A DNA stretch of 64,000 bases, taken from the NCBI RefSeq assembly GCF_007860125.1, contig NZ_SJPW01000004.1:404372-468371 (forward strand), given 5' to 3'. Made by a program: the position numbers and the translations under genes. Of the stretch, positions 1 through 64,000 are shown piece after piece; within the stretch, counting starts at the first letter, position 1, and the number at the start of each line of letters is the position of its first letter. Origin of the DNA: Rubripirellula tenax. GTDB taxonomy: Bacteria; Planctomycetota; Planctomycetia; Pirellulales; Pirellulaceae. Under the pieces are notes generated by a model that saw nothing but the letters and a program-made list of their open reading frames with translations, was not told the DNA's origin and did no database searches.

Positions 1-1529
1 AACTGGAACTGACGCACGTCATCGAAAATGATGTGTTGACGATCACCAGCATCGAATCGAAACGAAGCAAGGTTTACCCGGTCACGTACCGCGTGACAGA
101 CTTGGTCACGCCGATTCCGAACTTCACGACCAGCTATGACGACGGCTTGGCCGGTGCACTTCGCAACGCCTACCAAATGTCGAACCCGCAAACCGACGTG
201 CACGTTGTGCCTGTGTCGGCGACCGATTTGGGCACTGGGATGGCGCGGCAAATGTCGCCGATGAACATGAGCGGATCGAACGTTCTTGGCCAATACAGTC
301 CGATGGGTGCTCAAGGCAGCTTTGGCATGGGCAATCCACCCGGCGGCGGAGGTGGAGCGGGCGGTGCTTCATTCGCGAACTTCGACAGCTTGATCGAACT
401 GATCCAAACGACGGTGGTTCCCGATACGTGGGACCTGTTAGGTGGCCCCAGTACGATGCGTGAATACGCTCAAAACTTGAGCTTGGTCATCAGCACGACC
501 AGTGACGTTCACGACCAAATTGCCGACCTGCTGGAATCACTTCGCCGTTTGCAAAACTTGCAGATCACGATCGAAGTCCGATTCATCACGCTTTCGGATA
601 CGTTCGCCGAACAGATCGGTGTCGACTTTGACCTGAGCTTTGACGACAACACGCGAAATATCCCTGACGATGACGCCGGTCCGAGCATTACGGTCGGATA
701 CGACGGACAGGCAATCACGTCGGACTTGGACATCAAGTTCAACAACGGCAACGCGGTTGTTCCTGCGTTCGGCGGTATTGGGGTAGCGAACCCGTCCACT
801 TTGGGATTCGCGATCCTCAGCGACATCGAAGCCTTCTTCTTCCTGCAAGCGGTCCAGTCCGATTCGCGGACCAACGTTATGCAGGCTCCGAAGGTAACGT
901 TGTTCGATGGACAATTCGCCAGCATCAGCGACGTGACACAGCGGCCGTTCGTTACCAGCATCACGCCGGTCGTGGGTGACTTTGCGGTCGCTCAACAACC
1001 GGTCATCGTGGTCCTGAACGAGGGAACGCAGTTGAACGTTCAAGGTTTGGTCAGTGATGACAAGCGATTCGTTCGCCTGACTTTGGTTCCGTTCTTCAGC
1101 CAAATCGGAAATGTCGACACCTTCACTTACGAAGGCAGTCGCACCTCCAACAACAGCAGTCGGTCAGAAACCGATACCAACGGTGACGGTGTTATCGACG
1201 AGCAAGACGAAGTAGACACCGAGAACTCGTCGGATATCATCACGGGCACCACGGTGCAGTTGCCCACCTTCGCGTTCACTTCGGTCAGCACGACCGTAAG
1301 CGTTCCCGATGGCGGAACGATCCTGCTGGGCGGTATCAAGCGGATGTCCGAAGGTCGTGTTGAAAGAGGAACCCCGCTTTTGAGCAAGATTCCTTACGTC
1401 AGCCGATTGTTCCGTAACGTTGCGACCAGCCGAACGGCGTCTAGCTTGATGCTGATGGTAACGCCGCGAATCATCATCCAGGAAGAAGAAGAACTGGCTC
1501 AAACAGGATTCAATCCGGCTAGCCAATAG
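1..1529 (+). CDS. Secretin (GspD/PilQ family), 5' partial
   Basis: This is the C-terminal part of an outer-membrane secretin, the gated channel through which type II secretion substrates or type IV pili cross the outer membrane. The frame is open to the first base, so the true start lies upstream; the GTG at 33 is internal. About 508 residues are visible. A glycine- and methionine-rich linker lies near residues 80-125 of the visible part, followed by an N-domain-like segment and then the secretin core. The core shows the VMQAPKVTLFDGQ signature, the SVPDGGTILLGG segment and the closing TPLLSKIPYVSRLFRN and LMVTPRII strands. An acidic, Asp/Asn-rich insertion (TDTNGDGVIDEQDE) interrupts the core and looks like a calcium-binding dockerin-type loop. 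Five pseudopilin genes at 46966-49388 could belong to the same machine, although they are unlinked. A clear terminator follows. Confidence 0.9.
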   Translation, partial: LELTHVIENDVLTITSIESKRSKVYPVTYRVTDLVTPIPNFTTSYDDGLAGALRNAYQMSNPQTDVHVVPVSATDLGTGMARQMSPMNMSGSNVLGQYSPMGAQGSFGMGNPPGGGGGAGGASFANFDSLIELIQTTVVPDTWDLLGGPSTMREYAQNLSLVISTTSDVHDQIADLLESLRRLQNLQITIEVRFITLSDTFAEQIGVDFDLSFDDNTRNIPDDDAGPSITVGYDGQAITSDLDIKFNNGNAVVPAFGGIGVANPSTLGFAILSDIEAFFFLQAVQSDSRTNVMQAPKVTLFDGQFASISDVTQRPFVTSITPVVGDFAVAQQPVIVVLNEGTQLNVQGLVSDDKRFVRLTLVPFFSQIGNVDTFTYEGSRTSNNSSRSETDTNGDGVIDEQDEVDTENSSDIITGTTVQLPTFAFTSVSTTVSVPDGGTILLGGIKRMSEGRVERGTPLLSKIPYVSRLFRNVATSRTASSLMLMVTPRIIIQEEEELAQTGFNPASQ

Positions 1530-1566
1530 TCCGGATTCGCAACAGCGAGTTCATCGAAACGAGAAA

Positions 1567-1595
1567 AGCCCTGCAGTGAAATGCAGGGCTTTTTT
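1567..1595 (+). terminator. Rho-independent terminator of the secretin gene
   Basis: A perfect 9-bp stem (AGCCCTGCA pairing with TGCAGGGCT) encloses a six-base loop (GTGAAA) and runs straight into a run of six T. It starts 37 bases after the secretin stop codon. Confidence 0.9.
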
Positions 1596-1643
1596 CGTTG
1601 TGGTTTGGTGTGAACCTGGCGGTAAAGACGCAGGCGAATGTCG

Positions 1644-1889
1644 TTAGCTGGAAATCGCCCTATTCTCGGCCGCCCGTTGAAGCGCTTCCTCGACACGTGC
1701 CATCAGCGGATCCGGCACGATGGCACGGGGGACATTGGATTCGTTCATGGAACTGTGATCGTCCGCATCAGCCTCCGCCACAAACTCAGCATTGCAGTGC
1801 TGACACGCCACGTTGTACCCAATCAACGATGCGCGAATCTGGACGCGGCGGCCGCAGGTCGGGCAAGATTGGGTGAATCGGATGGTCAT
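1644..1889 (-). CDS. Small zinc-ribbon protein
   Basis: The product is an 81-residue soluble protein whose first 40 residues form a treble-clef or zinc-ribbon-like unit: SCPTCGRRVQIR followed by ACQHCNAEF, that is, two CxxC pairs 18 residues apart. Such CPxCG-type small proteins are common in planctomycetes and often have unknown function. The tail is acidic, then helical (PLMARVEEALQRAAENRA). ATG at 1889 is preferred over the adjacent upstream GTG at 1892 because a GGAG box sits seven bases before the ATG. The gene converges on the secretin gene. No specific function can be named. Confidence 0.75.
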   Translation of the reverse strand: MTIRFTQSCPTCGRRVQIRASLIGYNVACQHCNAEFVAEADADDHSSMNESNVPRAIVPDPLMARVEEALQRAAENRAISS

Positions 1890-2390
1890 CACAAAACTCC
1901 ATTAGTGAGTGTGAAGGGGGCCAATTGCCGAATAAGGTGGGATTCTATCCCTAGATCGGCTGCAAGGCAATGTTATTCGCCAATAATCGGTTCATACCGC
2001 TACTTTTCGGTTCATTGAGTCGCCAAAATGATACCACAGGGGCACGAATCCCCTCTGCAGGGTACCTAGCATAGCACTTTTGCTTACCCATGCCAGCGAA
2101 AGGTGCTGAAAAAGGTGTGACTATCTGGCGACTGGGATGTCCTTGATGCTTGTAAGTCGCCGGACCATGCAACAAGGTTCGCAGCGTAGTACCGGTTCGT
2201 CAAATCGGAATCATCCCGCAACGGACTCGCTCCGGACTTGGGACACTGCAGGTTGACGGGGCGGTGGGTTCCTCAGTCGCAATCGTTTACGATTTGGGAC
2301 CAAACGAAAGGGGGCCGGGACCGAGGAAATCAAAAAGGTCTTTTCTAATTTCCGTCCGACACTTATGAACGCGAGCCAGGCGGTATCACG
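1890..2390. other. Intergenic region without a recognisable gene
   Basis: About 500 bases separate the zinc-ribbon gene from the phosphatase gene and must hold promoters for these divergent genes. Short open frames here have no family features, no good ribosome-binding sites and no biased codon use. A weak 5-bp hairpin (AGGGG/CCCCT) lies at 2038-2054. The base composition is lower in GC than in the neighbouring genes. I see no RNA gene or mobile element. Confidence 0.6.
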
Positions 2391-2891
2391 ATGACTACCA
2401 AACGAGTTTTGTTTGTATGCATGGGAAACATTTGCCGATCGCCCGCTGGCGAGGCCGTCATGCAGCGTTTTGCGACGGAATTCGGCGTCGACGTGGAAGT
2501 CGATTCGGCAGGGACGCACGGCTACCACGTGGGTGACCCCGCGGACGCTCGCATGCGCGCCGCAGCCGAGGCACGTGGCTACGAACTGAACAGCCGCGGC
2601 CGGCAAGTAACGGTCGATGATTTGGCCCCCAACCGTTTCGACTTGGTTTTGGCGATGGATGCCGAAAACCACACGATCCTTCAAGAAATGGCGGGCGGGA
2701 TCAAGCCACACATACGCATGTTCAGCGACTATCTCAGCGACACGGATTGGCCCCAAGACGTCCCCGATCCGTACTACGGCGAAGCCGAGGGCTTCAAAAT
2801 GGTGCTGGACATGTTGGAGGAAGGTTGTCCGATCATCCTGCAAACGTTGATGGGCGAAGATATTTTCGCCGGCGAATTCGACGACGAGTAG
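2391..2891 (+). CDS. Low-molecular-weight protein tyrosine phosphatase
   Basis: This is a cytoplasmic LMW-PTP of 166 residues, typical for the family, which removes phosphate through a cysteinyl-phosphate intermediate. The P-loop is CMGNICRSP at residues 10-18, with nucleophile Cys10 and Arg16, and the general acid is Asp126 in DPYYG. The isoleucine at position 14 and the two tyrosines after the DP motif are features of true tyrosine phosphatases. In contrast, the phosphatase domain at 16.1-17.3 kb has threonine at the equivalent of Ile14. The gene stands alone, next to a convergent thioredoxin-like gene. The tail is acidic (EFDDE). Possible substrates include tyrosine kinases of exopolysaccharide export, but no such genes are nearby. 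Confidence 0.9.
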   Translation: MTTKRVLFVCMGNICRSPAGEAVMQRFATEFGVDVEVDSAGTHGYHVGDPADARMRAAAEARGYELNSRGRQVTVDDLAPNRFDLVLAMDAENHTILQEMAGGIKPHIRMFSDYLSDTDWPQDVPDPYYGEAEGFKMVLDMLEEGCPIILQTLMGEDIFAGEFDDE

Positions 2892-2901
2892 CAGCGAACG
2901 G

Positions 2902-3549
2902 TTATTTCTTTCGCGTACGTCGTTCGCGTTGGAACCGAATCTGACATCCGATCGGAACCGTTTCGGTCAACTCGAGTGGCTTGCCATCCAACAGGGCGTC
3001 AACCGCATTGGCTACAAATGGCTGGGTAACATTCTTACCATCGGGACGATCGTCCATCGAACCCATGTAAACGACGTGACGTTTCCCGTCATCGTCCTTC
3101 GCGCCAAGCACAAAAAATTCGGGTGTGTACTTCGCACCAAACCTTTTCGCGATCTGTTGCGATTCGTCAAACAAGTACGTGAACGCGAACGCCTTTGAAT
3201 TGGCCTTTTCTTTCATGGCATCGAAGGAGTCTTCGTCGATCGTGTTGACGTTGATCGCAACGACGGCAACCTGTCGCGGTGAGTAGTTATCGTGCACCCA
3301 CTTCAAGCGTTCTTCCACGTCAACGGCGTACGGGCAACTGTTGCAGGTGAACGCAACCACGACGGCAAGCTGATCGCCCAATTCCGTCGATCCATGACGC
3401 TTGCCGTCGACGCCCGGCAGATCGGCCCAAGTCGGCGCTTCGTCACCGATACTAAGGACGCTGTTGAATTCGCCGGCCAATGTGCTATCCAACACACCGA
3501 TCGAGGACGAAACAGCCAAAAGCGTTACGGCGAAGAAATAGCGAATCAT
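2902..3549 (-). CDS. Secreted thioredoxin-fold (AhpC/TSA-like) protein
   Basis: The product is a 215-residue exported redoxin. A signal peptide (MIRYFFAVTLLAVSSS... up to about residue 25) precedes a thioredoxin fold starting at VLSIGDEAPTW. The redox centre is CNSCPY, a CxxCP motif at about residues 68-73. The TPEFFVL segment supplies the cis-proline region. Peroxiredoxin-like proteins of this type are frequent in planctomycetes and probably act in extracytoplasmic thiol chemistry; the substrate is unknown. ATG at 3549 was chosen over an upstream GTG at 3576 because an AGGA box sits just before it and the signal peptide begins there. The gene converges on the tyrosine phosphatase gene with a gap of ten bases. 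Confidence 0.82.
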   Translation of the reverse strand: MIRYFFAVTLLAVSSSIGVLDSTLAGEFNSVLSIGDEAPTWADLPGVDGKRHGSTELGDQLAVVVAFTCNSCPYAVDVEERLKWVHDNYSPRQVAVVAINVNTIDEDSFDAMKEKANSKAFAFTYLFDESQQIAKRFGAKYTPEFFVLGAKDDDGKRHVVYMGSMDDRPDGKNVTQPFVANAVDALLDGKPLELTETVPIGCQIRFQRERRTRKK

Positions 3550-3758
3550 GAAACGTCCTGCCCGTTTGATGGTCACGATGTTGATGAATGGATCACTCGT
3601 ATCCTAGCAAAGCGAGTTAGCAGGACGAAGAAAAATCGCTGATCAGGACTGGGTTTCATTCGGCGGCGCACTAGAATGCTTGAAAAGCGGAACGAAATTT
3701 CGTTCCAAGGCCAACTGCACCCAGCTCGAGATCTAGCAGGCGGATACAGCGTTACCTG

Positions 3759-4499
3759 ATGCAACAGACCATTCGTTCGATCGACATTCACTTACTTGAG
3801 CGGCTATTCCAATCATTGCCTGATACGGCGTTCTTCATCAAAGATTTTCAAGGTCGCTACTTGGTCGTCAATGAATCGCTGCGGGCGCGGCACGGTTTGG
3901 AACATAGTGGTGACGCGATTGGGAAGCGGCCATCGGACATTTGCCCAGGGGACTTCGGACGTGTACCGGCTGAGCAAGACACCAAAGTCTTACAGACTGG
4001 TTGCCCCTTAGTCGATCATCTTGAAATGCATTGGTACTTGCCCCAGGAACCTGTTTGGTGCTTGACGACGAAGCTGCCCATCGTTGCCGACGATGGCAGC
4101 ATCGCCGGCCTCATTGGGTTCTCCCGTGACGTTCGTACTCCGCTTGAAAACCATGAGATCCCCAAGAAATTCGCTGAGATTCTCGATCTCTTTGAAGACA
4201 ACCTGATCGAATACGGGACTGCGTCGTCGCTTGCCCAGCAGTCCGGGATATCGCTGCAACGACTCGCCCGATTGACGAAGCGACTCTTTGGATTGTCCCC
4301 CACCCAATTCATAAGCAAAACCCGAATCGCGGTTGCGTCGCGCCTGCTGTTTGAAACGAACCGAGCCGTTTCTGAAATCGCCTTGACGAGCGGCTTCTAT
4401 GATCAAAGCGCTTTCACCCGAGCGTTCCGCACCGCAACGGGTGTCACCCCAACCGCTTACCGACTGCAAGCAAAATCGATTGCCGACCAATCGAAGTAA
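3759..4499 (+). CDS. PAS-domain AraC-family transcriptional regulator
   Basis: This is a one-component DNA-binding regulator of 246 residues. Residues about 12-130 form a PAS sensor domain (LPDTAFFIKDFQGRYLVVNESL, then GLIGFSRDV). Residues about 150-240 form the AraC/XylS double helix-turn-helix, with the conserved second-helix motif SEIALTSGFYDQSAFTRAFR and the family ending GVTPTAYR. The gene lies directly upstream of, and in the same direction as, an enolase-superfamily enzyme gene and a sulfatase gene, so it may control a small catabolic cassette in response to a ligand bound by the PAS domain. That link is inferred from position only. The ligand cannot be read from the sequence. Confidence 0.88.
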   Translation: MQQTIRSIDIHLLERLFQSLPDTAFFIKDFQGRYLVVNESLRARHGLEHSGDAIGKRPSDICPGDFGRVPAEQDTKVLQTGCPLVDHLEMHWYLPQEPVWCLTTKLPIVADDGSIAGLIGFSRDVRTPLENHEIPKKFAEILDLFEDNLIEYGTASSLAQQSGISLQRLARLTKRLFGLSPTQFISKTRIAVASRLLFETNRAVSEIALTSGFYDQSAFTRAFRTATGVTPTAYRLQAKSIADQSK

Positions 4500-4629
4500 T
4501 GGCCATCCGCGCGCGAAGCATCCTTCGATGTGCGCAAATCGTTCGCTCCGCGATTTACTTAGCCAAGTGGGGCGGAGCAAACGAGGATACGATAGTGGCG
4601 TGACTTCGCTCCACTAAACCGTAAGCACG

Positions 4630-5838
4630 GTGTCTATGAAAATCACTCGAATATTTGCGCATCGCGTCGAATTGCCCTTGGTCGAAGGCAACTATACCTG
4701 GAATCGGGGTAACTTCGTTTCAGTTTTTGACAGTACCGTGGTTGGCGTCGAAACGGACGAAGGGCTGATCGGATACGGCGAAGCGTGTCCTTTGGGTTCC
4801 TGCTACCTTCCTGCCTATGCCGACGGTGTTCGTGCGGGGCTGCGAGAATTGGGTCCGCACTTGCTCGGCTTTGATCCTCGCGAATTAGGAGTGCTGAACC
4901 AGCAGATGGATGCCAGTTTGGCTGGGCACCCGTATGTGAAGTCCGCGATCGACATCGCTTGCTGGGACATTCTTGGCAAGGCGACGGGCTTGCCGGTTTG
5001 CGTCCTGATGGGCGGACGCTTTGGCGATGGAGTGCGACTGTACCGCGCGATTTCACAGTTGGATCCCGAACTGATGGCAGAGAATGTCGCCATGTATCGC
5101 GACCAGGGTTACACGCGTTTTCAACTGAAAGTTGGCGGTGATCCCGATACAGATATCGAGCGGATTCATGCCGCTCGGGCCGTGCTTCGACCCAACGACC
5201 GCTTGGTCGCGGACGCGAACTGTGGCTGGTCCCAGCACGAGGCGATGCGGGTCGTTCAAGGGGTTCGCGATTTGGATGTCTATATCGAACAACCGTGCTT
5301 AACCTATGAAGAGTCGTTGTCGATTCGACGCAACACAAACTTGCCGTTCATCATGGACGAGAACATCGACTCCTTAGCGATGTTGCTTCGCGCCAACCGC
5401 GATCAGGCAATGGATGTGGTGAATTTAAAAATCAGCAAGTTCGGCGGGCTGACAAAAACCAAACAAGCACGCGATCTGTGCGTTTCCCTCGGGCTGGCGA
5501 TGACGATCGAGGACACGTGGGGGAGCGACATTACGACAGCCGCGATCGCGCACTTGGCACACAGCTCGCCAGAGTCGCTTCGCTTCACGAGCACCGATTT
5601 CAATAGCTACAACACCGTCAGCAACGCGTCGGGGGCACCCCAGCGACAATCGGGGTTCATGTCGGCAGGGGACGAACCGGGGCTCGGCGTTAGCCCTCGG
5701 CTTGAAGTGCTGGGCGAAGTCGTTTGGCAATGCGCCATCCGCAATCGGATTTCGGAAAGCAGCACGCCAGTCTCCAACATCCATCAAGCCAAAGCGACTA
5801 GCGTTGCCAATCCAGCATCTCTCGCGAAAGCAAAATAG
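4630..5838 (+). CDS. Mandelate racemase/muconate lactonizing enzyme family protein
   Basis: This enolase-superfamily enzyme has about 400 residues and abstracts a proton alpha to a carboxylate held by a divalent metal. The N-terminal capping domain is followed by a barrel with Lys167 (QLKVGG), the metal ligands Asp195 (VADAN), Glu220 (IEQP) and Asp243 (MDEN), and Lys270 in KISKFGG. Two opposing lysines place it in the MLE subgroup. The wording around DANCGW, EQPC and EDTWGSD resembles hydroxyproline- and hydroxyproline-betaine-acting members (dehydratase or 2-epimerase); this assignment is tentative. Start: the GTG at 4630 or the ATG at 4636, neither with a strong ribosome-binding site. The sulfatase gene begins four bases after its stop, so the two are probably cotranscribed. 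Confidence 0.85.
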
Positions 5839-5842
5839 ACTC

Positions 5843-7282
5843 ATGCGTTTACCTCTACCGTCGGTCACGATGCTTGGGCTGTGGCTACTGATGGCTGTCG
5901 GGGCACCGACATCAACCAAAGCCGAATCGATCCAGAAACCCAACATCATTTACATCATGATGGATGAATGGGGCTACTTCGAATCTTCGGGGATGGGCCA
6001 TCCGATTTTGAGTACCCCAAACATTGACAACATGGCACGCGAAGGGATGCGGTTCACGCAATTCTTGGCCGGCGGGAACGTCTGCGCTCCGACTCGCAGT
6101 ACCCTGATGACTGGTCAGCACACCGGACACACGACCGTACGTCTAAACGGCGGAGCCGCCGCTCTGCGCGCAGACGACCGCACGATTGCCGACGTGCTTC
6201 ACGAGCGTGGGTACGCGACGGGTGGCTTTGGGAAATGGGGTCTCGGGGATGCGGGAACGTCAGGCGTTCCGGAGAATCACGGATTTGATACGTTCTTCGG
6301 CTACTACCATCAAGTTCACGCGCACGTCCACTACCCTCGCTACCTGCTTCGTAACAGCGTCAAAATTCCGCTTGCGGGGAACACGGGTGATCCGTTTGTC
6401 GGTGAAGTGTTCGCGCATCAACGGATTCACGAAGCCGGGCTGAGCTTCATCCGCGAGAACGCCGCACGGCCGTTCTTTGCGTACCTACCGTGGACACCAC
6501 CGCACGGCCACTGGGGAATGCCCAAAGATGATCCCGCTTTTATTAAGTACCGCGATAAGAAGTGGGATGCAAAAAATCAGCGTGGCGAAATGGACGCCCA
6601 AATCTACGCGGCCATGGTCGAGATGGTCGATCGTCAAACCGGGGAAATCTTTCAACTGCTACGCGAACTCGACCTCGATCAAAAAACAATCGTCTTCGTT
6701 TGCGGTGACAACGGCGGCCAAGCCTACTTCGAAGATGAGGGTCATCCTCACGGCTTTTTTGGTCCTAACCTGAACCCGAAAACGGGCGAGCGATTCCGAG
6801 CCGGCAAGGGAACGTTTTACGAAGGTGGGCTGCGGATTCCATTCATTGTTCGTTGGCCCGGTCAGATTGCTGCTGGTTCAGTATCGAATCATCTCGGGTA
6901 CTTCCCGGACGTGATGGCAACGCTCGCGGAGCTGGTGGGCGCGACGTTAGATGAAAATGCCGACGGAATTTCGATTCTGCCAACCTTGTTGGGCGAAGCC
7001 GTCGTCAAGCGCGAACAGCAACAACATCCTTACCTGTACTGGGAAGACGGAAAGAGCATGGCCGTTCGAGTGGATAATTGGAAAGCCATCCGGCCGACTC
7101 CGTCGGCTCCGCTCGAGCTATACGATTTAAGCAACGATTTGGAAGAGAAACACAATGTTGCGGAAATTTTCCCTGACATGGTCGAAAAAATGAAGTCGCA
7201 CGCTGCCGAAGCACATTCCGCCCCACGATCAGGCGCTGTTCTGGACCCGAGTGCCAGATTCCAAGGCCACGCCGTCCCTTAA
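5843..7282 (+). CDS. Secreted type I (formylglycine) sulfatase
   Basis: The product is an exported arylsulfatase-family enzyme of 479 residues that hydrolyses sulfate esters. A signal peptide covers residues 1-28. The active-site signature is CAPTRS with Cys81, Pro83 and Arg85; Cys81 would be converted to formylglycine by a sulfatase-modifying enzyme not seen here. The first metal site is Asp41-Glu42 (MMDEWG), where many members have Asp-Asp. The later metal and substrate motifs GKWGLGD and CGDNGG are present. ATG at 5843 was chosen because a longer frame would run deep into the preceding gene and would hide the signal peptide. Planctomycetes use such enzymes on sulfated polysaccharides, but the substrate here is not evident. 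Confidence 0.9.
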   Translation: MRLPLPSVTMLGLWLLMAVGAPTSTKAESIQKPNIIYIMMDEWGYFESSGMGHPILSTPNIDNMAREGMRFTQFLAGGNVCAPTRSTLMTGQHTGHTTVRLNGGAAALRADDRTIADVLHERGYATGGFGKWGLGDAGTSGVPENHGFDTFFGYYHQVHAHVHYPRYLLRNSVKIPLAGNTGDPFVGEVFAHQRIHEAGLSFIRENAARPFFAYLPWTPPHGHWGMPKDDPAFIKYRDKKWDAKNQRGEMDAQIYAAMVEMVDRQTGEIFQLLRELDLDQKTIVFVCGDNGGQAYFEDEGHPHGFFGPNLNPKTGERFRAGKGTFYEGGLRIPFIVRWPGQIAAGSVSNHLGYFPDVMATLAELVGATLDENADGISILPTLLGEAVVKREQQQHPYLYWEDGKSMAVRVDNWKAIRPTPSAPLELYDLSNDLEEKHNVAEIFPDMVEKMKSHAAEAHSAPRSGAVLDPSARFQGHAVP

Positions 7283-7295
7283 GGAGACGGTGTGG
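7263..7295 (+). terminator. Hairpin over the sulfatase stop codon
   Basis: Imperfect inverted repeat GGCCACGCCGTCCC / GGAGACGGTGTGGCT separated by TTAA, with some G-T pairs. It overlaps the last codons of the sulfatase gene and lacks a T run, so it is at best a weak or factor-dependent terminator or a stabilising 3' structure. Confidence 0.35.
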
Positions 7296-7524
7296 CTTCG
7301 AATGATCCACTCGCAACATTTCCATGTGGTGTTCGGACTCTTGCGTACGGCCGATGCGTTTGTCCGTGTAAACAGCATCGACGATTCATCCAAGTGGCGA
7401 CCGTGCGCATTTTCCACTTTGGGTGATCGATTCATCCAATAACGCTTGGAATGAGCAGCCTATTTTGAAAGCGTTGTCGTAGAAAACGACTAGATGTTTT
7501 TTCTCTTTCGAGCCAGGGTGTGTG

Positions 7525-8739
7525 ATGAGAAATCCAAGAAGCTTACGAGCATTCACATTGGTTGAGCTACTGGTGGTAATCGCCATCATCGGTGTTCTAG
7601 TTGGATTGCTTTTGCCAGCCGTGCAAGCTGCGCGCGAAGCAGCTCGCCGGATGAGTTGCAGTAACAATTTCAAACAGATTGGGCTGGGCATTCACAACTA
7701 TCACTCCGCCTTTAACCAACTGCCCACTCAAGGCACCGGTACGAAGGGTCCAGATGCTGGTAAAGTCGCAAGTGATTATCGCGGGAATAATCGCATCGAA
7801 CTTTCCGCTTTGGTCGGCCTGATGCCATTCGTGGAACAACAGGCGTTGTGGGAACAAATTAGCAATCGTTTTCAAACCGATATCAACGGAACGCCAGCGT
7901 TTTACAACGCGATGGGACCATGGCCCAACGCGTCGCTAACAAACTATACGGCCTTCGGGAGTTATGATCCGTGGCTCGCGAACATTCCCACGTTACGTTG
8001 CCCCAGCGATCCAGGTGTGGGGCTTCCTGCTCAAGGACGCACGAACTATGCAGTCTGCACGGGCGACTCGTGTGATACGAGCTTTGGCGGCGCGTTGAAT
8101 CGATTGTCCGGTTTACCCAACGGCACAACCTACGATCGAGCAAAGGTATCGATGAGGGGTGCGTTTGCGGTGCAAATCAAGACAGGCTTTCGAGACTGCC
8201 TTGACGGTCTTTCCAATACGATTTACGCCGGTGAGATCACGACGGACTTGGGCGATCAGGACAAGCGAACCCAAATTGTTGCCTACCCGGGCAATATCAT
8301 TTCCTTGGGTGGGAATTTGGGCTGTCGTCCAAGTATCGATCCACTTCGCCCCAACTTCTGGTCCGCCACGCCAGCACCGAACACCTTGTTTGCAAGTGCT
8401 GAGGAGCGACGTGGTTACAAGTGGGCGTCGGTGCTTCCGATTTACACTCAAATGTTTACGATTCTGCCACCAAATTCCGAACTGTGTGGCAACTCAAACG
8501 CGGTCTCCATCGTCATGGCTCCGCCAAGCAGTCGGCACCAAGGCGGCGTTCACGTCCTGATGGGTGACGGCGCCGTGAAATTCGTGACGGATTCGATCGA
8601 AGCTGGGGATTCCAGCTTTGGCCAGGTTGGGATCCACGCATTGCATTCCCCGGCATCGAGACCTGGAATCGCAAGCCCCTACGGACTTTGGGGAGCCCTG
8701 GGCACTCGGGCTTCAAAAGAGTTGATCGAAGAGTTCTAA
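7525..8739 (+). CDS. DUF1559 pseudopilin-like protein
   Basis: The product has 404 residues and belongs to the DUF1559 family, which is strongly expanded in planctomycetes. The N-terminus is a type IV prepilin leader: a short basic segment, then [34 protein letters not shown] with cleavage expected before the phenylalanine and glutamate at +5. The family block [19 protein letters not shown] follows at about residues 42-60, and the C-terminal signature [20 protein letters not shown] (H-x9-DG) is near residues 330-350. The protein is probably anchored in the membrane and exposed outside; no function is established. Start is the ATG at 7525 just after a GTG; an AGCCAGGG box lies upstream. A small lipoprotein gene follows, a common pairing. 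Confidence 0.92.
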
Positions 8740-8795
8740 GTTAACGCTTCGATCAAAGTGTATCTTCCCACTCCTAAAATTAAGGTCGTCGATTC

Positions 8796-8978
8796 ATGAC
8801 CCGCTATATTTTTGTCACGGTAGTATGTTTCTGTCTCGTCCAGTTTGTCGGCTGCGGCGGCGGCAGCAAAGAACCGGGCGTGGCTGCGAAGCCAGACGAG
8901 ATCAGTGCCTATATGGCGGCTCATCCAGAATTGGAATTTGACACGACGGACCCAGACGTAACCCCATCCCAAGAGTAG
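8796..8978 (+). CDS. Small lipoprotein partner of the DUF1559 protein
   Basis: This is a 60-residue predicted lipoprotein. The signal segment MTRYIFVTVVCFCLVQFVGC ends in a lipobox with Cys20, followed by GGGSKEPGV. The mature part is short, acidic and probably disordered (DTTDPDVTPSQE). Small lipoproteins of this kind are often encoded directly behind DUF1559 genes in planctomycetes; here the gap is 56 bases on the same strand. The function is unknown. Confidence 0.75.
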   Translation: MTRYIFVTVVCFCLVQFVGCGGGSKEPGVAAKPDEISAYMAAHPELEFDTTDPDVTPSQE

Positions 8979-9206
8979 GCACGGCAGGGCGACACCTAGT
9001 GTTGCCGTGGCAATCTCATACCGGACCGTTTTTCCAGTTGGATTGGGATCACGGCCTGTGTGGTCCTTGGTCCATAGTCCCTGTATGGTTTGCACGCCAA
9101 CGCGGCACAGCAATCTGGTCGGCTAGATCGCGTTCCGGGTCCGGATCACGAACCGGGCCGGGTTTTCAGCGGCGCCGGCGGGCCGTCCCGGTTCATCGCG
9201 TTAAGA

Positions 9207-9239
9207 GCCGACGCGTCGGCCGTGGCCGTCTTCACGGCC
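9207..9239. terminator. Palindrome plus hairpin between convergent genes
   Basis: A perfect 14-base palindrome (GCCGACGCGTCGGC, 9207-9220) is followed at once by a 6-bp stem with a CTTC loop (GGCCGT/ACGGCC, 9224-9239). They lie between the lipoprotein gene and the oppositely oriented aminotransferase gene. The surrounding 130 bases are unusually GC-rich. A bidirectional transcription stop is the simplest reading, but there is no T run. Confidence 0.45.
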
Positions 9240-9246
9240 CGCACGG

Positions 9247-10356
9247 TCAGCCCCCGGAAACCAAACTCCGCAGCACTTCGATGCCGCGGTGGAGCGTCTC
9301 GTCGGATGCCGCGAAGCTGATGCGGAAGTGGGTGTCGTGTTTGCTGAAGATGTTTCCTGGGATGATCAACAGCCCCTTCTCGATCGCCCGCTCGACGAAC
9401 TTGGCACCGCTGGGGATCGGTGATCGAGGGAAAACGTAAAAGGCACCACCGGGTTTGCTGATTTCGTATTTGTCTGAAAGCCCGTCATAAATCAGATCCC
9501 GTTTGCGACGGTAATCATTGATGTGGCCATCCAAATTCACTTCCATCGCTCGCAGCGCTCCCCACTGGGCCGGCTGGGGCGAACACACGAAGGAATACTG
9601 CTGAACTTTCAACATCGTGTTGATGATTTCGGCAGGTCCGTGAACGTAGCCGACTCGCCAACCCGTCATCGCATGGCTCTTGCTGAACCCGTCGATCACG
9701 ATCGTTTGGTCATTGAATGATGCGGGCGAGACGAAGTCCCCGTCGAAGAAAAACCGACTGTAGATTTCGTCCGACAACAGCGCGATGTTGCGATCAGCCG
9801 CCAGTTGGGCAACGGCCTTCAATTCCTCTTCGCTGGCTGTTACACCCGTCGGATTGGCGGGGCTGTTGACCAAGATCATTTTCGTTCGCGGAGTGATCGC
9901 GGCTTCGATCTTGGCAGGATCGAGCCGAAAGTCGGGATAAGAATCGACGGGCACCGGTACCCCGCCACACATTTTCAACAGCGCCGGGTACATGACGAAA
10001 TAGGGATCCAGATAGATCACTTCGTCGCCCGGGTTGATCATCGACAACATGGCCAACATCAATCCGCCACTGGTCCCGCTGCTAACGAAGACGTCGCGAT
10101 CTTCATGGGGATATTTCGCGGCGATCTCGGCTCGCAAGGCTTCGCGAAGCGGTCCGATGCCCTGGGTTGGCGAGTAGGCGTTTTTCCCCGATTGGATGGC
10201 ATCGATGGCGGCAGTCCTGATCTCGCCCGGTACATCGAAATCGGGTTGTCCGATCGAAAGGTTGATCGGATCCTTCAGCTTTGCGGCCAGGTCAAAGACT
10301 TTGCGGATTCCGCTGCTTTCAAACGCGGCCGTCCGATCGGCGATCCAAGGGTGCAT
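9247..10356 (-). CDS. Class I/II pyridoxal-phosphate aminotransferase
   Basis: This cytoplasmic fold-type I PLP enzyme of 369 residues resembles aspartate/aromatic aminotransferases of the AspB type. Visible landmarks are SIGQPDF (35-41), YSPTQGIGPLREAL (61-74), SSGTSGG (92-98), NSPANPTG with the cofactor asparagine at about 168, SDEIYS (195-200, Asp196 and Tyr199), and GFSKSHAMTGWRVGY with the Schiff-base lysine Lys226 and Arg234. The C-terminal arginine in FRISFA binds the substrate carboxylate in this family. The amino donor and acceptor cannot be fixed from sequence. The gene is transcribed divergently from the DUF4416 gene. Confidence 0.9.
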   Translation of the reverse strand: MHPWIADRTAAFESSGIRKVFDLAAKLKDPINLSIGQPDFDVPGEIRTAAIDAIQSGKNAYSPTQGIGPLREALRAEIAAKYPHEDRDVFVSSGTSGGLMLAMLSMINPGDEVIYLDPYFVMYPALLKMCGGVPVPVDSYPDFRLDPAKIEAAITPRTKMILVNSPANPTGVTASEEELKAVAQLAADRNIALLSDEIYSRFFFDGDFVSPASFNDQTIVIDGFSKSHAMTGWRVGYVHGPAEIINTMLKVQQYSFVCSPQPAQWGALRAMEVNLDGHINDYRRKRDLIYDGLSDKYEISKPGGAFYVFPRSPIPSGAKFVERAIEKGLLIIPGNIFSKHDTHFRISFAASDETLHRGIEVLRSLVSGG

Positions 10357-10466
10357 GTCGTTTTCGGGTGGGGTGAGTTGGTATTGCCGTTACAATGTCA
10401 GCACAATTGTAGCAGTCAAGTTCTGCGTTTGGCATCCTTGTGCATCTTCGTGAGATCTCCCCGCCC

Positions 10467-11051
10467 GTGTCATCGATTCGCCTGGTCGAACCCGTCGTTC
10501 GTTTGTGTGCCATCATCACTCGGTACGACGATGCGAAGCATTGGGCGATCGAACGGATCTCGCTGCACTGGGGCGATCCCCTGGCACAGTCCGATCCGGT
10601 TGCGTTCGAAGCAGGTGGTTTCTACGACACCACGATGGGCACGGGGCTGACCAAAACGTTGGTTGCGTTCGGTGACTACCAAGATCCCGGCGGGTTGGCA
10701 GACTGGAAATTACAAACCAACCAATGGGAAGCCGAATACGCATCGCTGGGTCGGCACGCCGAACCGCGGCCCCTGAACTTGGATTCGGGTTACCTGAGCC
10801 AGGCCAAGTTGGTGTTGGCGACGGTCAAAGATCGCGACCACCGGATCTATTTGCACAGCGGAATTTTTGCCGAAGTGACCTTGAACTACGTCGGCAAAAA
10901 ATGGGTGCATCATCGGTGGTCCTACCCGAGTTACCGGGCTGCCGAAGTCGCTGACTTTGCCAGTCGACGCAGGTTGGACTTGCGAAGTCACCTGGAATTG
11001 ACTGGGCAAATTCGCCGTGTTGTCCATCCATCGACCGAACAACCGTCATAA
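10467..11051 (+). CDS. DUF4416 family protein
   Basis: The product of about 194 residues matches the DUF4416 pattern throughout: a central EAGGFYDTTMGTGLTKTLVAF segment, the NLDSGYLSQAKLVLAT block, KDRDHRIYLHSGIFAEVTL, and the ending WSYPSYR. The family is conserved in several deep-branching bacterial groups but has no proven activity. The frame is open from a GTG at 10440; the GTG at 10467 fits the usual family start (RLVEPVVRLCAII) better. No decisive ribosome-binding site is visible. The upstream 80-110 bases are shared with the divergent aminotransferase gene. Confidence 0.8.
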   Translation: MSSIRLVEPVVRLCAIITRYDDAKHWAIERISLHWGDPLAQSDPVAFEAGGFYDTTMGTGLTKTLVAFGDYQDPGGLADWKLQTNQWEAEYASLGRHAEPRPLNLDSGYLSQAKLVLATVKDRDHRIYLHSGIFAEVTLNYVGKKWVHHRWSYPSYRAAEVADFASRRRLDLRSHLELTGQIRRVVHPSTEQPS

Positions 11052-11092
11052 CCGTTCGTCCGTTCAAAACCGGACATCGAACGAGCCGATGA

Positions 11093-11743
11093 ATGAAAGG
11101 TCAGGTGATCGGCAAGGATGCTGGTTTCACGACAGTTGTGTTTCACCGATCCATGGACGGCCCAATGCGTTGGATACAAGTGCGATTAGTTTTGGTGGCG
11201 GCGATGGCTTTGGCAGCAGTTGCGGCCGAGGCACATCACCCCGATTTCGAAAACCAGCCCGTGCGTCCTCGCGTCGACGTCATCGGCCCGATCGGCAATC
11301 GATTGCCATCATCCTATCGTCGCAAGTACAACCGACCGACCAACTTTGGCGGTTGGTTGGCGTATCACGTTGCTCCGTCCAGCCAAGAGGCGATGGCGTG
11401 GCACGATGCGACTCATCGCGATGCCTACAAATGCGATCGCCCGCGGTTGGAGATGCACTACTTTTACCCCAAGCCTTACGAGGCACTTCGTATTGGGCCT
11501 CGTCGGGACAGCAGGAACATCGCCGACGCAGCACGTCAGTCGCGTGAAAACCGTGACGAGTCAATGGCCAATCGCGATGCCATGAAACCTGCGGACGTGA
11601 AACCCACGGTCGACTTAGAGCAGGCGTTTGCCGAAACCGACGAACTGGCACCGGTCAACGTTGACGAAGCGGTCGAGCAAGTCATGGAACGAACGCAAGA
11701 ACTTGATGCCAAAACGCTTTTGGATTCGGGATTTGACGAGTAA
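11093..11743 (+). CDS. Hypothetical secreted protein
   Basis: I do not recognise this 216-residue frame. The internal ATG at 11165 (MRWIQVRLVLVAAMALAAVAAEAHH) would begin a good signal peptide and gives a 192-residue precursor; the ATGs at 11093 and 11153 are alternatives. The mature region contains an aromatic, basic stretch (YRRKYNRPTNFGGWLAYHVAP and MHYFYPKPYEALRIGPRR) and then an acidic helical tail ending in DSGFDE. No cysteine pair or enzyme motif is evident. It lies upstream of the TolC-like gene on the same strand, separated by about 250 bases. Confidence 0.6.
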   Translation: MKGQVIGKDAGFTTVVFHRSMDGPMRWIQVRLVLVAAMALAAVAAEAHHPDFENQPVRPRVDVIGPIGNRLPSSYRRKYNRPTNFGGWLAYHVAPSSQEAMAWHDATHRDAYKCDRPRLEMHYFYPKPYEALRIGPRRDSRNIADAARQSRENRDESMANRDAMKPADVKPTVDLEQAFAETDELAPVNVDEAVEQVMERTQELDAKTLLDSGFDE

Positions 11744-11863
11744 CGCGGGCACAGGTCGCACCGCGTTGGGGAACGATTTCACGACGCGAAGAAGATTCTG
11801 CACCTTTTTGATCGGAACCGTCAAAGTTTCCCTAACCAGACTCCGATAACTTAGTTGGGCGAG

Positions 11864-11885
11864 GTCCCCTTCAAAGGAAGGGGAC
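11864..11885 (+). promoter_or_regulatory. Hairpin in the leader of the TolC-like gene
   Basis: A perfect 8-bp stem GTCCCCTT/AAGGGGAC with a six-base loop lies about 110 bases upstream of the TolC-like gene. It has no T run. It could end transcription from the preceding gene or lie in the tolC leader. Confidence 0.3.
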
Positions 11886-11994
11886 ATCGTGGGGGGCTTC
11901 CACACTCGACCCGCACGGGAACATGCCATAGTCGCTTGGCGCGACTGATGGTGTCGGCATGTTTCACGGCGGCACGACCTCGGAAGCCTAGATA

Positions 11995-14415
11995 ATGAAT
12001 CGCGCTCTGGTTCGATACACGACTTATTTGCAGCTGGTCCTTGCCGTCTTGATGGCATCGGGCTGCTCGACGACGCAACCGTTTTTCGCGGGTGAGTCGC
12101 CGGACTTGCAATATTACCTAAACGCTGCGACACGGATCGAGTATCCGGACGTCGAAGTCGATAGTTTGGCCGAAACAACGATGGCGACCGAGCCGTTGTC
12201 GATCGGCAATCACGACTACCAATTCTGGGACCTGTCGGTCGAAGAATGCGTTTCGATTGCGCTGCAAAATGCGAAATTCTTTGTCACCACCAGTGGCAAT
12301 GCCGAATTTCGTCAAAACGTCGCAGCACAATTCACCAGCGCATCGGCTGACCAGCTGGGCAGCATCTACGACGTCGCCATCCAACAGTCGACGACTCAGT
12401 CGATTCCGTTGACCGTCGATGGATCGGGGAACCGCACGCTGCCGCGAGGCGTCTTGCGAGCCAACCAAGTCGGCGGCGTGGAAGACGCGTTATCGGAATT
12501 TGACGCTCAAGCAAGCGGCTTCCTCAACTACAGCAACACCGACCGACCGCGTAACACCGGCGCGCTGAACACCGTCAACCCGCAATTCTTTACTGCAGAC
12601 GATTTGACGCAGCAGTTTGCGTTGAGCAAACGATACGCCACCGGCGGCGTCGCAACACTTCGTCAACAAATCATCTACTCGAAAAACAACGCCGAAGTCG
12701 GTCCCATCTCTCGCGCCGTCGCCAGCGACTACACCGCAGTGATCGAAGCTCAGGTTCAACACCCGTTGATGCGTAACCGCGGCACACTGATCAACCGCAT
12801 CCCCGTTGTACTGGCCAGCCTGAACGAAGACGTGGCGATCGCCGACTTCGAAATTCAAGTTCGCAACCTCGTCCGTGACGTCGAAGTCGCGTATTGGAAT
12901 CTGTACGTCGCCTATCGCAGCGTTTCGACTTCGGTGATCGGTCGCAACAGTGCGATCGCGACGGCGAAGTTCGCTCAACTGAATCTCGAAAACGGTACAG
13001 GCACGATTCAAGAGGTCGCGCAAGCGAACGGACAATACTACAACTTTCGCGCTCGGCTTGAAGGCGCCCTGTCGGGATCGAACCTTCCCGGCGACGACCG
13101 GTTCGGTGTGTACGGTGCCGAACGTGTGATGCGTGAATTGATGGGCTTGGCGCCAACCGATGGTCGCTTGATTCGCCCGATCCAAGAACCGAGCCTCGCT
13201 CGAGTCGCGTTCGACTGGGAAGAAATCACAACGCAAATGTTGTACTTGAGCCCTGAACTGCGTAAAGGTCGCACGGTGATCAAGCAACGCGAACTGGAAC
13301 AAATGTCGGCCAAGAACCAACTGTTGCCCGAAGTCAACTTGTCACTGCTGTACCGCTGGGTCGGCGTGGGCGATGAACTTGGGTTCGGATCACGAGCCGA
13401 TGCGAACGGGCCGCTTCCGGGAAGCAGTGCACTTACCGATTTGACGGGCGGTGACTACCAAGAAGGTGCCGTGCGATTGGAGTTCACACCACCGGCGATC
13501 GGTGGACGACGTGAACGTGCCCGCATCCGCGGATCACAACTGCGTCTGCACCAATCACGAGCGTTCTTGCAGGATGCCGAGCGATTGATGGTCAGCCAAA
13601 TCAGTGATGCGATCGCCAAGACGGCAACGCACTATCAGTTGGTTCAAACGTACGCCCAAGTTTGGCAACAAGCCGAAACGGAAGTCGAATCCCGCTTGAC
13701 GGAGTTCAAGGGCGGACGGACTCAGATCAATGTGGTGCTGCAAAGCCAACAACGTCGCGCCGATGCTCAAATCGCTTACTACCGTGCCTTGGCCGAATAC
13801 AACAAATCGCTCAACTACGTCGACTACTTGAAGGGCACGATGCTGGCGAACAGCAACATCACATTGTCCGAAGGCCCCTGGAACAAGAAGGCATACTGGG
13901 ACGCACTGGAACGTGCTCGTGAACGTAGCGCTGGAAAGCACAAGGTTTACGGAGTCAGTCGGCCCAACGTTGTTCGCCAAGGTCCACTTCGAGATGCCGC
14001 GTCGGCGTCACAACCCGTCGGCAGCGGCGTCATTCACGACGGACAACTGCCACCTGAAATGTCATGGAGTGGATCGGACGCGAACATGGACCCGATGGGT
14101 GCCAACGTAATGCCGATGGACGAATCGGTCACCGCACCACAAGACATTCCGTTGGGCGAGATGGGGAATTCACCTAGCGATCTGCGGACGCCGGGATCGA
14201 CTCCGATGCGAGAACCACTACCAACCCCTGATCCGCTGCCGATGATGGACAGCTTACCGGACAGTTTCAATGGTGCAGGTGAAGTTCGGCAAATGAGTTT
14301 CCAACAACAAGCGACGGGCTCGTCAAAGGCTGGTCAAAATAAAGTTCACGTCGGTGACGTGCAAATCGACGGGGCACCCTTGCCAGTCCGTCGAACACCC
14401 CTGCCGAATCGGTAA
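11995..14415 (+). CDS. TolC-family outer membrane lipoprotein with long C-terminal extension
   Basis: This outer membrane efflux factor would form a trimeric channel-tunnel with an inner-membrane transporter and an HlyD-type adaptor. It has 806 residues, far longer than the usual 450-500. A lipoprotein signal ends at Cys24 (LMASGCSTTQ). Two OEP repeats are visible, one around residues 75-340 (SVEECVSIALQNAKFF, then ISRAVASDYTAVIEAQVQHPLMR and VRDVEVAYWNLYVAY) and one around residues 400-630 (ELEQMSAKNQLLPEVNLSLLYR, then LVQTYAQVWQQAETEVESRL). About the last 170 residues are low in complexity, rich in Pro, Met and Ser, and probably disordered. No transporter gene is adjacent; the HlyD genes at 25.6-30.6 kb are possible partners by inference only. 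Confidence 0.88.
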   Translation: MNRALVRYTTYLQLVLAVLMASGCSTTQPFFAGESPDLQYYLNAATRIEYPDVEVDSLAETTMATEPLSIGNHDYQFWDLSVEECVSIALQNAKFFVTTSGNAEFRQNVAAQFTSASADQLGSIYDVAIQQSTTQSIPLTVDGSGNRTLPRGVLRANQVGGVEDALSEFDAQASGFLNYSNTDRPRNTGALNTVNPQFFTADDLTQQFALSKRYATGGVATLRQQIIYSKNNAEVGPISRAVASDYTAVIEAQVQHPLMRNRGTLINRIPVVLASLNEDVAIADFEIQVRNLVRDVEVAYWNLYVAYRSVSTSVIGRNSAIATAKFAQLNLENGTGTIQEVAQANGQYYNFRARLEGALSGSNLPGDDRFGVYGAERVMRELMGLAPTDGRLIRPIQEPSLARVAFDWEEITTQMLYLSPELRKGRTVIKQRELEQMSAKNQLLPEVNLSLLYRWVGVGDELGFGSRADANGPLPGSSALTDLTGGDYQEGAVRLEFTPPAIGGRRERARIRGSQLRLHQSRAFLQDAERLMVSQISDAIAKTATHYQLVQTYAQVWQQAETEVESRLTEFKGGRTQINVVLQSQQRRADAQIAYYRALAEYNKSLNYVDYLKGTMLANSNITLSEGPWNKKAYWDALERARERSAGKHKVYGVSRPNVVRQGPLRDAASASQPVGSGVIHDGQLPPEMSWSGSDANMDPMGANVMPMDESVTAPQDIPLGEMGNSPSDLRTPGSTPMREPLPTPDPLPMMDSLPDSFNGAGEVRQMSFQQQATGSSKAGQNKVHVGDVQIDGAPLPVRRTPLPNR

Positions 14416-14499
14416 GCGATCGGTCCCACCAAAACTCCGGGCGGAGGCTTGCGAGGACTACCGATTCTAGCGCGTCGGAACCAACGGTCCTCGTACACG

Positions 14500-14538
14500 A
14501 AAAGCTTGAGCACGCTGAAAAAGCGTCTCGAGCTTTTT
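14500..14538 (+). terminator. Rho-independent terminator after the TolC-like gene
   Basis: An AAAAGCTTGAG arm pairs with CTCGAGCTTTTT, enclosing an inner CGCT/AGCG stem, and the structure ends in five T. It lies 85 bases beyond the stop codon. Confidence 0.8.
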
Positions 14539-14646
14539 GTCGTTGACTCTCAGCGATTCAAATTTACCCCCGACGACTGGCGCGGTCCCGCTGGTTCGAT
14601 AGCGGAGCGGCGCGAGCCGTCGGGTTTTGATCTTCGCCAGTGACTG

Positions 14647-14910
14647 CTAGTTGTTCTCGCACGATCCGGCTCCCATCGGGACCGGCATCATGACGTCGGT
14701 CGCGGGAACCAGACGAATGTTCTTGCATCGCGAGAGTTGAAATTGGCGCGGTTGTTCGCGACACAAGCATAGCCCCAGAAATCGGTAGCTGCCCATGAAC
14801 TTGATCGGGCTGACGACGCGGTGCGTTCGGTTTCCCTTAGCATCGGCGTAATCCATTTCGATGACGTAATTGTCACAGTCTTGCATGGCTTGTCGAAGAA
14901 TACGGTTCAT
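14647..14910 (-). CDS. Small WYL-like protein
   Basis: The product of about 87 residues has the sequence pattern of a WYL-type SH3-like fold: YVIEMDYADAKGNRTHRVVSPIKF, then GSYRFLGLCLCREQPRQFQLSRCKNIRLVP. WYL domains usually sit in transcription regulators and bind nucleic acid or nucleotides; here the domain is nearly the whole protein, without a helix-turn-helix. ATG at 14910 is preferred over an upstream in-frame ATG at 14985 because a G-rich box (CCGGGGGGAAACC) lies just before it. The neighbours give no clue to function. Confidence 0.65.
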   Translation of the reverse strand: MNRILRQAMQDCDNYVIEMDYADAKGNRTHRVVSPIKFMGSYRFLGLCLCREQPRQFQLSRCKNIRLVPATDVMMPVPMGAGSCENN

Positions 14911-15039
14911 CTTGGTTTCCCCCCGGAAAGTGTTTTCGTGTATGTCCTGCTCGAACACTTCTAATATTCGAGATGTCCATGACACGTCTGGTCACGAGGT
15001 GGAAAAGACCGCGTTTGAGACTGCCGAATGCCTGTTTTC

Positions 15040-16014
15040 CTATGCCGGCAGCTCGATCCGTTGGACTCGGTGGTTATTGCTGTCCAAGATGTGAACACGA
15101 TCTTGGGAATCCACGACAACACCCCAGGGTTGATTCAGCATCCCTGGCTCGAAACCCGGACTGCCCCAAGACGCGATCGGCTTGCCGTCGGGGTCCAGTC
15201 GCTGGATGCGATTATTTTTGTATTCGACAACGATGATGCTGCCGTCGCTGGCCAATGCCAAGTCATACGGATAGTAAAACTGTCCGGGCAATGTTCCTGG
15301 CCCGCCCCAAACGTCAATCAAACGCGGCGTCTCTTCGCTGAGATCAAATCGCTGGATCCGATGATTGCATGCATCGGCCACCCACATCACATCGTCGCGG
15401 ATGACCAAACTTTGCGGACGCAGGAATTTTCCGGGGGTATCACCCGTGCCGCCCCATTGGATTAAGAAATTGCCTTCCGAGTCAAACTTCTGGATTCGGT
15501 CCGACGCGTTGTATTCGCCAATGTAAACGTTGCCGCGATCGTCGCTGACCGCATCGGTCACAAACGCGAATTGGCCGGGCAGATGTCCAGCCGTGCCGCC
15601 AATTTGTTGTTCGACGAGCAGTTCCCCGTCGCGGGCATACGCCAGCATGCGGTAATAATGCGTGTCAGCGACCAACAATCGACTGGAACCTGTGCCGCTG
15701 GAACCTGTGCCGCGGTGTCGTGCGGCTTGAAAAGACATGCCCGTGGGGCGGCCATTCGCCGTTTCGGGGGTTTCCCAAACCCTCAGAAACTGTCCGTCGG
15801 CGTTAAAGACCTGGATTCGTCCGGTCGTATCGACGATGTACAGTTGGTCGTCATCGTCGATGGTGATCGCGCGAGGCTTCAAGAAACGGCCGTCGCTTAA
15901 ACCACGTCGCCCCCACACCAAATCAGGCAAATCGCTGCCTCCCGACGGTACACAGCCGGCAAACGAGGACACGGAAGCAGCGGCCACCAGGCCAACGAAA
16001 CTCCGTCGCTTCAT
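15040..16014 (-). CDS. NHL-repeat lipoprotein
   Basis: This is an exported beta-propeller protein of 324 residues. The N-terminus combines a twin-arginine-like start (MKRRSFVGLVAAAS) with a lipobox ending at Cys21 (FAGC). At least five NHL blades are visible, with repeated patterns such as FLKPRAITIDDDDQLYIVDTTGRIQVF, FVTDAVSDDRGNVYIGEYNASDRIQKF, YYPYDLALASDGSIIVVEYKNNRIQRL and NQPWGVVVDSQDRVHILDSNNHRVQRI. NHL propellers commonly serve as binding scaffolds. A 15-bp tandem duplication within the gene gives the peptide GTGSSGTGSS between blades. The gene is divergent from the Sua5-phosphatase fusion gene. Confidence 0.88.
   Translation of the reverse strand: MKRRSFVGLVAAASVSSFAGCVPSGGSDLPDLVWGRRGLSDGRFLKPRAITIDDDDQLYIVDTTGRIQVFNADGQFLRVWETPETANGRPTGMSFQAARHRGTGSSGTGSSRLLVADTHYYRMLAYARDGELLVEQQIGGTAGHLPGQFAFVTDAVSDDRGNVYIGEYNASDRIQKFDSEGNFLIQWGGTGDTPGKFLRPQSLVIRDDVMWVADACNHRIQRFDLSEETPRLIDVWGGPGTLPGQFYYPYDLALASDGSIIVVEYKNNRIQRLDPDGKPIASWGSPGFEPGMLNQPWGVVVDSQDRVHILDSNNHRVQRIELPA
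15683..15712. repeat. 15-bp tandem duplication in the NHL gene
   Basis: The 15-mer CTGGAACCTGTGCCG occurs twice in direct tandem (15683-15697 and 15698-15712). It is in frame and duplicates five residues (GTGSS) in a loop between propeller blades. Confidence 0.9.
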
Positions 16015-16146
16015 CGATCGATCACTTGGTGTTAGCGGGGGGTGTCAAAAAACGGCCGACTTGTGAAGGCGATTCCGTGGCTTTTACAATGAGCGCCTAC
16101 TCGCATTTTACCCGACAGGCGGCCGCAAGGTCACTCAGCGTCATCC

Positions 16147-17283
16147 ATGTCTAAAATTCTTGACCTCCGTGCGACCGATGACCCTCGTGACATCGTCCAT
16201 CGGTCGGTCCAGGCATTGGTCGAGGGAGGCGTCGTGGGTGTGCCAACCGACACGGTATACGGGCTGGCCGCGAGCGCACTTTCCGAGATGGCCGTCGCTC
16301 GATTGTGCGAGATCAAAGGCAGGAACCAATCTGTGCCGCTAGCGATTTCGGTGCCCAGTCGCGAAGCGGCCGAGGATTTTTACTGCGGCATCGCCCCTTT
16401 GGCCCGTCGCTTGGCGGCTCGATGCTGGCCGGGCCCGTTGACATTGGTGATTCCCTGCGATTCGAAGCATTCGGCGGCCAATCAGCTGCCTCGATCGGTT
16501 CAGGAGCGGATTCGCGGCGAGTTCGGATGCGTGGGCTTCCGGGTCGTCGATCATCGTGTTATTTCGCATATTCACCGGTTTTTGTCGGCTCCATTGCTGT
16601 TGACGAGTGCCAATTTGTCGGGACAGCCGGTCGCCACCACGGCTGAACAGGTCGAGAAGCAATTGGGGGATTCGATCCCACTGCTGCTCGACGATGGTCC
16701 GACCCGTTATGGTGATGCTTCAACGGTTGCTCGTGTGAGGGGCAATCAAATGGAAATTCTTCGTGAGGGCGTCATCGAGCGAGCCGCCATGAACCAATTC
16801 ATCAAACCCGTTATCGCCTTAGTCTGCACCGGCAACACGTGTCGAAGTCCGATGGCCGAGACGCTGCTGCGTGACTTAGCCAGTAAGAAATACGGCTGTG
16901 AGGATGCTGTGCGGGTCGTATCGGCGGGTGTCGCAGCGGGCCCCGGCAGCGGCGCGACTCCCCAGGCGATCGAAGTCATGGGCAATCGCGGCCTCGACTT
17001 GACCGGGCATTGCAGCCAGCCACTGGACGATTCAGTCATTGGCGTCGCAGATTTGGTGCTGACGATGACACGTGGTCACCGGGCGGCAATCTTGGCGGCT
17101 TGGCCGGGACTGCACGATCGCGTCTTTACCTTGCGCCGCGACGGCGGCGACATCGCGGATCCGGTCGGCATGCCGGTCGATGTTTATGAAGCGTGCGCGG
17201 ATCAAATCGAGGGCGAACTTCGCGCCTGGATCGATTCGCTCGGCGACGATTTTTTCCCCGACGCTGCAACCGATCAAGCTTAG
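16147..17283 (+). CDS. Sua5/TsaC threonylcarbamoyl-AMP synthase fused to a YwlE-type phosphatase
   Basis: This 378-residue protein joins two enzymes. Residues about 10-212 are the YrdC/Sua5 domain that makes threonylcarbamoyl-AMP for tRNA t6A37 synthesis, with PTDTVYGL (33-40), the KGR motif (57-59), WPGPLTLV (94-101), SAN (154-156) and STVAR (192-196). Residues about 221-365 are a low-molecular-weight phosphatase with CTGNTCRSPMAE: nucleophile Cys227, Thr231, Arg233, and general acid Asp338 in DIADP. The threonine at the position of YwlE Thr11, and the DxxDP acid loop, are features of the Bacillus protein-arginine phosphatase rather than of tyrosine phosphatases. The Sua5 part lacks the extra C-terminal Sua5 domain, so it is TsaC-like. 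rpiB follows 13 bases later, matching the Bacillus ywlC-ywlE-ywlF order. Confidence 0.92.
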   Translation: MSKILDLRATDDPRDIVHRSVQALVEGGVVGVPTDTVYGLAASALSEMAVARLCEIKGRNQSVPLAISVPSREAAEDFYCGIAPLARRLAARCWPGPLTLVIPCDSKHSAANQLPRSVQERIRGEFGCVGFRVVDHRVISHIHRFLSAPLLLTSANLSGQPVATTAEQVEKQLGDSIPLLLDDGPTRYGDASTVARVRGNQMEILREGVIERAAMNQFIKPVIALVCTGNTCRSPMAETLLRDLASKKYGCEDAVRVVSAGVAAGPGSGATPQAIEVMGNRGLDLTGHCSQPLDDSVIGVADLVLTMTRGHRAAILAAWPGLHDRVFTLRRDGGDIADPVGMPVDVYEACADQIEGELRAWIDSLGDDFFPDAATDQA

Positions 17284-17296
17284 AAACGAGGCTCCC

Positions 17297-17785
17297 ATGT
17301 TAAAAATCGCAATCGGCAGTGATCATCGTGGCGTCAAAATCAAGAACCGCTTGGTGCAGAACCTGACCGCAGCCGGTTTCCCGGTTTGCGACCTGGGTTC
17401 GCATGGCGAAAGCTCCGTTGACTATCCCGATTATGCCAAAGCCGTTGCAATGCAAGTGGGCAGCGGAGAGTCGGACCGCGGTATCTTGATTTGCGGTACC
17501 GGAATCGGCATGTCGATCGCGGCCAATAAGTTCACGGGTGTTCGTGCCGCATCCTGCTATGACGAAGTGATGGTCGAAATCAGCCGCCGCCACAACGACG
17601 TCAATGTGCTGTGTCTTCCCGGTGACATGATCGGTGATCGGCCCATCGACGATTTGGTATTGATGTGGCTGAATACAGAATTTGATGGCGGCCGACACGC
17701 TGTTAGGATCAAAAAAATCAGTGATATCGAAAAGCTCGACTCACGCGCCGCATCGTCCAGTCCGGTCGTACAAGACCCGTCATGA
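17297..17785 (+). CDS. rpiB: Ribose-5-phosphate isomerase B
   Basis: This cytoplasmic sugar-phosphate isomerase of the RpiB/LacAB family interconverts ribose 5-phosphate and ribulose 5-phosphate in the pentose phosphate pathway. It has 162 residues, near the family norm. Conserved elements are IAIGSDHRG with Asp9 and His10, the catalytic Cys66 in ICGTGIGMSIAANK (65-78), ASCYD (86-89) and His99 in SRRHNDVNVLCL. ATG at 17297 begins the family N-terminus exactly; a longer upstream frame runs into the fusion gene and was rejected. The stop overlaps the holB start by four bases (ATGA), which implies translational coupling. Confidence 0.93.
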   Translation: MLKIAIGSDHRGVKIKNRLVQNLTAAGFPVCDLGSHGESSVDYPDYAKAVAMQVGSGESDRGILICGTGIGMSIAANKFTGVRAASCYDEVMVEISRRHNDVNVLCLPGDMIGDRPIDDLVLMWLNTEFDGGRHAVRIKKISDIEKLDSRAASSSPVVQDPS

Positions 17786-18813
17786 CTGCGGTGATGACAA
17801 ATTGGTCGACTTTGATCGGTCACGAAAAAGCGCAGCGATGGTTCGCCGCTGCGATCGGACAGAATCGACTCGGAGGCAGTTTTCTGTTGGTCGGTTCGCC
17901 GGGAATCGGCAAGCGGACGCTCGCCAACGTGTTGGCACGGACGCTCCTTTGTCAGGTTTCGAAACCGGACCAAATGACCCCCTGTGGAACGTGCCCGTCT
18001 TGTTTACAGGTCGAAGCCGGCACGCATCCCGACGTCGTTCGTGTTCGCAAACCGGATGACAAGAGTCTGATCCCCGTGGAGTTGCTGATCGGTTCACGCG
18101 AGGCTCGGATGCAGGAAGGTTTTTGTCGCGACATCCGCTTGCGTCCCAGCGTCGGCAATCGAAAAGTCGCGATCCTAGAAGACGCCGATTTTTTGAACGA
18201 GGAAGGCGCGAACTGCCTGCTGAAGACTTTGGAAGAACCGCCTTCGGCAGCCATCGTCCTGCTGATCGGCACCAGCGAACAGCGTCAATTGCCAACCATT
18301 CGGTCGCGATGCCAAATCTTGCGACTCGGTCCACTGTCCAACGAAGACGCCGCGCGATTGGTGCGTGACATTCACGGCGTTGAAGCGTCCGACGAAAGCA
18401 TTGCCTCGGCCATCGACATTGCCGGTGGCGACATTGAAGTCGCGTTGAGACTCCTCAGCGGCGAGTCTGACAAACTTCGCGGCGCGCTGACCGCCCAACT
18501 GGATGCCGATTACCCGGACCCGGTCGGGCTGTCACGAATCATCTCGACGCACGTCGATGCCGCGGGCAAAGACGCGACCAAACGGCGGGGCGCGATGCGT
18601 GATGTATTTTCGATGTCCGTCCAGCACTATCGGCGGCAAATGCGAGCCGATGCACTTCGCGACTCGGTAGCACCCATCACGCTGAACCGCCTGGACCGCT
18701 GTGTTCGAGCGCTGCGCGAGGTGGATCGCAGTGCCAACCAAGCGACGCTGATCGAGTGCTTTGCCGCCGACATCGCCGCCGGGACGACAGGCGACCGCGG
18801 CGAGATCGGGTGA
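17782..18813 (+). CDS. holB: DNA polymerase III delta' subunit
   Basis: This is a clamp-loader subunit of the AAA+ family with 343 residues. It has a Walker A-like GSPGIGKRT (38-46), a zinc module with PCGTCPSCLQVE (Cys68, Cys71, Cys74, plus a nearby upstream cysteine at 57), the sensor region VAILEDADFLNEEGANCLLKTLEEPP, and the SRC motif (IRSRCQ) that supplies the arginine finger. The C-terminal collar domain is less conserved. The start codon overlaps the rpiB stop, so it is the third gene of a sua5/ywlE-rpiB-holB operon. An almost directly convergent lipoprotein gene ends 18 bases later. Confidence 0.9.
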   Translation: MTAVMTNWSTLIGHEKAQRWFAAAIGQNRLGGSFLLVGSPGIGKRTLANVLARTLLCQVSKPDQMTPCGTCPSCLQVEAGTHPDVVRVRKPDDKSLIPVELLIGSREARMQEGFCRDIRLRPSVGNRKVAILEDADFLNEEGANCLLKTLEEPPSAAIVLLIGTSEQRQLPTIRSRCQILRLGPLSNEDAARLVRDIHGVEASDESIASAIDIAGGDIEVALRLLSGESDKLRGALTAQLDADYPDPVGLSRIISTHVDAAGKDATKRRGAMRDVFSMSVQHYRRQMRADALRDSVAPITLNRLDRCVRALREVDRSANQATLIECFAADIAAGTTGDRGEIG

Positions 18814-18831
18814 TGCGATGGTGACGTTTGG

Positions 18832-19338
18832 CTAGAAACCCAACGCGTTACCGTCTTCGTCCAGAATCTGTGTCTTGATTTGCAAGAACCACTCGTTGCC
18901 GTTCTTTTTGACTTTCGCGTTAACATCGTAGGGCGTTTCGGCAACGAAATCACTCGCCAATTCGCCCGTGCCGCTCTGCAACGATTCTCGCATCAGTCGC
19001 AACACCGTGTGGTCGATATTGCTGTACCACGGATTGCTCTCGTGATCACTAAGCACCACTTCGAGCGCTTGATAGAGTTCGATTTCGGTCCAATCGCCGG
19101 GCGGTTTGATCTGCAACTGGGCTGACTTCTTCAAAGCGTTGCCCAGCTCCCAATTGGCCGAAAACGTCTTGTCCCCCAGTTGATGCTCGATCGAATAATT
19201 CGAACCGTGCTTGGCGCGAATGGTCGCCTGCAATTGCGATGCGGTCGAGGTATCGATGGGGCCTTCGACGACGGGAGGTTTGGACGCGGGCAGACAACCA
19301 AGCGAGAAAACAACCAACAACAAACAAATGCGTTTCAT
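18832..19338 (-). CDS. Hypothetical lipoprotein
   Basis: This is a 168-residue predicted lipoprotein of unknown function. The signal MKRICLLLVVFSLGC ends in a lipobox with Cys15. The mature protein has no cysteine pair or known motif; its C-terminus (VKKNGNEWFLQIKTQILDEDG) looks like beta strands. ATG at 19338 was chosen because it opens the signal peptide; an in-frame upstream extension to 19437 has no such logic. It lies just downstream of mqnC on the same strand with a 56-base gap, but its product shows no menaquinone link. Confidence 0.7.
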   Translation of the reverse strand: MKRICLLLVVFSLGCLPASKPPVVEGPIDTSTASQLQATIRAKHGSNYSIEHQLGDKTFSANWELGNALKKSAQLQIKPPGDWTEIELYQALEVVLSDHESNPWYSNIDHTVLRLMRESLQSGTGELASDFVAETPYDVNAKVKKNGNEWFLQIKTQILDEDGNALGF

Positions 19339-19394
19339 GATGGACAGATCCGGGCGAGTGAAAGTCGACAAGAAGCATCCAATATAGCGAACGA

Positions 19395-20552
19395 CTAGAC
19401 CGAAAGTTGCACCAACTCCTGAGGCGGATTGTGACACGCTTCGATGGCCTTGCGTTCCAGTTCGGGCGAAACGAGTTGGTAGAAAACGTCTCGCTGGCGA
19501 GCTTCAAAACCAAGCTCTTCGATCGCATCGCGAATCTGCTGGAGCGACAAATAGTGGACCGTCCCTGCTTCGGCGACAACGTTTTCTTCGATCATCAAAC
19601 TACCCATATCGTTAGCGCCGAAGAGCATCGCCAATTGGCCGATCTTCAACCCCTGTGTTACCCAACTGCTTTGGATGCTGGGGACGTTGTCCAAATAGAG
19701 TCTCGAAACCGCTTGTGTCTTCAAGTACTCGAACGACCCGACGGCCGGCACATGCGAAAGGTCGGTGTTGTCGGGCTGGAATGTCCAGCAGATGAACGCG
19801 GTGAAACCACCGGTCTCGTCTTGAAGATCGCGAACTCTCTGGAGATGCTCGATTCGTTCGGCCAACGTTTCGACATGACCGAACATCATCGTCGCAGTGC
19901 TGATGCCGCCCAACTTGTGCCACACCCGCATGACGTTGAGCCAGTCGTCCGACATAACTTTGCCGCGAGTCAGTTCGTTGCGGACGCGGTCCACCAAAAT
20001 CTCGGCGCCGCCACCTGGGATGCTGCCCAAACCGGCCGCTTTCAAACGCGTCAAAACTTCTTCAATCGATAGGTTGTTGACCTTGGTGAAGTGATGCAGT
20101 TCGGGCGGGCTGAAACCGTGAACATTCACGTCGGGGAACGACGACTTGATGTCACGCAACAGTTCTTCGTACCAGTCGAGTTTGAATTTCGGATGCAGTC
20201 CGCCTTGCATCAAGATTTGGTTCCCACCAACGGCAACCGTTTCTTCGACTTTCTTGAGCAGTTCCTCACGCGGCAGCACGTAGCCTTCGTCGCTTTTGGG
20301 ACCACGATAGAACGCACAAAAATGGCAAACCGCGGTGCAGATGTTGGTGTAGTTGATGTTCCGATCGACGTTGTACGTGCGATACGGTTCGGGGTGCATC
20401 CGCCGCGAAACCTGGTCAGCCGCAGATCCGATCGCGGCCAAATCGTGGCTTTGCAATAGCTTCAAACCTTCGTCGGCCGAAATGCGTTCGCCCGCGATGG
20501 CTTTGTCCAAAATGGGCCGAATCGATGTATCTTTTGCGGTCATAGGAATCAC
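19395..20552 (-). CDS. mqnC: Cyclic dehypoxanthinyl futalosine synthase
   Basis: This radical SAM enzyme cyclises dehypoxanthine futalosine in the futalosine route to menaquinone. It has 385 residues. The cluster motif CTAVCHFC (Cys72, Cys76, Cys79) is of the CxxxCxxC type, followed by YRGPKSDEGYVL. Family-specific segments are LMQGGLHPK, HGFSPPEL, IPGGGAEIL and FICWTFQPDNT, which separate MqnC from MqnE and CofH relatives. The first start, a GTG at 20552, overlaps the mqnA stop by four bases; an ATG three codons later (20543) is also possible. The gene follows mqnA directly, so the two steps are coexpressed. Confidence 0.93.
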   Translation of the reverse strand: MIPMTAKDTSIRPILDKAIAGERISADEGLKLLQSHDLAAIGSAADQVSRRMHPEPYRTYNVDRNINYTNICTAVCHFCAFYRGPKSDEGYVLPREELLKKVEETVAVGGNQILMQGGLHPKFKLDWYEELLRDIKSSFPDVNVHGFSPPELHHFTKVNNLSIEEVLTRLKAAGLGSIPGGGAEILVDRVRNELTRGKVMSDDWLNVMRVWHKLGGISTATMMFGHVETLAERIEHLQRVRDLQDETGGFTAFICWTFQPDNTDLSHVPAVGSFEYLKTQAVSRLYLDNVPSIQSSWVTQGLKIGQLAMLFGANDMGSLMIEENVVAEAGTVHYLSLQQIRDAIEELGFEARQRDVFYQLVSPELERKAIEACHNPPQELVQLSV

Positions 20553-21334
20553 GTCGAAGAAGTCAAATTTTTATCGGGAATCAATCCGATCGCGGTTGCT
20601 CGCGTGCGAAACGATTCGAGTCCATGTCGCTCGCCCGTACCAAGCCGGAAATACAAGTTCTCTGCGAAATAACGATGCAAGTCTTCTTTGGTCAGCCCGT
20701 GGGTCGCCGCATTGGCGGCGGCGATCGATTCAAGGTGCTTGATTCCCGAATCTCGGCTCGCTTCCAATATTTCGGCTAGGCCGGAAACATCAACGCCCGG
20801 TCGGGCCACCCACATCGCGAAGACGAACGGCAATTCGGTCCAACGACACCAACGATCACCCAAGTCCCAAATTTCTTGATAGACGCCGCGAGCCGGATGC
20901 ATCGCCCGGTCGCCGATCAGCAAGATGGCATCCGCATCGACCTCTTCCGCCGATTGATCGATCCCCATCGGGACAGTGTCGGGGCGCAGTCCGTACATTT
21001 CGGCGAGCAACACCTGCACCATCGCGGCGCTGGTGCGGCTGCCTTCATCAAGCGCTAGAGTGCGGATTTTGGCCACCGGCACCCGGCTGAGCAAACGAAC
21101 GCTCCAAACCGGTCCGCGGCAACCGATCGCGGCATCGGAAACGATCGAATAGTCATGCCCGCGGAAATACTCGACCGATGGGATCAGCGCGACATCAAGC
21201 CTTCCCGCTGCTAAATCAGCCGCCAAGCGACTGGGCAAATCCAGCGTCAGCGACCCTCGCGAGCCCAACTGGCTGGCAAGCGTGTGAATCAACGGTTTGG
21301 TGTTCAGGTAGGAAACTGCGCCGACGCGTAACAT
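20549..21334 (-). CDS. mqnA: Chorismate dehydratase
   Basis: The product converts chorismate to 3-enolpyruvylbenzoate, the first step of the futalosine pathway to menaquinone. It has 261 residues and the periplasmic-binding-protein-like fold of the MqnA/MqnD family. It begins with the hallmark RVGAVSYLNTKPL and has LPSRLAADLAAGRLDVALIPSVEY, LALDEGSRTSAAMVQVLL, ILLIGDRAM and LPFVFAMWVARPG. ATG at 21334 starts the family sequence exactly; the longer upstream frame adds low-quality sequence. It is translationally coupled to mqnC. MqnB, MqnD and MqnE are not in the window. Confidence 0.92.
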   Translation of the reverse strand: MLRVGAVSYLNTKPLIHTLASQLGSRGSLTLDLPSRLAADLAAGRLDVALIPSVEYFRGHDYSIVSDAAIGCRGPVWSVRLLSRVPVAKIRTLALDEGSRTSAAMVQVLLAEMYGLRPDTVPMGIDQSAEEVDADAILLIGDRAMHPARGVYQEIWDLGDRWCRWTELPFVFAMWVARPGVDVSGLAEILEASRDSGIKHLESIAAANAATHGLTKEDLHRYFAENLYFRLGTGERHGLESFRTRATAIGLIPDKNLTSST

Positions 21335-21391
21335 GGTGGAGCTCGAAAAAATAGCACGGCTGGTGCTGTGGGATGTTCGATTCACGGCGAA

Positions 21392-21404
21392 GGCACGCCG
21401 TGCC
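21392..21404. terminator. Short GC-rich hairpin between rluA-like gene and mqnA
   Basis: GGCAC-GCC-GTGCC forms a perfect 5-bp stem in the 77-base gap between the pseudouridine synthase stop and the mqnA start. It has no T run and may attenuate read-through. Confidence 0.3.
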
Positions 21405-21411
21405 ACTGTGA

Positions 21412-22071
21412 CTAACCGAAGACGTCGGTCGAGGGCAACGCGGGACCGCGAACGGTTTTCAGCTTTCCGTTCTTGGGATCGTGAAACACGATCGATTCGG
21501 CTCTCAACATCAAACTCTCCGAGGTGGGACCGCCGTACAAATCGTCACCGACGATCGGATGGCCCCGGTGGGCCGCTTGAATCCTTAGCTGGTGCATCCG
21601 GCCGGTGTACGGATACATCCGCAACAAGGTTTGGTCCTTCGCCGCGTCATATCCAACGACTTCGATGCGAGTTTCGGCTTCCTTGGCGTCCAAGTCACCA
21701 GCGGAACAAACCTCGGCCTTCGGTTGATCAGGCAGTTTTCGAATGGAGTCGGTCCAAACGATGTCTTCGTCTGAGCCGCCGGATTCGATTTTTCCAGCCA
21801 CGATGGCGGCGTACTGCTTGATGACTTTGCGGCTTGAGAATTGGTCCGATAACAACCGAGCCTCTTTCTTGCGAAGCGCGATCAGGACAACGCCGCCGAC
21901 GTGTCGATCCAGCCGGTGGACAATCGCGAAATAGTCGCTGCGATCGGCGAGCTGGATTTTAAGTTGGCTCTCCAAGCTCTCGCCGCCAGGAGGCGCCTGA
22001 GTCGAAAGGCCAGGCGGTTTATCGACGGCGATCAGGTGACCACCGTCCCACAGGATGCTGATGTCTTGCAA
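21412..22071 (-). CDS. RluA-family pseudouridine synthase
   Basis: The product isomerises uridine to pseudouridine in rRNA or tRNA. It has 219 residues, the length of a catalytic domain without the S4 RNA-binding domain. The catalytic motif is HRLDRHVGGV with Asp55. The flanking family motifs are VDKPPGLST (16-24), AAIVAG, and the C-terminal YTGRMHQLRIQAAHRGHPIVGDDLYGG. The target uridine cannot be assigned. The gene lies upstream of mqnA on the same strand, separated by 77 bases. Confidence 0.9.
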   Translation of the reverse strand: MQDISILWDGGHLIAVDKPPGLSTQAPPGGESLESQLKIQLADRSDYFAIVHRLDRHVGGVVLIALRKKEARLLSDQFSSRKVIKQYAAIVAGKIESGGSDEDIVWTDSIRKLPDQPKAEVCSAGDLDAKEAETRIEVVGYDAAKDQTLLRMYPYTGRMHQLRIQAAHRGHPIVGDDLYGGPTSESLMLRAESIVFHDPKNGKLKTVRGPALPSTDVFG

Positions 22072-22382
22072 AGGATTGATTGAAGGGATTGGAAGGAGAA
22101 GCGAAGAGCGTTTCAGGCTGATCTAGGAGCGTGATCGTCATGCCAGAAACGCATCCCGATAACCCGATTTTGAACTTGGATGAATCATGGGCCGACATTC
22201 AGTCAATCCTAACCCAAATATTCCCCCTGCGATACAATCCGCACATGACCCATCAGGGCGCTTCACTTTTTCAAAATGAATTGAGCCGAAAAATACAAGC
22301 ACGACTCGCATGCGAGTGATTTTACGGCCATTTCAGGAATTCACTCGCTTGCGTTTCGTGCTTGTAAATATGCCTGTAAAAA
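22072..22382. other. Intergenic region with a long inverted repeat
   Basis: This 311-base region lies between the divergent pseudouridine synthase gene and a membrane protein gene. A 62-codon open frame (22131-22319) is possible but has no recognisable features and runs into the inverted repeat, so I do not call it. The main object is the 26-base inverted repeat listed separately. Confidence 0.6.
22294..22366. repeat. 26-base imperfect inverted repeat
   Basis: The left arm (22294-22319) begins TACAAGCACGA and ends GCGAGTGA. The right arm (22341-22366) begins TCACTCGC and ends TCGTGCTTGTA. The arms are complementary at 23 of 26 positions and enclose a 21-base spacer. The structure ends 17 bases before the next start codon. 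Confidence 0.85.
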
Positions 22383-23078
22383 ATGATTCGCTCTGACATG
22401 ACCCACACCGACTCGCCCCCGTCCGATCGAGGCTTTCAATTCAGCCTTCGCGAAACGCTGGGCTTGGTCACGATTGCAGTGCTGGTGGCCGGACTGATCA
22501 CCGCGACGAAACGCTTGAGATCGGCCGAGCGAGAGCGCGACCTGTTGAGAAACGAAGTCGGCTACCTGACCCCCACCGATGCGGACCAAATCGCGGCTTC
22601 GCGAGCCCCCAGCGACCAGCCGTTGACCTATCGGGTCCGCGTGAGGGTGCCCGAGGCCAAAACGAAATTCCGACTCGCCTACAGCTCAATTTGGCCAGCG
22701 GGAGAATCGTCGCCCATGTGGTTCAGTGCCGTCCCCATTGTCGCAGGCGAATCGCTGGTGACGGTTCGAATCATGGAAGACCCCCGCGACGGACGTTGGA
22801 AAATTTCGACGATCGTTGGCACTTCGTCCGGCACCCGACGGATGGCGACGACACTGCCACCCGACCAAGTTCCCGTTTTTCGTGGCTCGCACGAAGTCCT
22901 CAGCACCGGGATTCCCCGCGGCGAAACGTTCGCCGCCGCAATATCTGAATCGATTCGCGTGCTGGACGAACGTTGGCTGGTCGGCGAGGGCAGCTTGTTG
23001 TTATACGGTGATAGGCCACCGGATGCGGACCAGCTTGGAATCTTCGCCGAGCTTCAACCCGACACCGGACCGTTGTAA
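22383..23078 (+). CDS. Hypothetical single-pass membrane protein
   Basis: This 231-residue protein is not recognised. After a short cytoplasmic N-terminus it has one transmembrane segment at about residues 28-44 (ETLGLVTIAVLVAGLITA), then a short charged coiled-coil (LRSAERERDLLRNEVGYL), then an extracytoplasmic domain rich in beta strands (LTYRVRVRVPEAKTKFRLAYSSIW). Similar architecture (membrane anchor, coiled coil, small domain) is common in planctomycete proteins of unknown role. The start is uncertain: ATG at 22383 or at 22398. Its transcript would begin near the long inverted repeat. Confidence 0.6.
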   Translation: MIRSDMTHTDSPPSDRGFQFSLRETLGLVTIAVLVAGLITATKRLRSAERERDLLRNEVGYLTPTDADQIAASRAPSDQPLTYRVRVRVPEAKTKFRLAYSSIWPAGESSPMWFSAVPIVAGESLVTVRIMEDPRDGRWKISTIVGTSSGTRRMATTLPPDQVPVFRGSHEVLSTGIPRGETFAAAISESIRVLDERWLVGEGSLLLYGDRPPDADQLGIFAELQPDTGPL

Positions 23079-23119
23079 GCTTGGCCCTTCGCCTTGACCC
23101 ATTTTTGACTTGAGTTTCT

Positions 23120-24550
23120 ATGCCACGCGATTTTTTGAAGGGTGCCGCCGACGAGTATGACGTCGTCGTGATCGGCAGCGGACTTGCCGGGATGACGTCG
23201 GCGAACATTCTGGGCCGGGCCGGTCATCGCGTCCTGCTGCTCGAACAACACTACAAGCTTGGCGGGCTGGCGACGTGGTTCCTTCGTCCCGGTGGCCACA
23301 CGTTCGACATTTCGCTTCACGGTTTCCCCCACGGGATGATCAAGTCGTGTCGGCGCTACTGGAGCAAAGACATCGCCGATCGAATCGTCCAACTAACCAA
23401 CATTCGATTCGACAATCCCCAGTTCTCGTTGACAACGACGTTCAACCGCGAAGACTTCACCAAGCTGTTGACTTCAAAGTTCGGAATCGAACATCAAACG
23501 GTAAGCGATTTTTTTGATACCGCGCGAGGAATGAACTTTTATGACGACCAAGAACTGACAACGCGGCAATTATTCGATCGCTTTTTTCCCGGTCGCGATG
23601 ACGTTGTCCGTTTGCTGATGGAACCGATCACGTACGCCAACGGATCGACACTGGAAGACCCGGCCATCACCTACGGGATCGTGTTCAGCAACTTCATGAG
23701 CAAGGGCGTCTTCATCTATGAAGGCGGCACCGAAGACTTGGTCGCGCGGATGAAGAAAGAACTGACCTCCAACAACGTCGACATTCGCATCAATTGCCCC
23801 GTCGATCGCATTCATTTGAAAGACGGTCACGTCGCCGCGGTGGAAACCCAGGGTCGAAAGATCAAGTGCCGCGCCGTGGTCAGCAACGCGAACCTGCGGA
23901 CGACCGTGCTGAAAATGATCGGCGCGGACGTACTCGATAAATCGTTCGTCGAAAAGACGCAGGCGGTACGGCTGAACAACAGCAGCACGCAAGTCTATAT
24001 GGCGTTGAAACCGGGCGAGGAGATCGATGAATCGAGCGGCGATTTGTTTTTCACGAGCACGTCGAAAGAGTTCCGCACCGACTTGCTGCTTAGCCGCGAT
24101 ATCACCAGTCGCACGTTCAGCTTCTATTACCCACGCACGCGCCCGACCAAAAAAGAACGTTACGCTATCGTCAGCAGCACGAATGCGAATTGGTCCGATT
24201 GGTCCGATTTGAACGAGGCTGATTACGAAGCCAGCAAGGCGGACTTGGTTGAAACCACGATCGACGCGCTCGAAAAATACATCCCCGGTGTCCGCGACAA
24301 AATCGATCGCGCCGAGGCTGCGACGCCACGTACGTTCCATCACTACACGCTTCACGAATCGGGTGCCAGCTTCGGAACAAAATTCGAAGGGCTCGGCGTT
24401 AGCCGTGAACTCCCTTCGCAAGTCGGTGGTATGTACCACGCCGGCAGCGTCGGAATCATCATGAGCGGTTGGTTAGGCGCTATCAACTACGGCGTCATCG
24501 TCAGCAACGAAGTCGATCAACAGTTGGTCCGCGAAAGCTCGCAGGTCTAA
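23120..24550 (+). CDS. CrtI-like FAD-dependent oxidoreductase
   Basis: This 476-residue flavoprotein belongs to the phytoene desaturase/carotenoid isomerase group. An N-terminal dinucleotide-binding motif [29 protein letters not shown] (15-43) is followed by LGGLATWF, typical of CrtI and CrtISO. The C-terminal flavin-contact segment is [23 protein letters not shown]. Many planctomycetes make carotenoids, and desaturases, oxygenases and squalene-forming HpnE-type enzymes share this fold, so the reaction cannot be stated. An FAH-family gene follows on the same strand after 41 bases. Confidence 0.8.
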
Positions 24551-24591
24551 CGCACCAATATCACTCCCTCCTCCCACCACGAGCGGCCACG

Positions 24592-25413
24592 ATGCCTACC
24601 TGCCGATACCTTACTGAAGATGGCAAGATCGAGTATGCGACTTTCAGCGAAGGAAAAATCTGTCCGCTGCCGCACCTGAACGACGGCAATTTTTTTGAAC
24701 CGCGTGTTCCCGCCTACAGCTCTGATGAAACATGGCGCAACGCGCCACCGAATTTGCTACCGCCTACTCCGACACCCGAAAAAGTGATCTGCATCGGCTT
24801 GAACTACCGCGACCATGCGATCGAAACCGGTTCCGAAATTCCCTCCGAGCCCGTCGTCTTCAGCAAGTTCAATACGGCATTGGTCGGACACGGCGACACG
24901 ATTCGGTTGCCCAAGGTTTCGGCGCAAGTCGACTACGAAGCTGAATTGGTTGTGGTGATCGGAAAGACGGCCAAGCATGTCTCGGGCGCCAACGCGATGG
25001 ATTACGTCTACGGATATTCGTGTGGCCATGACGTTTCGGCACGCGATTGGCAAAAGGGTCGCCCCGGTGGCCAATGGTTGCTGGGGAAAACGTTCGACAC
25101 GTTTGGGCCGGTGGGGCCGTGCGTCGTTACCTGTGCCGAATTGCCGGATGCGTCGAACGTCAACGTGCGAATGAAGCTGAATGATGAAACCGTACAAAAC
25201 AGTACGACGGCGCAACTGATTTTCGATATCCCGACCTTGGTCGCTCACTTGTCAAACATTGTGACGCTCAAGCCCGGCGACTTGATCTTCACCGGGACAC
25301 CGCCCGGCGTCGGGGCCGCACGCAATCCGCCAGTCTTCCTGAAGAACGGCGACGTTTGTAGCGTCGAAATCGAGGGAATTGGGGCGCTGACAAACAGATG
25401 CGAGCAAGAATAG
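24592..25413 (+). CDS. Fumarylacetoacetate hydrolase (FAH) family protein
   Basis: The product is a 273-residue metal-dependent enzyme of the FAH superfamily, whose members hydrolyse, isomerise or decarboxylate 2-oxo acids or acylpyruvates. The core begins with [17 protein letters not shown] (about 64-80). It carries the metal ligands in [12 protein letters not shown], the [14 protein letters not shown] motif, [14 protein letters not shown], and the closing [19 protein letters not shown] at 24592 was chosen because the longer frame overlaps the preceding gene out of phase and the family starts near here. The specific substrate is not evident. A CCGGCC/GGCCGG hairpin follows the stop. Confidence 0.88.
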
Positions 25414-25428
25414 CCGGCCACAGGCCGG
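25414..25428 (+). terminator. Hairpin after the FAH gene
   Basis: CCGGCC-ACA-GGCCGG, a perfect 6-bp stem with a 3-base loop, begins right after the stop codon. There is no T run. Confidence 0.4.
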
Positions 25429-25590
25429 TGCGCCGCGACTCCCTTCCCTCCTAGTGGGTGGCTTGATCCGCGAAACGACATTGCCGCCGGGTGTTCCGAT
25501 TTGATATGGCTTTCAAGCAAGCGGTGGATTTTCCGTCGCACTATCTTGATTTCCCACTTCGGCCTTCGTGGCCAAGGTCATGTCATTTCT

Positions 25591-27678
25591 GTGAGTTCGG
25601 CGACCGCGAACCAGCCGTTTGTCTTCCAACCGTCGTCGGCACCTCCGTCGACTGGGAATGACGTCGTGGTTGATACGCGTCGCGAAATCGCCGAGATCGT
25701 TCGGGAAGTCGCAAATGCCGTTCGTAGCAATCGATCATCAACCGAATTTTTCTCGCTATTGGCCGACCGAACGCTGCGAGCGATGGCCGCCGAGGGCGTC
25801 GTGTTTTGGCGTCGAAGCGAACACACTGATTCACTGGCGTACCGCTGCGTTCATCGACTCGGCCGCGTCACGGATCAAACCTTACCGACTGCGTCCCGAC
25901 CGGCGCACGAAAGGTTGCTCGTCGAGATCGGCCGAAGCGGTGCCCCCGCGGTTGTTCCGTCCACCCCGGGCGCCTCGGATCCCGATTTTCCATCGAATCC
26001 CGCCGACGTGCCGACTGCGCTGGTCCCCATTCACTGCGACGCTTCGCAATCGGACGCTGACTACCTGTTCCAAGTGTTCTTGGAACCTGGCGGCGGCGTC
26101 GCGACCCAAAGAGGCTACTTGAGATTCGTCGTCCAAATGGCCGACTTGGCGGGCGAGTACTTGCGAGCTGAACAGCTTCGCTCGCTGTTGGCTCGACAGC
26201 GGTTGGCAACACAAGTCGACGAAGCAACATCCAAGATGCACGCGCTCACGGGCGCCGAAGAATTGGCGGAATTCATTGCCGATTCGGCCGTCGATGTCTT
26301 CGGGTTTGATCGGGTCGGAATCGTCCGCCTGGATGGACCTTCGCCGAAACGAAGTCCGAGCTTGATTGCTGTTAGCCACGTTCCATCCATCGATCAGCGA
26401 TCCAGCGCAGCGGACCAGGTGCGCCGCGCTGCGACGACGCCCGTCGATGCAGATGGTAGCCGTTGGTTTGATGCAGGATCCCAACCGCCACAAAAACAGA
26501 ACGTCGAATCAAACTCAATTGTGGTTCGCGTTGTCGCCGGCCAACCCGATGACCACACCGGCAAGTACCGCATCGTCGGCCTATCACAAACGAAGAAAGA
26601 GTCTTTGGACGTCGACGCGATTCGCGACTCGGTCACGCGTTTTGCCACACACTGTGATTTAGCTATGCAGAACGTGGTGCGAACGGAACAGTCGAGTTCA
26701 CGATGGCTTCCAAAGTTCATTTCGGCGGATCGGACATCAACATCGGTCCGACGCGCATTCAAGGTCGGTGGCGTTTGTTTAGTACTTGCGACCGTGGCGG
26801 CGATCCCGGTGCCCCTAGTCGTCGATGCACCGGCAATCGTGCGTCCGGCCGATTCGCAAATGGTTTGTGCGACGCGCGACGCGGTTGTCCAGTCCATTGC
26901 CGTTGCCCATGGTCAAGCGGTGAAGCGGGGGCAAGTGCTATTGACGATGTCGGACCCATCACTCGATGACCAGATCCTGGCACTCGATGGAAATCTGGCT
27001 GTGTTAAGCGAAAAACGAAATCGTTTGAACGACGCGATGATGAAAGTATCCGTGTCGGGACAAGATCGGGCGCAAAGTATTCAGAACGAACGCCTGATCG
27101 TCAGCGGCGAAATTCAATCGATAACGGACCAGCGCGATGCACTTCGGCGGACGAGGGAGTCGTTGGCGGTTCATGCCGATCGCGACGGAATCGTCGACGC
27201 TTGGCAGGTCGAATCGCGATTACAATCTCGCCCCGTCAATCGTGGAGACGGGTTGATGCGCGTGATTGCCGCCGATTCGGGATGGATCGTCGAAGCACGC
27301 GTACCCCAGAACCGAATCGCCCAACTGAAACCCTTGCTCGAAAATTCATCCGCCATCGACCGTGCCCATGTCTCGTTCGACTCCGATCCCGGGCATGTGA
27401 TCGCCGCATCGCTGATACAGTTGGGACCATCCGTTGTCGCAGAGAATGATCCGCTGCCCGCTACGGCAGCAATGCTGCGTTTGGAAGACGTTGCCAGCGA
27501 CGAAATCCGAAACCAGACGACTTGCGGTGACGTCGCCGGCGCACCCGCGCGAGTCATGTTCAAGTGTGGCTATCGACCCATAGTCTACGTGATGTTTCAA
27601 GACTTGATTCATTCGATTAGAAGCACCGCATCGCTTTACTTTTTCGGTCATCGAACAAACACGGGAGATGCGGCATGA
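25591..27678 (+). CDS. GAF-domain HlyD-type membrane fusion protein
   Basis: This unusual adaptor has about 695 residues. The N-terminal half is cytoplasmic: a helical lead (REIAEIVREVANAVRSNRSSTEFFSLLADRTLRAMAAEGVVFWRR) reads like a GAF domain, and a second GAF-like unit follows (TGAEELAEFIADSAVDVFGFDRVGIVRL). A transmembrane segment at about residues 400-420 (VGGVCLVLATVAAIPVPLVV) leads into an HlyD/biotinyl-lipoyl-like part with VQSIAVAHGQAVKRGQVLLTM, a coiled coil and WIVEARVPQNRI. Sensory input domains on an export adaptor are rare. The start is uncertain: GTG at 25591, or a TTG at 25501. The stop overlaps the next gene by four bases. Confidence 0.78.
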   Translation: MSSATANQPFVFQPSSAPPSTGNDVVVDTRREIAEIVREVANAVRSNRSSTEFFSLLADRTLRAMAAEGVVFWRRSEHTDSLAYRCVHRLGRVTDQTLPTASRPAHERLLVEIGRSGAPAVVPSTPGASDPDFPSNPADVPTALVPIHCDASQSDADYLFQVFLEPGGGVATQRGYLRFVVQMADLAGEYLRAEQLRSLLARQRLATQVDEATSKMHALTGAEELAEFIADSAVDVFGFDRVGIVRLDGPSPKRSPSLIAVSHVPSIDQRSSAADQVRRAATTPVDADGSRWFDAGSQPPQKQNVESNSIVVRVVAGQPDDHTGKYRIVGLSQTKKESLDVDAIRDSVTRFATHCDLAMQNVVRTEQSSSRWLPKFISADRTSTSVRRAFKVGGVCLVLATVAAIPVPLVVDAPAIVRPADSQMVCATRDAVVQSIAVAHGQAVKRGQVLLTMSDPSLDDQILALDGNLAVLSEKRNRLNDAMMKVSVSGQDRAQSIQNERLIVSGEIQSITDQRDALRRTRESLAVHADRDGIVDAWQVESRLQSRPVNRGDGLMRVIAADSGWIVEARVPQNRIAQLKPLLENSSAIDRAHVSFDSDPGHVIAASLIQLGPSVVAENDPLPATAAMLRLEDVASDEIRNQTTCGDVAGAPARVMFKCGYRPIVYVMFQDLIHSIRSTASLYFFGHRTNTGDAA

Positions 27679-28613
27679 TGTGGACTATCCGCAGACTATT
27701 TGTCGGAATCACACTGGCGACGTCAACCATCGCGTCCGGCGGTGAGGCACAAATCAATGTCGACGAATGCGTTGTACGGTTTGCAAGCGAGGTAAATGTT
27801 CCTGCGCTCGAAACCGGTTCGGTTGCCCGAATGAATGTGAAACTGAACGACGCGATCGACGCGGGCGCTCCCATCGCGTCTCTTGACGATCGATCGATGT
27901 TGATTCTTCGGCAAGCTGCTTCACGTCGATTGGAATTGGCGAAGTCGATTGCCGTTGACGATGTCGAAATTCGTTATGCCGAAGTCGCGATGCAGGAAGC
28001 GGAAGCCGAACTGGAAACCAGTCGATCGATACAGAACGACGTGCGAGGTGCGATTCCGCTGACCCAGATTCGTCGCTTACGATTGGCTGTTGAACGCGCA
28101 AAGCTCGAAATATCGCAGGCAGAAAAGCGAAAGCAACAGGCTCAAACGGAAAGCGAACTTCGCCAAACCGATTTGTCGTTGATCGACGAACAGCTCCGCA
28201 ACCTACACGCCGATAGTCCCATCAGCGGCATCGTATTGAGTCTTTTTCATTCCGCGGGCGAGTGGGTCGCGAAAGGCGAAACGATTGCAACGGTCGGCCA
28301 AGTCGATCGGCTTCACATTCATGCCTTGGTCGACAGTCAGCAAATCGCACCGGGACAATGCAAGGGATTGCCTGTCAGTGTCCGCTGGAACGATGCGGCA
28401 ACCGGCGAATTGGTTTCCTTGCGAGGTAGCGTTCTGTCGGTCGACCCACAGTTGCTGCCCAACAGAGTGTTCCGCCTGCACGCCGAGATCATCAATCAAA
28501 AACGAGACGACGCATCAGGTGGATGGCTGTTGTTGCCGGGCACGGATGTCCGAATGACGATCTATACGCCGACATCGGTGACACACCAAACGCCCCGGTC
28601 AACCGTTCGGTGA
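27675..28613 (+). CDS. HlyD-family periplasmic adaptor
   Basis: The product is a 312-residue exported adaptor subunit. A signal peptide (about residues 1-23) is followed by a lipoyl half-motif (VPALETGSVARMNVKLNDAIDAGAPIASLDD), a long helical hairpin (about 75-180, rich in Ala, Glu and Arg), the second lipoyl half with SPISGIVLSLFHSAGEWVAKGETIATVG, and a beta-barrel domain. It sits between a GAF-HlyD gene (four-base overlap) and an M50-HlyD gene (eleven-base gap), so the three are expected to act in one envelope complex. No ABC, RND or MFS pump is encoded with them. Confidence 0.82.
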   Translation: MMWTIRRLFVGITLATSTIASGGEAQINVDECVVRFASEVNVPALETGSVARMNVKLNDAIDAGAPIASLDDRSMLILRQAASRRLELAKSIAVDDVEIRYAEVAMQEAEAELETSRSIQNDVRGAIPLTQIRRLRLAVERAKLEISQAEKRKQQAQTESELRQTDLSLIDEQLRNLHADSPISGIVLSLFHSAGEWVAKGETIATVGQVDRLHIHALVDSQQIAPGQCKGLPVSVRWNDAATGELVSLRGSVLSVDPQLLPNRVFRLHAEIINQKRDDASGGWLLLPGTDVRMTIYTPTSVTHQTPRSTVR

Positions 28614-28624
28614 GAACCGCTTGC

Positions 28625-30640
28625 ATGAACGATCATACTGTTTCGTCGTCCCGCCCCTCGATGCGCGACTTACGCGCCGACTTGACGGCTGTTCCCGTCT
28701 CGTCATCGCGAAGCGGCATGTGGATGGTGGTTGACGCGATCGCCGGACGAATAACCCGCGTGTCGAACGAACTCTGGCAATCGCTCCAGCAAGGCGATGC
28801 GACTGCCCTACAGTGGCAGCAGGCTCGCAGTGCTGGATGGACTCGACAACGCAGGCAGACGCAACGAACCCCGTTCTCGCCACTTGCCGTTCGCATTCCA
28901 CTGGGATCGCTCGACGCAATTGCGAATCGGCTTGCACCGTGGACGGGATGGGTGTTTGGTCGCCTTGCCGTTTGGGGATGGTGTCTAGCAATCACCGCGG
29001 CACTATTGATGGTGATCGGACGTAGTTCGCAAGTCGCAGCATCGGCAAGTTCGTTGGGCGCATTCTTATCGCAAACACATCCACTTGTTTTGGCGTTCTG
29101 GTTTGTGGTCACCAAAGCGGTACACGAATTAGCGCACGCGATCATGTGCCGACGCATCGGATATCAAGCCGGTGAATGCGGTGTGCTGATGCTATGCGGG
29201 ATGCCATGTCCCTATTGCGACGTATCGGATTCGGTACGTGAACCGTCGCCATGGCGGCGGATGTCCGTCATGTTGGCGGGCATCTATGTCGAGTGGATCA
29301 TTGCTACGATTGCAACGTTCGTTTGGATCGGTTCACGGAATCCGAGTACAGCTTGGCATGCATTTCACTTGATGTTGGTGTGTGGGATCAGCACATTGGT
29401 TTTTAACGCCAATCCATTGATGCGATACGACGGTTACTTTGTGTTGTCCGATTTGGTGGGCAGCGTTCACCTGCGAAGCGAATCACGATCGGCCTTTCGC
29501 GGAATTGTGACTGCACGAATCGCGGGCCGGGGTTTCGCGTCGCGAGTAACGCCGACGATACGATCGGTCTTACTGGCTGCCTATCATGTTGCATCGACGA
29601 TCTATCGGTGCGTTGTGTTGTTTGCAATTGCAGCGATGCTGTTGATCGCGGCCGAGTACCTACATTTGGAATCCGCGATCATTGTTTTGATGGCCGTGGT
29701 CGCGATAGCGTTGGTTTTTAAACAGCTTCGATCGATGGCGATGGCAATGGGCGGGAAGGGCGATTGGTCGGGAGTGTCAGGAATCCGCCGGGCGATGCTT
29801 GGTGCGACTGCGCTGTTGATTGGAATCGCCGTGTTCTTGATTCCGCTGCCTCGATACCAGACGGCCAGGGGCACGCTTGACGCAGCACTCGCCGACACGG
29901 TTTATTTGCCTCATGACGCGTTGGTCGATCTAGTTCCGGTGACCTGGGGCCAATACGTCAAGGCTGGGGAAACGATCGTTCGACTGCGTGACGAAGCGAA
30001 TGAAATCGAAATGACAAAGGTGGCGGGACGCCTAAGCGTCGCGCGATTGCGAAGCCAGTTGTCGCGGCGGGTAACGATGGATCGCGGCGACGAAGCAGGC
30101 GATTGGGAAACGTTCGAAGCTGGACGCCAAGGGCTTCAAACGCGTTTAGCATCACTGAACGATCGCGCCGCCACGCTGGAATTGCGAGCCAAGGTCAACG
30201 GTGTGGTCTTGCCACCGAAATCAACGCTATCTACCCCATCGCAGGGCGGCATCACGACGCCAGCCGATCGTCGTGGAACGTTTGCGAGTTCCCAGCAGGC
30301 GTGGTGTCGAATTTCGACGGATGGGTTGCTGCATGCCGTGCTTGCGGTGGACGCACGCGACCGGAATCAAATTCGACTCGGATCACCAGTGCGGATAGCG
30401 GTTTCCGCCATGCCCGGACAAGTCTTTGAGTCGGTCGTCGAAAGTGTTTCGCCTATCCAGTCGGATTCACGTTCGTTGATACAGCGAGCCGGATATGAGG
30501 TACTATGTCCGCTAGAGCGATTTCCACCGACCGACGTGTTGTCGGTCTTGGGCGCCCAATGTCGGGCAACGGTTCGATTGCCTAATCGAACCATGGCTTC
30601 GTCCGTCTGGTCAGGATGCAAAGAATGGTTCGGTGAATAG
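28625..30640 (+). CDS. M50-family metallopeptidase fused to an HlyD-like adaptor
   Basis: This polytopic membrane protein has 671 residues. Residues about 14-60 resemble a PqqD-like winged-helix unit (DLRADLTAVPV... WMVVDAIAGRITRVSNELWQSL). The membrane core is an M50/site-2-protease-like domain: zinc motif HELAH (His167, Glu168, His171), a conserved CGMPCPYCDVSDS segment, and the third-ligand motif NPLMRYDGY (263-271, Asp269). After further membrane helices, residues about 440-650 form an HlyD-like periplasmic part with lipoyl-type and barrel strands. COG1994-type proteins of this build are linked to peptide processing or export. ATG at 28625 lies 11 bases after the preceding gene; the longer frame to 28523 is rejected. 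Confidence 0.82.
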   Translation: MNDHTVSSSRPSMRDLRADLTAVPVSSSRSGMWMVVDAIAGRITRVSNELWQSLQQGDATALQWQQARSAGWTRQRRQTQRTPFSPLAVRIPLGSLDAIANRLAPWTGWVFGRLAVWGWCLAITAALLMVIGRSSQVAASASSLGAFLSQTHPLVLAFWFVVTKAVHELAHAIMCRRIGYQAGECGVLMLCGMPCPYCDVSDSVREPSPWRRMSVMLAGIYVEWIIATIATFVWIGSRNPSTAWHAFHLMLVCGISTLVFNANPLMRYDGYFVLSDLVGSVHLRSESRSAFRGIVTARIAGRGFASRVTPTIRSVLLAAYHVASTIYRCVVLFAIAAMLLIAAEYLHLESAIIVLMAVVAIALVFKQLRSMAMAMGGKGDWSGVSGIRRAMLGATALLIGIAVFLIPLPRYQTARGTLDAALADTVYLPHDALVDLVPVTWGQYVKAGETIVRLRDEANEIEMTKVAGRLSVARLRSQLSRRVTMDRGDEAGDWETFEAGRQGLQTRLASLNDRAATLELRAKVNGVVLPPKSTLSTPSQGGITTPADRRGTFASSQQAWCRISTDGLLHAVLAVDARDRNQIRLGSPVRIAVSAMPGQVFESVVESVSPIQSDSRSLIQRAGYEVLCPLERFPPTDVLSVLGAQCRATVRLPNRTMASSVWSGCKEWFGE

Positions 30641-31235
30641 TCGATCCGACGACCCGAAGGGTTCCAAACCGGAACCTTCGATTGCTTCACCGGACCAACG
30701 GATGCCGCTCCGCTCCGTTGACCCAAACCATCCCGCGTTGTTGGATGATGCAACGTTGTTGGGGCAATGCGACTTGCGTTTCCAGCGTCGCGGCGGTCCG
30801 GGCGGTCAGCATCGCAACAAGACGAGTTCGGGTGTGTTCTTGCATCACGAACCTACCGATATCACGGCCGAAGCGACCGAACGCAGAAGCCAAGCCGACA
30901 ATCGTTCCGTGGCACTGTCGCGACTGCGTTTTCGGTTGGCGATGGAGCTGCGCGGTGCTTCGATTTGGGATGCCCAACCGACCGGAATGGCGAAAGAGCT
31001 GAGGGCAACGTACCGTGGCCACCCGCTGAAATTTCGTGACTCGCACCCCTATCGGCCGGCCGTGATGTCGTTGTTAATCGATGACTTGCACGCGGCCGGA
31101 GGACAACCCAGCGCGGTATCGAAGGAATGGTCGGTATCGACGACCAGCATCGTCAACCTCTTGAAGTCGCATCCGCCCGCGATCACGCTGATCAATTCGA
31201 TCAGGGCGTACCACGGTCGCCCGCCACTACGGTAA
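30633..31235 (+). CDS. Class I release-factor-like protein (RF-1 domain)
   Basis: This 200-residue protein carries the peptidyl-tRNA hydrolysis motif in QRRGGPGGQHRNKTSSGVFL (GGQ near residue 57), the hallmark of class I release factors and of rescue factors such as ArfB and PrfH. The codon-recognition domain of RF1/RF2 is absent, so it probably acts on stalled ribosomes or special substrates rather than in normal termination. The second half (AVSKEWSVSTTSIVNLLKSHPPAITLINSIR) is basic and helical. The GTG start at 30633 overlaps the end of the M50 gene by eight bases; ATG at 30702 is an alternative that would avoid the overlap. Confidence 0.8.
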   Translation: MNSRSDDPKGSKPEPSIASPDQRMPLRSVDPNHPALLDDATLLGQCDLRFQRRGGPGGQHRNKTSSGVFLHHEPTDITAEATERRSQADNRSVALSRLRFRLAMELRGASIWDAQPTGMAKELRATYRGHPLKFRDSHPYRPAVMSLLIDDLHAAGGQPSAVSKEWSVSTTSIVNLLKSHPPAITLINSIRAYHGRPPLR

Positions 31236-31371
31236 TTCAACCGTCCAGGGACTCAGCGGGCAATTCCAGCGATGGATTCTGGCTACAATCGGAGCCGGTT
31301 TCCGCCACAGAGCGTTGTTTGACGCGACTTGGCTACCCAATTCGATAACCACCTTTGCAATGGTCGCTGAT

Positions 31372-33665
<2,294 letters not shown>

Positions 33666-33669
<4 letters not shown>

Positions 33670-35312
33670 AATCGGCCTCTGCGTCAAACCAGCGATGGAG
33701 ACGATTCACGCACCCGGTTCGGTTGGCATCGGTGGTGGCGCTGCTGTGGCTGATTCCCTCGCCGGCATCAAAACCGATTGACGCTACCGACCCGCCACGC
33801 CTGGCCGAAATCCGGGCGATGCTGGGTGATGCGGGGATCTTGGTCGGTGACGTCGATGCGAACGGAATGTGGCAGTTGAAAGATGGGTCTGGCGCGAGTC
33901 ACGGGTCGCTGGCGCGGACACTACCGGCCGCCAAAAAGATCGTCGGATACCGCGGGCCGACCGAGGCGATGATGGTGTTCGACGCCGACTTGCAGATCAC
34001 AGCGGTCGGGTTGCTGCACAGCGCCGACACGACCGAGCATGTCGATGCGGTGCGCGCCTCGGCGGATTTTTTTCGTCAGTTTATTGGGTGGGGTTGGGGA
34101 GGCCGCGGCAGCGAGAATCGTATCGATGGCGTCTCGGGCGCGACACTGACGTCGATGGCGCTTGCCCAGGGGATTGTCAAACGTATTGGTGGCGACCGGC
34201 CTTCGTTGATTTTTCCTGACGACGTTTCGGATGCCGAGCGGGCGAAGTGGTCGGACGATTCGGACAGTTCACAAGACTTGGTTCGCACGGGACCGTACAC
34301 CGACAACATCATCGGGTATCAAGGACCGACAGAACTGTTGATGACATTGGATGCCGATCAGCGAGTCGTTTCGATGGGAATCCGCACGTCGTTCGATAAC
34401 GAACCGTACGTCGACTATGTCCGAACCGAACGCAGTTTTTGGAAACGGTTCACCGGCCGAACGATCGACGATCTGGCGACGATGGATCCGATGGCCGAGG
34501 GCATCGAAGGAGTCTCTGGCGCGACCATGACCAGCCTGGCCGTCGCCGACACCGTTGTCGCGGCAGCGAACGAAATAGTACAGCGAGGCGCTGACGAAAG
34601 TTCGGACGCAACCGCGGTCGCGGTGCGATGGACAATCGCCGACGTGATCACCATCGCCACCATCTTGGCCGCGGCGCTGTTTCGCCGTCTGCAATGGTTT
34701 CGATCGACAGTCGGTCGGAAAGTTTGGTTGCTCTCGGTCTTGATCGTGATCGGACTTTGGGCGGGGAATCTAATTTCCATGGCGTTGATCGCCGGTTGGT
34801 CGGCTCAAGGGATTGCATGGCGGTTGGCCCCGGGACTGGCGTCGATCGTTGTCGTTGCTTTCTTGGTTCCACCGCTGACCAAAGCGAATCCTTACTGCAA
34901 CCACCTGTGTCCGCATGGGGCGCTGCAGCAATTGGTCAAGCCAACGCCAAAGTCACGGCGTCGCGTTTCGTTCCCGGTTGGGCTTACACGATGGATGCGG
35001 CGGTTACCGGGGTTGACGTTGGTAGCCGGCTACTTGGCACTGATCGCTTCACCATCGATCGACCTAGCATCGTGGGAACCGTTTCACGCGTATCTGTTTC
35101 GCATCGCCGGTTGGAGCTCAATTGCCTTCGCCCTGATGACGCTGGCGGCATCGTCGTTCATTCCGATGGCGTATTGCCGAATGGGGTGCCCGACGGGGCG
35201 GTTGATTGACTACGTTCGGCTTAGTGCGACGAGCCATCGTTTCCAACGCTCGGACGCCATCGTGGTCGCAATGTTGATCGTCGCCGTTGCCGCGTCGGTA
35301 AGCCGGTTATAG
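33666..35312 (+). CDS. NosR-like membrane protein with two FMN-binding domains
   Basis: This 548-residue protein has a signal or anchor segment, then two tandem FMN-binding domains with the covalent-flavin attachment motifs DGVSGATLTS (threonine 160) and EGVSGATMTS (threonine 287). In RnfG, NqrC and NosR relatives, the enzyme ApbE adds FMN there. About five membrane helices follow, with two CxxxCP motifs (CNHLCPHGA at 411-419 and CRMGCPTG near 510), as in the membrane part of NosR/NirI; the usual ferredoxin-like CxxCxxC clusters are missing. GTG at 33666 overlaps the preceding stop by four bases (GTGA). It probably passes electrons across the membrane to the exported FAD enzyme. No nitrous-oxide reductase is present. 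Confidence 0.85.
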
Positions 35313-36074
35313 GAATGAGCGGAAAGTATCGGCCCAACATTGCATCTTTTGTCGGCACAGGCTGCTGGTTCGGTCGCCGGAACAGACATCACCGCGAACA
35401 CCGATGCAGTCGGGGTGAACATTGGATTGGTTCAGTTTCTCGACGTCGGCGTGGCGGATCGATCCGGCGAGCGCCCACCAAAGGCCAAAATCTCGGGCGA
35501 TTGCCGAAATCTCGGTCAACCGATCGATCGATAAATGATCGAGCGTCGACCGCCCGTCTTTGGTGAACGTGTCGATCAAACAGCGATTCAAGCCGGCCCG
35601 TTTCGCCGTTTCAAAAACAGATTCGGGGGCAATCGATTCGGCGGCATGGTGATCGGCATACGCGACCGCGACCAATTCGACCTTCGTCGGCAAACGGTCG
35701 CGAACGTCTTCCCACATTTGGGTCAATCGCTGAGGGCTGTGGCATCCACTCGGTCCAGCCTTGGCAAAATCGAAGGTGGCGGGCAATCGGCTGGCGACCC
35801 TGCGGGCTTGGTCGGGTTCGCCCAATGCGGCAGACAACTTTGGTTTTGCGTGGATCATCGCTTCAACGATCGTGACCGTTTCGAGCCACAATTCGACGGG
35901 TGAAGGCGCAAGCGGGCCGTTGCGTGGCTCCTTCAGATCCAAAATATCGATCGGATACTCGAACGCGATGCGAACTTCATCGAGACTTCGCAAACTGACC
36001 AACCATTGCCGTGAGACAGATTCAACGGGGGGCTTAAAGCCTGCTGGATCACTAAAAGTACCCTGGTTTGTCAT
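35307..36074 (-). CDS. mfnB: (5-formylfuran-3-yl)methyl phosphate synthase
   Basis: The MfnB family (formerly DUF556) makes the furan precursor of methanofuran from two glyceraldehyde 3-phosphate molecules. The product has about 255 residues in a TIM-barrel. Landmarks are WLVSLRSLDEVRIAF, IDILDLKEPRNGPLAPS, FAKAGPSG, VAVAYADH, CLIDTFTKDGRSTLDHL, WALAGSI, and CIGVRGDVC followed by DRTSSL. The catalytic lysines of the family are in KEP and FAKAG. Planctomycetes carry archaeal-type methanopterin/methanofuran C1 genes, which fits. Start: ATG at 36074 is preferred over a TTG at 36107; no strong ribosome-binding site is seen. Its end overlaps the convergent NosR-like gene by six bases. Confidence 0.87.
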   Translation of the reverse strand: MTNQGTFSDPAGFKPPVESVSRQWLVSLRSLDEVRIAFEYPIDILDLKEPRNGPLAPSPVELWLETVTIVEAMIHAKPKLSAALGEPDQARRVASRLPATFDFAKAGPSGCHSPQRLTQMWEDVRDRLPTKVELVAVAYADHHAAESIAPESVFETAKRAGLNRCLIDTFTKDGRSTLDHLSIDRLTEISAIARDFGLWWALAGSIRHADVEKLNQSNVHPDCIGVRGDVCSGDRTSSLCRQKMQCWADTFRSFL

Positions 36075-36189
36075 GTTTGGTGACCGCCGCGAAGCATTTG
36101 ATGTCAAAGTGGATAGGCGAGTGCCACGGTGGCAGGTAAAGTCGGAGCAGTTCCCAACATGATCGATCCCTTACCCAGCAAGCGTAACG

Positions 36190-37374
36190 TTGAAATACGA
36201 GTCCATAAATACGGTCGTCCAGCTCGAGCAGTTCTGTGACGAGATCGCCGCATTCGATCGGATCGGTTTCGACACGGAGTTCGTTTCGGAAGACACCTAC
36301 CGGCCGCTGTTGTGCTTGATTCAAGTCGTCGCAGGTGATCGCTTAGCAATTATCGATCCGATGACCGTTGAAGATACCCGGCCGTTTTGGGATCTGTTGA
36401 CCGAACCCGGCCGAACGGTCATCGCCCACGCGGCTCGAGAAGAAGCCCGATTCTGTTTCCGATTTACCGGAAAGCCGATCGCCGGCCTTTTCGACACGCA
36501 ACTTGCCGCCGGCTTTGTCGGTATTGAGTTTCCCGCGTCGTTGGGGACCCTGGTCCAACGGCTGGTCGGGAAAACGCTCCCCAAGGGCGAGACTCGCACG
36601 AATTGGGTTCGCCGGCCGCTGACGGCGGACCAAATAACCTATGCGTTACATGACGTCACGGATCTGTTCGAGATGCACGACCAGCTTTCGTCGATGGCGA
36701 AAAAGCTGAATCGTGCGGGTTGGCTGGATGAAGAAACCGGCATCTTTCAGCAGAAGGTCATGGACGGCGAGACTCGCGAGAATTGGCGTCGCGTCAGTGG
36801 GGCGTCCGGCTTGAATCCGCGACAACTCGAAGCCGTTCGTCAGATTTGGCTGTGGCGAGAAGAACGCGCGAAAGAGCTTGATCGATTGCCGAAGCGAATC
36901 CTGCGAGACGACTTGTTGGTCGAACTGGCACGAAAGGGTTCGTCGGACGTGCAACGGATTCGCGGCATTCGCGGCATGGAACGACGCGGGTTCAATGACC
37001 AATACGACGCCATCGCGGCCGCCGTCCAGCGATCGTTGGATACACCCGATGCTGACTTGCCACGTCGACCGCGAGGCACACGGCGGGCGGTTTCGCCGAT
37101 GCTGAGCCAGTTTCTGTCGACATCGATCGCGTGCATCAGTCGCCAGCATAAATTGGCGCCCTCGATTGTCGGCAACGCCGATGACGTCCGCGAGTTGCTC
37201 GGGTACGAGCTGGACCGCCGTGACAACGACGCCGAACCGTCGCTGTTGAAGGGTTGGCGCGGCGAGATCGTGGGAAAGACGTTCCGCCGGATCCTGGCGG
37301 GCGAGCTTGCGATTCGCGTCGCCGACGTCAACGAGACTCAGCCGCTCGAATTCATCGAAGCGGCAAACGGTTGA
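36190..37374 (+). CDS. rnd: Ribonuclease D
   Basis: This DEDDy-type 3'-5' exoribonuclease of 394 residues trims tRNA and other structured RNA 3' ends. Exo I is FDTEF (Asp28, Glu30). Exo II is IAHAAREEARF, where Glu85 takes the place of the usual aspartate. Exo III is YALHDVTDLFEMH with the Tyr and Asp pair. An HRDC-like helical domain follows (LNPRQLEAVRQIWLWREERAKELDRLPKRILRDDLLVELA), then a second HRDC-like region towards the C-terminus. The start is a TTG at 36190 with no alternative close by; upstream is the divergent mfnB gene. A strong hairpin follows the stop. Confidence 0.9.
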   Translation: MKYESINTVVQLEQFCDEIAAFDRIGFDTEFVSEDTYRPLLCLIQVVAGDRLAIIDPMTVEDTRPFWDLLTEPGRTVIAHAAREEARFCFRFTGKPIAGLFDTQLAAGFVGIEFPASLGTLVQRLVGKTLPKGETRTNWVRRPLTADQITYALHDVTDLFEMHDQLSSMAKKLNRAGWLDEETGIFQQKVMDGETRENWRRVSGASGLNPRQLEAVRQIWLWREERAKELDRLPKRILRDDLLVELARKGSSDVQRIRGIRGMERRGFNDQYDAIAAAVQRSLDTPDADLPRRPRGTRRAVSPMLSQFLSTSIACISRQHKLAPSIVGNADDVRELLGYELDRRDNDAEPSLLKGWRGEIVGKTFRRILAGELAIRVADVNETQPLEFIEAANG

Positions 37375-37378
37375 ATTC

Positions 37379-37396
37379 GCGGGAAGGCATTCCCGC
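37379..37396. terminator. Bidirectional hairpin between rnd and the E2 gene
   Basis: GCGGGAA-GGCA-TTCCCGC, a perfect 7-bp stem with a four-base loop, lies between two convergent stops. Confidence 0.6.
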
Positions 37397-37406
37397 AGAA
37401 CTTTCT

Positions 37407-38777
37407 CTAAAGCGCCAACAGCAATCGGCTAGGTGCTTCCAAGTATCCGATGATGTCGTTCAAGAAACGAGCCGCCGTTCCTCCGTCGACCAAGCGGTGG
37501 TCGTAGGAAAGGCTAAGCGGCATCATCAAACGCGGCTTGATCGAATCATCGGGCATCACAACGGGCAACTTGCGGCTACGTCCGACCAACAGGATCGCGA
37601 CTTCCGGAACGTTGACGATCGGCGTCGAGTATTGTCCGCCGATCGCACCCAAGTTGCTGATCGTGAATGATCCGCCCTTCAAGTCGTTCATTCCGAAATT
37701 ACCGCCGCGGACCTTGCCGGCCATTTCGGCAAGCGAGCGAGTGATTGCCGGAACGCCCATTCGATCGGTGTCCGACATGACCGGCACGACCAAACCGCGA
37801 TCGGTATCCACGGCGATTCCGATGTTCACATAGTCTTTGTAGATGATCTGCTCGTTCGCTTCGTCGATGACGGCGTTCATCGACGGGTGATGACGCAGCG
37901 CCGTTGCGACGGCTTTGATCAAGAACGGCATCGTGGTCAGTTTCAGACCCTGAGCGGCGTAGTCGTCCTTGCTGGATTGACGCAGTCGTTCCAGATCAGT
38001 GATGTCGGCGTCGTCGAAGTTTGTGACGCGAGGAACTTGCGACCACGAAGCGTGCATTTGACGCGAGATCGTCTTGCGGATCTTGCTCATACGTTCAACG
38101 CGAATCGGGCCGAAATCGTCGTTCTCGGCCGTGCCGGGAAGCCCCGGCGTTGCCGTGCGAGGTGCTGCCGACTTTGGGGCGGCAGCGCCGGCTTTCGCCG
38201 ATTGGCTAGTGGCGCGAACAACGGCAAGGATATCTTCGCGGCTGATCCGTCCCGCGTCGCCCGAGCCTTGGACGTTGGCTAGGTCCACGCCGACTTCACG
38301 AGCAAATCGTCGCACGGCCGGACCGGCCGGAATCGCGCCCGATGCCGAAACGACTTCGGTGTGTTCGGGCGCGGGTGTCGGAGGTGCTTGTGGCGCCGGA
38401 GCAGCTTGCTGTGCGGGTGCGGGAGTCGGCGCCGGTTTGGGAGCCTCGGCCTTGGGCGGCTGGGGAGCCGGTGCTGGTTTGGGAGCCTCTGCCTTGGCAG
38501 GTTCAGGCGTCGACGGCGCGGCCGGGGGTGCCGCCGAACCAGCAGCCGCTTCGACTTCGATCAGCACGCCACCAATGGGCACCGTTTCGCCTTCTTTCAC
38601 CGTGATCTTGGTGACTTTGCCGCCGTGGGAAGCGGGAACGGCAACGGTCGCCTTGTCGGTTTCCATCTCGACGATGTCATCGCCTTCTTTGATGACGTCG
38701 CCGACGGAGACGAAAATTTCGAGGACGTCGCCGGATTCGATGCCGTCGCCGAGTTCGGGAAGTTTGACTTCGGTCAT
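37407..38777 (-). CDS. aceF: Dihydrolipoamide acetyltransferase (pyruvate dehydrogenase E2)
   Basis: This is the core subunit of the pyruvate dehydrogenase complex, 456 residues. There is one N-terminal lipoyl domain with the modified Lys42 (METDKA). A long Pro/Ala linker with repeats such as KAEAPKPAP follows (about 85-140), then the E1-binding domain (PAGPAVRRFAREVGVDLANVQGSGDAGRISREDI, about 150-183). The inner-core catalytic domain runs from about 225 to the end, with the active-site SYDHRLVDG motif. E. coli AceF usually has three lipoyl domains; this one has one. It lies 65 bases downstream of the E1 gene on the same strand. The E3 gene is not adjacent. Confidence 0.93.
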   Translation of the reverse strand: MTEVKLPELGDGIESGDVLEIFVSVGDVIKEGDDIVEMETDKATVAVPASHGGKVTKITVKEGETVPIGGVLIEVEAAAGSAAPPAAPSTPEPAKAEAPKPAPAPQPPKAEAPKPAPTPAPAQQAAPAPQAPPTPAPEHTEVVSASGAIPAGPAVRRFAREVGVDLANVQGSGDAGRISREDILAVVRATSQSAKAGAAAPKSAAPRTATPGLPGTAENDDFGPIRVERMSKIRKTISRQMHASWSQVPRVTNFDDADITDLERLRQSSKDDYAAQGLKLTTMPFLIKAVATALRHHPSMNAVIDEANEQIIYKDYVNIGIAVDTDRGLVVPVMSDTDRMGVPAITRSLAEMAGKVRGGNFGMNDLKGGSFTISNLGAIGGQYSTPIVNVPEVAILLVGRSRKLPVVMPDDSIKPRLMMPLSLSYDHRLVDGGTAARFLNDIIGYLEAPSRLLLAL

Positions 38778-38842
38778 GGGAGGAAGATTGGTGTTAGGTA
38801 TTGGGAATTAGGTTTTAGGGAAGTCGATCGAGCGCCGGTGCG

Positions 38843-41572
38843 TTAGGCGAAATACGGGTCGACTTTCTCGGAGTCGTAATCCAGATCTTTGATCGCCTGC
38901 GCAACGTCTGTCATCTTGAAAGTGCCGGCTTTCGCCAATCGGTAAAGCGTCGCGATCACGATCGATTCGGCGTCGACTTCGAAGTGGCGACGAAGGGCTT
39001 CGCGAGTTTCGCTGCGGCCCATGCCATCGGTTCCCAGCACGAAATAGTCGCCCGGGATGAACGGAGTCAACTGCTCGCCGAGTGCTCGCACATAGTCGCT
39101 TGCCGAGATGAACGGCCCTTCAACGCCATCGAGCGTTTCCTCCAAGTAACTTCGTCGCGGCGTTTCGGTCGGATGCAAACGATTCCATCGTTCGCACGCA
39201 CCAGCTTCACGTCGCAGTTGCGTGTAACTGGTCACACTCCACACATCGCTGGCGACGTTGTATTTTTCGGCCAGAATCTCCTGAGCTTTCAAGGCCGAAT
39301 TCAGAATCGCACCACTGCCGAACAGTTGCACGCGAGCCTTGGCGCCGTCGACATCCTGGCTCCTATACTTGTAGATGCCCTTGATGATGCCTTCTTCGCA
39401 TCCGGCCGGCATTTCCGGGTGCAAGTATTCGTCGTTTTCGGCGGTGATGTAATAAATGCACTGTTCGCCGTCGGCATACATGCGTTGCAAACCCTCTTGC
39501 ACGATGACAACGACTTCATACGCGAATGCCGGATCGTAAGCACGAACCGTCGGGAACGCGATCGCGTTCAGCAAACTGTGTCCGTCTTGGTGCTGCAGCC
39601 CTTCGCCGTTGAGCGTCGTGCGGCCGGCCGTCCCGCCGACCAAGAAGCCCTTCGCACGCATGTCGGCGGCAGCCCAAATCGAGTCGCCGATCCGCTGGAA
39701 ACCGAACATGCTGTAATAGATATAGAACGGAATCATGTTGACGCCGTGGCAACTGTACGCCGTTCCGGCGGCGTTGAAGCTGCTGATCGAACCGCACTCG
39801 GTGATGCCTTCTTCCAGAATCTGGCCGTCCTGGGCTTCCTTGTAGTAAGAAACGATTCCCGAGTCGGCGGGCTCGTAAAGCTGACCCGCGTGGGCGTAAA
39901 TCCCAAACTGGCGGAACATGCCTTCCATACCAAACGTTCGCGATTCGTCGGGCACGATTGGCACAACGTTTTTGCCGATCTTCTTGTCACGGCACATCGC
40001 GATCAACGTTTGCACGCATGCGAACGTGGTCGAGATGCTCTTATTCTCCATCTTGCTGATGACTTTGCGGAAATCCTCAAGCGAAGGAACTTCCATGGTC
40101 GGATGGTCCGTCGGACGGCTGGGGACCGATCCCCCGAGCGTCTTGCGGCGTTCTTTCAAATACTTGATTTCGGTGCTGGATTCCGAAGGCTTGTAGAACG
40201 GTGCGCTGCCGACTTCAGCGTCGCTGATCGGAATACCGAAACGAGTCCGGAACTCCAACAGCTCGGCTTCGTTCATTTTCTTTTGGTTGTGAGCGACATT
40301 GCGGCCTTCGCCGGCTTCGCCCAAACCGTATCCCTTGATCGTCTTGGCAAGAATCACGGTCGGCTTGCCGTTGTTCAAATCCATTGCCCGCTTATACGCC
40401 GCGTAAACCTTCTCGGGATCGTGACCGCCACGACGGATCTTTTCGATCTTTTCGTCCGACAGGTGCTTCACCAGTTCCAGCAATTCGGGGTACTTGCCAA
40501 AGAAGTGTTCGCGGACGTAGCTGCCCGGCATCGACGTGTACTTTTGGTATTGGCCGTCGACCACTTCGTTCATCCGTTTCGCCAACAAGCCTGTCTTGTC
40601 GCGAGCAAGCAGGTCGTCCCATTCGCTACCCCAGATGACCTTGATCACGTTCCAGCCAGCACCGTGGAAGATCGATTCCAATTCTTGAATGATCTTGCCG
40701 TTGCCGCGGACCGGCCCGTCGAGTCGTTGCAGGTTGCAATTGACGACAAAAATCAAGTTGTCGAGTTTCTCTCGCGATGCCAATCCGATCGCACCAAGCG
40801 TTTCGGGTTCGTCACATTCGCCGTCGCCCAAGAACGCCCAGACCTTTTGGCCCTTGGTGTCCTTCAATCCGCGATCGTTCATGTATTCGTTGAACCGCGC
40901 TTGGTAGATCGCCATGATCGGGCCCAAGCCCATCGACACGGTCGGGTATTCCCAAAAATCGGGCATCAACCAAGGGTGCGGATAACTGCTAAGCCCGCCA
41001 CCTTCGGCCAGTTCGCGACGAAAGTTTTCCAGCTTGTGTTCCGGCAGTCGACCTTCGACATAGGCACGCGAATACATGCCCGGCGACGCGTGACCTTGGA
41101 AATAGATCGAGTCGCCCGAGTAGCCGTCTTCGCCGCGGCCTTTGAAGAAGTGGTTGAACGCGACTTCGTAAAGTGTTGCGCTCGATGCGAACGTGCTGAT
41201 GTGACCGCCGACACCACCGCCGCGTTTGTTGGCTCGCACGACCATCGCCATCGCGTTCCAGCGGATGATCGACTTGATGCGACGCTCAATTTCGCGGTTT
41301 CCCGGGTACGCGGGTTGCTCGTGCGGCGCGATCGTGTTGACGTAGGGCGTCGAGGTGTCGGACGAAAGCGGCACGCCCTCTTCGGCGGCGCGGTCGCGGA
41401 GTTGGTCGATCAGAAACTTGACGCGTTCAGGGCCCTTGCTTTGCAGGACATAGTCGAGCGAGGAGAGCCATTCCTGGGTTTCTGCTGCATCGATATCGAC
41501 GTCAGCATTTCGTTGCAGTTCGCCTAGATTTTGAGCGACTTCGGCTTTTGCGACAGTTTCAGATTCAGACAT
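38843..41572 (-). CDS. aceE: Pyruvate dehydrogenase E1 component, homodimeric type
   Basis: This thiamin-diphosphate enzyme decarboxylates pyruvate and acetylates the E2 lipoyl group. At 909 residues it is the large single-chain AceE type, close to E. coli AceE in length. Visible landmarks are GGHISTFASSATLYEVAFNHFF, YFQGHASPGMYSRAY, the cofactor motif GDGECDEPETLGAIGLASREKLDNLIFVVNCNLQRLDGPVRGNGKI, and the phosphate-loop IKGYGLGEAGEGRNVAHNQKK. A conserved C-terminal domain includes GRTTLNGEGLQHQDGHS. An N-terminal acidic extension precedes the core. The E2 gene follows on the same strand. Over 240 bases of upstream sequence probably hold its promoter. Confidence 0.95.
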   Translation of the reverse strand: MSESETVAKAEVAQNLGELQRNADVDIDAAETQEWLSSLDYVLQSKGPERVKFLIDQLRDRAAEEGVPLSSDTSTPYVNTIAPHEQPAYPGNREIERRIKSIIRWNAMAMVVRANKRGGGVGGHISTFASSATLYEVAFNHFFKGRGEDGYSGDSIYFQGHASPGMYSRAYVEGRLPEHKLENFRRELAEGGGLSSYPHPWLMPDFWEYPTVSMGLGPIMAIYQARFNEYMNDRGLKDTKGQKVWAFLGDGECDEPETLGAIGLASREKLDNLIFVVNCNLQRLDGPVRGNGKIIQELESIFHGAGWNVIKVIWGSEWDDLLARDKTGLLAKRMNEVVDGQYQKYTSMPGSYVREHFFGKYPELLELVKHLSDEKIEKIRRGGHDPEKVYAAYKRAMDLNNGKPTVILAKTIKGYGLGEAGEGRNVAHNQKKMNEAELLEFRTRFGIPISDAEVGSAPFYKPSESSTEIKYLKERRKTLGGSVPSRPTDHPTMEVPSLEDFRKVISKMENKSISTTFACVQTLIAMCRDKKIGKNVVPIVPDESRTFGMEGMFRQFGIYAHAGQLYEPADSGIVSYYKEAQDGQILEEGITECGSISSFNAAGTAYSCHGVNMIPFYIYYSMFGFQRIGDSIWAAADMRAKGFLVGGTAGRTTLNGEGLQHQDGHSLLNAIAFPTVRAYDPAFAYEVVVIVQEGLQRMYADGEQCIYYITAENDEYLHPEMPAGCEEGIIKGIYKYRSQDVDGAKARVQLFGSGAILNSALKAQEILAEKYNVASDVWSVTSYTQLRREAGACERWNRLHPTETPRRSYLEETLDGVEGPFISASDYVRALGEQLTPFIPGDYFVLGTDGMGRSETREALRRHFEVDAESIVIATLYRLAKAGTFKMTDVAQAIKDLDYDSEKVDPYFA

Positions 41573-41818
41573 CGTTGGTGTGATTCCCTCGTATCGGGCA
41601 AGCTCGCTCGCCCCGAATTGGCTTGGCTATGGTGTCGACCTTATTCTCACCGAAACCGCACGAAGCGGAAACCTCGGCAACGGCCTGGGCGCGGCAAATC
41701 GGGCCAGATTGCCACCGAAATGAACTCACCGCGACCATTTCAAGCGTGCAGATTAGTCACAGGTGCGAGAAGACAGCAAGGGTAAGCGTCAAAACGACCC
41801 GATCGGCCGTAACCTACT

Positions 41819-42700
41819 ATGTCACGCTCCTTTAGAGATCGCGACACCAAAGCTAGATTAGGGGCTGACTTCCTTCCCCTGTCGCAGGTTTTGCCCGTGT
41901 CTAGCCATTTCGATTCGACGACTGCCGTCATCACCGGTGCCTCCAGCGGTATCGGCCAGGCGATCGCAATCGCGCTGGCCTCTGCGGGAGCCAGCCGAAT
42001 CGGGGTCCACTATCGGCGAAACATCGCGGGTGCCCAAGAAACAGCCCGACAGATTCAGGACGCCGGGGCCGACGCGGTGCTGATTCCCGCCGACTTGGCC
42101 AATTCGGAACAGCCGTCCCAATTGGTCGATCGCGCATTCGACGAACTGGGGCCGATTCAAACGTGGGTCAACAACGCAGGCGCCGACGTCTTGACCGGCG
42201 AAGCCGGCAAGTGGGATTTCGATCGTAAACTGAAACACCTGGTGGATGTCGACGTGATCGGCACGATCGACTTGTCGCGGCGGGTGGCCCGGCGACTCGC
42301 CGATCAAGACACTGCATCACCTCCGTCGATGGTCTTCCTGGGCTGGGACCAATCTTTGGCCGGCATGGAAGGCGATGCGGGTCAAATGTTTGGTCCCGTC
42401 AAAGCCGCCGTCACAGCGTTTGCCAAAAGTTTGGCCCAATCGATGGCACCCCGCGTCAGGGTCAACACGGTCGCGCCGGGATGGATCCAAACGTCATGGG
42501 GCGAAACAACAAGCGACTATTGGGACAGCCGCGCCAAAGGCCAAGCACTGATGCACCGCTGGGGATTGCCCGATGACATTGCTAAGGCCGTATGCTATTT
42601 GGCCGATCCCGCCAACTCGTTCGTCACCGGCCAAACGATCAATGTCAACGGCGGCTGGAACCGACGTTACGACACAAGTGGATCAGACCCGGCGTCGTAA
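41819..42700 (+). CDS. Short-chain dehydrogenase family protein with altered active site
   Basis: The product of 293 residues has the SDR Rossmann fold: GASSGIGQAIAIALASAGA (40-58), a basic NADP-type contact (HYRRN), the NNAG motif (118-121) and a standard C-terminus (SFVTGQTINVNGGW). The catalytic Tyr-x3-Lys is changed: Phe191 stands where the tyrosine belongs (MFGPVKAAV, Lys195 kept), and the usual serine strand reads MVFLGWDQS. The enzyme may therefore be catalytically changed or a binding protein. Start: ATG at 41819, or a GTG at 41897 that would remove an N-terminal extension unusual for the family. It converges on trpE. Confidence 0.82.
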   Translation: MSRSFRDRDTKARLGADFLPLSQVLPVSSHFDSTTAVITGASSGIGQAIAIALASAGASRIGVHYRRNIAGAQETARQIQDAGADAVLIPADLANSEQPSQLVDRAFDELGPIQTWVNNAGADVLTGEAGKWDFDRKLKHLVDVDVIGTIDLSRRVARRLADQDTASPPSMVFLGWDQSLAGMEGDAGQMFGPVKAAVTAFAKSLAQSMAPRVRVNTVAPGWIQTSWGETTSDYWDSRAKGQALMHRWGLPDDIAKAVCYLADPANSFVTGQTINVNGGWNRRYDTSGSDPAS

Positions 42701-42721
42701 ACATCACTCGCCCAGCGATGG

Positions 42722-44257
42722 CTACTTGCTGACGCGTGCGACCGTCATTTCGACGGCGGTGATCAGGGCTCGGGCTTTGTTGACGGTTTCTTCGTATTCG
42801 GCCGTGGGATTGCTGTCTGCGACGACGCCGCATCCAGATTGAACATAAACGGTGTCGTTTTTGATCACCATGGTTCGCAGCGCGATGCAAGTATCCATGT
42901 TGCCGCGGTAATCGATGTACCCGACTGCGCCTCCGTAGGGGCCACGTCGATGCGGTTCGATCGAATCGATAACCTCCATCGCGCGAACTTTGGGAGCGCC
43001 GGAAACGGTACCGGCCGGCAAACAGGCTTTCAGGGCATCAAACGCATCGAGTCCGTCTCGCAATTTCCCTTGCACTTCACTGCTGATGTGCATGACATGG
43101 CTGTACCTTTCGACGACCATGATTTCGGTCAACTCGACGGTACCAAACTGTGCCACGCGGCCGACATCGTTGCGTCCCAGATCGACCAACATGACGTGCT
43201 CAGCCCGCTCTTTCGGATCGGCCAACAACTCGATTTCCAGCTTCCGATCTTCGCGTGCGTCTTTCCCTCGTCGGCGCGTCCCCGCCAGCGGTCGCACTGT
43301 CACTGTTCGGTCCGACACACGGCACATGATTTCGGGCGAGCAACCGACCAAGACGCAATCGGGCGTTCGCACAAAAAACATGAACGGGCTTGGGTTCACG
43401 ACGCGCAGCGAGCGATAAATCTCAAGCGGATCGACGTCGGTTTTCACCGCCCATCGCTGACTGGGCACGACTTGAAAGATGTCTCCGGCGCGAATGTATT
43501 CCACACAGGTTTCAACAGCCGCTTCGAACGAAGCCTGTGTAAAGTTGGCTTCGATTTCCAGTGGCGATCGGTCGATCGTTTCCTGCCACGCTGTCGGATT
43601 CCATTCGTCAGGCGTCAGTCCCGTTTGGCGCGACGACAGTTGGGCAATCGTTGCGTGGATACGGGCACACGCGGACTGATAAATCGCATCGGCTTCACCG
43701 GCGCTACCGACTTGCCGGCAATCGGCCAGCGAAACGATCGTGATCGTTTTGTCGACATGGTCGAAAACGCAAAGCGTGTGATAGAACCCAAAATCTAAAT
43801 CGGGGATATCGCGATCATCGGTCGGGGCGTTGGGCAGTTTTTCGACGTAGCGAACTACGTCATAGCCCGCATAGCCGACCGCCCCACCGACAAATGGCGG
43901 CAGCCCCTTCATCTTGGCGACCGAGTAGTGGAAGTGGGCGCGAAATTCGTCCAACGGGTCGGCGGCTTGGCGAGTTTCCGTGGTACCGTCGGCTTCAATG
44001 ATCGAGATCGCTTGGCCTCGCGCGACGAACCGTCGAATCGGTTTCGAGGCCAGGATGCTGAACCGGCCGACCTTTTCACCGCCGATCACACTTTCGAATA
44101 AACACGCCGGGCCGCCATCGTCAAGCAGCCGAAACGCGGTCACCGGCGTCAGCGTATCGCTTAGCAAACGGCGGTAGACGGGGACAAAGTCGTGCTCGAC
44201 CGCAAGATCGGCGAAGTCGGCAGCCACCGGTGTGTGCCGTGCGTCAGGCGTGTGCAT
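42722..44257 (-). CDS. trpE: Anthranilate synthase component I
   Basis: The product (511 residues) makes anthranilate from chorismate with a glutaminase partner, the first step of tryptophan synthesis. The N-terminal regulatory part has FRLLDDGGPACLFESVIGGEKVGRFSILASKP, with the tryptophan-binding LLES-like region (CLFESV). The chorismate-binding core shows AGDIFQVVPSQR, NPSPFMFFV, GCSPEIMCRV, VRPLAGTRRRG, LVDLGRNDVGRVA, SHVMHISSEVQG, LPAGTVSGAPKVRAMEVID and RRGPYGGAVGYIDYRGNMDTCIALRT. ATG at 44257 fits the family; the long upstream extension was rejected. The glutaminase gene trpG is not adjacent. Divergent from mcsA. Confidence 0.92.
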   Translation of the reverse strand: MHTPDARHTPVAADFADLAVEHDFVPVYRRLLSDTLTPVTAFRLLDDGGPACLFESVIGGEKVGRFSILASKPIRRFVARGQAISIIEADGTTETRQAADPLDEFRAHFHYSVAKMKGLPPFVGGAVGYAGYDVVRYVEKLPNAPTDDRDIPDLDFGFYHTLCVFDHVDKTITIVSLADCRQVGSAGEADAIYQSACARIHATIAQLSSRQTGLTPDEWNPTAWQETIDRSPLEIEANFTQASFEAAVETCVEYIRAGDIFQVVPSQRWAVKTDVDPLEIYRSLRVVNPSPFMFFVRTPDCVLVGCSPEIMCRVSDRTVTVRPLAGTRRRGKDAREDRKLEIELLADPKERAEHVMLVDLGRNDVGRVAQFGTVELTEIMVVERYSHVMHISSEVQGKLRDGLDAFDALKACLPAGTVSGAPKVRAMEVIDSIEPHRRGPYGGAVGYIDYRGNMDTCIALRTMVIKNDTVYVQSGCGVVADSNPTAEYEETVNKARALITAVEMTVARVSK

Positions 44258-44565
44258 CAAAGCGTGGGGGCAAAAAGTGTTGTCAGGATCAGGAAGAATT
44301 CGTCGATCGATCGGTTCAACATGATAGGCAGAAGTCGGCCGGTGCGGCAGCCAGCGCGGAATCCGGTGCATCAGCCACACCCGCACCTTCGTTGACAGTA
44401 ACAGGGCCAGCGATAGAATCCATAGGTGGTTGGTAGGACGCCGACGGGTTTGCCGATTCGGGGCATTTATCGCAAAAATGCTCGGCTTATTGCTTCCCCA
44501 TTGTCCCAAGGGGTCGGCTTCTCGATCTCGCAGTAACAGCCGCAATCGGCCCATCGGAAGCAATC
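44258..44565. other. Divergent promoter region between trpE and mcsA
   Basis: These 308 bases separate two divergent start codons and must hold promoters for both. I see no leader-peptide attenuator with tryptophan codons before trpE, no T-box and no clear repeat. Confidence 0.5.
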
Positions 44566-45129
44566 ATGAAATGCCAATACTGCGAAAAACCCGCGACCTT
44601 TCATATCACCGAGTTGACCGAACCGAGTGGCCCCCAAGTGATGCACTTGTGCGAGGAGCACGCTCGCGGGTTTCTGCAAAAAGACAACGCTAGCCCGGCT
44701 GTTTCCGTCGCCGGCGCATTGGCAAAACAACTCAACTTGGGCCAAACCAAGAAAGAGCTTGCGGAACTGGACCAAAAAGAATGTCCGGTTTGCGGCATCA
44801 GTTTCTTTGAGTTCCGAAGCACCGGGCGTCTCGGCTGCCCCTACGATTACACACACTTCGAGGCTGACCTCGAACCGTTATTGATCAACATCCACGATTC
44901 GCTTGAGCATTGCGGCAAACGCCCCCGCCGCGCTGCTGCATCGGCAGACTCCCAGGCAACCATGATCCAACTGCGACGCGAAATGGAAGAAGCGATCGAA
45001 CGAGAAGACTACGAACGGGCATCGGAAATTCGCGACGAGCTTCGGAAGATCGAAGATGCGGGAACTCGGCCCGTCGATAGCGACAAGTCCGACAGCTCGG
45101 CTTCCGCTTCGGGAGACGAGTCGAAGTGA
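44566..45129 (+). CDS. mcsA: McsA-like activator of the arginine kinase
   Basis: The 187-residue product matches McsA, which in Firmicutes binds and activates the protein-arginine kinase McsB. Cysteine pairs for zinc binding are CQYC (3-6), HLCEEH (27-32), CPVC (73-76) and Cys91. The stretch NLGQTKKELAELDQKECPVCGISFFEFRSTGRLGCPYDYTHF is characteristic. A UvrB/UvrC-type motif at about 133-165 (QLRREMEEAIEREDYERASEIRDELRKIE) follows. The tail is Ser/Asp-rich. The stop overlaps the mcsB start by four bases (GTGA). Many databases call such proteins UVR-domain proteins or excinuclease-like; the gene pair argues for McsA. Confidence 0.9.
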   Translation: MKCQYCEKPATFHITELTEPSGPQVMHLCEEHARGFLQKDNASPAVSVAGALAKQLNLGQTKKELAELDQKECPVCGISFFEFRSTGRLGCPYDYTHFEADLEPLLINIHDSLEHCGKRPRRAAASADSQATMIQLRREMEEAIEREDYERASEIRDELRKIEDAGTRPVDSDKSDSSASASGDESK

Positions 45130-46214
45130 AACGCAACACGGACTTCAGCGAACTGGCACGGCACTCGGGCGAATGGCTTCGTGGGACCGGTCCGGAATCG
45201 GACATCGTGATCAGCAGCCGCATCCGCTTGGCTCGCAACCTTGCCGATTTTCCTTTCATTCGTCGCTGCAGCGACGAAGATCGAATCAGCATCGAACGGA
45301 CCGTTCGTGCACGAATGGAAGCGATCGAGGGCTGGCAAGATATCCGCTACGTCGACATCGAACAGCTTTCCGAGATTGATCGTCAGTTCTTGGTCGAACG
45401 CCAACTGATCAGCCGCGAAATCGCTGATGCCGACGGTTCTCGTGCGGTCGCGATTGATCCGAACGAGCAATACAGCGTGATGATCAACGAAGAAGATCAC
45501 TTGCGTATCCAGGTCATGCACAGCGGTTTGGATCTGAGTTCGGCATGGGATCGCATCAACGCGCTCGACGACCAACTGGAAGGCACGATTCTTTACGCCT
45601 ACAGTCAAAAATACGGTTACCTGACCGCGTGCCCGACCAATGTCGGCAGCGGACTGCGTGTCAGCGTCATGCTGCACCTGCCGGCCCTGGTGATCACGCA
45701 ACAAATCGAAAAAGTGTTCCGCAGCATGCAGCGGATCAACGTCACGGTCCGCGGGCTATACGGCGAAGGATCCCAGTACACGGGTGACTTCTATCAAGTC
45801 AGCAACCAGATCACGCTCGGTCACAGCGAGACGGACCTGGTGGCCTTGGTCGGCGAAAACGTCGTTCCGCGGATCATCGAATACGAACGCAAGGCTCGCG
45901 ATTTCCTGGTCAGCCAAGGCGAAAAGGATCTGCACGACGACGTCAGCCGAGCGTTGGGGATCCTAAGCACGGCAAAAAAGATCAGCAGCGAAGAAACGAT
46001 GCACTATTTGTCGAAAGTTCGCATGGGGGTGAACCTGGGGCTGATCAATGACGTTGCGGTCGGAACGATCAACAAGCTGTTCATTCATACGCAACCGGCC
46101 CACCTACAGAAGCTGCACGGTCGTCTGTTGGGTTCGTCAGACCGAAACGTCGAACGAGCCACGTATCTGCAACGTCACTTGGCCGGACCCGTGGGCAACG
46201 GCGAACTAAACTGA
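45126..46214 (+). CDS. mcsB: Protein-arginine kinase McsB
   Basis: McsB phosphorylates arginine side chains of proteins, marking them for ClpCP-type degradation in Bacillus. The product has 362 residues, almost the same as Bacillus McsB. Motifs of the phosphagen-kinase fold are SSRIRLARNL (30-39), INEEDHLRIQ (120-129, Glu122/Glu123), CPTNVGSGLRVS with the active-site Cys169, and the nucleotide-binding RGLYGEGSQ (Glu214). Near the C-terminus, RNVERA (340-345) corresponds to the allosteric phosphoarginine-sensing RDxxRA motif, with Asn for Asp. It lacks the N-terminal substrate-binding domain of creatine/arginine kinases. A ClpC or CtsR gene is not in the window. It is translationally coupled to mcsA. 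Confidence 0.93.
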   Translation: MKRNTDFSELARHSGEWLRGTGPESDIVISSRIRLARNLADFPFIRRCSDEDRISIERTVRARMEAIEGWQDIRYVDIEQLSEIDRQFLVERQLISREIADADGSRAVAIDPNEQYSVMINEEDHLRIQVMHSGLDLSSAWDRINALDDQLEGTILYAYSQKYGYLTACPTNVGSGLRVSVMLHLPALVITQQIEKVFRSMQRINVTVRGLYGEGSQYTGDFYQVSNQITLGHSETDLVALVGENVVPRIIEYERKARDFLVSQGEKDLHDDVSRALGILSTAKKISSEETMHYLSKVRMGVNLGLINDVAVGTINKLFIHTQPAHLQKLHGRLLGSSDRNVERATYLQRHLAGPVGNGELN

Positions 46215-46218
46215 CCCG

Positions 46219-46243
46219 GACGGCTCCGTCGAGGCGATTTTTT
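46219..46243 (+). terminator. Possible weak terminator after mcsB
   Basis: GACGGCTCCGTC can form a short hairpin and is followed by a run of six T within eight bases. The stem is short, so this is tentative. Confidence 0.35.
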
Positions 46244-46366
46244 ACGCTCGCGTTGCTGATCGGGCCCGAATAGTGACGCCAAATTGCGGTTTTTCTTGTT
46301 CGCTGTTGATAAACTGGAAACCACGTTTATCGATGTGGTGTCAATTCAGTTTGCGAAAGACGTTGA

Positions 46367-46942
46367 GTGGCGGACGAGTCCCAGTTGATCGATCGAGCTC
46401 TCGAGGGTGACCGCGATGCGTTCACTTCGTTGGTCGAATTGAACCAGGACCGCCTGTTCGCGTCGATGTTGCAAGTCACCGGCTCGCCCGAGGAAGCAGA
46501 GGACGTCGTGCAGGAGGCGTTCATCAGCGCCTTCATGAAACTGGATACGTTCCAACGCAACAGCCAGTTTTCGACGTGGATCTATCGAATCGCCTTCAAC
46601 AGTGCCCTCTCCAAGCGGCGCCGCAAACGGGCGAGGGTTTCGCTGGACTACTGCCGCGAGGCCAACGGCTTGGAAGTCGTTGATCGTGCCGATGGCGTGG
46701 ACGAACCGATCCTGCGACGCGAACGTGTCGAGATGGTGCGGCAAGCGATGCAGACATTGACCGACGAGCACCGAATCATTTTGGTGCTGCGAGAAATGGA
46801 CGAAAATACGTACGAAGACATTGCCGAAATCTTAGAGATCTCGATCGGCACTGTCCGCAGCCGACTCAGCCGAGCACGTCACCAATTGAAGCTGTCGCTC
46901 GAGGCGGTGCAACGTGCCGAAGAATCGACCGGCAGTTCATGA
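46367..46942 (+). CDS. ECF-type RNA polymerase sigma factor
   Basis: The product is a 191-residue extracytoplasmic-function sigma factor. Region 2 spans about 20-85 with the core-binding and -10 reading segment GSPEEAEDVVQEAFISAFMKLDTFQRNSQFSTWIYRIAFNSALSKRRRKR. Region 4 spans about 125-180 with MQTLTDEHRIILVLREMDENTYEDIAEILEISIGTVRSRLSRARHQLK, a helix-turn-helix for the -35 element. The start is a GTG at 46367. No anti-sigma gene is adjacent; the next gene is convergent. A link with the upstream mcsAB genes is possible only by position. Confidence 0.9.
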   Translation: MADESQLIDRALEGDRDAFTSLVELNQDRLFASMLQVTGSPEEAEDVVQEAFISAFMKLDTFQRNSQFSTWIYRIAFNSALSKRRRKRARVSLDYCREANGLEVVDRADGVDEPILRRERVEMVRQAMQTLTDEHRIILVLREMDENTYEDIAEILEISIGTVRSRLSRARHQLKLSLEAVQRAEESTGSS

Positions 46943-46965
46943 TCGCCCTGAAACGCTAGCGCGAA

Positions 46966-47415
46966 TCACTTGGAGGATGCTTTGACTATGGTCGGGCTCG
47001 AAGGCTTGATGCCACCGGTCGATCCAACGCTTGAGCTGCTGCCTTTGGCCAGGGCTTCGACGTCGATCACGCGAGTGATAGCCGGTGTTTTCGATCCTTC
47101 GTAAAGAAAGACTTGGACCATCGTCGTCGTCTTCGACATCGGGCGAAGTTCAATCCAGTGAGCCGAACTCGACCCTTTTTCGCGAATTTCTCCGCTGAGC
47201 GTGGGATCAAGCCTCAGCATCGCAAGCGACCGCTGCATCAAACCATCTGCGAACACACGGCCTTGGACCGCCGAACGAGTCGCGTCGACACGCTGAACGG
47301 CCAATTGATTGCTGCGGACAATCGCAATCGTAGCCATCGAGAGGATGGCTGCGGCAAGCGTGCAAATCAGCAGTGCCGATCCGCGGCGATCAAGTCGGCG
47401 TCGTTGACGTTTCAT
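46966..47415 (-). CDS. GspK-like minor pseudopilin
   Basis: This 149-residue protein is the last of five pseudopilin genes. The leader MKRQRRRLDRRG ends in glycine and is followed by SALLICTLAAAILSMATIAIV. It lacks the glutamate at +5, a known property of the tip pseudopilin GspK. It is, however, only about half the usual GspK length, so the large alpha domain is missing. ATG at 47415 was chosen because it starts the basic leader; the longer frame is unlikely. It lies 46 bases downstream of the preceding pseudopilin gene. Confidence 0.7.
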   Translation of the reverse strand: MKRQRRRLDRRGSALLICTLAAAILSMATIAIVRSNQLAVQRVDATRSAVQGRVFADGLMQRSLAMLRLDPTLSGEIREKGSSSAHWIELRPMSKTTTMVQVFLYEGSKTPAITRVIDVEALAKGSSSSVGSTGGIKPSSPTIVKASSK

Positions 47416-47461
47416 GGCATCAATCATTTCGGGATGGTTATTCCAGGCCTGCAAAACGCTT

Positions 47462-47947
47462 CTAGGTTTGCACGAGGGTCGAGACGTACGATTCAATCTT
47501 GTAGTACTCGCCCGATTCGGGGTCTTTGACACCGATGCGAATGGCAACACCGATCGGCAATCCTGGCTTTTCGGATTGAACGATCGATTCGCATTCGAAT
47601 GAACCGACGTTTTCAAGGATGACCGTCTTGGTGCGTCCGTCCGATAGAATCAAACGGTCGGAATCGAAAACGATCTCGGCCTTATCGCCGCTGGCCAGGA
47701 TCAAGGTCAAATTCCGCGAACCGACATCGATCACCGTGCCGGTTTGAATCGTTTCCTTGACCCACCGCAAGGCCGATCGTGTTTGGACTTCCGCATCGAC
47801 GTTGGACGCACGACCGATCGCGCGAGCGGATGCCCGAATCACGCTAGCGACGGGAACGACCATGACAGCGACAATGGCCGTGCAGGCGATCACTTCGATC
47901 AGGCTAACGCCACGTCTCGGTTTCAATTGTTTCTTTTGCGTTTTCAT
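47462..47947 (-). CDS. Type II secretion pseudopilin (GspI/J-like)
   Basis: The product has 161 residues with a prepilin leader MKTQKKQLKPRRG followed by VSLIEVIACTAIVAVMVVPVASVI; the glutamate at +5 is present. The mature domain is beta-rich (IVFDSDRLILSDGRTKTVILENVGSFECESI), as in minor pseudopilins I or J. The ATG shares its A with the stop of the upstream gene (TAATG), so translation is coupled. Confidence 0.75.
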   Translation of the reverse strand: MKTQKKQLKPRRGVSLIEVIACTAIVAVMVVPVASVIRASARAIGRASNVDAEVQTRSALRWVKETIQTGTVIDVGSRNLTLILASGDKAEIVFDSDRLILSDGRTKTVILENVGSFECESIVQSEKPGLPIGVAIRIGVKDPESGEYYKIESYVSTLVQT

Positions 47948-48411
47948 TACGGTGACGCCATTTGGGTTTGCAATGACTCACTGACTTCGGTCGCATCGAT
48001 GCGAGCGTTGCTGTTGGCATCTCGCCAAACGGTAACACGAATCGAAAGCAGTTTTGCCGTTGGCAGTGTCTTGTCGGGTTCGAGCTGGTATTGAGCCAGG
48101 AAAACCTTCCCGCTCGGCGAAACGACTTTCGTCAGATCATCGATCGGTCGATCGAATGCCGACGCAAACTCGCTGGGTTCCGACATCTTGACCTTTAGTA
48201 TTTCGATAAAGCTTTCCGCTTCGAATAGCATCGCGTCGCGATCTTCTAGACGCTGGTTGATCGATTCTGAATGCCCGATCCAACGGACCGACGGAATCAA
48301 CAACAGCGATAATAGCATCGACCCGATGGCGACATCGATCAACGTCGCGCCTTGACGCGTCGCGACGTGCCGTCTTCGGCGAACATTCGTGGAACAGTGA
48401 TGAGATTTCAT
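47947..48411 (-). CDS. Type II secretion pseudopilin with aspartate at +5
   Basis: The product has 154 residues. A long basic leader (MKSHHCSTNVRRRRHVATRQG) precedes ATLIDVAIGSMLLSLLLIPSV. Aspartate replaces the usual glutamate at position +5 of the mature form. The rest is a small beta domain (SGKVFLAQYQLEPDKTLPTAKLLSIRVTVWRDAN). By order it would be GspI or GspJ. ATG at 48411 begins the leader. Confidence 0.7.
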   Translation of the reverse strand: MKSHHCSTNVRRRRHVATRQGATLIDVAIGSMLLSLLLIPSVRWIGHSESINQRLEDRDAMLFEAESFIEILKVKMSEPSEFASAFDRPIDDLTKVVSPSGKVFLAQYQLEPDKTLPTAKLLSIRVTVWRDANSNARIDATEVSESLQTQMASP

Positions 48412-48446
48412 GATGACGATTCGAAGATAAAATTCTTGTTTTTTCG

Positions 48447-48929
48447 TTACGGAAGTCGATGAGTCACGTTTCCGTCGGTCGGTGTGACCTGGACCAACCC
48501 CGCGAGTGATCCTTCGGAAACTTTCCATTCCAAACCACGATCTGCTGACCCCGTTGCTTTGAACCAAATCTCAGTTGGCGAACCGCTAATGGTGGGTTGA
48601 TCACCCAGATCGATTTGCCATTTCTTACCTGCCCGCATTGGGCCGGCTTCCTCAACGATGGTCAGCCATTGACGACCGCGAACGTTTTCCTGACGCACCG
48701 CGACGTTCGTGCGGCTAGCGATGGCAGTGTTACGAGCAAGCACGAGCGTTTGATAGACTTCTCGAGTGACATCTGTTGCACCTCGGCGATCGCGCCATTG
48801 ACCGTCCAGCATGAACGACCCTGCAACCGTCGCGGCAGCCAAAAGCATCACCACCAATATCGTTTCAACCAACGTGACGCCAAAGCGACAACGTCGATCG
48901 AGGAAAGCGGCAGGAATGCGATGGACCAT
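48447..48929 (-). CDS. GspH-like pseudopilin
   Basis: The product has 160 residues, with leader MVHRIPAAFLDRRCRFG and helix VTLVETILVVMLLAAATVAGS; glutamate +5 is present. The region after the helix (DVTREVYQTLVLARNTAIASRTNVAVRQEN) is typical of GspH/FimT proteins. It lies between the major pseudopilin gene and the next minor one, matching gspG-gspH order. ATG at 48929 was chosen over a longer frame because it begins the leader. Confidence 0.75.
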   Translation of the reverse strand: MVHRIPAAFLDRRCRFGVTLVETILVVMLLAAATVAGSFMLDGQWRDRRGATDVTREVYQTLVLARNTAIASRTNVAVRQENVRGRQWLTIVEEAGPMRAGKKWQIDLGDQPTISGSPTEIWFKATGSADRGLEWKVSEGSLAGLVQVTPTDGNVTHRLP

Positions 48930-49061
48930 CGTTCGAAAACACCGTTTATAAAATGACAAAGGTCCGGCCAGGACAAGCACGGCCAAAGGTGCGGCCGCCA
49001 ATGCCCTGGATCGGACCCTCGGAGTCAATCAGTTCAAAGGCGTGAAAAACGCCTCCTTCAA

Positions 49062-49388
49062 TTACTTCTTGGCGAACACGCCGGTAGTCGGTACGTAGTC
49101 GTACTTGGTCCGCATCGCGGCAACGCGGCGACGTTCGTCGGTCGTTGTGTAGGGCAAGTAGCCAGACGAACCCAGCGTGGTCACGCTTTGGGGAAAACGA
49201 CCGACTTCCAAGAAGTAGGTTTGTGCCATCGCGTTGAGCGTGGCGACTTCTTGATCTTGCAGCTTGTCTTCACTCTTCGCACGCATCGGAGCAACCGTAG
49301 CAACGGTTGCGGCAGCGACGACGGCAAGGATGACGACGGCGGCGATAACTTCTAGCAGTGAGAAACCGCTTTTCTTTTGACGCTTCAT
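49062..49388 (-). CDS. GspG-like major pseudopilin
   Basis: The product has 108 residues: leader MKRQKKSG, then FSLLEVIAAVVILAVVAAATVATVAPM with Phe +1 and Glu +5. The short mature domain includes LQDQEVATLNAMAQTYFLEVGRFPQ and lacks the long calcium-binding loop of classical GspG. It is the first of five genes on this strand (order G, H, two minor, K-like). ATG at 49388 was chosen because it starts the leader. The machine's secretin may be the gene at the left edge of the window. Confidence 0.75.
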   Translation of the reverse strand: MKRQKKSGFSLLEVIAAVVILAVVAAATVATVAPMRAKSEDKLQDQEVATLNAMAQTYFLEVGRFPQSVTTLGSSGYLPYTTTDERRRVAAMRTKYDYVPTTGVFAKK

Positions 49389-49502
49389 ATTTGTAGACTC
49401 CAAGGAACGGGATGAAATGGTTTGGCTCCCTCGAACCTCCCATCTACAAGAAACCTAGGTCACGTTTTCACAGGGTGCAGAAAACGAATCGAAAAAATAC
49501 CC

Positions 49503-50933
49503 ATGAATCTTCAAAGTGTCTCGTTCATCTCTGGCGAACCGATTTTCGACAAGAAAGCAACGAATAAGCAGGAAATTGGCGAAATTTTAGAAAAAGCCAA
49601 AGTGGCGGGTCAGATCTGGGCCAATGTCTCGGTGGCGGATCGAATCGAGTGCGTTCGCCAATTCGGAGCGTTTGTTTCCGCCCATCGCGATCAAATCAGC
49701 AAGCTGATTTCCAGTGAAGTCGGCAAGTTGCCGTGGGATGCCGATGGCGAAGTGTCCGCTTCGATCGCGAAAGTCGAATTGTCGATCGCCGCGATGGAAA
49801 CACGTCGTCGTGACCGAATACTCCAACCGTCTAACGGTCCCGTTCAGCGCCAGGTTCGATACCGTCCGATCGGTGTCGGTTTAGTGTTGGGGCCTTTCAA
49901 CTTTCCGCTGCACTTGCCGGGCGGACAGATCATCCCGCTGTTGTTGGCAGGTAACGCAGTCGTGTTCAAACCCAGCGAGAAGGCAACTGCGGTGGGTCAG
50001 TGGATGATGGACGCTTGGCACCAAAGCGGACTGCCTCGCGACGTGATGCAGTGGATCGTCGGCGCCGGCGACACGGCGGTCACAGCCATCGATCGGCCCG
50101 AAGTCGGCGGCGTCTTCTTGACCGGCAGCCGCGCGGTCGGGCAAGCCATTCACCGACAATTGGCCGGGCGACCGGAAGTGATGTTGGCGCTTGAGTTGGG
50201 CGGCAACAATCCCATCATCGTGACAGAGTCCGTGCCACCAGACACGGTCGCCAAGTTGGTTTCGTTCTCGGCATTCGTGTCGGCCGGACAACGCTGCACG
50301 TGTGCCCGAAGAGCCATTTTCGTCGACGGCAACGATAGCAATCATCAGATCAACGCGTTGGTGATCGCGACCGAGAAACTGTCGGCCGGATTGCCCGGCG
50401 ACAATCGCGCGGAGGTCGGTCCATTGATCGATGCGACTGCGGCAAAACGACTGAAGCAAACGTATGACGAGCTACTGCATCTCGGGTGCAAGCCCTTGCT
50501 TCCGTTCGCGGTCGATCCACGGCATCCGGCGCTGGTCAGACCGTCGATCCTTGACGCGACCGATATTTCGCCAGACGGGCTCGCAGCGATCGGGGCCATG
50601 GAATGGTTCGGACCGTTGTTGGTGGTCCAGCGGGTGAAGAATTTCGAAGCAGCAATCCACGCCGCCGCTCGGACGCCCTATGGCTTGGCCGCTTCGTTAT
50701 TAGGAGGATCCAAGGCGATGTTCGATCAGTTTGCCGCCGGCGTCGGTGCGGGCGTCGTGAACTGGAATGGTCCCACAACCGGTGCCGCCGGTGCGTTACC
50801 ATTCGGAGGTCTGGATGCCAGCGGCAATCATCGTCCGGCCGGTTACTATGCCATCGATTTTTGTAGTGACCCGGTTTCTTCGCTGTTGCGTGATGAACCA
50901 TCAACGGATGATCCCTGGAGTATCGTTTCATGA
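49503..50933 (+). CDS. astD: Succinylglutamate semialdehyde dehydrogenase
   Basis: This NAD-dependent aldehyde dehydrogenase of 476 residues acts in the arginine succinyltransferase (AST) pathway of arginine degradation. Family motifs are GPFNFPLHLPGGQIIPLLLAGNAVVFKPSEKA, LTGSRAVGQAIHRQLAGRPEV, ALELGGNNPIIV (general base glutamate) and SAGQRCTCARR with the catalytic cysteine. The specific assignment rests on the N-terminal FISGEPIF pattern and on the coupled astB gene: the stop overlaps the astB start by four bases (ATGA). ATG at 49503 was chosen over an upstream frame. AstA, AstC and AstE are not visible. Confidence 0.88.
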   Translation: MNLQSVSFISGEPIFDKKATNKQEIGEILEKAKVAGQIWANVSVADRIECVRQFGAFVSAHRDQISKLISSEVGKLPWDADGEVSASIAKVELSIAAMETRRRDRILQPSNGPVQRQVRYRPIGVGLVLGPFNFPLHLPGGQIIPLLLAGNAVVFKPSEKATAVGQWMMDAWHQSGLPRDVMQWIVGAGDTAVTAIDRPEVGGVFLTGSRAVGQAIHRQLAGRPEVMLALELGGNNPIIVTESVPPDTVAKLVSFSAFVSAGQRCTCARRAIFVDGNDSNHQINALVIATEKLSAGLPGDNRAEVGPLIDATAAKRLKQTYDELLHLGCKPLLPFAVDPRHPALVRPSILDATDISPDGLAAIGAMEWFGPLLVVQRVKNFEAAIHAAARTPYGLAASLLGGSKAMFDQFAAGVGAGVVNWNGPTTGAAGALPFGGLDASGNHRPAGYYAIDFCSDPVSSLLRDEPSTDDPWSIVS

Positions 50934-52267
50934 CGCTGATCGAAATTCAAATGGACCGGCTGGTCGGTCCGACACACCACTTCGGTGGCCTGGGCGTCGG
51001 CAACGTGGCTTCACGGGACCATGCCGGTCAAGTATCCAATCCCGCTGCCGCGGCGATTCAGGGCCTTGAAAAAATGCAGTGCGTGGCAGAGCTGTCGGTG
51101 CCACAATTCGTGCTTCCGCCGCACGTTCGTCCCGATTTCGCGTTCTTACGTTCGATGGGGTTTTCCGGCGATGACGCGTCGGTGCTGGCGAGGGCGCACG
51201 ATGAATCGCCGTGGATCTTTTCTGCCGCAATGAGCTCGTCCGCTATGTGGACTGCGAACGCCGCCACGGTGACCCGATCATCGGGCGGCCAGGGTACACG
51301 TGGCCGGACGACGATAACGGTCGCCAATCTGTACGCGAGCTTGCACCGTGCGATCGAACCATCGCAAACGGTTGACGACCTTGGCGCCCTGTTCGGCGAT
51401 ACCGTCGAGATACTCCCACCGCTTTGCGGAGGCGCTGCGATGCGCGACGAAGGCGCGGCAAACCAGATGCGATTGCTTGGCGATTCGATGGACAGTGATT
51501 CAACGGAACGCGCGATCGATGTTTTCGTTTTCGGCGATCAGCCTCCGATGCCGAACGCATTCTGGCCGCGGCAAACTCAGGCCTCATTCGATGCGATCGC
51601 TCGCCGGCATGGTTTGTCGCCCAGCGATGTTTGTTTCGTCAAACAACATCCTCGCGCGATCGATGCGGGAGCGTTCCACAATGACGTGGTCGCGATGAGC
51701 CACCGAAATCTTCTGATTCACCACGAGCGGGCTTTCGCGAACAGCACATTTTCAATGCAAGCCATCGAAGCCAAATTTGCACAGCGGACGGCATCCGTTC
51801 TGAATCGGATCGAAGTGTCCGAGTCGACGCTTTCCCTCGACGACGCGATCTCGACCTATCTCTTCAACAGCCAGATCGTCTCACCGGGCAACGCGGACGG
51901 ACCGCCCGTGATCCTGTGTCCGGTTCAAGTCCAACGGCATCCGGTGGCAAAGTCATTGGTCGACGAATGGCTGGCCAGCGGTGTCTTTTCGCAGGTCGTC
52001 TACGTCGATCTTGGCCAAAGCATGGCCGGCGGTGGCGGTCCGGCATGTCTGCGGCTGCGCGTTCCCGTTGATGAATCCGAATTGGCGTGGATCAACCAAC
52101 GCGCCCGGTGGACGCCCCGGCTTCACCAATCGATCCAGCAAATCATTCGCGACGGTTACCCGACATCGGTGACGCTGATTGACTTGGCGTCGATCGACTT
52201 CATCCGCCACATCGGCCGCGTCCGCGACCAGATCGCCGTTCAACTGGGTCGCGAAATCCGATCATAG
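50930..52267 (+). CDS. astB: N-succinylarginine dihydrolase
   Basis: AstB hydrolyses succinylarginine to succinylornithine, carbon dioxide and ammonia in the AST pathway. The product has 445 residues, as expected. It shows DRLVGPTHHFGGLGVGNVAS, SNPAAAAIQGLEKM, SSSAMWTANAATV, MRDEGAANQMRL, FHNDVVAMSHRNLLI (histidine region) and the C-terminal SMAGGGGPACLRLRVPV with the nucleophilic cysteine. Its last 28 bases overlap the end of the convergent nitrilase gene. The order astD-astB differs from the E. coli astCADBE operon. Confidence 0.92.
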   Translation: MTLIEIQMDRLVGPTHHFGGLGVGNVASRDHAGQVSNPAAAAIQGLEKMQCVAELSVPQFVLPPHVRPDFAFLRSMGFSGDDASVLARAHDESPWIFSAAMSSSAMWTANAATVTRSSGGQGTRGRTTITVANLYASLHRAIEPSQTVDDLGALFGDTVEILPPLCGGAAMRDEGAANQMRLLGDSMDSDSTERAIDVFVFGDQPPMPNAFWPRQTQASFDAIARRHGLSPSDVCFVKQHPRAIDAGAFHNDVVAMSHRNLLIHHERAFANSTFSMQAIEAKFAQRTASVLNRIEVSESTLSLDDAISTYLFNSQIVSPGNADGPPVILCPVQVQRHPVAKSLVDEWLASGVFSQVVYVDLGQSMAGGGGPACLRLRVPVDESELAWINQRARWTPRLHQSIQQIIRDGYPTSVTLIDLASIDFIRHIGRVRDQIAVQLGREIRS

Positions 52268-53064
52268 AACTCGGGCCGACGATCATTCATGCGATGGATG
52301 ACATGCTTTCCAACCGTACGCTCGATCCGCTTGTTCCTGGCTTGGGCCGGGTCGATATCGGCAAACAGCATCGTTTCTTGGTCGTCAGAACTGGCCGCCA
52401 AGACAACGCCATCAGGTCCGCAGATCGAACTTCGGCCACAAAATTCGAAACCGCGTTCGGTACCGACTCGGTTGGCCGCGACAAAGAAAAGATGGTTTTC
52501 CATGCTACGAGCCGGCGGAACAATCTCGGCGGTTCGAACTGCACCGATCGGCCAATTCGTGCCCAAAGCAATCACGTCGGCACCCTCGAGCCCCAATATC
52601 CGCATCGGTTCGGGAAACGAACAGTCATAGCAAATCGCCAAACCGACGTTCACTTCCCCGGCCGCTAGAATTCGGTAGGGAATGTCTCCTCGATCGACGA
52701 ATCGGTCGACACCGAGATGGGGCAAATGAATTTTGCGGTAGTGGCCGATCACGCCGCTGGGGCCGATTAAGGCCGACGAATTGAACAATCGATCGCCGTC
52801 GGCTTCAAGAAACCCCAGCGTCACGCGTAAGTTGTATTTCGCGCACGCATCGGCGATGGTCGCAAAAGTTGGGCTGCCGATCGACAGGGCCTGCTGATAG
52901 GCTTCATCGCGACTTTCATACGAATAGCCGCACAGAACACATTCGGGGAAAATCACCAGCTCGGCCTTCGCCTCGCTCGCTTGATCGATCCATCGCAAGA
53001 CACGATCAAGGTTGGCGTTGACATCGGCAAAAACAACATCGGTCTGGACGCAGGCGAGTTTCAT
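52240..53064 (-). CDS. Nitrilase-superfamily carbon-nitrogen hydrolase
   Basis: The product has 274 residues and the Glu-Lys-Cys triad: Glu41 in FPECV, Lys111 in YRKIHLP and Cys145 in ICYDCSFPE. The superfamily cleaves amides, carbamoyl groups or nitriles. The substrate is not evident; a role in amide release near the arginine-degradation genes would be a guess. ATG at 53064 begins the family start MKLACVQTDV; the longer frame to 53097 is rejected. It is convergent with astB and divergent from sthA, with a 50-base gap. Confidence 0.88.
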   Translation of the reverse strand: MKLACVQTDVVFADVNANLDRVLRWIDQASEAKAELVIFPECVLCGYSYESRDEAYQQALSIGSPTFATIADACAKYNLRVTLGFLEADGDRLFNSSALIGPSGVIGHYRKIHLPHLGVDRFVDRGDIPYRILAAGEVNVGLAICYDCSFPEPMRILGLEGADVIALGTNWPIGAVRTAEIVPPARSMENHLFFVAANRVGTERGFEFCGRSSICGPDGVVLAASSDDQETMLFADIDPAQARNKRIERTVGKHVIHRMNDRRPEFYDRISRPS

Positions 53065-53114
53065 CGTAAAAACAGACTCTTCAAGAATGGCAACCAAAGT
53101 AGATTCGAGACATT

Positions 53115-54506
53115 ATGAACGATTCAGCTTACGACTACGACCTGTTTGTGATTGGCACCGGCCCCGGCGGTGAGGGAGCTGCGATGCAATGTGCCAAAGA
53201 AGGCATGCGTGTCGGTGTGGCTGAAAAATACCGCCAAATCGGTGGTGGGTGTACCCACTGGGGAACGATTCCCAGTAAAGCGCTTCGCTTTGCGATCACT
53301 TCGACGATGACGGCACTGAAGAATCCCGCGCTTCGGGAAATGGGCGTCACCACAACTCCTACGCTTGAGCAACTCAAGCGGGGAACCGAGACGATCATCG
53401 GCCGCCAGGTCACGATGCGACAATCGTTCTACGATCGCAACGACGTTCCAATCTACCGCGGACAGGCCCGATTCGTCGACGAGCATTCGGTGTCGATCGA
53501 CGGTGACGAACCGATCCGTGCGAAGTACTTCGTGGTCGCGACCGGATCACGCCCGTTCCGCCCGGCAGGAGTTGATTTTAATCATTCTCGCATTTTCGAT
53601 AGCGACACGATCCTTGGCATGGAACACAAGCCGACGTCGATCTGTGTCTACGGTGCGGGCGTGATCGGTGTTGAATACGCTTCGATGTTTCGCAACTTGG
53701 GGATCAAAGTAAATTTGATCAACACGCGAGGCAAGCTGCTGGAATTCTTGGACGACGAAATCATCGACGCGATTTCGTATCACTTGCGAGACCAGGGCGT
53801 CGTCATCCGTCACAACGAATCGGTGGACACGATCGTCGGCGATGACGATGGTGTGGTGCTGCAGTTAAAGAGCGGCAAACGCGTGAAGACCGACATCTTA
53901 TTGTGGGCCAACGGACGCAGTGGCAACACGGACGATCTAGGTCTCGAGCACCTCGAAGTCGTCGCAAACAATCGCGGTCAAATCCAAGTCGACGAACATT
54001 TTCAAACTGTCGTGCCTCACATCTATGCGGTCGGTGATGTGATTGGTGTCCCGTCATTGGCAAGCGCCGCTTACACCCAGGGTCGTGCGGCGGGCATGCA
54101 CATTCTTGGTCAAGCCGACGGCAACTTGCGACTGCATGATATTCCAACTGGCATTTACACCAGTCCCGAGATCAGCAGCGTCGGAAAGACGGAGCGAGAA
54201 TTAACCGAAGCCTGCATTCCCTACGAAGTCGGCCAGGCCCAATTCAAAAGCCTCGCCCGCGCGCAAATCACCGATCAAACCGTGGGCATGTTGAAACTGC
54301 TGTTTCACCGCGACACGCTGGAAATATTGGGGGTCCATTGTTTCGGAGCCAACGCGTCCGAGATCGTACATATCGGACAAGCGATCATGGTTCAGCCGGC
54401 GCCCAACAACACCGTGAAGTACTTTGTCGAAACGACATTCAACTATCCAACGATGGCCGAAGCGTATCGCGTCGCGGCGCTGAACGGGATCAACCGACTG
54501 TTCTGA
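53115..54506 (+). CDS. sthA: Soluble pyridine nucleotide transhydrogenase
   Basis: This FAD-dependent soluble enzyme of 463 residues exchanges hydride between NADPH and NAD. It belongs to the lipoamide dehydrogenase fold: [22 protein letters not shown] (9-30), then [16 protein letters not shown], in which the second redox cysteine is replaced by threonine, as in SthA. A second nucleotide-binding motif ([20 protein letters not shown]), [19 protein letters not shown], and the C-terminal dimer domain with [17 protein letters not shown] follow. The missing disulfide separates it from lipoamide dehydrogenase, so it is not the E3 of the pyruvate dehydrogenase genes nearby. Confidence 0.92.
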
Positions 54507-54691
54507 TACGGGCTCGTAAATTCCTGGGCGACTGGCGGAACCCTCAATGGAATCCCAGTCGCTTTCCGAATCCAAGATTTCCGCCTCCTTTTCCGTTCAA
54601 TCACTTCGGAAAAACATTGCCGACCATAGCAACGTGGGTTTGACGCTGCGACAATATCCAGCATCTGAACTCGAATGCAGGGTACACAGCA

Positions 54692-55594
54692 ATGCGATTC
54701 ATATGGACTTCGTCAATCATTTTATGTTTGGCGTCGGTTGCAGTAACCGAGGAACCGATTTTCTCGGGTCCACAAGTCGGGGAAGAAATCGTCCCTTTTG
54801 AAGCGAGGCTCGTATTCGGTGACAGCGCCGGCAAGGATGTCGATGTTCTTGAAAATATCAAGGATGGGCCAGCGTTACTCGTGTTCGTTCACCAGGTCAC
54901 TCGACCTTCGATTGCTCTAACTCGCTTGCTGATGAACTATGCCAACACGAAGACGGACGAAGGGCTGCGATCGAGACTGATCTTCCTTACGACGGATCCG
55001 ACGGAAACGGAAGCGTGGTTCCGCCGCGCTCGCCACGCATTGCCCGTTGGCGTTGCGCCCATGGTCTCGATGGATGGTGTTGAAGGCCCTGGATCTTACG
55101 GACTCGATCGTAAGATGACGCTGACCATCCTGGTTGCGAATCAGGGAAAGGTGGTCGCGAACTTTCCGTTGATTCAACCAAGCATCCAAGCCGACGCACC
55201 CAAAGTTGGTCGGGCGATCGAGAAAGCATTGGGGCGCGATCTGTCGCCGACATTGGCCGAGATGGGATTCGCAGCACGGCCAATGGAATCACGCAACCCA
55301 ACCCAGTCATCTGAACAGGAAGGCATCTATCGCCAGATGATGTCACCCGTCATTCGAAAAACGGCGACAGCAGAGGATGTCGACGCGGCGGCAGAAAAAG
55401 TGGAAAAGTTTGCGGCCAAGAATCAATGGTTCAAGGATCACGTTTACAAAGCCGCGAACCTGATCGTTGGCAGCGGCAAGCTTTCCAACTACGGGACCGC
55501 GCCGGCCCAAGTCTATCTTAAAAAATGGGCCAAAGAGTTTGCGTTCGAACCGGTTCCGGAAAGCGACGACTCAGCCGGTGCCGTGTCACCATGA
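54692..55594 (+). CDS. Secreted hypothetical protein with redoxin-like domain
   Basis: The product of 300 residues has a short signal peptide (MRFIWTSSIILCLASVAVTE). Residues about 28-170 resemble a thioredoxin/AhpC fold (PQVGEEIVPFEARLVFGDSAGKDVDVLENIKDGPALLVFVHQVTRPSIALTRLL) but the CxxC pair is absent: the site reads HQVTRPS. The second half is helical and lysine-rich. It is the first gene of a four-gene operon; its stop overlaps the PSD1 gene by four bases (ATGA). A binding role rather than redox chemistry is likely. Confidence 0.7.
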   Translation: MRFIWTSSIILCLASVAVTEEPIFSGPQVGEEIVPFEARLVFGDSAGKDVDVLENIKDGPALLVFVHQVTRPSIALTRLLMNYANTKTDEGLRSRLIFLTTDPTETEAWFRRARHALPVGVAPMVSMDGVEGPGSYGLDRKMTLTILVANQGKVVANFPLIQPSIQADAPKVGRAIEKALGRDLSPTLAEMGFAARPMESRNPTQSSEQEGIYRQMMSPVIRKTATAEDVDAAAEKVEKFAAKNQWFKDHVYKAANLIVGSGKLSNYGTAPAQVYLKKWAKEFAFEPVPESDDSAGAVSP

Positions 55595-57735
55595 AGTGCT
55601 TCCTGCGGATTCGCTTTGCCGCCTTCATCTTTGTTGCCATTGTCGGGGCGTCCATCATCGCCAATGCAAACGCTACGGAAATCGACTTTGATACCGAGAT
55701 CATGCCGCTGCTTTCCAAGGCGGGCTGTAACGCAGCAAGTTGCCATGGCAGTGCAGCAGGACAAGCGGGGTTTCGCTTGTCGTTGTTCGGTGGCGATCCA
55801 GAGCATGACTATCGCACGATTGTCCGCGAGCTTTTTGGTCGGCGAGTCAATCTCGCCCACCCCAACGAAAGCCTGATCATCTCGAAACCCACCGCTCGAC
55901 TGGAACATGGCGGCGGTGATGTCTTGGACCCGGACGGTGAGCCGGCAAACACGATTGCGAGTTGGATTGCGGCCGGTTGCCATCGTTTGCAGGTTCGTAA
56001 GTTGGATCGTTTCCAGGTTGTTCCACAGGAGTTTGTTGCTGACGCCGTACCGGCAACACTCCAGCTCAAAGCAACAGCGATCTTCGACGACGGTCTCGAG
56101 CGAGACGTGACTCCCCAAGCGGTTTTCGTCAGCCAGAACGAGTCCGCACTGGTCGTCGACGAACTTGGCGTAGCGACCGTCACCGCCCCAGGCCGACACA
56201 CTGCGATCGTGCGATTCGCAGGTAGCGTAGCGATGGTTTCATTCACCACGCCGATTGGTTCCGATTCGATCGTTTTGCCCGAAACGGCAAGGAAAAACGG
56301 GATCGATGATGAGATCAATGGAACGTTGCAGCGATTGCGACTTACGCCCGCAGACACCACGGATGATGCTTCGTTTTTGCGGCGGTTGTCGCTCGATCTA
56401 ACGGGACGTTTGCCATCGCCGACACAAATCGAAAGATTCGTCGGCAATGACGAGGCCACCAAGCGGTCGTCGATGATCGACGAGCTTCTGGAATCGAATT
56501 CATTCGTCGACTATTGGACGCATCTGCTCGCCACGCAACTACGTCTCCGTAAACCCGGCAATGATGCGGTCGCGGCCGATGTATTCTACGACTGGCTCAA
56601 AGAGCGGGTCGCCGATGACACTGGCTGGGACGAAATAGCGAGCTCATTGATCCTTTCCGAAGGTGACTCTCATCAGCCTGGCGCCGCAACCGTTCATCGA
56701 TTTTTTGCGACCGCTCGCGAGGAAGCGGAATACATTAGCGAAGTATTGATGGGCGTTCGGTTGCGATGTGCGAATTGCCACAACCATCCGCTCGACCAAT
56801 GGACGCAAGACGACTACCACGGGCTGGCGGTGATCTTTGCCGGCCTTGAGCGAAACCAAGTCGTGCGGTTTACGGGACGGGGAACCATCATTCATCCTCG
56901 TACCGGAGCGAGTGCGCTGCCCCGGATACCGGGTGACCGGTTCCTGGGACAAGACCGCGACAACCGGCAAGAATTCTCCCAGTGGCTGACCCGCGACGAC
57001 AACCCGTACTTTGCCAAGGCGTTGGTCGGTCGCGTCTGGCAATCGTTGATGGGACGTGGTTTGGTGACTCCGGTCGATGACCTACGCGCGACGAATCCTG
57101 CTTCGCACCCCAATCTGCTGGAACGGCTATCACGCCACTTTGTTGACAGCGATTTCAAACTCCGGCCGTTGATTCGATTGATCTGCGACTCCGACGTGTA
57201 TCAGCGTTCCTCTTCGCCGCTTGGTACCGGATCGATCGACGACACCCGACAATTCTATTCGCAAGCGAACAGCAAACCGCTTTGCGCCGAAGTGCTGGCC
57301 GACGCGATTGGTGACGTGACGGGTGTTGCCGATGACTACCATGGCGTCAGTCGGGCGATCAACGTTGTCGACCGTGCGTCTTCATCAGAGAGCTTGCAAT
57401 TTCTCGGGCAGTGCGCGCCAGGTGAAAATTGTTCCTCGCCAAGCGGTTCGGAGCGAGGGATCGCATCGAAGCTGCATTTGATGAACGGAGAGTTGCTAAA
57501 CGCGAAGATCATTGACAGCGATGGGCGGCTGCGGCGGATGCTAAGAGACGACATCGCAACACGCGATCTCGTTCGTGAATTTTACCTGCGAGCGTTGTGT
57601 CGCCCACCGTCCGATCGTGAGCTGGCCGATTGGGTCGAACGCATCGATGCCAGCGAAGTCGAACGGAAGCACGAACGGTGCGAGGACTTCCTTTGGGCAC
57701 TTTTGAATTGCCATGAATTCACGAACAACCACTAG
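55591..57735 (+). CDS. PSD1-type cytochrome protein (DUF1549/DUF1553) with Ig-like domain
   Basis: The product of 714 residues is exported (signal residues 1-28). It begins with a cytochrome-like unit, KAGCNAASCHGSAAGQAGFRLSLFGGDPEHDY, where CNAASCH is a CxxxxCH variant of the haem motif. A bacterial Ig-like domain follows (LQLKATAIFDDGLERDVTPQAVF, about 165-225). Then come DUF1549 (FLRRLSLDLTGRLPSPTQIERF, and MGVRLRCANCHNHPLDQWTQDDYHGL with a CxxCH site) and DUF1553 (DDNPYFAKALVGRVWQSLMGRGLVTPVDDL to the end). Such proteins are hallmarks of planctomycetes with unknown roles, possibly in polysaccharide or respiratory processes. The DUF1501 gene follows at once. Confidence 0.9.
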   Translation: MKCFLRIRFAAFIFVAIVGASIIANANATEIDFDTEIMPLLSKAGCNAASCHGSAAGQAGFRLSLFGGDPEHDYRTIVRELFGRRVNLAHPNESLIISKPTARLEHGGGDVLDPDGEPANTIASWIAAGCHRLQVRKLDRFQVVPQEFVADAVPATLQLKATAIFDDGLERDVTPQAVFVSQNESALVVDELGVATVTAPGRHTAIVRFAGSVAMVSFTTPIGSDSIVLPETARKNGIDDEINGTLQRLRLTPADTTDDASFLRRLSLDLTGRLPSPTQIERFVGNDEATKRSSMIDELLESNSFVDYWTHLLATQLRLRKPGNDAVAADVFYDWLKERVADDTGWDEIASSLILSEGDSHQPGAATVHRFFATAREEAEYISEVLMGVRLRCANCHNHPLDQWTQDDYHGLAVIFAGLERNQVVRFTGRGTIIHPRTGASALPRIPGDRFLGQDRDNRQEFSQWLTRDDNPYFAKALVGRVWQSLMGRGLVTPVDDLRATNPASHPNLLERLSRHFVDSDFKLRPLIRLICDSDVYQRSSSPLGTGSIDDTRQFYSQANSKPLCAEVLADAIGDVTGVADDYHGVSRAINVVDRASSSESLQFLGQCAPGENCSSPSGSERGIASKLHLMNGELLNAKIIDSDGRLRRMLRDDIATRDLVREFYLRALCRPPSDRELADWVERIDASEVERKHERCEDFLWALLNCHEFTNNH

Positions 57736-57742
57736 GCCAAGA

Positions 57743-59059
57743 ATGACACAACATTGCGTCCCGCTTGGGCGACGAGACTTTTTGCAGGTTGGCGGAATTT
57801 CGGCTTGGGGACTAGGGCTAAACGCTTCGTTCGCGCAATCCGCGAAGGGTGCCGCGCCGGCCAAGGCCAAGTCTTGCATTTTGATTTGGCTCGACGGAGG
57901 ACCAAGCCACCTGGAGTCATTTGATCCGAAACCGAACGCGCCCAATGAAGTTCGCGGTCCCTTCGGCGCAATGTCGACGTCGGTTCCCGGAATTCAGCTA
58001 AGCGAATTATTGCCGCGAACCGCTGCGACGATGCAGCATTCGGCGATCATCCGCTCGATGACATCGCCGTTGGGTGAGCACAATTTCGGCACGCACTATT
58101 TATTGACGGGATACAAGCCAACCCCGGCGCTGAACTATCCGGCGATCGGGTCCGTCGTCTCACATCTGGCTTCCCACCGGGGCGCGATTCCCCCGCACGT
58201 AGCGGTCCCCGACCTGCAAGTGGGTGGCGGCAAGTTCATTGCGTCAGGATATCTTCCCGCCCGTGTCGCTCCATTTGAAGTCGGCGGCGATCCATCCAAG
58301 CCCGATTTTCGTGTCCGTGACTTAGAGCCTTTTCCCGGAATCGTTGATGAACGGCTGGAACGCCGACACGCGTACTTGCACGCACTCAATAGCATCCAAG
58401 ACAAGGCAGAGTCGATTTCACCAGCCGACCCTGCGTTTGAACAAGCGTACCGTCTGATGACATCGAGTTCCGGAAAACGTGCGTTCGACTTGTCGGCAGA
58501 GTCACAAGAAACTCGTAGGCGCTACGGCACGAAGTCAATCGGACAATGCTGCCTGCTAGCACGTCGATTGGTGGAAGCCGGGGTTCCATTCGTGACCGTC
58601 AACAACCGTGGCTGGGATACGCACGACGATTTAGTGACGCGGCTTAAGGACGGATACACCGGCGCGAAGCAGCCCGTCGGACTGATTCCATCGCTTGATC
58701 GGGCGTATTCATCGTTGATCACCGACTTACACGATCGCGGCTTGTTGGACGAAACGTTGGTGGTCGTGATGGGCGAGTTTGGTCGCACTCCCAAGTTGAA
58801 TACGCTCGGTGGTCGTGATCACTGGCCACGCGTGTTCAGCGTGATGCTGGCCGGTGGAGGCATCCCGGGCGGGCAAGTCATTGGGGCCAGCGACGACATG
58901 GGGGAAAGCCCGCGAGACCGGCCCGTGACGCCAGCCGACCTGGCCGCAACCATCTACAAGTTGCTCGGGATTGATCCCGCGACCAACTTGCAAACAGCAG
59001 ACGGCCGCCCGGTAAAAGTGAGTTTGCATGGGACACCGTTGAGCGAGCTCGTTGGATGA
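57743..59059 (+). CDS. DUF1501 family protein, Tat-exported
   Basis: The product of 438 residues has a twin-arginine signal (LGRRDFLQVGGISAWGLGLNASFA). It belongs to DUF1501, a family distantly related to sulfatases and alkaline phosphatases: CILIWLDGGPSHLESFDPKPNAPNEVRGPF, LPRTAATMQHSAIIRSMTSPLGEHNFGTHYLLTG, and GEFGRTPKLNTLGGRDHWPRVFSVMLAGGGIPGG. DUF1501 and PSD1 genes form conserved pairs in planctomycetes. ATG at 57743, with an AGGCCAAGA box before it, is preferred over the ATG at 57713, which overlaps the previous gene. Its stop overlaps the WD40 gene by four bases. Confidence 0.88.
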   Translation: MTQHCVPLGRRDFLQVGGISAWGLGLNASFAQSAKGAAPAKAKSCILIWLDGGPSHLESFDPKPNAPNEVRGPFGAMSTSVPGIQLSELLPRTAATMQHSAIIRSMTSPLGEHNFGTHYLLTGYKPTPALNYPAIGSVVSHLASHRGAIPPHVAVPDLQVGGGKFIASGYLPARVAPFEVGGDPSKPDFRVRDLEPFPGIVDERLERRHAYLHALNSIQDKAESISPADPAFEQAYRLMTSSSGKRAFDLSAESQETRRRYGTKSIGQCCLLARRLVEAGVPFVTVNNRGWDTHDDLVTRLKDGYTGAKQPVGLIPSLDRAYSSLITDLHDRGLLDETLVVVMGEFGRTPKLNTLGGRDHWPRVFSVMLAGGGIPGGQVIGASDDMGESPRDRPVTPADLAATIYKLLGIDPATNLQTADGRPVKVSLHGTPLSELVG

Positions 59060-60060
59060 ACGATTGGCATCTCAATCGGTCGAAGCGATGGCGGTTGCTA
59101 GTCGCGATCACATTCTGGATGATCGTGTCATTTTCGGCGTATCCCCATTGCGCTGCACAACCTCCCGTCACCGCGCTCGCGTTCGCGCCGTCCGGTGATC
59201 GAATCGTTTCCGGATCGCAAGGTGGAGTTTCGATTCGCGAATGGCCATCACTCATGAACGCTGAAGATCACGTCGTTGATATCGGAAAGATTCAAGACCT
59301 ACAGTTTTCGCCAGACGGAACGCGATTGTTGATCGTGGGTGGAAAACCGAGCGAGGTTGGCGAGTGGCGGATCGTGACGTGGCCAAACCTAACAACCATC
59401 GCATCAAGCACGGCGCATGACGATGTGATTCACTCAGCGATCTGGCTATCCGAAAATGAATTCGTAACTGCTGCAGCCGACAACGAGGTGATCCAGTGGC
59501 AGGTAGGCGCTAGCCAGTCCGCGGATGGTCGTGCCGATGTCGTCCGCCGTCTGAGCGGCCATACACGACGCGTGCTCAGCGTTGAATCCCTTGATAACGG
59601 TCGACTGCTGGTCTCAGCCGGTGTCGACCAGAGTCTGCGCGTATGGAGCGACGAAAAAGATTTGACAACACCTTTAAGAATTCTAGACAACCACACCGAC
59701 ATCGTGCGGGACCTTGCAAGGCGACCCGGCGAACACTCGATTGCTTACCTCGCATCGGCAAGTGCAGACAAGACAGTTCGACTCTGGCAACCTTCGATTG
59801 GTCGACTTGTGCGATTCGCACGTCTGCCGGTCGAACCGCTATGCATTGCCTGGACGACCGACGGCAATCACATCGGCGTCGGCTGCATTGACGGCAATTT
59901 GCGAATCGTCAATGCAACATCCGTCAAAGTCGAACAAACGCTGCCCGCAATCGCTGGCTGGGCCTACACCATTCTCGCGTCCCCAGACGGGAGCTTCGCA
60001 GTCGGTGGTTCGGAAGGAACGTTGGTGCGAGTAAGACCAAGCTCGCCGCTGTCGCCATGA
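59056..60060 (+). CDS. Secreted WD40-repeat protein
   Basis: The 334-residue product has a signal peptide or anchor (about residues 12-34), then about seven WD40 blades, for example PVTALAFAPSGDRIVSGSQGGVSIREW, IQDLQFSPDGTRLLIVGGKPSEVGEW, RRVLSVESLDNGRLLVSAGVDQSLRVW and AYLASASADKTVRLW. A beta-propeller outside the cytoplasm would act as a binding scaffold, likely for the DUF1501 and PSD1 proteins encoded just upstream. It is the last gene of the operon; a hairpin pair follows. Confidence 0.85.
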   Translation: MNDWHLNRSKRWRLLVAITFWMIVSFSAYPHCAAQPPVTALAFAPSGDRIVSGSQGGVSIREWPSLMNAEDHVVDIGKIQDLQFSPDGTRLLIVGGKPSEVGEWRIVTWPNLTTIASSTAHDDVIHSAIWLSENEFVTAAADNEVIQWQVGASQSADGRADVVRRLSGHTRRVLSVESLDNGRLLVSAGVDQSLRVWSDEKDLTTPLRILDNHTDIVRDLARRPGEHSIAYLASASADKTVRLWQPSIGRLVRFARLPVEPLCIAWTTDGNHIGVGCIDGNLRIVNATSVKVEQTLPAIAGWAYTILASPDGSFAVGGSEGTLVRVRPSSPLSP

Positions 60061-60173
60061 GTAAATCGAATTCGCAGGATGCAATGATCACCGCCCGTAA
60101 AGATCAAACCAGTGTCAACTTTTCGTAGGCAGTTCCGGTCAAGTTAGGATTGCGTGGAAAAAAACTGTCGTAA

Positions 60174-60218
60174 CTCGGGCACTTTTGCCCGAGATGTTCG
60201 CGACGGGCAAGAGTGCCC
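60174..60218. terminator. Two hairpins between convergent genes
   Basis: The first is CTCGGGCA-CTTT-TGCCCGAG (60174-60193), a perfect 8-bp stem. The second is GGGCA-AGAG-TGCCC (60205-60218). They lie between the WD40 gene and the convergent SpoVR gene. The shared GGGCA/TGCCC core suggests one duplicated element. Confidence 0.6.
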
Positions 60219-60245
60219 ATCGTACATTTATTTCCCGCTCGATCC

Positions 60246-61775
60246 TTAGGGTATCGCAACCACATCGTACTCATTCAGGGTCGCACCGGTTTCGGCGTCC
60301 GTTTCGACCAATCGAACGCGGTAGCCCCATAGGTTTGCGACATGACACAGGACTCGATTGCATTCGTCCTTCGCCAACACTCGTCGCCCGCGAACACGAT
60401 GGGTTAGGACCAAGCGACGACTTCCTGACAAATCGGCTTCGGTGACCTCGATGTCGGGATCATTTTTCGACGAATCGTACTGGCTTGCAAGGCAACGTCG
60501 GATGTCGCGATAGCCCGATTCGTCATGGATCGCATCGACGGACATAAAACTTGAATCTCCACGATCGCCGACCGTGAACAGATGCATTTGACGAATCAAT
60601 CGAGGGCTCAAAAATTGCAAAACGAAGCTCTCGTCACGGTATTCGGCCCAGGCTTGCTTCAGTGTTCCCATCGCATCGCCATTGCCCGCAATCTCGGGGA
60701 ACCAATCGCGGTCTTCCTTATCCGGTTGCTCACAGATGCGTTGAATGTCTTGCATCATCGCGAACCCAATCGCATAGGGATTCAATCCGCTGTATCGCCG
60801 GTCATCGAAATTCAGTTGGCGAACAACCGACGAATGCGAGTGCAGGAATTCCAGCATCGAACCATCATCGATTTGGTGCGTGTCGTATAGCCGATTCATG
60901 ATCTGGTAGTGAACGAACGTCGCACATCCCTCGTTCATCATCTTGGTTTGACGTTGCGGGTAGAAATACTGTGCCGACCGGTGAACGATCCGCAACAACT
61001 CTCGCTGCCACTCCATCAGCTTTGGTGCGTGCTCGGCCAAAAACATCAACACGTTCTCTTGCGGCAAACGCAGCGCATTATGGTCTGCTTCGACCCGACC
61101 CGCGTCCGGCGAGGCCGTGCTTGGCCGGGCTGGCAAGGTTCGATAGAGGTCGTTGTAGGTTGCTTCGGCGTGCGAGCGTCTCGCTTCCGCCTTCGCTTCG
61201 CCATCGCTCGCGCGAGCCGATCGTTTGGGCGCATAGCGGCTGATTCCACAGCCCATCAAGGCGTGTGCAGCGTCCAAAACACTCTCGACCGCATGCAGAC
61301 CATGCGATTCCTCGCACTTTGCGACAAACTGTTTGGCATAGGCCAAGTCGTCGAGGACTCGGTCCGCCCGCGTCCATTGGCGAAAGAGATGGTTGTTCTT
61401 GAAGAAGTGGTTGTGCCCGAACGCAGCGTGCGCGATGACAAGCGTCTGCATCGTGACCGTGTTTTCTTCCATCACGTAAGACACGCATGGATTCGAGTTG
61501 ATCACCAATTCGTATGCCAACGCCGTTGCGCCTTTTCGATACAGCAACTCTTCACGGGCAAAGTGTTTTCCGAACGACCAGTGGGAATACATCATCGGCA
61601 TGCCCACCGACGCATAGGCATCGAGCATCTGTTCGCTCGTGATCACTTCGATCTGGTTCGGATACACATCCAGTCCAAGTTCACCGATCGCGATCGATTC
61701 GACTGCGTCGTATACCCGACCGAGCGTGTTGAAGTCCCATTCGCTGCCGTGGTAGATCAGGTTCGAGTCAGTCAT
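60246..61775 (-). CDS. SpoVR family protein
   Basis: This cytoplasmic protein of 509 residues is homologous to E. coli YcgB and Bacillus SpoVR. It shows the conserved blocks YPNQIEVITSEQMLDAYASVGMPMMYSHWSFGKHF, VINSNPCVSYVMEENT, FGHNHFFKNN, the central YFYPQRQTKMMNEGCATFVHYQIMNRLYD, EFLHSHSSVV and NPYAIGFAMMQDIQRICE. A variable Ala/Arg-rich insertion lies around residues 180-220. The molecular function is unknown. Genes of this family are linked with prkA and yeaH; here it lies 12 bases downstream of the DUF444 gene. Confidence 0.92.
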   Translation of the reverse strand: MTDSNLIYHGSEWDFNTLGRVYDAVESIAIGELGLDVYPNQIEVITSEQMLDAYASVGMPMMYSHWSFGKHFAREELLYRKGATALAYELVINSNPCVSYVMEENTVTMQTLVIAHAAFGHNHFFKNNHLFRQWTRADRVLDDLAYAKQFVAKCEESHGLHAVESVLDAAHALMGCGISRYAPKRSARASDGEAKAEARRSHAEATYNDLYRTLPARPSTASPDAGRVEADHNALRLPQENVLMFLAEHAPKLMEWQRELLRIVHRSAQYFYPQRQTKMMNEGCATFVHYQIMNRLYDTHQIDDGSMLEFLHSHSSVVRQLNFDDRRYSGLNPYAIGFAMMQDIQRICEQPDKEDRDWFPEIAGNGDAMGTLKQAWAEYRDESFVLQFLSPRLIRQMHLFTVGDRGDSSFMSVDAIHDESGYRDIRRCLASQYDSSKNDPDIEVTEADLSGSRRLVLTHRVRGRRVLAKDECNRVLCHVANLWGYRVRLVETDAETGATLNEYDVVAIP

Positions 61776-61787
61776 GAATGGGTCAAC

Positions 61788-63047
61788 CTATGTAGCGGCA
61801 AAAAGCTTGCGGAACACGGGATAGATCGCGGAAGGTTCGCTGACTTGGGCACGCGCGAAATGTGGGTAACGATCCACCAACGACGAATACTCGTCCCAAA
61901 GTAAGCTCTCACCACTGGTCACTTCGCCGTTGACTTCGATGTAAGCGTAGTATTGGCAAATGGGAAGAATTGTTTTTTCTAAGAGCGTCAGAGTTCGGGG
62001 CATATCGTGATCGAAATTGTGACCGTCCGAGGCTTGCGCCGCGTAGATATTCCAGTCGGCGACCGGATATCGGTTTTTAACGATCGTCGCCATTTCCTCC
62101 AACGCCGACGAGACGATGGTTCCGCCCGTTTCGCGTCCGTGGAAGAACGTATCCTCGTCAACTTCCGACGCGGTATAGGTGTGGCGAATGAACACCAACT
62201 CGACGGCTTGGTAGTGACGCACCAAAAAGAGGTGCAAGAGCATATAGAAGCGTTTCGCCAACTCCTTCAAATCCTCTGTCATCGATGCCGATGTGTCCAT
62301 CAAGCAAAACATCACCGCCTGGGTGGTTGGCTTGGGCGTGACGTCGAAGCGGTTGTAACGCAGATCAACGGTGTCCAGATACGCAACGCTTCGCATCCGT
62401 CGCTTCATCAACTCAATCTCGTCGGCCAGCCGCTGAATTTCGGCTTCATTCTGATCCGTTCGTGCCTGCTCGATCTGATCGAGCAGCGATTGCAACTCGA
62501 TTTGCTTGGGCCGCCGCAGGGCGATGCGTCGCGACAACGATCGTCGCATCGTTTGCTTCAAATTCAAACGCTGGGGTGCCCCGTCGCTGGCAAACCCGGC
62601 CCGTGTTCGCACCGATGATGCTAACGACTTCAGCTTTTTCTTGGCCAGGTTCGGCAGTTCGAGATCTTCGAAAAACAGCTCCAGAAACTCTTCTCGCGAC
62701 AACATGAAAACGAACGAATCCTCGCCCTCGCCATCGGCACTTCCCGATGCTCCAATCCCACCGGCACCGGATCGCGGTTTTCGAATTCGGTCACCCCGTT
62801 GGTAGCTTTGGTTACCGGGTAACACAAACTCGCGGTCGCCGGTGCCAGGCTGGAAGTGGAAGTTGGGCTCGCTGACATCGCTCGAACTGACCGATACCTT
62901 CTCGCTACTATCCAAATCGGCGACCTTTCGATTGCGGATCGCTTCACCGACGGCCTTGCGGATGTGTGACTTGACTCGTCGAACGAAGCGTCCGCGATTT
63001 CCAAGACTCTTTGATTTCGGATTCTGTCGACGATCGATGACGTGCAT
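61788..63047 (-). CDS. DUF444 (YeaH/YhbH) family protein
   Basis: The product of 419 residues is homologous to E. coli YeaH and Bacillus YhbH. The N-terminus is basic (DRRQNPKSKSLGNRGRFVRRVKSHIRKAVGEAI), then a Gly-rich stretch, and the C-terminal half contains a von Willebrand A-like domain with the metal-site-like VMFCLMDTSASMTEDLKELAKRFYMLLHLFL. It acts with the PrkA kinase in nutrient stress in other bacteria. ATG at 63047 is preferred: the in-frame extension to 63188 would translate the heptamer DNA repeats into a Cys/Pro/Leu-rich tail not found in the family. Confidence 0.9.
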   Translation of the reverse strand: MHVIDRRQNPKSKSLGNRGRFVRRVKSHIRKAVGEAIRNRKVADLDSSEKVSVSSSDVSEPNFHFQPGTGDREFVLPGNQSYQRGDRIRKPRSGAGGIGASGSADGEGEDSFVFMLSREEFLELFFEDLELPNLAKKKLKSLASSVRTRAGFASDGAPQRLNLKQTMRRSLSRRIALRRPKQIELQSLLDQIEQARTDQNEAEIQRLADEIELMKRRMRSVAYLDTVDLRYNRFDVTPKPTTQAVMFCLMDTSASMTEDLKELAKRFYMLLHLFLVRHYQAVELVFIRHTYTASEVDEDTFFHGRETGGTIVSSALEEMATIVKNRYPVADWNIYAAQASDGHNFDHDMPRTLTLLEKTILPICQYYAYIEVNGEVTSGESLLWDEYSSLVDRYPHFARAQVSEPSAIYPVFRKLFAAT

Positions 63048-63053
63048 GGGAAT

Positions 63054-63180
63054 AGGTGACAGGTGACAGGTGACAGGTGACAGGGAGTAGGGAACAGGGA
63101 GTAGGGAACAGGGAGTAGGGAACAGGTGACAGGGAACGGGATTTAACAAGCTGTTACCTGTAACCTGTTCCCTGTCACCT
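63054..63180. repeat. Heptamer tandem repeats in both orientations
   Basis: Four tandem AGGTGAC units (63054-63081) are followed by three tandem copies of the 14-mer AGGGAGTAGGGAAC (63082-63123), then AGGTGAC (63124-63130) and AGGGAAC (63131-63137). After a short spacer an inverted copy (63151-63180) reads, on the other strand, AGGTGAC, AGGGAAC, AGGTTAC, AGGTAAC. All units fit the pattern AGGnnnn. The repeats fill the gap between prkA and the DUF444 gene. Confidence 0.92.
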
Positions 63181-63184
63181 ACTC

Positions 63185-64000
63185 TCATCCCGACTTACTG
63201 ACTCGCATGTACCAGTCGACGAGCCGGCGTACTTGCAATTCGGTGTAGCCTCGGTTGCTCATCCGCTGAACGAATTCGTCGTGCTTGTGTTCGGCCTCGC
63301 TGTCTTTTTTTGCACCAAAGCTGATCACGGGTAGCAGTTCTTCGATTTGGCCGAACATCCGTTTCTCAATCACGTCCCGAATCTTTTCGTACGAAGTCCA
63401 TGACGGATTTCGACCCTCGTTTTTTGCTCGAGCACGGAGTGCGAACTTGACAACCTCGTACCGAAAATCTTTCGCGTTCGCGATTCCGGCGGGCATCTCG
63501 ATCTTTTGTAGTTCATCGTTGAGAACGTCTCGGTCCATCAATTGGCCGGTGTCGGGATCCTTGTAGTCGGTGTCGTCGATCCATGCATCGGCGTAGCTGA
63601 TGTAGCGATCGAACAAGTTTTGGCCATAGTTGTGATACGATTCCAAATACGCCTTTCGTATCTCGTTGCCGATGAATTCGGCGTAGCGATTCGCCAGCTC
63701 TTCTTTGACAAAACCAAGGTATCGCTGCTCGACATCTTCCGAAAACTGTTCGCGACGAATCGATTTGTCCAGCACGTACATCAAGTGGACCGGATCGGCG
63801 GCAATTTCATGAGTATCGAAGTTGAATGTTTCGGAAAGAATCTTGTACGCGAAACGCGTTGAGATTCCGTCCATACCCTCGTTCATTCCTGCGGTATCGT
63901 GATACTCTTGGACCGTGCGAGCATTCGGGTCGGTGTCCTTAAGAGACTCACCGTCGTACACGCGCATCTTTGAATACAAGCTGCTATTTTCGTGCTCCTT
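63185..64000 (-). CDS. prkA: PrkA-type serine protein kinase, 5' partial
   Basis: This is the C-terminal part (about 271 residues) of the PrkA/YeaG kinase. The frame is open to the last base of the window, so the N-terminal AAA-like part lies outside. Conserved segments are KMRVYDGESLKDTDPNARTVQEYHDTAGMNEGMDGISTRFAYKILSETFNFD, ADPVHLMYVLDKSIRREQF, YISYADAWIDDTDYKDPDTG and a PrkA C-terminal domain. It is the first gene of the prkA-yeaH-spoVR module, transcribed to the left. The C-terminal tail ends RLVDWYMRVSKSG. Confidence 0.92.
   Translation of the reverse strand, partial: KEHENSSLYSKMRVYDGESLKDTDPNARTVQEYHDTAGMNEGMDGISTRFAYKILSETFNFDTHEIAADPVHLMYVLDKSIRREQFSEDVEQRYLGFVKEELANRYAEFIGNEIRKAYLESYHNYGQNLFDRYISYADAWIDDTDYKDPDTGQLMDRDVLNDELQKIEMPAGIANAKDFRYEVVKFALRARAKNEGRNPSWTSYEKIRDVIEKRMFGQIEELLPVISFGAKKDSEAEHKHDEFVQRMSNRGYTELQVRRLVDWYMRVSKSG

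Follow-up and report, generated by a model that had tools for sequence, protein, structure and literature searches.

Does a planctomycete tag its proteins for degradation by phosphorylating arginine? The question is raised by two coupled genes in a 64,000-nucleotide stretch of Rubripirellula tenax DNA (assembly GCF_007860125.1, contig NZ_SJPW01000004.1, positions 404,372 to 468,371 of the forward strand), hereafter the window, whose own numbering is used below. An earlier note on this DNA had read them as the protein-arginine kinase McsB and its activator McsA. As a mark for degradation in bacteria, phosphoarginine has been described chiefly in Gram-positive species; should the planctomycete set prove functional, it would be a core protein-quality system across a whole Gram-negative phylum. 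Our searches of the open-licence PMC literature turned up no paper that reports McsB or phosphoarginine in planctomycetes, and a Clp passage in a heat-shock study of R. baltica mentions ClpB and ClpP, with neither McsB nor ClpC (PMC2754498). NCBI models (NCBIfam) already name such proteins.

With a probability that we put at roughly 85%, mcsA and mcsB code for a functional protein-arginine kinase and the zinc-finger protein that activates it, an inherited pair outside CtsR control that would feed ClpC-ClpP, its mark being erased by the YwlE half of a fusion protein. This reading draws on the genes, their homology, a predicted fold, residues, distribution and gene order.

Identification of the McsA-McsB pair

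The genes mcsA (44566..45129, plus strand, ATG start, 187 aa) and mcsB (45126..46214, plus strand, GTG start, 362 aa) overlap by 4 bases, and the profile and PDB matches of both open reading frames bear out the pairing. McsB passes the NCBIfam model NF002194 'protein arginine kinase' (455 bits, cut-off 385), stays below the cut-off of NF053707 'McsB' (382 bits, cut-off 500) and scores 230 bits against Pfam PF00217. Its best PDB match is the protein-arginine kinase 6fh1 (E 5.4e-83, query 16-352), which we take to be McsB of G. stearothermophilus: the match is nearly full length and spans the C-terminal phosphoarginine-receptor/dimer domain. The next solved structures are McsB of B. subtilis (query 15/16-352), then of S. 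aureus (15-322). A second PF00217 match in the genome (contig C2, 23 bits, just over the cut-off) lies antisense within a sulfatase-like ORF and was dismissed as chance.

The earlier note had named structure prediction as a way to reveal a kinase acting on a free guanidino compound instead of protein. Our model of McsB, predicted from 15 sequences with a mean pLDDT of 86.5, has the McsB fold: scored by query length, its TM-score is 0.89 to phosphoarginine-bound McsB (6fh3) versus 0.50-0.59 to arginine, creatine and other phosphagen kinases among the 50 matches listed. The N-terminal domain of about 100 residues found in single-domain phosphagen kinases is absent, query residues 18-27 aligning to chain positions from about 109 to 157.

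Upstream of mcsA lies the divergent trpE (42722..44563, minus strand), assigned by profile matches. The same arrangement occurs in 33 of 110 relative loci (L046, L087, L091 and L095 among them), from Pirellulales and a few Phycisphaerae or Phycisphaerae-like loci; these 110 are the best 30 matches of one search and the best 80 of another, and are thus biased to good matches. A sigma-70-like promoter match upstream of mcsA (44392..44419, plus strand, TTGACA-16-TAGAAT) is weak, with 1 observed against 0.7 expected from shuffles. Allowing up to 3 mismatches, we found no CIRCE element in the window or beside clpC. An ECF sigma gene 3' of mcsB was considered as a conserved partner and rejected: strong matches occur only in L046, L047 and L081, along with one weak match on the opposite strand in L113. 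Further downstream, on the minus strand at 46966-49403, clustered ORFs carry N-terminal prepilin-like motifs (GFSLLEV, GVSLIEV) and, judged by translations alone, resemble a type II secretion pseudopilin cluster.

Catalytic residues and the phosphoarginine clamp

The McsB hallmarks described before (phosphagen-kinase motifs, active-site Cys169 and a C-terminal RNVERA) are all present. Window McsB keeps C169, E123 and E214, corresponding to C167, E121 and E212 of B. subtilis. In B. subtilis numbering, residues E121, C167, E212 and R341 are identical in all 111 McsB sequences compared and R337 in 110 of them; E121, E212 and the arginine cluster are presumably the catalytic residues of McsB. Cys167 is described as the active-site cysteine of S. 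aureus McsB (PMC12467219). A protein-arginine kinase with its activator stands as the best reading of the pair, and from the families concerned we infer that McsB would act on protein arginine.

Residues tied to regulation differ in part from those of B. subtilis. In the B. subtilis McsB octamer, pArg194 of one dimer is reported to sit in the Arg337/Arg341/Ser285/Asp338 pocket of the next; the R194K substitution selectively destabilises this octamer and leaves a heat survival of 1-5%, like the deletion, versus 60% for the wild type (PMC8370763). In the window, K196 stands where B. subtilis has R194, so the protein lacks the residue of a B. subtilis-type Arg194 clamp. Position 194 is Arg in McsB of B. 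subtilis, G. stearothermophilus and S. aureus. Across the 111 sequences, 96 have Lys here, 10 Arg, 4 Gln and 1 Ser: planctomycetes have 88 Lys and 8 Arg among 96, and the 15 non-planctomycete sequences 8 Lys, 4 Gln, 2 Arg and 1 Ser. The natural change from Arg194 to Lys is the same as the engineered B. subtilis mutation that breaks heat tolerance, and planctomycetes can therefore show how the kinase is checked without a cage.

The receptor side has fared better. At the place of the RDxxRA phosphoarginine receptor, the window has R340-N341-x2-R344-A345 (RNVERA), with both arginines kept and Asp replaced by Asn. Arg337 is kept in 95 and Arg341 in all 96 planctomycete McsB; the Asp338 position is Asn in 48, Asp in 29 and another residue in 19, and it is Asp in 15/15 non-planctomycete sequences. 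As read from these alignments, then, the receptor of planctomycete McsB is largely kept and its known donor, Arg194, is gone. A nearby arginine, R199 in the window and present in many Pirellulales McsB, could serve as a substitute donor; position 190, which may play a helping part in B. subtilis, is Arg in 27/96 planctomycete sequences.

An altered zinc finger in McsA

The best PDB match of McsA is chain B of 8wtb, 'protein-arginine kinase activator protein' (E 7e-23, query 1-174); its score against NCBIfam NF053706 (105 bits) falls under the cut-off of 210. The UVR motif is found at the C-terminus (PF02151, 40 bits). The cysteine pairs ascribed to McsA need amendment: the first pair of each zinc motif is indeed C-x2-C, and the second pairs are C-x2-H and C-x2-D, giving C3-x2-C6...C29-x2-H32 for motif 1 and C73-x2-C76...C91-x2-D94 for motif 2. 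The protein next to mcsB thus has both zinc motifs and the UVR motif of an McsA, with altered fourth ligands and metal binding that is predicted.

These ligands vary among 103 McsA sequences. The fourth ligand of the first motif is Cys in 73, His in 29 and a gap in 1; that of the second is Asp in 77 and Cys in 26. By alignment to 8wtb_B, the second motif corresponds to the C-terminal zinc finger of S. aureus McsA, which has four Cys and, according to a review, brings the catalytic Cys of McsB into position (PMC12467219). In 94 of the 110 relatives, mcsA sits upstream of mcsB on the same strand at a distance of no more than 400 bases; it is further off in 8 and was not found in 8.

ClpC and ClpP are encoded elsewhere, and CtsR was not found

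A genome-wide search for ClpC with a phosphoarginine-docking N-terminal domain, suggested earlier as a check, returned a clear candidate on contig C5 (595372-598014, 880 aa), whose best solved relative is ClpC/MecB of B. subtilis with 1015 bits. It keeps both GTEH motifs with Glu32 and Glu106, described as residues of the phosphoarginine pocket of ClpC (PMC12583610); as general ClpC features, the motifs are consistent with docking and do not prove it. Two ClpP genes are found on the same contig. The other protein with a Clp_N domain, on contig C6, is 3' of a dnaK-like gene and, unlike ClpC, has no UVR motif; we take it, from these features, to be ClpB. The N-terminal domain of ClpC was detected in 147/147 genomes, and in 146 the E-value was under 1e-50. 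The remaining genome (G162) has a weak match (E 1e-13) and is also without a PF00217 match.

In the window's lineage clpC is not linked to mcsB. Among the 100 relative loci with room to see (10 more, with fewer than 700 bases downstream, were left out), clpC follows mcsB in the same orientation in 31, 28 of them at gaps below 200 bases and the others at 521, 1745 and 1745. By group, this holds for 16/85 planctomycete loci, 3/3 loci of other groups and all of the Omnitrophota loci (12/12, found through likeness to the query).

The note had remarked that the CtsR regulator is not linked to the pair, and the negative result extends much further: the CtsR profile (PF05848) found nothing in the whole genome and matched 0/294 planctomycete genomes, in a search where, among 14 control genomes, only Lactococcus matched and the Bacillus subtilis control did not. 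That control, which we would expect to carry ctsR-mcsA-mcsB-clpC, had no match for PF00217, PF02861 or PF05848, yet it matches LMWPc and ClpP; the control sequence thus seems to lack that stretch. None of the control genomes matched PF00217, so they were not used to judge that search.

A candidate eraser fused to TsaC

Previously put forward as a candidate eraser, the phosphatase domain at 16.1-17.3 kb is real and forms one half of a larger protein. The gene at 16147..17283 (plus strand) encodes, by profile and PDB matches, a TsaC/Sua5 domain (aa 23-208) followed by a YwlE-type phosphatase (aa 223-361). The best PDB matches of this low-molecular-weight phosphatase half are YwlE structures (E 3e-26), and its P-loop, CTGNTCRS, has the YwlE-type Thr at the specificity position. 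Thr at this place is reported to direct the enzyme to phosphoarginine, and Ile to phosphotyrosine (PMC8001253). A second low-molecular-weight phosphatase (2391..2891, plus strand), with the P-loop CMGNICRS and thus the Ile of the tyrosine-phosphatase type, was set aside as eraser and serves as a contrast case. Candidates for activator, writer and eraser are therefore all in the window, as had been suggested, with ClpC on another contig.

The fusion is widespread. Its full-length query matched 240/244 planctomycete genomes, in at least 136 of which both halves fall in one match. Fusion state was judged in 150 of the 244, the window's genome included: 136 are fused in one match, in 12 a partial match lies within an open frame of at least 340 aa, and 2 are unfused. 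In the 30 best fusion loci (the window being one of them) the P-loop Thr is invariant, with 29 CxGNTCRS and 1 CTGNTDRS, and 27 have rpiB after the fusion on the same strand; in the window, rpiB (17297..17785, plus strand) follows directly 3' with a gap of 13 bases. We found no report of a YwlE-Sua5 fusion in the open-licence PMC literature. The fusion itself invites the speculation that removal of the mark is tied to t6A synthesis; if true, the fusion would tie it to ATP, threonine and translation status.

Genomes without McsB were also inspected. Twenty of 21 were searched for the fusion or YwlE, 7 of them at least 85% complete. Taking the best-scoring match in each of these seven, four (G004, G026, G028, G107) are without a Thr-type P-loop and three have the fusion: G162 and G189 with CTGNTDRS, G263 with CTGNTCRS. 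In the 13 less complete genomes the best matches comprise 5 CxGNTCRS, 3 fusions with Ser at the specificity position and 3 unfused weak matches with Ser or Ile there, and 2 genomes gave no match. With few genomes and kinship uncorrected, these counts give hints of a joint loss of McsB and Thr-type YwlE. ClpC matches strongly in the four genomes that lack both McsB and a Thr-type best match, so it has a role that does not need McsB.

The form CTGNTDRS, in which Asp replaces the second P-loop Cys, is that of family f62 (L155/G245, L165/G189, L166/G162), two of whose three genomes here, G189 and G162, are without detectable McsB.

Distribution and phylogeny

PF00217 was detected in 371 of 392 planctomycete genomes, with no match in 21, and in 212/217 of those with at least 90% completeness and at most 5% contamination. 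A tree of 114 McsB was built with a quick method and holds three Bacillota sequences, one on a long branch. In it a branch with support 100 sets the 96 planctomycete sequences (counting L069, titled just 'bacterium') apart, with Omnitrophota as their neighbours, and the inner order of the 96 largely follows taxonomy. Presence in nearly all genomes and a single clade indicate that the arginine-phosphorylation set is apparently a core, inherited system of Planctomycetota.

Weaker, divergent PF00217 matches occur in two genomes of the same genus (G311 and G331, E about 1e-27) and in family f59 (about 1e-39 to 1e-47). These are possibly degenerating McsB.

Proposed pathway and alternative explanations

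We propose the following pathway for R. tenax, its activity, substrates, degradation step and control being projected from homologous proteins. McsA would activate McsB, which would use ATP to phosphorylate arginine side chains on damaged or regulatory proteins. The ClpC found elsewhere in the genome would dock phosphoarginine with its N-terminal domain and pass the tagged protein on to ClpP, and the mark would be removed by the YwlE half of the TsaC-YwlE fusion. The system would operate outside CtsR control, and most planctomycete McsB would do so without the arginine that locks the cage as pArg194. With this lock missing, McsA, further autophosphorylated arginines or the fused eraser may do the gating. 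An uncaged kinase would have to be restrained in some other way, for which the fused eraser and the altered zinc finger of McsA are candidates. The earlier note supposed that control may differ here; with CtsR not found, Lys for Arg194 and the eraser fused to TsaC, it probably does differ from that of B. subtilis.

Could the kinase instead buffer ATP through a free guanidino compound? It has the PF00217 catalytic domain in common with phosphagen kinases, and arginine and taurocyamine kinases also match it; such a role is nonetheless very unlikely, as the N-terminal domain of about 100 residues is missing, the McsB C-terminal domain is present, the fold is much closer to McsB and mcsA adjoins in 94/110 loci. 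A protein-arginine kinase devoted to signalling or transcription control, not to ClpCP degradation, would suit the unlinked clpC of the window's lineage, and in B. subtilis McsB reportedly inhibits the repressor CtsR (work ascribed to Fuhrmann, 2009). We consider this improbable: CtsR was found neither in this genome nor in 294 planctomycete genomes, and clpC lies 3' of mcsB in 16/85 planctomycete and 12/12 Omnitrophota loci.

A recent horizontal gain from Bacillota, maybe decaying or idle, is the reading we disfavour most. The characterised relatives are from Bacillota and a horizontal origin has been suggested for the Chlamydia genes (PMC10128030), but against such a gain stand the presence in 371/392 genomes, the single clade with an inner order close to taxonomy in a tree with three Bacillota sequences, the divergent trpE upstream in 33/110 loci from Pirellulales and a few Phycisphaerae, and the invariance of the catalytic residues. 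An inherited McsA-McsB pair that feeds ClpC-ClpP remains our preferred reading. More tentatively, and with the odds rather against it, Planctomycetota and Omnitrophota may both have an old, vertically inherited and CtsR-free phosphoarginine degradation system, whose kinase would be natively uncaged and whose selectivity would come from the altered zinc finger of McsA, joined in Planctomycetota by the TsaC-fused eraser; the CtsR and fusion searches behind this idea covered Planctomycetota only, not Omnitrophota.

Comparison with known systems

The closest known system is McsA-McsB-ClpCP with YwlE/PtpB of B. subtilis, G. stearothermophilus and S. aureus (6fh1-3, 6tv6, 8wtb, 8gqd). Both have the kinase fold, the catalytic residues, the C-terminal receptor domain, McsA with zinc motifs and UVR, ClpC, ClpP and a YwlE-type P-loop with Thr; some relatives of the window also have the order mcsA-mcsB-clpC, as reported for B. 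subtilis. The window differs from Bacillota in that CtsR was not found, Lys replaces Arg194, Asn replaces Asp338, Asp is the fourth ligand in the second zinc motif of McsA, YwlE is fused to TsaC and clpC is unlinked. In the cluster ywlC-ywlD-ywlE-ywlF(rpiB) of B. subtilis, the genes of TsaC, YwlE and RpiB are, we take it, neighbours, whereas TsaC and YwlE make one polypeptide in the window, with rpiB 13 bases after it. Phosphagen kinases (arginine, creatine, taurocyamine) are more distant: they have in common with McsB the ATP:guanido phosphotransferase catalytic domain, but McsB is without their N-terminal substrate domain, has an extra C-terminal domain and gives a clearly lower fold score to them.

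Chlamydia belongs to the same superphylum as the planctomycetes. The earlier statement that the pathway is established for Firmicutes is correct but incomplete, since McsAB orthologs of Chlamydia are also in print, as is a chlamydial ClpCP that degraded arginine-phosphorylated, and not plain, casein (PMC10128030). McsAB/ClpC of Chlamydia trachomatis resembles the present case: the organism is Gram-negative and of the PVC group, and its mcsAB operon lies apart from clpC (PMC10128030). The chlamydial mcsAB is flanked by tRNAs and horizontal gain was suggested for it (PMC10128030), in contrast to the phylum-wide clade of planctomycetes. The planctomycete set is a variant of the pathway known from Bacillota and Chlamydia, and what is new in it is the fused eraser, the clpC after mcsB in some lineages, Lys at position 194 in most McsB and the lack of any CtsR match in the 294 genomes searched.
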